A stretch of 14,503 bases of DNA, from assembly GCA_025774205.1 (NCBI GenBank), contig JALGWK010000069.1, forward strand, positions 1-14,503. The letters run 5' to 3'. Position numbers and translations under genes: made by a program. The notes beneath the pieces are model-generated. The model did not search any database, had not been told where the DNA came from, and worked only from the letters and a program-made list of their open reading frames with translations. This stretch comes from a bacterium. Lineage in GTDB: Bacteria; Blakebacterota; Blakebacteria; Blakebacterales; Blakebacteraceae. Every line of letters begins with the position of its first letter. The first letter of the stretch is position 1. This document shows, piece after piece, positions 1-14,503 of the stretch.

Positions 1-1
1 T

Positions 2-1129
2 CCGAAGAACGGTGACATCCTCGCGATGGTGGGTGGCAAGGACTTTCAGAAATACCAGTTCAACAACGCCACCCAGGCCCTGAGACAGGCAGGTTCGTCC
101 TTCAAGCCGTTCCTCTATACCGCCGCCCTCGACAACGGTTACACTGCGGCCAGCCGCGTCTTTAACCAGCCGATTACGCTTCTCCAACCCGATGGCTCGC
201 GTTGGACTCCGGTGAACTACTACGGCAGATTCAGCGAACCGCTCCCCCTGCGGGATGCCCTCCGCCGCTCGATCAACCTGGTCGCTGCCCGTCTCGTTAT
301 GGGAGCCAGCGGTTTTGGCCGCAGTGGTTCAATGAGTCCGGAGATTCTCGTTGATTACGCCAAGATGTTCGGGATCACCACGCCCCTCCGTCCGTACCCC
401 TCCCTGGCAATCGGATCGAGTGAGGTCCTCCTGATCGAGATGGTCAGTGCCTTTTCTACCTTCGCTAATCTCGGCACCCGGGCCGAACCGCGCATGATCA
501 AGTACGTGCGCGACCGCTTCGGTCGCGAGATCGAGTCACCGCCGGTGAGACTCACCAGGGTCCTGGAACCCAACCTCGCCTACCTCGTGGTGGACCTCAT
601 GAAGGGGGTCCTCGAAGAGGGCGGGACGGCGGGGCTGGCGCGCAGTTACTACACCGTCGACGTACCCGCGGGCGGCAAGACAGGCACCACCAACGACTGG
701 AGTGACGCCTGGTTCTACGGTTATACACCACACATCGTGGCGGGAGTCTGGATCGGATTCAACGATCGCATGAGCATGCGGCTGCCCGGCGGCAGGCCTG
801 TGACCGGCTATTCCGATCCCTCCGGAGCGGTGATGGCGATGCCGGTCTGGGCCCGTTTTATCAGGGATCTCTACAAGGATGAGGAACGCGGACTGCCGAA
901 GGATGACTGGGTGCGACCGCCGGGGATAGTGGAGGTAGACCTGTGCTCCTCTAGTTTCACCGCCGAATCACCCGATTATCGGATCGCGCTGCCGACCTGT
1001 CCCGACCGGTTCACCGAGATATTCCTGGTTACGAACCAGCCGACCGAGGAATGCGAAGTACACGATCCGCGACTGAACCGTGACTTCTGGCGCCGGATCC
1101 CGCCGATACCACCCCGACCGCCGAACTGA
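2..1129 (+). CDS. Penicillin-binding protein 1A-like, C-terminal transpeptidase part (5' end outside window)
   Basis: Bifunctional class A PBPs polymerise and crosslink peptidoglycan in the periplasm. The frame is open from base 2 (reads PKNGDILAMVGG), so the N-terminal membrane anchor, the glycosyltransferase domain and the start lie upstream; the ATG at 26 is internal. Numbering from that Met, the three penicillin-binding motifs are in order: SxxK as S24-S-F-K27 (catalytic Ser), SxN as S82-I-N84, and KTGTT beginning at K218. The context TNDWSDAWFYGYTP after KTG is typical of class A PBPs. The C-terminus is rich in Pro and Arg (RRIPPIPPRPPN). The gene ends 33 bp before the stop of the convergent oxidoreductase, and I see no clear hairpin terminator in that gap. 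mrcA/pbpA-type assignment is likely, but the exact class cannot be settled without the N-terminal half. Confidence 0.93.
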   Translation, partial: PKNGDILAMVGGKDFQKYQFNNATQALRQAGSSFKPFLYTAALDNGYTAASRVFNQPITLLQPDGSRWTPVNYYGRFSEPLPLRDALRRSINLVAARLVMGASGFGRSGSMSPEILVDYAKMFGITTPLRPYPSLAIGSSEVLLIEMVSAFSTFANLGTRAEPRMIKYVRDRFGREIESPPVRLTRVLEPNLAYLVVDLMKGVLEEGGTAGLARSYYTVDVPAGGKTGTTNDWSDAWFYGYTPHIVAGVWIGFNDRMSMRLPGGRPVTGYSDPSGAVMAMPVWARFIRDLYKDEERGLPKDDWVRPPGIVEVDLCSSSFTAESPDYRIALPTCPDRFTEIFLVTNQPTEECEVHDPRLNRDFWRRIPPIPPRPPN

Positions 1130-1162
1130 TCCCGGGCAAGGAGCCTGTCGGAGTAACCGGGG

Positions 1163-2269
1163 TCAATCTTCCCTGGCCTGCTCCTGTTCGAGGATAAGAC
1201 TCTCGCACCGAAGGGGACGGTCCTTGTAAAGCGCGCAGCGATTGCATGACTCACAATCCGCGGGCGTATCCCGACCATCGAGCCATTCCAGCGGCAGGCG
1301 CGGTTCTCTGATCAGCGGCCGGGCGAGGGCTACGAGATCGGCATCGCCGCTCTCCAGCACATCGTTGATGACCGAAGGGGATTTCAGTCCCCCGACCAGG
1401 ATCACGGGACAATCCACGACCTTGACGACTTCACGGGCCATGCTGCGGAAATACGCTTCCTGCTTTCCGGGTGTGATATCCTTCCGCGCGGCACCCCGTT
1501 CGGAATCCACCATCCCCCCGCTCACCTCTATCGCCGCGACGCCCAGATCGGAGAGACCGGTCGCGACGGTCAGGGCTTCACTCAGCGGTATCCCCTTCGG
1601 GATGCAGTCGTCGAGATTCTGTTTAACGAGGACGGGGTAGTCCTCACCGACCTGTTCCCGCACCGCCCTGATCACCGAGTCCAGGAAGCGGAATCTGTTC
1701 TCCGGGGAGCCTCCCCACTCGTCCGTCCGAAGGTTGGTGGCCGGACTCAGGAACTGTGAGATCAGGTAGCCGTGCGCGGCATGAATCTGCACGGCGTCGA
1801 ATCCGGCCTCCTTCGCCCGCCCGGCCGCAAACGCGAAATCAGACACCAGTTCAAGGATCTCGTCAGATTCCAGCGGCCGCGGGATAACTTTCGTCTTCCT
1901 CACCTCAACCCCGGAAGGTGAAACCGGGGTGGTCTCGAGAACCGAGGGACGGCACTGGGCGCCACCGTGACTGATCTGGATGACTCCCCTGGCCCCGCCT
2001 GCCCGGATCTGCTCCGCCACCAGGCCCAGGCGTGAGACCTGGTCGTCCCGATTGATCCCCGTCTCATTATCGGTCAGACGGCCATCACGCCTGATATAGC
2101 CATGCCCGAGGATGACCAGCCCGCAGCCGCCCCGGGCGAGTTCATCAATGTAGGCGAGCATCTCATGCGTGATGAATCCGTCCCGATCGGCCCGACGTTC
2201 GCCACAGGCGGCCCGCACGAGTCGGTTCTGGAGTTCAAGCGATCCTATCGTGACCGGTGAAAACAGCAT
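1163..2269 (-). CDS. NADH:flavin oxidoreductase, old yellow enzyme family, with C-terminal Fe-S cysteine cluster
   Basis: A predicted cytoplasmic FMN-dependent TIM-barrel ene-reductase of 368 residues. The N-terminus MLFSPVTIGSLELQNR is the usual start of the family. Further matches are ISHGGAQC (about 99-106), HAAHGYLISQFLSPATN (163-179, with the His-x2-His/Tyr substrate-binding set), DEWGGSPENR (183-192), and the phosphate-binding LVGG and ALARPLI (301-330). The C-terminus has C339-x2-C342-x2-C345-x9-C355, resembling the 4Fe-4S ligands of 2,4-dienoyl-CoA reductase and trimethylamine dehydrogenase. The chain stops there and lacks the NAD(P)/FAD domains of those larger enzymes, so it would need a separate electron donor. 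The start is supported by an AGGGGG Shine-Dalgarno about 6 nt before ATG. The substrate is not predictable. The 113-bp upstream gap carries a 10-bp match to half of the enhancer-like dyad found elsewhere in this window. Confidence 0.9.
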   Translation of the reverse strand: MLFSPVTIGSLELQNRLVRAACGERRADRDGFITHEMLAYIDELARGGCGLVILGHGYIRRDGRLTDNETGINRDDQVSRLGLVAEQIRAGGARGVIQISHGGAQCRPSVLETTPVSPSGVEVRKTKVIPRPLESDEILELVSDFAFAAGRAKEAGFDAVQIHAAHGYLISQFLSPATNLRTDEWGGSPENRFRFLDSVIRAVREQVGEDYPVLVKQNLDDCIPKGIPLSEALTVATGLSDLGVAAIEVSGGMVDSERGAARKDITPGKQEAYFRSMAREVVKVVDCPVILVGGLKSPSVINDVLESGDADLVALARPLIREPRLPLEWLDGRDTPADCESCNRCALYKDRPLRCESLILEQEQARED

Positions 2270-2284
2270 CCCAACCCCCTCTTC

Positions 2285-2294
2285 ATATTGTGCA
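2285..2294 (-). promoter_or_regulatory. Half-site match to the TGCACAA dyad, upstream of the oxidoreductase
   Basis: On the minus strand TGCACAATAT (10/10 to the left half of the perfect dyad at 11434-11451) ends 15 nt before the oxidoreductase ATG. There is no matching right half and no -24/-12 promoter nearby. It may be chance, or a weak or repressing site. Confidence 0.2.
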
Positions 2295-2382
2295 TGGATA
2301 CCATACCCGGTCCTCTTTCACAAGATGGCAGAGGGGGCTGGATACCGAAAGGGTTCAGGAACTGAGAGAGAGAAGCTCCGGT

Positions 2383-2817
2383 TCAACCGGCGTAAATCGG
2401 CCCGATGTCGAGGAGTCGTCTGACTTCACGCACCAGATGGTCGATCTCATAGGGTTTGTTGACGAACGCATCGACTTCGGCGCCTACCACCTCGCGCATC
2501 TTCTTCGAGGCGTGGAATCCGCTGGAGATGATCGCGCGGATCTCCGGATCGTGGGTCCGGATGGCCCGAAGCGCCTCGAGCCCGTTCATACCCGGCATGG
2601 CCATATCGAGAATCACCAGCGGTATCTGTTTCTCCGACGAGATAATGGTCTCGACCGCCTCTTCACCGGAGGATGCGGTGATGATGGAATATCCCTGCAG
2701 GGAGAGGATCTCACGGGCAAGGTCGGTTATCGACAGGTGACGTGGAGCGCTCTTCCTGAGGAGCCGGTGGCCGGGGTTCGGCCTTGAGATAGAGATTGAT
2801 CCTCGTACCGCGGCCAT
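2383..2817 (-). CDS. Receiver (REC) domain, out-of-frame C-terminal part of a hybrid histidine kinase
   Basis: The open frame overlaps the kinase frame by 107 bp, but receiver similarity begins only at about residue 32 (DLAREILSLQGYSIITASS, from base 2724). The phosphoacceptor Asp is D71 in VILDMAMPGMNG, the Ser/Thr switch is S98/S99, and the conserved Lys is K121 in VNKPYE. What is missing is the first beta strand with the acidic pair (typically VLVVDDE) that binds Mg2+. A VDN triplet that could be its remnant lies in the kinase frame at 2726-2734. The ATG at 2817 lies inside kinase coding sequence and has no convincing ribosome site, so I read this as the tail of the upstream kinase after a frameshift, not an independent gene. 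If translated alone it would lack the Mg2+ site and probably not be phosphorylated. Confidence 0.75.
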   Translation of the reverse strand: MAAVRGSISISRPNPGHRLLRKSAPRHLSITDLAREILSLQGYSIITASSGEEAVETIISSEKQIPLVILDMAMPGMNGLEALRAIRTHDPEIRAIISSGFHASKKMREVVGAEVDAFVNKPYEIDHLVREVRRLLDIGPIYAG

Positions 2818-3910
2818 CTTCGGAATACAGTGTCACGGTGCCGCCCTGCTCCTTTGCGAACGTATATGCAGTCGAGAGCCCCAACCCGGTCCCCATCTCC
2901 TTGGTCGTGAAGAAGGGATCGAACACCCGGTCGGTCAATTCAGGCGGGATCCCCGGTCCTTCATCACTGACCGAAAGCAGCACGTAGTATCCGGCGCCGA
3001 GACCGCCTTCCACATTGGGCAGTGTGCTCCGGTCTATCCTGCGGGTTGTGATGTTGATGTTCCCCCGTCCATCCATGGCCTCCTGGGCGTTGATGCACAG
3101 ATTGACGAGGATATGCATGATCTGCGAAGGATCAGAATGGACGCTCCAGAGGTTCTCTTCGAACTCGTAATCCAGGTTGATGCCCTCATGCAGTACCCGT
3201 TCGAGGATTGGCAGGGCGTCCTTGATCACGGCATTCAGGTCCAGATCCCTGCCCTCAGAGGTCTTGGGTTTCGAGAGCGTCAGGAGTTGCTGGGCCAGCT
3301 CACCGGCACTCAGGGTTGTTCCCTCGATGACATCGAGCGGCTCGAGATAGAGCTGGTCCTGGGGAAGATTCTGTTTCAGAAGGTGGACGCTCTGCAGGAT
3401 CACCGTCAGGATATTGTTGAAGTCGTGGGCCACGGCGCTGGCCATGCTTCCGACACTCTCCATCCGCTGGGCCCGACTCAGGTTCTTCTTCAGTCGGTAC
3501 GATTCGGTGATATCTTCGACCAGCATCATCGACTGGGAGTGACCGTTGTTCTCGTCAGAAGATCCGTCGAGGTGGAATCCGCGGAGACGGTAGGTGTGTT
3601 CGACCTCACGATCGTTCTCATCCGACCGAGTCACGGAGAGGAGATCGTTCACCTGCTCCCCGTTATTCAACTTCTGGAAGGCGGCAGAGAACCGGGGATC
3701 GTCGCTGATGTCCCTGAAGGCAGGATTGAGGTAGAGGAGCTCACCGGTATCGTTCATGAGAGCGACACCGATAGGGAGTTTATCGAGCACGCGCATCATC
3801 GGTGACCCGTTATCTCTGATCGAAACGTCCCCTGATTCGAATCCGGACATCATCAATCGACTTCGCTCGCCGCACGTTCCATGCAGGCACCTTTCCTGAT
3901 CGGTCACCAT
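2711..3910 (-). CDS. PAS-domain histidine kinase, frameshifted before its receiver domain
   Basis: A soluble sensor kinase; no membrane segment is seen in 399 residues. A PAS-like region spans about 36-136 (LPIGVALMNDTGELLYLNPAF). The dimerisation/phosphoacceptor helix holds H162 in SAVAHDFNNILTVI, the HDFNN type common in hybrid kinases. The ATPase domain has an N box around N274 (LVNLCINAQEAM), a G1 box at 316-320 (DEGPG), the F box DPFFTTKEMG (331-340) and GTGLGL (340-345). After a short Pro-rich linker the frame runs off into SPVDNRPCP and stops, while the neighbouring frame continues as a receiver. Relative to ordinary hybrids about 14 nt seem absent between VD and LAREIL; this figure is estimated from typical family spacing. 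I see no slippery heptamer that would suggest programmed frameshifting. A possible GGTGA ribosome site lies about 8 nt before ATG, inside an inverted repeat. Confidence 0.87.
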   Translation of the reverse strand: MVTDQERCLHGTCGERSRLMMSGFESGDVSIRDNGSPMMRVLDKLPIGVALMNDTGELLYLNPAFRDISDDPRFSAAFQKLNNGEQVNDLLSVTRSDENDREVEHTYRLRGFHLDGSSDENNGHSQSMMLVEDITESYRLKKNLSRAQRMESVGSMASAVAHDFNNILTVILQSVHLLKQNLPQDQLYLEPLDVIEGTTLSAGELAQQLLTLSKPKTSEGRDLDLNAVIKDALPILERVLHEGINLDYEFEENLWSVHSDPSQIMHILVNLCINAQEAMDGRGNINITTRRIDRSTLPNVEGGLGAGYYVLLSVSDEGPGIPPELTDRVFDPFFTTKEMGTGLGLSTAYTFAKEQGGTVTLYSEDGRGTRINLYLKAEPRPPAPQEERSTSPVDNRPCP

Positions 3911-3936
3911 GATCTGTCACCGGACTTTGACAGATC
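3911..3936. promoter_or_regulatory. Perfect 9-bp inverted repeat between kinase start and tRNA promoter
   Basis: GATCTGTCA (3911-3919) and TGACAGATC (3928-3936) are exact reverse complements separated by 8 bp. The repeat abuts the ATG of the histidine kinase, covers its likely ribosome site, and overlaps the -35 element of the tRNA-Leu promoter. It could be an operator for a dimeric regulator, or a hairpin in the kinase mRNA that limits translation. Confidence 0.5.
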
Positions 3937-3954
3937 GGTCAACCGACCTATTAT
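3927..3954 (+). promoter_or_regulatory. Sigma-70 promoter of tRNA-Leu
   Basis: Consensus -35 TTGACA (3927-3932), a 16-bp spacer, then -10 TATTAT (3949-3954). Transcription would begin near 3961, about 10 nt before the mature tRNA. The spacer contains a short dyad, TCGGTcaACCGA. Confidence 0.75.
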
Positions 3955-3970
3955 GTAGCGGTCGTCCCCA

Positions 3971-4057
3971 GCCGGAGTGGCGAAACTGGTAGACGCAGGG
4001 GACTCAAAATCCCCCGGTGGCAACACTGTGCCGGTTCGAGTCCGGCCTCCGGCACCA
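3971..4057 (+). tRNA. tRNA-Leu, anticodon CAA
   Basis: A class II tRNA of 87 nt with encoded CCA. The acceptor stem GCCGGAG pairs with CTCCGGC, followed by discriminator A and CCA (4055-4057). The D arm is GGCGAAACTGGTAGACGC; the anticodon stem GGGGA/TCCCC encloses the loop CTCAAAA (anticodon CAA, reading UUG). A long variable arm is followed by the T arm GCCGG-TTCGAGT-CCGGC. Long variable arm, G18G19-type D loop and A73 all agree with leucine. A T-rich stretch follows the CCA, without a clear hairpin. Confidence 0.97.
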
Positions 4058-4105
4058 TTTCTCTGTTTGTTACATCCTCGTTCCTGAGCACCTGTTCGAA
4101 GATAT

Positions 4106-4147
4106 CTGTCCGACCGCTGTCGGGGGCTGCCAGCAGCGGCCGGACAG
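4106..4147. repeat. Long imperfect hairpin between tRNA-Leu and the convergent receiver gene
   Basis: Arms CTGTCCGACCGCTG (4106-4119) and CAGCGGCCGGACAG (4134-4147) pair over 14 bp with one mismatch around a 14-nt loop. No T tract follows on either strand, so it is not a textbook intrinsic terminator. Its place between two convergent genes suggests a bidirectional transcript end or an mRNA-stabilising structure. The rest of the 201-bp gap (4058-4258) holds no gene I can support. Confidence 0.45.
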
Positions 4148-4258
4148 CACGGCCCGGTGCGAGTTCCGGACGCCTCGACAGAAGCATGTGTCCGGGAACA
4201 TGTCGCATCAATATCCTGATTGTGGGCCGCGTTCTCATGAATTCCATCCAGCCGCTGT

Positions 4259-4696
4259 TTACGAAGCCACCAGCAAGGTCCGTCGGCGTAGACGGCACTT
4301 CTCGTGGTAGCGGGCGGCCAGAGTCCTGTCATCGAGCCTGGCACTGATTCCGCGTACGGAATTGTCGAGTGAGTTGTAGAGGTCCCCTATCTCATATGGT
4401 TTTTCGAGGAAATCACCGATTCCGAGTTCGATGACCTGTCTTACCAGCTGATAGTCACCGGAATCGGAGGTAACAATGACCTTGGTGTCAGGCAGACGCT
4501 GGCGCACCTGACGGAGAAATTCCACCCCGTCCATGTCCCGTATCTGGACGTTGAGCAGCACGATCGAGGGTGCTGATTCCTCGATGAGTCGGAGGGCCTC
4601 CCGCCCGGTCCGCGCGCTGATTGTGGCAACCGCCACTTCAATCGCGCCGACAATCGCCTCCCGCAGGGTGTCATCACTCTCAAGTACAAGTACCAT
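4259..4696 (-). CDS. Stand-alone atypical receiver protein, phosphoacceptor Asp replaced by Asn
   Basis: A 145-residue protein that is almost entirely a receiver domain. The first strand VLVLESDD (2-9) keeps acidic residues D8/D9. The usual phosphorylation motif reads SIVLLNVQIRDMDG, putting N49 where Asp is expected (codon AAC). The switch Thr (T76 in VIVTSDS) and conserved Lys (K99 in FLEKPYE) remain. The tail (about 112-145) is basic, with no recognisable output domain. A receiver with Asn here should not be phosphorylated in the normal way, so it may act as a constitutive or phosphorylation-independent interaction module, or be regulated by amount. Expression is probably controlled by the sigma-54 promoter at 4749-4764. 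The start is supported by AGGAG nine nt before ATG. It faces the tRNA convergently. Confidence 0.85.
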   Translation of the reverse strand: MVLVLESDDTLREAIVGAIEVAVATISARTGREALRLIEESAPSIVLLNVQIRDMDGVEFLRQVRQRLPDTKVIVTSDSGDYQLVRQVIELGIGDFLEKPYEIGDLYNSLDNSVRGISARLDDRTLAARYHEKCRLRRRTLLVAS

Positions 4697-4748
4697 GCCG
4701 ATTATCTCCTCTTCCCGGTTTCAGTTCGGCTCGGGAGTGTTCAATAAC

Positions 4749-4764
4749 TGCAAGAGACGTGCCA
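4749..4764 (-). promoter_or_regulatory. Sigma-54 (-24/-12) promoter of the atypical receiver gene
   Basis: The minus strand reads TGGCACGTCTCTTGCA. This matches the consensus TGGCACG-N4-TTGCA/T at every defined base, with exactly 10 bp between the invariant GG and GC. The start point should be near 4738, giving a leader of roughly 40 nt containing the AGGAG ribosome site. Confidence 0.85.
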
Positions 4765-4892
4765 CCGACTCCCGATCTGCCGCCAGGACCGTCGAAAAAT
4801 CGTTACTGTATGCTTATCAATGAGTTACGGGAAACAATTCGGTGGTGGGAGGTGTCTTCGTGAGGCCGGGTGGACATGGGCCGGTTCAGATC

Positions 4893-4910
4893 TGCACAAT
4901 GTATTGAGCA
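4893..4910. promoter_or_regulatory. Enhancer-like dyad (upstream activating site) for the receiver promoter
   Basis: TGCACAATGTATTGAGCA; the flanking C and G extend the symmetry to 20 bp. It matches the perfect dyad at 11434-11451 in 16 of 18 positions. The centre is about 145 bp upstream of the -24/-12 promoter, a normal distance for sigma-54 activators. The form (TGCAC...GTGCA-type) also resembles known NtrC sites. Confidence 0.7.
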
Positions 4911-4928
4911 GCACCAGATCCGCAACTG

Positions 4929-4950
4929 ACTGTAAGGCCCCCTTAACAGT
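4929..4950. repeat. Hairpin downstream of the activator gene
   Basis: ACTGTAAGG (4929-4937) and CCTTAACAGT (4941-4950) pair with one bulged base. It lies 18 bp from the enhancer-like dyad. There is no T tract on either strand. It could help end the activator transcript or be a protein site. Confidence 0.3.
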
Positions 4951-4995
4951 AATCAACAGGACGTAACATTATACAGGACAATGGATTAACGGTAC

Positions 4996-5017
4996 TGCCC
5001 GATCGATCGTGCGGGCA
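4996..5017. repeat. GC-rich hairpin after the activator gene
   Basis: TGCCCG (4996-5001) and CGGGCA (5012-5017) flank a 10-nt loop containing CGATCGATCG-like symmetry. It lies 45 bp beyond the stop of the sigma-54 activator. A U-rich tail is absent, so the terminator role is weak. Confidence 0.3.
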
Positions 5018-5032
5018 TACTGCGCGATCGCC

Positions 5033-5050
5033 CTAACCATCCTAACCATC
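5033..5050. repeat. Tandem 9-bp duplication CTAACCATC x2
   Basis: Two exact, abutting copies (5033-5041 and 5042-5050), just beyond the activator stop codon at 5062. Too short to assign a role. Confidence 0.6.
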
Positions 5051-5061
5051 ACCGAAAGAAT

Positions 5062-6441
5062 TCAGAGGCCGAATTCCTCCGGTGAGATCTGCATTTCTTT
5101 CAGATGGTGCAGCAGGGTATTCCGGTGCAGGCCCAGTGATCGCGCCGCCTGGGTCTGGTTCCCTTTGGCGGTCCTCATCGCCCGGATGATGAGATTCCGC
5201 CTGAATTCCTCGACCGCCTCCTTGTAACGCGATTCAGAGACTTCGGTGATATCCACTCCCACCGTGTCGCTGTACTCCTCCAGCATCCGCGTCGGGAGGT
5301 GTTCGACCGGTATCTCGGGACCAGGTTCGAGTACCATCAGCCGCTCGAGCAGGTTCCGGAGTTCCCTGACATTCCCCGGCCATGTATAGACCTGAAAGAC
5401 CTCCAGCACTTCCTCACGGAGGGTGAGCGGGGTCTTCTTCATGTCGCCCCCAAGCAGTTCCAGGAAGTGACTCGCCAACCGCGGGATGTCATCCAGCCGC
5501 TCCCTCAGGGGTGGCAGGCTGACCGAAATGACATTCAGACGGAAGAAGAGATCCTCCCTGAAGACGCCTTCATCGACCAGGGTGGCGGGATCCCGGTTCG
5601 TGGCCGCGAGCCAGCGGACATCCAGATGGATCGGTTTGGTCCCTCCCACCCTCTCGATCACCCGGGTCTCGATCGTGCGCAGCAGTTTGGCCTGCAGATC
5701 CATCGGGAGGAGACCGATCTCATCGAGGAAAATGGTTCCCCGATGGGCAAGTTCGAACTTCCCCTCCTTCCGTTCGGTTGCGCCGCTGAAGGCACCCTTC
5801 TCATGGCCGAACAGTTCCGATTCGAGCAGGGTATCAGGGATCGCGGCACAGTTAACCGTGACGAAGGGCTCGTCGGAGCGGCCTGAGTGCTCATGCACGA
5901 AGTGGGCGGCCAGTTCCTTGCCGGTTCCCGACTCACCCTGGAGGAAGATCGAGGCGTCGGAAGCCGCACTCGTCCTGAGATCCTGGAAAACCTCCTCCAT
6001 GACCTGGGAGGCGTAGACGATCTCCTGCCGGTGCCCGGTCGCCTTCAGATTCGCCTCGAGAGAGCGGTTCTTCCGCTCCAGCTCGCGGAACTTGAAGGCA
6101 CGATCCACCGTGTGCCTCAACTCGGTGACCTTGAACGGTTTTGTAACGTAGTCGTCGGCCCCTGATCTCATCGCCTCGACGACCGTCTCCACATCCTTGA
6201 AAACGGTCACCATGATGACAGAACAGTCTTCGTCGCGCAGGCGGATCTCCTTCAGGACTTCCAGCCCTGACAGGCCGGGCATCGAGATATCGAGGAGGAT
6301 GACATCGAACTTCCCCTCATCAAGGGTTCTGAGCCCCTCCGCACCGCTCTCGGCGGTGGTCACCTCATGTTCATCCTCAAGGACCATCGAGTACGATTCG
6401 AGGATACTCTTCTCGTCATCTATCGCCAGAATCATGGCCAT
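5062..6441 (-). CDS. NtrC-family sigma-54-dependent response regulator
   Basis: A 459-residue activator with the full three-domain layout. Receiver: acidic pair D8-D9, phosphoacceptor D51 (VILLDISMPG), T79, K101 (TKPF). Central AAA+ domain: Walker A GESGTGKE (169-176), the sigma-54-contacting loop GAFSGA (216-221; Ser replaces the usual Thr), Walker B GTIFLDE (235-241), the RLNV region (301-304) and PLRER (311-315), and the WPGNVREL motif (354-361). C-terminal Fis-type helix-turn-helix: NQTQAARSLGLHRNTLLHHLK (about 428-448). It starts 4 bp after the kinase stop, so the two are co-transcribed and surely cognate. Likely targets are the two sigma-54 promoters flanking this operon, each with a shared dyad upstream; that link is inference. 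Ser in the GAFTGA loop is a conservative change and should not by itself prevent activation. Confidence 0.95.
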   Translation of the reverse strand: MAMILAIDDEKSILESYSMVLEDEHEVTTAESGAEGLRTLDEGKFDVILLDISMPGLSGLEVLKEIRLRDEDCSVIMVTVFKDVETVVEAMRSGADDYVTKPFKVTELRHTVDRAFKFRELERKNRSLEANLKATGHRQEIVYASQVMEEVFQDLRTSAASDASIFLQGESGTGKELAAHFVHEHSGRSDEPFVTVNCAAIPDTLLESELFGHEKGAFSGATERKEGKFELAHRGTIFLDEIGLLPMDLQAKLLRTIETRVIERVGGTKPIHLDVRWLAATNRDPATLVDEGVFREDLFFRLNVISVSLPPLRERLDDIPRLASHFLELLGGDMKKTPLTLREEVLEVFQVYTWPGNVRELRNLLERLMVLEPGPEIPVEHLPTRMLEEYSDTVGVDITEVSESRYKEAVEEFRRNLIIRAMRTAKGNQTQAARSLGLHRNTLLHHLKEMQISPEEFGL

Positions 6442-6445
6442 ATAG

Positions 6446-7945
6446 TCAGTTCTCGCTCTCTGTAATCGCGGGCAGTCTCACAACGAAACAGCTTCCATGT
6501 TGATCCCCGGGCCAGTTGTCACCGAAGGTGGTCCGGATCCTGGCCAGAAGACCCGCCTCGACCTCCTCCAGCGGCGAGAAGAGTTCAATCTCTCCCCCGT
6601 GAGCCAAAACGACCTTCTTCGCGATCGCCAGACCGAGCCCGGTCCCCTTTGACTTCGTAGTGACGAAGGGTTCGAACAGCGTATCCCTGGTGGCGGATTC
6701 GACCCCCGGTCCGGCATCGGCCACCACGGTCAGGACATCCCGGCCTTCATCGAGAGTCAGGATCGCTATCGCCCCCCCCTCACTCTGCGCCTCGATGCCG
6801 TTCTTCAGCAGGTTGAAGAAGACCTGCTCGAGTTTGTCGGGATCGCCCTTGACCCTCCTCTCAGACTTGTAAGCCTCCATCGCCGTGACCCGGTTGGCGA
6901 CCATCAGATCGCGGAACACCACCACCGCCATGTGGAGCTGGAGGTTCAGATCGAGGTCGGAGAGATGGAGCCGCGTCTCCCGGCTGAAGTCGAGTAGATC
7001 ATCGATCAGCTTGATGAGCCGGGTCGTCTGATCCTCGATGGTGTGGGAGAATTTACCCCGGAATTCGGGATCATCGAACCGCAGAGGGAGCATGTCAACG
7101 TACGTCTTGATACTGGTGATCGGGGTCTTCATCTCGTGGGCGATCGCGGAGGCGGTCGTGCCGATCGCCGTGAGCCGTTCCGACCTCCGGACCTCCACCT
7201 CCCGCTTCTTCAATTCGATCGACATGGTATTGAACGTCTCCGCCAGGGCGCCGATCTCATCAGTGGTCTCGATCTCGACCGTCTCTCCGAACTCCCCTTC
7301 CCCGATCCGCCCGACAGCCCTCCGCAGACGCTCGATCGGACTGAGGATGTTTCTGGCCAGGAGGGTTGCGCCCGCGGCGCCGATAATGATGGATATCGCC
7401 CCGAGAATGAGGATCCACCGGCGGCGACGGTTCACATCGCCGCCTATCTGATCTTCCCGGAAACCGATCAGCAGGACTCCCAGGAAGGTGTCGAAGTCGA
7501 TGATCGGTACAACGTACATCCTGATTTCCTTGCCCGATTGGTCGGTAACAAGAAATGGATCTGGTGTCTGCCGTGCGAGCGCCGCCCCCACTTCCGGTCT
7601 TTCCAGGTAGGGATCCATCAGTTCCGCGTTCAGAGTGAAGTAAATCCTGTCACCCGCGGGATCCAGCACACCGATGAAATCGATGGTTTCATTTTCCGCG
7701 ATTACCTCGGTTTCACTGATGATAGCCACCAGATTATCGCCATCATCGAACGTCAGCAGATCAATGATCCGGAATTCAACCGTATGGACAATGTCTTCGA
7801 TCCGGAATTCCACACCTCGAAGGAGAGCGTTCTCCTGAGATCGTCCCAGCAGGGTCAGCACGCCACCGATGAGGATCAGGATCAATACCACCGTACCGGT
7901 AACGACTTTGCCGCGGACGGAGCTGAGGAACGAGATCGGATTCAC
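6446..7945 (-). CDS. Membrane sensor histidine kinase partnering the sigma-54 regulator
   Basis: 499 residues. TM1 is at about 13-34, a periplasmic sensing region spans 35-175 (double-Cache/PAS-like in size), TM2 is at about 177-198, HAMP 199-252, and H270 is the phosphoacceptor in SAIAHEMKTPITSIK. The ATPase domain has the N box (FFNLLKNGIEAQ, N382), G1 (D410-AGPG), an F box FEPFVTTKSKG and GTGLGLAI (434-441). The gene starts with GTG, and that codon overlaps the TGA of the lipoprotein gene (GTGA), implying translational coupling and a functional link with the binding protein. The regulator begins 4 bp after its stop. The signal is unknown. A direct contact between the solute-binding lipoprotein and the periplasmic domain is a reasonable guess from the coupling, but not visible in sequence. 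Confidence 0.94.
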   Translation of the reverse strand: MNPISFLSSVRGKVVTGTVVLILILIGGVLTLLGRSQENALLRGVEFRIEDIVHTVEFRIIDLLTFDDGDNLVAIISETEVIAENETIDFIGVLDPAGDRIYFTLNAELMDPYLERPEVGAALARQTPDPFLVTDQSGKEIRMYVVPIIDFDTFLGVLLIGFREDQIGGDVNRRRRWILILGAISIIIGAAGATLLARNILSPIERLRRAVGRIGEGEFGETVEIETTDEIGALAETFNTMSIELKKREVEVRRSERLTAIGTTASAIAHEMKTPITSIKTYVDMLPLRFDDPEFRGKFSHTIEDQTTRLIKLIDDLLDFSRETRLHLSDLDLNLQLHMAVVVFRDLMVANRVTAMEAYKSERRVKGDPDKLEQVFFNLLKNGIEAQSEGGAIAILTLDEGRDVLTVVADAGPGVESATRDTLFEPFVTTKSKGTGLGLAIAKKVVLAHGGEIELFSPLEEVEAGLLARIRTTFGDNWPGDQHGSCFVVRLPAITESEN

Positions 7946-9507
7946 TTCCAGCTCGCCTTCGATACGCTGCAGAACGTCCAGTCGGAGTAGGGACCGGGCT
8001 GAAGGTCCGCGATATCCGAGGATCGGACCACGAAGGACTTGAAGTCGGCCAGGGGGATGCAGGGCACCCGGGCGGCGATACGATCGATCACTGAACGGAG
8101 GAGTTCCTCCCGTCGGTCCTCTTCGAGAGTCCTGTTCGCCTCTTCAAGAAGGTACAGCAGCCCGTCATCCTCCAGGTGGAAGAGTCCGAGACTGCCATCC
8201 TGGTTCCTTCTGCCATAGACCTCGAAGAGGAAGCTGCCCAGGTCGCCGTTATCGGAGGCAAAACCATCGACGCTCAGAGTCCAGTCGCCGCTGCTGAGTC
8301 GTTCATCGTATTCCTCGAAATCCTCGCAGTAATCCTGCTCTATTTTGAATCCGAATTTCTCGAGCAATGCCTGCAGGATGCTGACCAGCTTCTCGGTTTT
8401 ATCCCGTTTCGCGGCCGGGGAACGCAAGAAGAGCAGCGGCTCGGCAGTGGCTCCGACATTCCGGGCGGCCAGCACCTCTGCCCGCTCGCGATCAAAGATC
8501 GGGGCAGAGGGGCCCCTGAGGTCGGGATCGAGACCGGACCCGACGAAAAAGTGCATCAGTTCTCCGGCGCTCTGCCACTGTGTCCGAACGATCGCCCTGG
8601 TGTCGAGCGCCTCTGCCAGGGCGCGACGGGTCGATACGTCATCAAAGGGAGGACGCTGATTGTTCAGGCTGAGCGCCAGCCAGGCCTTCTGGCCGGTCAG
8701 ATCAAAGTCCATCAGCTTGGACTGTCTGACCGCCGGGGTCGATGTGACCGCGACGTTCAAGGCAATGTCCATCTCCCCGGCCGTGATGGCTTCGAGACGC
8801 TCGGCGTCACTTTCATACGCCTGGAACCGGATCCGCTCCGGTCCCGGTTGAGGCCCCCAGTACTGGCCGTTCCGCTCGAGGATCGCCAGTCCTTCCGGCG
8901 GCGAATACTCCCCTATCCGGATCCGGTAGGGACCGGTCCCGAGCGGGAACGAGCCTGACGGAGATGTGTCAGATTCTTTCTTGATGATCGGCGTGAGGAA
9001 TGGCGTCGTCAGGGTTTTCAGCAGCGAATGATGAGGATGGGGGATCTCGATCTCGAGCTCCAGGTCACCGATAACTCTCACGGCGAGCGGATTCCCCAGT
9101 TGATAGGGAGACGTGCCCATCCGGACGGTGGGATCCTCAGCCGCTGCCAGGATCCGTTCAAGACTGTAGACCACATCATGCGCGGTCATGGTACTGCCGT
9201 CATGGAAATGGACATCGGGCCGCAGCTGGATGGTGAGCCGGGTGGAGGTGGTGTCATAGCCAAAGCTGCTGGCGAGATGCGGGAGCAACGTTCCCGTTTC
9301 ATCCTGCCGGAGAAGGGATTCGTACAGATGCGCGGCGATCCTTCTGCCGTCCAGCTGAGGTGAAAGAACCGGATCAATCTGAGCCGGAATCGAAGTGACA
9401 GCGACCCGGAGTGTTGTTGATTCCTTTCCGCACCCTGCCAGCAGCAGAACTAGCAGGAGTCCGAACCGCACACGCCACCGACCCGTTGTTCTCGTGGTTG
9501 AACGCAT
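7942..9507 (-). CDS. Extracellular solute-binding lipoprotein, family 5 (peptide/nickel ABC type)
   Basis: About 521 residues from the preferred ATG at 9507. The open frame continues upstream to 9567, but starting at 9507 puts a lipoprotein signal at the N-terminus: a basic start (MRSTTRTTGRWRVRF), a Leu-rich core and lipobox LLAGC with C26. The mature protein begins TTLRVAVTSIPAQIDP. Family features follow: IQLRPDVHFHDGSTMTAHDVVYSLER, FPLGTGPYRI and FDDVSTRRALAEALD. This type binds oligopeptides, dipeptides, nickel or related ligands for Opp/Dpp transporters. No permease or ATPase gene is near, and the next gene is a sensor kinase in GTGA overlap, so it may serve as a sensory binding protein, not a transport one. 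No good Shine-Dalgarno precedes 9507. TATATT lies 9 nt upstream, so a leaderless or short-leader mRNA is possible. Confidence 0.88.
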   Translation of the reverse strand: MRSTTRTTGRWRVRFGLLLVLLLAGCGKESTTLRVAVTSIPAQIDPVLSPQLDGRRIAAHLYESLLRQDETGTLLPHLASSFGYDTTSTRLTIQLRPDVHFHDGSTMTAHDVVYSLERILAAAEDPTVRMGTSPYQLGNPLAVRVIGDLELEIEIPHPHHSLLKTLTTPFLTPIIKKESDTSPSGSFPLGTGPYRIRIGEYSPPEGLAILERNGQYWGPQPGPERIRFQAYESDAERLEAITAGEMDIALNVAVTSTPAVRQSKLMDFDLTGQKAWLALSLNNQRPPFDDVSTRRALAEALDTRAIVRTQWQSAGELMHFFVGSGLDPDLRGPSAPIFDRERAEVLAARNVGATAEPLLFLRSPAAKRDKTEKLVSILQALLEKFGFKIEQDYCEDFEEYDERLSSGDWTLSVDGFASDNGDLGSFLFEVYGRRNQDGSLGLFHLEDDGLLYLLEEANRTLEEDRREELLRSVIDRIAARVPCIPLADFKSFVVRSSDIADLQPGPYSDWTFCSVSKASWK

Positions 9508-9553
9508 GAAGAGAATATAGTCGATGTCTGAACGCACCTCTATCGCAGAGAGA

Positions 9554-9582
9554 ATCCCTGCGACCACCCGCTGAGCAGGGAT
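9554..9582 (-). terminator. Possible terminator or attenuator between peptide gene and lipoprotein gene
   Basis: On the minus strand ATCCCTGC (9582-9575) pairs perfectly with GCAGGGAT (9561-9554) around a 13-nt loop and is followed by TCTCTCT, pyrimidine-rich but poor in T. It would separate the radical SAM/peptide unit from the lipoprotein-kinase-regulator unit, perhaps incompletely. Confidence 0.4.
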
Positions 9583-9628
9583 CGCCGGTATTCCCTCAGA
9601 AGGGACTATGTAACAGCAGCAGTTGGCG

Positions 9629-9659
9629 GTGTCTGATCAGTTACAGCTGATCCAGACAC
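9629..9659 (-). repeat. Hairpin covering the end of the small peptide gene
   Basis: GTGTCTGATCAG (9629-9640) and CTGATCCAGACAC (9647-9659) pair over 12 bp with a single bulged base and a 6-nt loop. The stop codon of the 33-codon gene lies in one arm. No T tract follows. It may protect the 3' end of a processed peptide mRNA or slow transcription. Confidence 0.5.
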
Positions 9660-9738
9660 GTGAAGCGGCGCCGGTGCTCGCGACGAAAGCAGCCATGAAT
9701 CTGGTCAGATTGATCATACGGTGCATAAGGTTACGCAT
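9637..9738 (-). CDS. Small peptide, 33 residues, downstream of radical SAM gene; candidate RiPP precursor or signal peptide
   Basis: ATG at 9736-9738, TGA at 9637-9639. The peptide begins MRNLMHRMINLTRF, continues with small and hydrophobic residues (MAAFVASTGAAS, 15-26) and ends RVWISCN. A GGGGG Shine-Dalgarno lies 9 nt before the ATG and overlaps the TAA of the radical SAM frame; the genes are only 6 bp apart, which is strong evidence of translation. The basic N-terminus, hydrophobic middle and Ala-Ala-Ser before a short polar tail resemble a leader plus a C-terminal core, with Trp29 and Cys32 as obvious modification targets. I do not recognise the family. It may instead be a small secreted or membrane-active protein. 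RiPP status rests only on the neighbouring radical SAM gene. Confidence 0.62.
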   Translation of the reverse strand: MRNLMHRMINLTRFMAAFVASTGAASRVWISCN

Positions 9739-9744
9739 TTTGTG

Positions 9745-10257
9745 TTACCCCCGTTTGATTGGGACTGTTGATGGTTGAATTGGAGTTTCTTGAGGCTGTG
9801 CTTCTCTCTCCGTCCCGCTGACAGCACGGGCCGGGCGGGACACTCTGGAGCTGAACCGTTTCCGGAACCTCTCCCTGAACAGCCTCATATGGGCCGGGAG
9901 GAGCTTGATGACGCTCACTGCCGGCAGGATGTACTTCAGAAGCAGGTGGAACGATCTGGAGAGCCAGCGCACCTTCCAGTCGGAAATGGTGTAGGTGCAG
10001 TCGATATAATCACCTTCGAGTCTCTTTTCAGACGTCAGCCGATCGTGGAACGGTGTGCCCTTGTAGACGATGACCCGGTTCTCGATGGAGAGGACGTTCC
10101 CCCGGGGAGCCCAGAGCGGCTGGGTATCCCGCAGAAAGGAGAGGTTCGCCTTCACATCGGGCATCTCGGTATAGGGATCGAAAAAGATGAGCCCCATGAT
10201 GAACCTGATCCCGAGTCCTCCCGCACGAGTCGAGCTGGTTCTGGCTGCCCGACTCAA
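9745..10257 (-). CDS. C-terminal part of the cobalamin-type radical SAM protein (frameshifted)
   Basis: From about residue 14 this frame reads GLGIRFIMGLIFFDPYTEMPDVKANLSFLRDT, which is the usual continuation of B12-binding radical SAM enzymes after the GVESGSQ motif of the upstream frame. The apparent TTG start (10257) lies inside the other half, so it is not a believable separate gene. The tail (about 95-125) has a hydrophobic to amphipathic stretch (SFHLLLKYILPAVSVIKLLP), then a strongly basic region (RLFRERFRKRFSSR). The stop TAA is embedded in the ribosome site of the 33-codon peptide gene. Confidence 0.75.
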   Translation of the reverse strand: MSRAARTSSTRAGGLGIRFIMGLIFFDPYTEMPDVKANLSFLRDTQPLWAPRGNVLSIENRVIVYKGTPFHDRLTSEKRLEGDYIDCTYTISDWKVRWLSRSFHLLLKYILPAVSVIKLLPAHMRLFRERFRKRFSSRVSRPARAVSGTEREAQPQETPIQPSTVPIKRG

Positions 10258-11158
10258 CCCCCACGAAGACCGATCTCAGACCCGCGGTCTTGAGAACACG
10301 GAAAAGCTCCGGCTCGACGCTGTCGGCCCGGGCGAAGATCGAGAAGGGAACCTCGAGGCGGCGATCGATGATGGCCCGGGCAAAGGACATCGTGTCTTCG
10401 AGGCCTTTCCGGCCGGGTCCGATGAACTGATCGTCGAGAAACTTCATCTCCACACCCGGGTAACGGGCAGCAAGTTCCTCCATCTCCCCGAGAACACTGT
10501 CGGTACTCCGGCGCCGCCAGCCGGGTCCTCCCTGGGCGCGATAGAAGGAGGCAATCGAGCAGAAGGCACAGTTGGCATAGCACCCGCGGGCCCTGGTCAT
10601 GTGCAGGGTTCCGCCCATCTCGAGGATCCGTTCCGTATGGTCGCGTACCGGCCACGGCAGGGAATCGAGATCGTGCGTGAGGGGGCGGGCCTCGTTTCGT
10701 CGGATTCCGCCTCCCGCCCTGAAACTGATTCCCTTCACTCCCTCAAGATCACCGGCTGATTCCCAGCCGCGCAGCAGTTCGACCAGGGTGATGTCCCCCT
10801 CGCCCCGCACGACGACTTCGAGTTCGGGCCACTCCCGGAGGAGGACCTCATCGTTGAAGGTCGGGAAATGCCCTCCCACCACGATCCGGGCCCGTAATCC
10901 ATCCCGTTTCAGTCGTCGGAGGAGGCGGAGGGTGCGACGGGCATTATAGGAGAGGAGGCTCACGCCGAGCACGTCGGGGTCGCGGTCGGCTATTTCCCGC
11001 CCCAGACGCCGGTATGACCACCCCTCGAGGTGGGTCAGGATGGTCTCGGTCTCGTAGCCGGCCTGCCGCGTGGAGGCAGCAAGAGACGCGATTCCGAGAT
11101 TCTCATAGAGTTCAGGTACCCCGTCACGCTGGGCGGGATCGACCAGAAGCAGGCTCAT
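10028..11158 (-). CDS. Radical SAM protein with N-terminal B12-binding-like domain, frameshifted after the barrel core
   Basis: Residues 1-140 form a cobalamin-binding-like domain (MSLLLVDPA, LGVSLLSYNARRT, IVVGGHFPTFNDE, VVRGEGDITLVELL). The radical SAM centre is C193-x3-C197-x2-C200 (RGCYANCAFC), which binds the 4Fe-4S cluster. The barrel continues with FLDDQFIG, ARADSV and FVGVESGSQNQLD (to about 310). After residue 311 the frame departs from the family (CGRTRDQVHHG), while the adjacent frame carries GLGIRFIMG. By usual family spacing some 15-20 residues are absent at the switch (about 10215-10228), where GACTCG occurs twice, 14 bp apart. The intact enzyme would be of the methyltransferase/RiPP-modifying or lipid-modifying class; the substrate is unknown. 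The gene has a sigma-54 promoter and enhancer-like dyad upstream, and a 33-codon gene directly downstream. Confidence 0.85.
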   Translation of the reverse strand: MSLLLVDPAQRDGVPELYENLGIASLAASTRQAGYETETILTHLEGWSYRRLGREIADRDPDVLGVSLLSYNARRTLRLLRRLKRDGLRARIVVGGHFPTFNDEVLLREWPELEVVVRGEGDITLVELLRGWESAGDLEGVKGISFRAGGGIRRNEARPLTHDLDSLPWPVRDHTERILEMGGTLHMTRARGCYANCAFCSIASFYRAQGGPGWRRRSTDSVLGEMEELAARYPGVEMKFLDDQFIGPGRKGLEDTMSFARAIIDRRLEVPFSIFARADSVEPELFRVLKTAGLRSVFVGVESGSQNQLDSCGRTRDQVHHGAHLFRSLYRDARCEGEPLLSAGYPAALGSPGERPLHREPGHRLQGHTVPRSADV

Positions 11159-11228
11159 CAGTTGCCGCCCCCCGGGCTCTCGCCCGATTGGATTGCACCC
11201 CGGCGGTCAGGACATCTATTCGTGTCAA

Positions 11229-11244
11229 CGCAACTCCCGTGCCA
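11229..11244 (-). promoter_or_regulatory. Sigma-54 (-24/-12) promoter of the radical SAM/peptide unit
   Basis: The minus strand reads TGGCACGGGAGTTGCG. It matches TGGCACG-N4-TTGC, with only the last base (G, not A/T) off consensus, and has exactly 10 bp between GG and GC. The start point should be near 11217, about 60 nt before the ATG at 11158. Confidence 0.8.
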
Positions 11245-11433
11245 TAAATTGTCAATGCGATCGGTACTGCCCCATTCACGGCATCATGAGTCGTGCTTTA
11301 TTGATTCCCGTGCGGATGACCGCGGATATTCGTGCACGACGGATTGGGCACCGGATTCGGGAGTGAACCGGTACATGGGCCGCAAAGCGTTATAATTCGG
11401 GGATAGATGGATCGGGCAATATTTTCAGGGTTT

Positions 11434-11451
11434 TGCACAATATATTGTGCA
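11434..11451. promoter_or_regulatory. Enhancer-like perfect 18-bp palindrome upstream of the radical SAM promoter
   Basis: TGCACAATATATTGTGCA is an exact palindrome. Its centre is about 205 bp upstream of the sigma-54 promoter at 11229-11244, and it differs from the dyad at 4893-4910 at two positions only. Likely a binding site for the dimeric Fis-type domain of a sigma-54 activator. Confidence 0.72.
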
Positions 11452-11515
11452 GCTCAACGTCCGTCCGGCGTCCGGCCAACCATCTGTTGAGGCCGGTGGA
11501 CCGGCTCCGGGTCGT

Positions 11516-13117
11516 TTACTTGGTGGTCATGGTGAAGACACCGTCCCAGTCGTCGGGTGGCGGTTTGGAGAGGTACTTCTGGCAGCGGAGCAGGTTCATC
11601 CGGCTCGGTCCGTCGTCGGGATCCATCTGCACAATCTCGTTGAAGATGTCGAGTGCGTCACCGAACTGCTTCTCCCGGTAGAGCATGAGTCCCAACTCGT
11701 ACCGTTCCAGCATGCCCGCGAAACCGGCCGGTACTCCTACATCGGTCGTCTCCAGCACTTCGAATATCCGTACCGGCCGGGCCTTGCCTTTGACCCGGAT
11801 CATGTCTAGTTCGCGGCAGATCATCTCACCCTCGAGCTGATCGAAGGTCATCTCGCTGATACAGATATTGGTACTGTAGGCCTTGTTGGCACCCTCCAGT
11901 CGGGAGGCGAGGTTGACGTTGTCCCCCATCACGGTGTAGTCCATGACGTGCCGACTGCCCAGATTTCCCACCAGCATGACACCGGTGTTGAGTCCGATCC
12001 GGTTGTAGAGGGGCGGCCTGCCGTCCGCCTCCCAGATCGGCCTCATCTCCGCCAGTTTGCGCTGCATCAGCAGAGCCGCCATGCAGCCCCGCAGGGCGTG
12101 ATCCTCATGAGGCACGGGCACCCCGAACTCGGCCATCATCGCGTCACCCTCGTACTTGTCGATGATGCCGCCCTGGTTGAAGACGATCTCGGTCATCTCG
12201 GTCAGGTACTCATTGAGCAGGCTCACCAGCTCGGTCGGTGTCAGTCCCTCCGAGATGCTCGTGAATCCGGCCACGTCGCAGAAGAGCACGGTCAGTTCCC
12301 GTTCCTCGCCGCCGAGGGCAAGGAGTTCCGGATTGGCGATCAGTTCATCGACCACCGATTCGGCCACGTACTGCTGGAACATCCCCCGGATCCGCGCCTT
12401 CTCCTGCTGTTCGGCCAGGTAGAGGGCGACGGTGGCGCCGGAATAAGAAAGAATGGTAGCGGCGATCGGTGCCACCACCTCTATCCAGACGGAAAAATAC
12501 CTGAAGAGGACGTAACCCGCTGTCATCAGCAGGATCACCATCCCGATGCCGACGACACCGCCCAGTCTGGCTTTGAAGCGGGTGGTCAGGATCGTGGCCC
12601 CGATGCTGGCCAGGATAATCAGCAGGAGATTGATGAGGGGGTTGACGGACCGGAGGAACCGCTGCTGGAGGATCGTCTCGACGGCGTTGGCGTGGATCTC
12701 CACCCCGGGAGTGAGCTGAGCCCCCGCCCCCCCCCGGGTTCTCCGGAAGACGGTCGAACGGAGGTCGTGGTGCTCGGGGACGGTGCTCCCCACGAAGACC
12801 ATTTTGCCTTTGAGATGCCCCTCCGCCAGGAGGTCCTCGAAGGCATCGAAATCCCAGTCACCGATATCAGTGCCGGCATCATCGATCACGGTCGCGTACG
12901 AGTAGGTGGTTACCCTGCTTCTGAACCCGACATAGTTGATCAGCATGTCGCCGCCTGGCCCGCGCGGGATCTCGATGTCTCCCAGCCGCCAGCCCCCGGG
13001 AGTTATGGCTACCGTATCCTTCAGGGCGATCCCCAGGTACATCTTGAGAGCCTGTACACCCAGCTGGGCCACCTGGTAGGTACCCTGCCGGTAGTAGGTA
13101 CTCCCTGACAACGGCAT
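11516..13117 (-). CDS. CHASE2-adenylate cyclase, C-terminal part (CHASE2 end, three TMs, class III cyclase, TPR-like tail)
   Basis: In order: the second half of the CHASE2 sensor (about 6-157, with the family signature PGVEIHANAVETIL), three membrane helices (about 160-178, 189-206, 211-235), then a class III cyclase domain. The metal-binding aspartates are D281 (LFCDVAGFTS) and D325 (GDAMMAEFG). K321 in IDKYEGD and the later VMGDNVNLASRLEGANK hold the purine-specifying and transition-state residues expected of an adenylate cyclase. The tail has one TPR-like helix pair (LGLMLYREKQFGDALDIFNEIVQMDPDD). It would make cAMP at the inner membrane in response to a periplasmic cue. The ATG at 13117 overlaps the upstream frame by 239 bp and is probably not a true start; this is the rest of the gene that begins at 13616. 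A run of nine C bases near 12728 keeps the frame open. Confidence 0.88.
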   Translation of the reverse strand: MPLSGSTYYRQGTYQVAQLGVQALKMYLGIALKDTVAITPGGWRLGDIEIPRGPGGDMLINYVGFRSRVTTYSYATVIDDAGTDIGDWDFDAFEDLLAEGHLKGKMVFVGSTVPEHHDLRSTVFRRTRGGAGAQLTPGVEIHANAVETILQQRFLRSVNPLINLLLIILASIGATILTTRFKARLGGVVGIGMVILLMTAGYVLFRYFSVWIEVVAPIAATILSYSGATVALYLAEQQEKARIRGMFQQYVAESVVDELIANPELLALGGEERELTVLFCDVAGFTSISEGLTPTELVSLLNEYLTEMTEIVFNQGGIIDKYEGDAMMAEFGVPVPHEDHALRGCMAALLMQRKLAEMRPIWEADGRPPLYNRIGLNTGVMLVGNLGSRHVMDYTVMGDNVNLASRLEGANKAYSTNICISEMTFDQLEGEMICRELDMIRVKGKARPVRIFEVLETTDVGVPAGFAGMLERYELGLMLYREKQFGDALDIFNEIVQMDPDDGPSRMNLLRCQKYLSKPPPDDWDGVFTMTTK

Positions 13118-13616
13118 CCACCCGGTCGGGATTGATATCCACGATCCCGTAAGGAGCCCCGAGCAGGTCTTCAGCCGGTTCCTCGAGACCGACCAGGACA
13201 GCTTGGCGCCGGATAGTGGTCAGTGTCTTGGCGCCCAGGATGGTGATCCCGCTCTCCTCGATAGCCTCCATCAGGACCGGATCGTCTTCAGGGAACGGGT
13301 CAGCGAAGGTGGCGTCGAAAGCGATCACCTTCACCCCCGCCCGAACGAGATTTCTGATCAGGCTGGCGTGATATTTCCGGCTCCAGGGGTAGCGGCCGAG
13401 CGAATCCTCTGATTCAAGATCTATCGCGACCAGGGCGATGTTCTCCGGGACGGCGAGTTCCCCCCGGCGATTGAACCATGCGTCGTAGAGGGTTCGCTCC
13501 AGGCGCTGTCCGATCGGTGAGAGGGAGAAGGCAATGATGATGAGCGGGGTGAGAATCGCCACCCCCAGCAGGGTGCGCCGGGCGTGACGATTCGATTCGG
13601 TCTGGTGGCTGGCCAC
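12879..13616 (-). CDS. CHASE2-adenylate cyclase, N-terminal part (frameshifted)
   Basis: Starts with GTG at 13616, the first possible start after an in-frame TGA at 13620-13622. A basic N-terminus precedes one membrane helix (about 14-34), then the first half of the periplasmic CHASE2 domain: LYDAWFNRRG, NIALVAIDLESEDSLGRYPW, KVIAFDATFADPFPEDD, APYGIVDINPDRVDAVVRE. From about residue 173 the frame turns into Gly/Pro/Arg-rich nonsense, while the other frame continues as STYYRQGTYQVAQLGVQALKMYLG. The switch lies at about 13095-13115, close to two copies of GTAGGTAC (plus strand) 18-19 bp apart. It follows the outer-membrane protein gene by 17 bp, so the two probably form one transcript. Confidence 0.8.
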   Translation of the reverse strand: MASHQTESNRHARRTLLGVAILTPLIIIAFSLSPIGQRLERTLYDAWFNRRGELAVPENIALVAIDLESEDSLGRYPWSRKYHASLIRNLVRAGVKVIAFDATFADPFPEDDPVLMEAIEESGITILGAKTLTTIRRQAVLVGLEEPAEDLLGAPYGIVDINPDRVDAVVREYLLPAGYLPGGPAGCTGSQDVPGDRPEGYGSHNSRGLAAGRHRDPARARRRHADQLCRVQKQGNHLLVRDRDR

Positions 13617-13633
13617 GAGTCAGACGATCGGGA

Positions 13634-14503
13634 TCAGAATCCCTGTGTCACCCGTAATCGCACGACCAGCTGCGTCGTGTCGAAGCCCATACGCCGGTTG
13701 TCGGTGTACGAGATGTATCCGGCCCGGAGACTGGCGAACGAGGACGATGTCCAGTAGTACTCCGCCCCCCCCGTGACCTCCATCCGGTTGTAGTCCAGCC
13801 CATAGGCGCCGGCCGCTTCCGGACTGATGGCGCTGGTCATGACGATATCGGCCAGCCCCGAGAGGTTCTGATTGAACGCGTGGCGTCCCCTCACGAGCAA
13901 CCGGTTAAAGGTCGTCTTCGCATCCGCGTAACCGGTCAGATCGCTGGTATTGAGTCCGTAGGTGACCGAGAACTCGGTTGGCTGGTTGTTGAACCGGTTG
14001 GTGAAGCCGATCATGTAGTAGTCGTTCTGGCTCCCCGAGAGCTGGTTCAGGGCATCCTCCCGGCCGACCGTGACAACGTTCACGTTCAGGCGGGAAGTGA
14101 TCCCGGGCAGCAGCGCCATCGGGAAATAGGCCCCGGCCGAGTAGGTGGCAGTGTTCTCCTGTACTCCGCCGCTCTCAATATTGACTGCGTTGTTCTCCCG
14201 GGAGTAATCGCGCAGGCCGACCGAGAATCCCGGGGTGGTGGCATCCTTCTGCCAGCGCAGATCGAGGGTCAGCGCTGAAGTCCCGGTGGTGGCGTTCTTG
14301 GTGTCGTTCAGGTTGTCATCGAACGACTCCCAGCCGACGGTGACGCCGAGGGCGTCCTCGAAGAGCCGGAAGCTGTCCTGGATCCTTAATCCCTCCCGGT
14401 CGCGGGGCAGGCTGGAATACCCGAGAGAATTGTAGGAACTCCCGATACTCCGCCAGCGGGCCCCCACGGTGTGACCTCCCAGTTGGATGGTGCCGCGCAG
14501 CTG
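13634..14503 (-). CDS. Outer-membrane beta-barrel protein, C-terminal part (5' end outside window)
   Basis: The frame is open to the window edge; the GTG at 14467 is internal, since the preceding codons (QLRGTIQLGGHT) continue the same pattern. The sequence is a series of alternating polar/hydrophobic strands rich in aromatic residues, Asn, Thr and Gly, such as SALTLDLRW, YYMIGFTNRF, EFSVTYGLN and FASLRAGYISYTDN. It ends LVVRLRVTQGF, a final beta strand with terminal Phe as recognised by the BAM machinery. I do not recognise a specific family or cargo. The CHASE2 cyclase gene follows 17 bp later; barrel proteins next to CHASE2 cyclases suggest an envelope-sensing unit, but that is inference. 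Confidence 0.75.
   Translation of the reverse strand, partial: QLRGTIQLGGHTVGARWRSIGSSYNSLGYSSLPRDREGLRIQDSFRLFEDALGVTVGWESFDDNLNDTKNATTGTSALTLDLRWQKDATTPGFSVGLRDYSRENNAVNIESGGVQENTATYSAGAYFPMALLPGITSRLNVNVVTVGREDALNQLSGSQNDYYMIGFTNRFNNQPTEFSVTYGLNTSDLTGYADAKTTFNRLLVRGRHAFNQNLSGLADIVMTSAISPEAAGAYGLDYNRMEVTGGAEYYWTSSSFASLRAGYISYTDNRRMGFDTTQLVVRLRVTQGF

Follow-up and report, generated by a model that had tools for sequence, protein, structure and literature searches.

Sigma-54 promoters with paired palindromes: a probable regulon and a possible self-activating circuit for a modified peptide signal

The window analysed here, a stretch of 14,503 nucleotides that is contig C220 of the draft genome G000 (3.09 Mb, 527 contigs), carries two sigma-54 promoters, each preceded by a pair of palindromic dyads, together with a run of genes that ends in an NtrC-type activator. 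A third promoter with a dyad pair lies elsewhere in the genome, and these paired dyads and promoters very probably constitute one regulon. When sites and genes are considered together, the arrangement suggests a self-activating, sigma-54-driven signalling circuit for a modified peptide, a reading to which we assign a probability of roughly 0.5. Comparisons within the phylum used three other genomes: G001 from the same genus, G002 from the same family (72% complete), and G003 (63% complete). The features of the window are as follows.

4259..4696, minus strand: stand-alone receiver (Pfam Response_reg) that has Asn where the phosphoacceptor Asp would be
4749..4764, minus strand: sigma-54 promoter 1, TGGCACGTCTCTTGCA, ahead of the stand-alone receiver; kept in G001 and G002
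4893..4910, minus strand: proximal dyad of promoter 1; kept in G001 and G002, 145-147 bp from the promoter
4996..5013, minus strand: distal dyad of promoter 1, weaker than the proximal one and separated from it by 103 bp
5062..6441, minus strand: NtrC-type sigma-54 activator (Pfam REC, AAA+ and Fis-type HTH; GAFSGA loop)
6446..7945, minus strand: membrane histidine kinase with a periplasmic sensor region and a HAMP domain (Pfam), tight to its neighbours
7942..9567, minus strand: family-5 solute-binding lipoprotein (Pfam SBP_bac_5; lipobox LLLAGC), true start likely near 9504
9637..9738, minus strand: 33-aa peptide MRNLMHRMINLTRFMAAFVASTGAASRVWISCN, proposed signal precursor; equivalents in G001, G060 and G200
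9745..11158, minus strand: B12-binding radical SAM enzyme (Pfam), with a frameshift at about 10214-10257 in the G000 assembly
11229..11244, minus strand: sigma-54 promoter 2, TGGCACGGGAGTTGCG, ahead of the radical SAM enzyme; letter-identical in G001
11333..11350, minus strand: proximal, weaker dyad of promoter 2; kept in G001, 106 bp from the promoter
11434..11451, minus strand: distal dyad of promoter 2, a perfect palindrome separated by 101 bp from its proximal partner; kept in G001

Both promoter 16-mers were found where an earlier note on this DNA had placed them, on the correct strand and with GG-N10-GC spacing; they are intergenic, and the start codons of the receiver and the radical SAM enzyme lie 68 and 86 bp downstream, respectively. 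Each agrees with the sigma-54 consensus (TGGCAC-N5-TTGC ahead of a gene, its -24 GG and -12 GC elements spaced by 10 bp), and they are the only sites in the 14.5 kb of the window that score at least 7/8, with an average of 0.13 such sites in shuffled windows. Pattern searches of the 3.09-Mb genome provided the genome-wide statistics; TGGCAC-N5-TTGC by itself has six sites in G000 and so is not rare. The genome encodes one copy of rpoN, which is also present in the three relatives from the phylum.

The two dyads described previously are likewise present and differ from each other at 2 of 18 positions. Four dyads with at most two mismatches occur in the window (0.03 expected from shuffling), and a search of the whole genome with the proposed pattern TGCACNATNNATNGTGCA at the same tolerance recovered seven sites in 3.09 Mb, with none for a reversed-pattern control. 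Six of the seven form three pairs with members 101-103 bp apart, each upstream of a sigma-54 promoter: 4893 and 4996 (103 bp) and 11333 and 11434 (101 bp) in the window, and 6601 and 6704 (103 bp) on contig C362. The C362 pair precedes a third promoter, TGGCCCGATCATTGCT, at position 6798, upstream of a gene for a 1202-aa protein with a prepilin-type N-terminus, and all three dyad-linked promoters face the next gene. Because some of these sites contributed to the pattern, its exact-match count is biased; the original motif, by contrast, owes nothing to the C362 pair or to the second member of each pair. The dyads are therefore rare and, in six of seven cases, linked to sigma-54 promoters, rather than frequent and unlinked, and judging from sequence we regard TGCACNATNNATNGTGCA as a regulon signature and not a chance motif.

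The earlier note had overlooked the second, weaker dyad at each window promoter as well as the C362 pair. Measured start to start, the proximal dyads lie 146, 106 and 94 bp from promoter 1, promoter 2 and the C362 promoter, close to whole helical turns (13.9, 10.1 and 9.0 at 10.5 bp), which with n=3 is a remark only. A copy of an identical promoter 16-mer on contig C106 was left out of the regulon because no dyads accompany it.

Promoters, dyads and spacing are retained in G001 and G002, whose activator orthologues share 83% and 69% identity with the window protein. The receiver promoter and its proximal dyad persist in both relatives despite indel-rich intergenic DNA, at distances of 145 and 147 bp compared with 146 bp in G000. 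The distal dyad of this promoter is weaker in G001 (3 mismatches, 103 bp from the proximal dyad) and appears in G002 as a 17-bp version whose separation of 92.5 bp is shorter by about one helical turn; at the radical SAM promoter of G001 both dyads are kept, at 106 bp and 102 bp. The 63% complete G003 assembly yielded no dyads and no close activator orthologue (best match 42%), though other NtrC-type proteins are present, such that dyads occur in the three genomes with an orthologue of the 5062-6441 protein and are absent from the one without. The prepilin-like gene has a 61% orthologue in G002, located at a contig end with 93 bp of upstream sequence, and no match in G001. A dyad-like site on contig C125 of G002 lacks a sigma-54 site of the scanned form and was taken as chance.

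The proposal that the window promoters share a regulon through the encoded activator thus draws support from dyad rarity, linkage to sigma-54 sites, conservation in two relatives and absence in G003, and two other explanations of the sites can be weighed against it. One may postulate that another NtrC-family paralogue of the genome reads the dyads and that the neighbouring activator is incidental; paralogues of about 42% identity are indeed encoded in the same genome, and the TGCAC/GTGCA half-sites resemble classical NtrC sites. We consider this highly improbable, however, given that four of the seven genomic dyads flank this activator's gene run, that dyads track the activator orthologue within the family, G003 having none despite retaining other paralogues, and that four further sigma-54 sites in the genome have no dyads. 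Chance palindromes combined with chance consensus matches would sit well with the six genomic sites of the promoter pattern alone, but are contradicted by the rarity, pairing and linkage of the dyads and by their conservation in G001 and G002, and we give this explanation next to no weight. One part of the earlier proposal needs widening: the regulon was described as local, which fits the two window promoters, but the third promoter on C362, before the prepilin-like gene, extends it.

The activator belongs to the NtrC family by its Pfam domains, which score over cutoff, and by its GAFSGA motif, a conservative variant of the GAFTGA-type loop; it falls below the curated cutoff for NtrC proper (TIGR01818, 412.9 bits vs 558.6). 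The receiver at 4259-4696 carries Asn49 in G000, G001 and G002 and retains the Thr and Lys positions; without the phosphoacceptor Asp it does not qualify as a phosphorylatable CheY-like receiver. It is likely a single-gene unit because a convergent tRNA-Leu gene comes next. An open reading frame at 3904-4344 that seemed to belong to the receiver operon is an artefact over this tRNA-Leu gene on the opposite strand, and two further frames (2711-3910 and 2383-2817) that resembled a kinase and a separate regulator correspond to a single hybrid kinase in G001.

On the minus strand, the genes follow in the order radical SAM enzyme, 33-aa peptide, family-5 solute-binding lipoprotein, histidine kinase and activator. 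The run is tight: apart from about 70-130 bp after the peptide, neighbouring genes overlap or lie a few bases apart, and promoter 2 therefore probably drives the activator itself. The radical SAM/peptide unit had been cast as an output of the regulon, and it does have a regulon promoter; it appears, however, to head the activator's own operon and would therefore reflect autoregulation rather than being just an output.

The enzyme is unbroken in G001, where it forms a single 493-aa frame, and was not found in the 72% complete G002, which retains the kinase, activator and receiver. Its best curated match is ApyD, but at 114-120 bits against a cutoff of 750 it scores too far below to be filed there; it also resembles BchE, HpnJ and HpnR. 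The peptide gene directly follows the enzyme gene and is preceded by a ribosome-binding motif, and in G001 its start overlaps the enzyme stop codon, an arrangement (short precursor gene adjoining a putative modifying enzyme) that characterizes RiPP clusters. The peptides of G000 and G001 share 70% identity: the first 13 residues evolve freely (pN/pS 0.96), whereas the last 20 differ at only two positions amid many silent changes (pN/pS 0.18). From this pattern of substitution we conclude that the peptide is a real gene whose C-terminal 20 residues are under purifying selection.

The lipoproteins of G000 and G001 contain the DNGD motif which, in the DppA-like pocket, has a role in binding the peptide N-terminus; the motif is absent from the lipoproteins of G060 and G200, two genomes of other phyla described below, and from NikA. 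The closest solved lipoproteins bind nickel and opines, and MbnE is among the matches. Neither the window nor the DNA beside the G060 gene set contains an ABC permease gene, so the lipoprotein fits sensing better than import; nor was an exporter or protease dedicated to the peptide seen. Identity between G000 and G001 is 83-88% for the enzyme, regulator and receiver and 78% for the catalytic half of the kinase, compared with 50% for the lipoprotein and 49% for the kinase sensor half, locally down to 17%. A ligand-recognition module with changing specificity would show this divergence, and relaxed constraint or recombinational replacement would look similar.

With the G001 enzyme as query against 386 mostly unrelated genomes, two matches outside the genus had E < 1e-90, G060 and G200, and the run recurs in these two unrelated phyla, complete in G060 and broken by a contig end in G200. 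G060 is a complete 5.0 Mb genome and the sole sampled member of its phylum; its order is receiver, enzyme, peptide MRKMYRLISLVASIVFALCTIQRYPPLTAA, terminator, family-5 lipoprotein, kinase and NtrC-type regulator, and co-transcription would be partial at best because the terminator separates peptide and lipoprotein. The only sigma-54 site in the 16-kb G060 locus, TGGCATACAATTTGCA, precedes the receiver. The G060 and window regulators are reciprocal best matches outside the window's family within the sampled set, and the G060 loop reads GAFTSA, not GAFTGA. The window-type dyad is absent from the G060 locus, as expected if DNA-binding specificity differs. In G200 the order is enzyme, peptide MRSLISFTRWFIRVMNGDATVRVSSFGL, lipoprotein and a HAMP-domain membrane protein near the contig end. 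The G060 and G200 peptides are short and start with MR, and across phyla the peptides share hardly more than length, this MR start and a basic-hydrophobic character; a short frame with a ribosome-binding motif appeared in these gaps in 0.08-0.36% of shuffles, with a motif set picked post hoc. Searches of the phyla of G060, G200 and G044 (1, 6 and 4 sampled genomes, respectively) gave no further members, and weaker enzyme homologues in G176, G229 and G361 lack the neighbouring genes. Plasmid relatives are distant (35% or less), and no radical SAM or lipoprotein relative lies near the NtrC relatives on contigs L047-L060.

The explanation that we favour for these observations is a circuit in which promoter 2, with its two palindromes about 102 bp apart, would drive the enzyme-peptide-lipoprotein-kinase-activator run as one transcript. 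The B12 radical SAM enzyme would modify the 33-aa peptide, which would then leave the cytoplasm; the family-5 lipoprotein may capture the product and signal to the sensor domain of the kinase, which would phosphorylate the activator. The activator, bound to the paired palindromes, would reach the sigma-54 polymerase through looping and raise expression of its own gene run, a positive feedback yielding more peptide and receptor, and would also switch on the Asn-receiver and, on C362, the prepilin-like protein. In favour of this circuit are the paired, conserved and promoter-linked dyads, the tight gene run and its recurrence in other phyla, the mutual best match of the G000 and G060 regulators, the conserved C-terminus of the peptide, the lack of a permease gene and the divergent lipoprotein and kinase sensor. 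Several features count against it: no dedicated exporter or protease gene was seen, the peptides of different phyla share little, DNGD is absent in G060 and G200, the G060 run contains a terminator, the G000 enzyme is frameshifted, and the enzyme was not found in G002.

Two alternatives change the role of the peptide. With the promoter layer left as described, it may be a secreted RiPP product, either antimicrobial or a methanobactin-like metallophore, in which case the lipoprotein and kinase would sense the product, its metal-bound form or a competitor's product, and what is autoinduced would be production, not communication. Ligands of family-5 lipoproteins include peptides, nickel complexes, heme and methanobactin, a RiPP metallophore, with MbnE being one of the matches noted above, and ApyD, the best curated match of the enzyme, is itself a RiPP enzyme; yet neither the window nor the G060 locus has recognisable importer, immunity or export genes, the peptide has a single Cys, and the known metallophore enzymes are absent, so that we hold this to be the lesser possibility, unlikely but of real weight. 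The set could alternatively sense an ordinary nutrient (a peptide, an opine, nickel or similar); the substrate of the enzyme would then be a lipid, a cofactor or another small molecule, and the short frame would encode a small membrane protein or leader. The ligands of the nearest solved lipoproteins point in this direction, as do the non-peptide substrates of BchE, HpnJ and HpnR, but the coding conservation of the short frame and its position between enzyme and lipoprotein in three phyla would be left unexplained, and we think this quite unlikely.

The peptide circuit proposed here has partial counterparts among known systems, of which LuxP/LuxQ sensing and the streptococcal Rgg/SHP circuits come nearest to its logic. 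In LuxP/LuxQ, a binding protein passes a signal to a membrane kinase, and the Vibrio pathway includes the NtrC-type regulator LuxO; the window would similarly combine a binding protein, a membrane kinase and an NtrC-type regulator. The signal AI-2, however, is a small furanosyl compound where the window has a putative peptide, LuxP lies outside family 5, to which the window's lipoprotein belongs, and other steps occur in the Vibrio phosphorelay. PilR is an NtrC-type activator with sigma-54 promoters and a pilus-related target. NmpR is another (PMC6211767). The window shares with NtrC, PilR and NmpR the REC-AAA+-Fis activator and dyads upstream of -24/-12 promoters, and with PilR and NmpR a pilus-related target; it differs in its proposed input through a lipoprotein and probable peptide, in dyad pairs about 102 bp apart, and in apparent autoregulation through putative signal-making genes. 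ApyD methylates a RiPP precursor and is itself a B12 radical SAM enzyme (PMC10635010). The window enzyme has the same B12-binding and radical SAM domains and would likewise act on a ribosomal peptide, but the window has no MNIO, P450 or methyltransferase partner and has regulatory genes attached. Streptococci have RaS-RiPP systems under Rgg/SHP control, in which the cell takes up a separate SHP that Rgg reads intracellularly (PMC8092268, PMC13361665). These systems and the window would have in common a radical SAM enzyme, peptides that are short, basic and hydrophobic, and a link between expression and autoinduction, but the window is proposed to use one enzyme-adjacent peptide, periplasmic readout through a lipoprotein and kinase, and sigma-54, and its enzyme is of the B12-binding type.

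No such sigma-54 peptide-signal system turned up in the literature that was searched. We suggest, tentatively and at somewhat less than even odds, that the gene run may represent an undescribed class of peptide communication across several little-known phyla, with a short peptide matured by a B12 radical SAM enzyme, diversifying receptor parts, a periplasmic lipoprotein-kinase readout and activation of its own sigma-54 promoter. It is in Gram-positive bacteria that peptide signals are best known, and a peptide that is modified by an enzyme, induces itself, is sensed in the periplasm and acts through sigma-54 would, if true, be a different layout. The window offers a compact set for such work, with precursor, enzyme, receptor, kinase, activator, sites and three target promoters, and two phyla for comparison; the DNA signature of dyad and promoter could be used to find the regulon in uncultured lineages.

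The third promoter of the regulon lies on another contig of the same draft genome (locus L063, contig C362, 6798-10654 together with its downstream gene), and the 1202-aa protein encoded there has a prepilin N-terminus and a choice-of-anchor J domain; its body is long and fibronectin-like. Between promoter and protein is a short frame, GGFTLNEVVMTM, apparently a truncated second prepilin. A 16-mer identical letter for letter to the radical SAM promoter occurs on contig C106 (locus L005, 2437-2452); the dyads are absent there, an unrelated gene begins downstream, near 2360, and this copy is probably the target of another activator. In G060, the unrelated-phylum genome with the matching gene run, GTGTC/GACAC repeats (L083, 5400-5440; ACACTCCATAGTGT among them) lie ~90 bp upstream of the sigma-54 promoter, a candidate dyad for that genome's regulator, although unlike the window dyad in sequence.

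The window also contains the following features, the last three being genes seemingly split by frameshifts in the draft contig:

9570-9680, minus: strong RNA hairpin (z -2.5), overlapping the peptide gene end
3971-4057, plus: gene for tRNA-Leu (CAA), served by a good sigma-70 promoter
about 10214-10257: apparent frameshift, radical SAM enzyme
about 2711-2817: apparent frameshift, hybrid kinase
about 12879-13117: apparent frameshift, CHASE2 adenylate/guanylate cyclase

As the radical SAM enzyme and hybrid kinase are each one unbroken frame in the congener G001, assembly or sequencing error is the likely cause. The minus-strand ORF 3904-4344 was rejected as spurious because it lies opposite the tRNA-Leu gene; the layout is alike in G001.

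The lipoprotein (7942-9567) and the sensor, N-terminal half of the kinase (6446-7945) share only about 50% identity with their congener counterparts, whereas adjoining genes share 83-88%. At the equivalent place at the peptide gene end, G001 has a different hairpin (z -2.1), and the G060 peptide gene is followed 3' by a true terminator; together with the window hairpin, these sequence features suggest that peptide and receptor genes are dosed separately.
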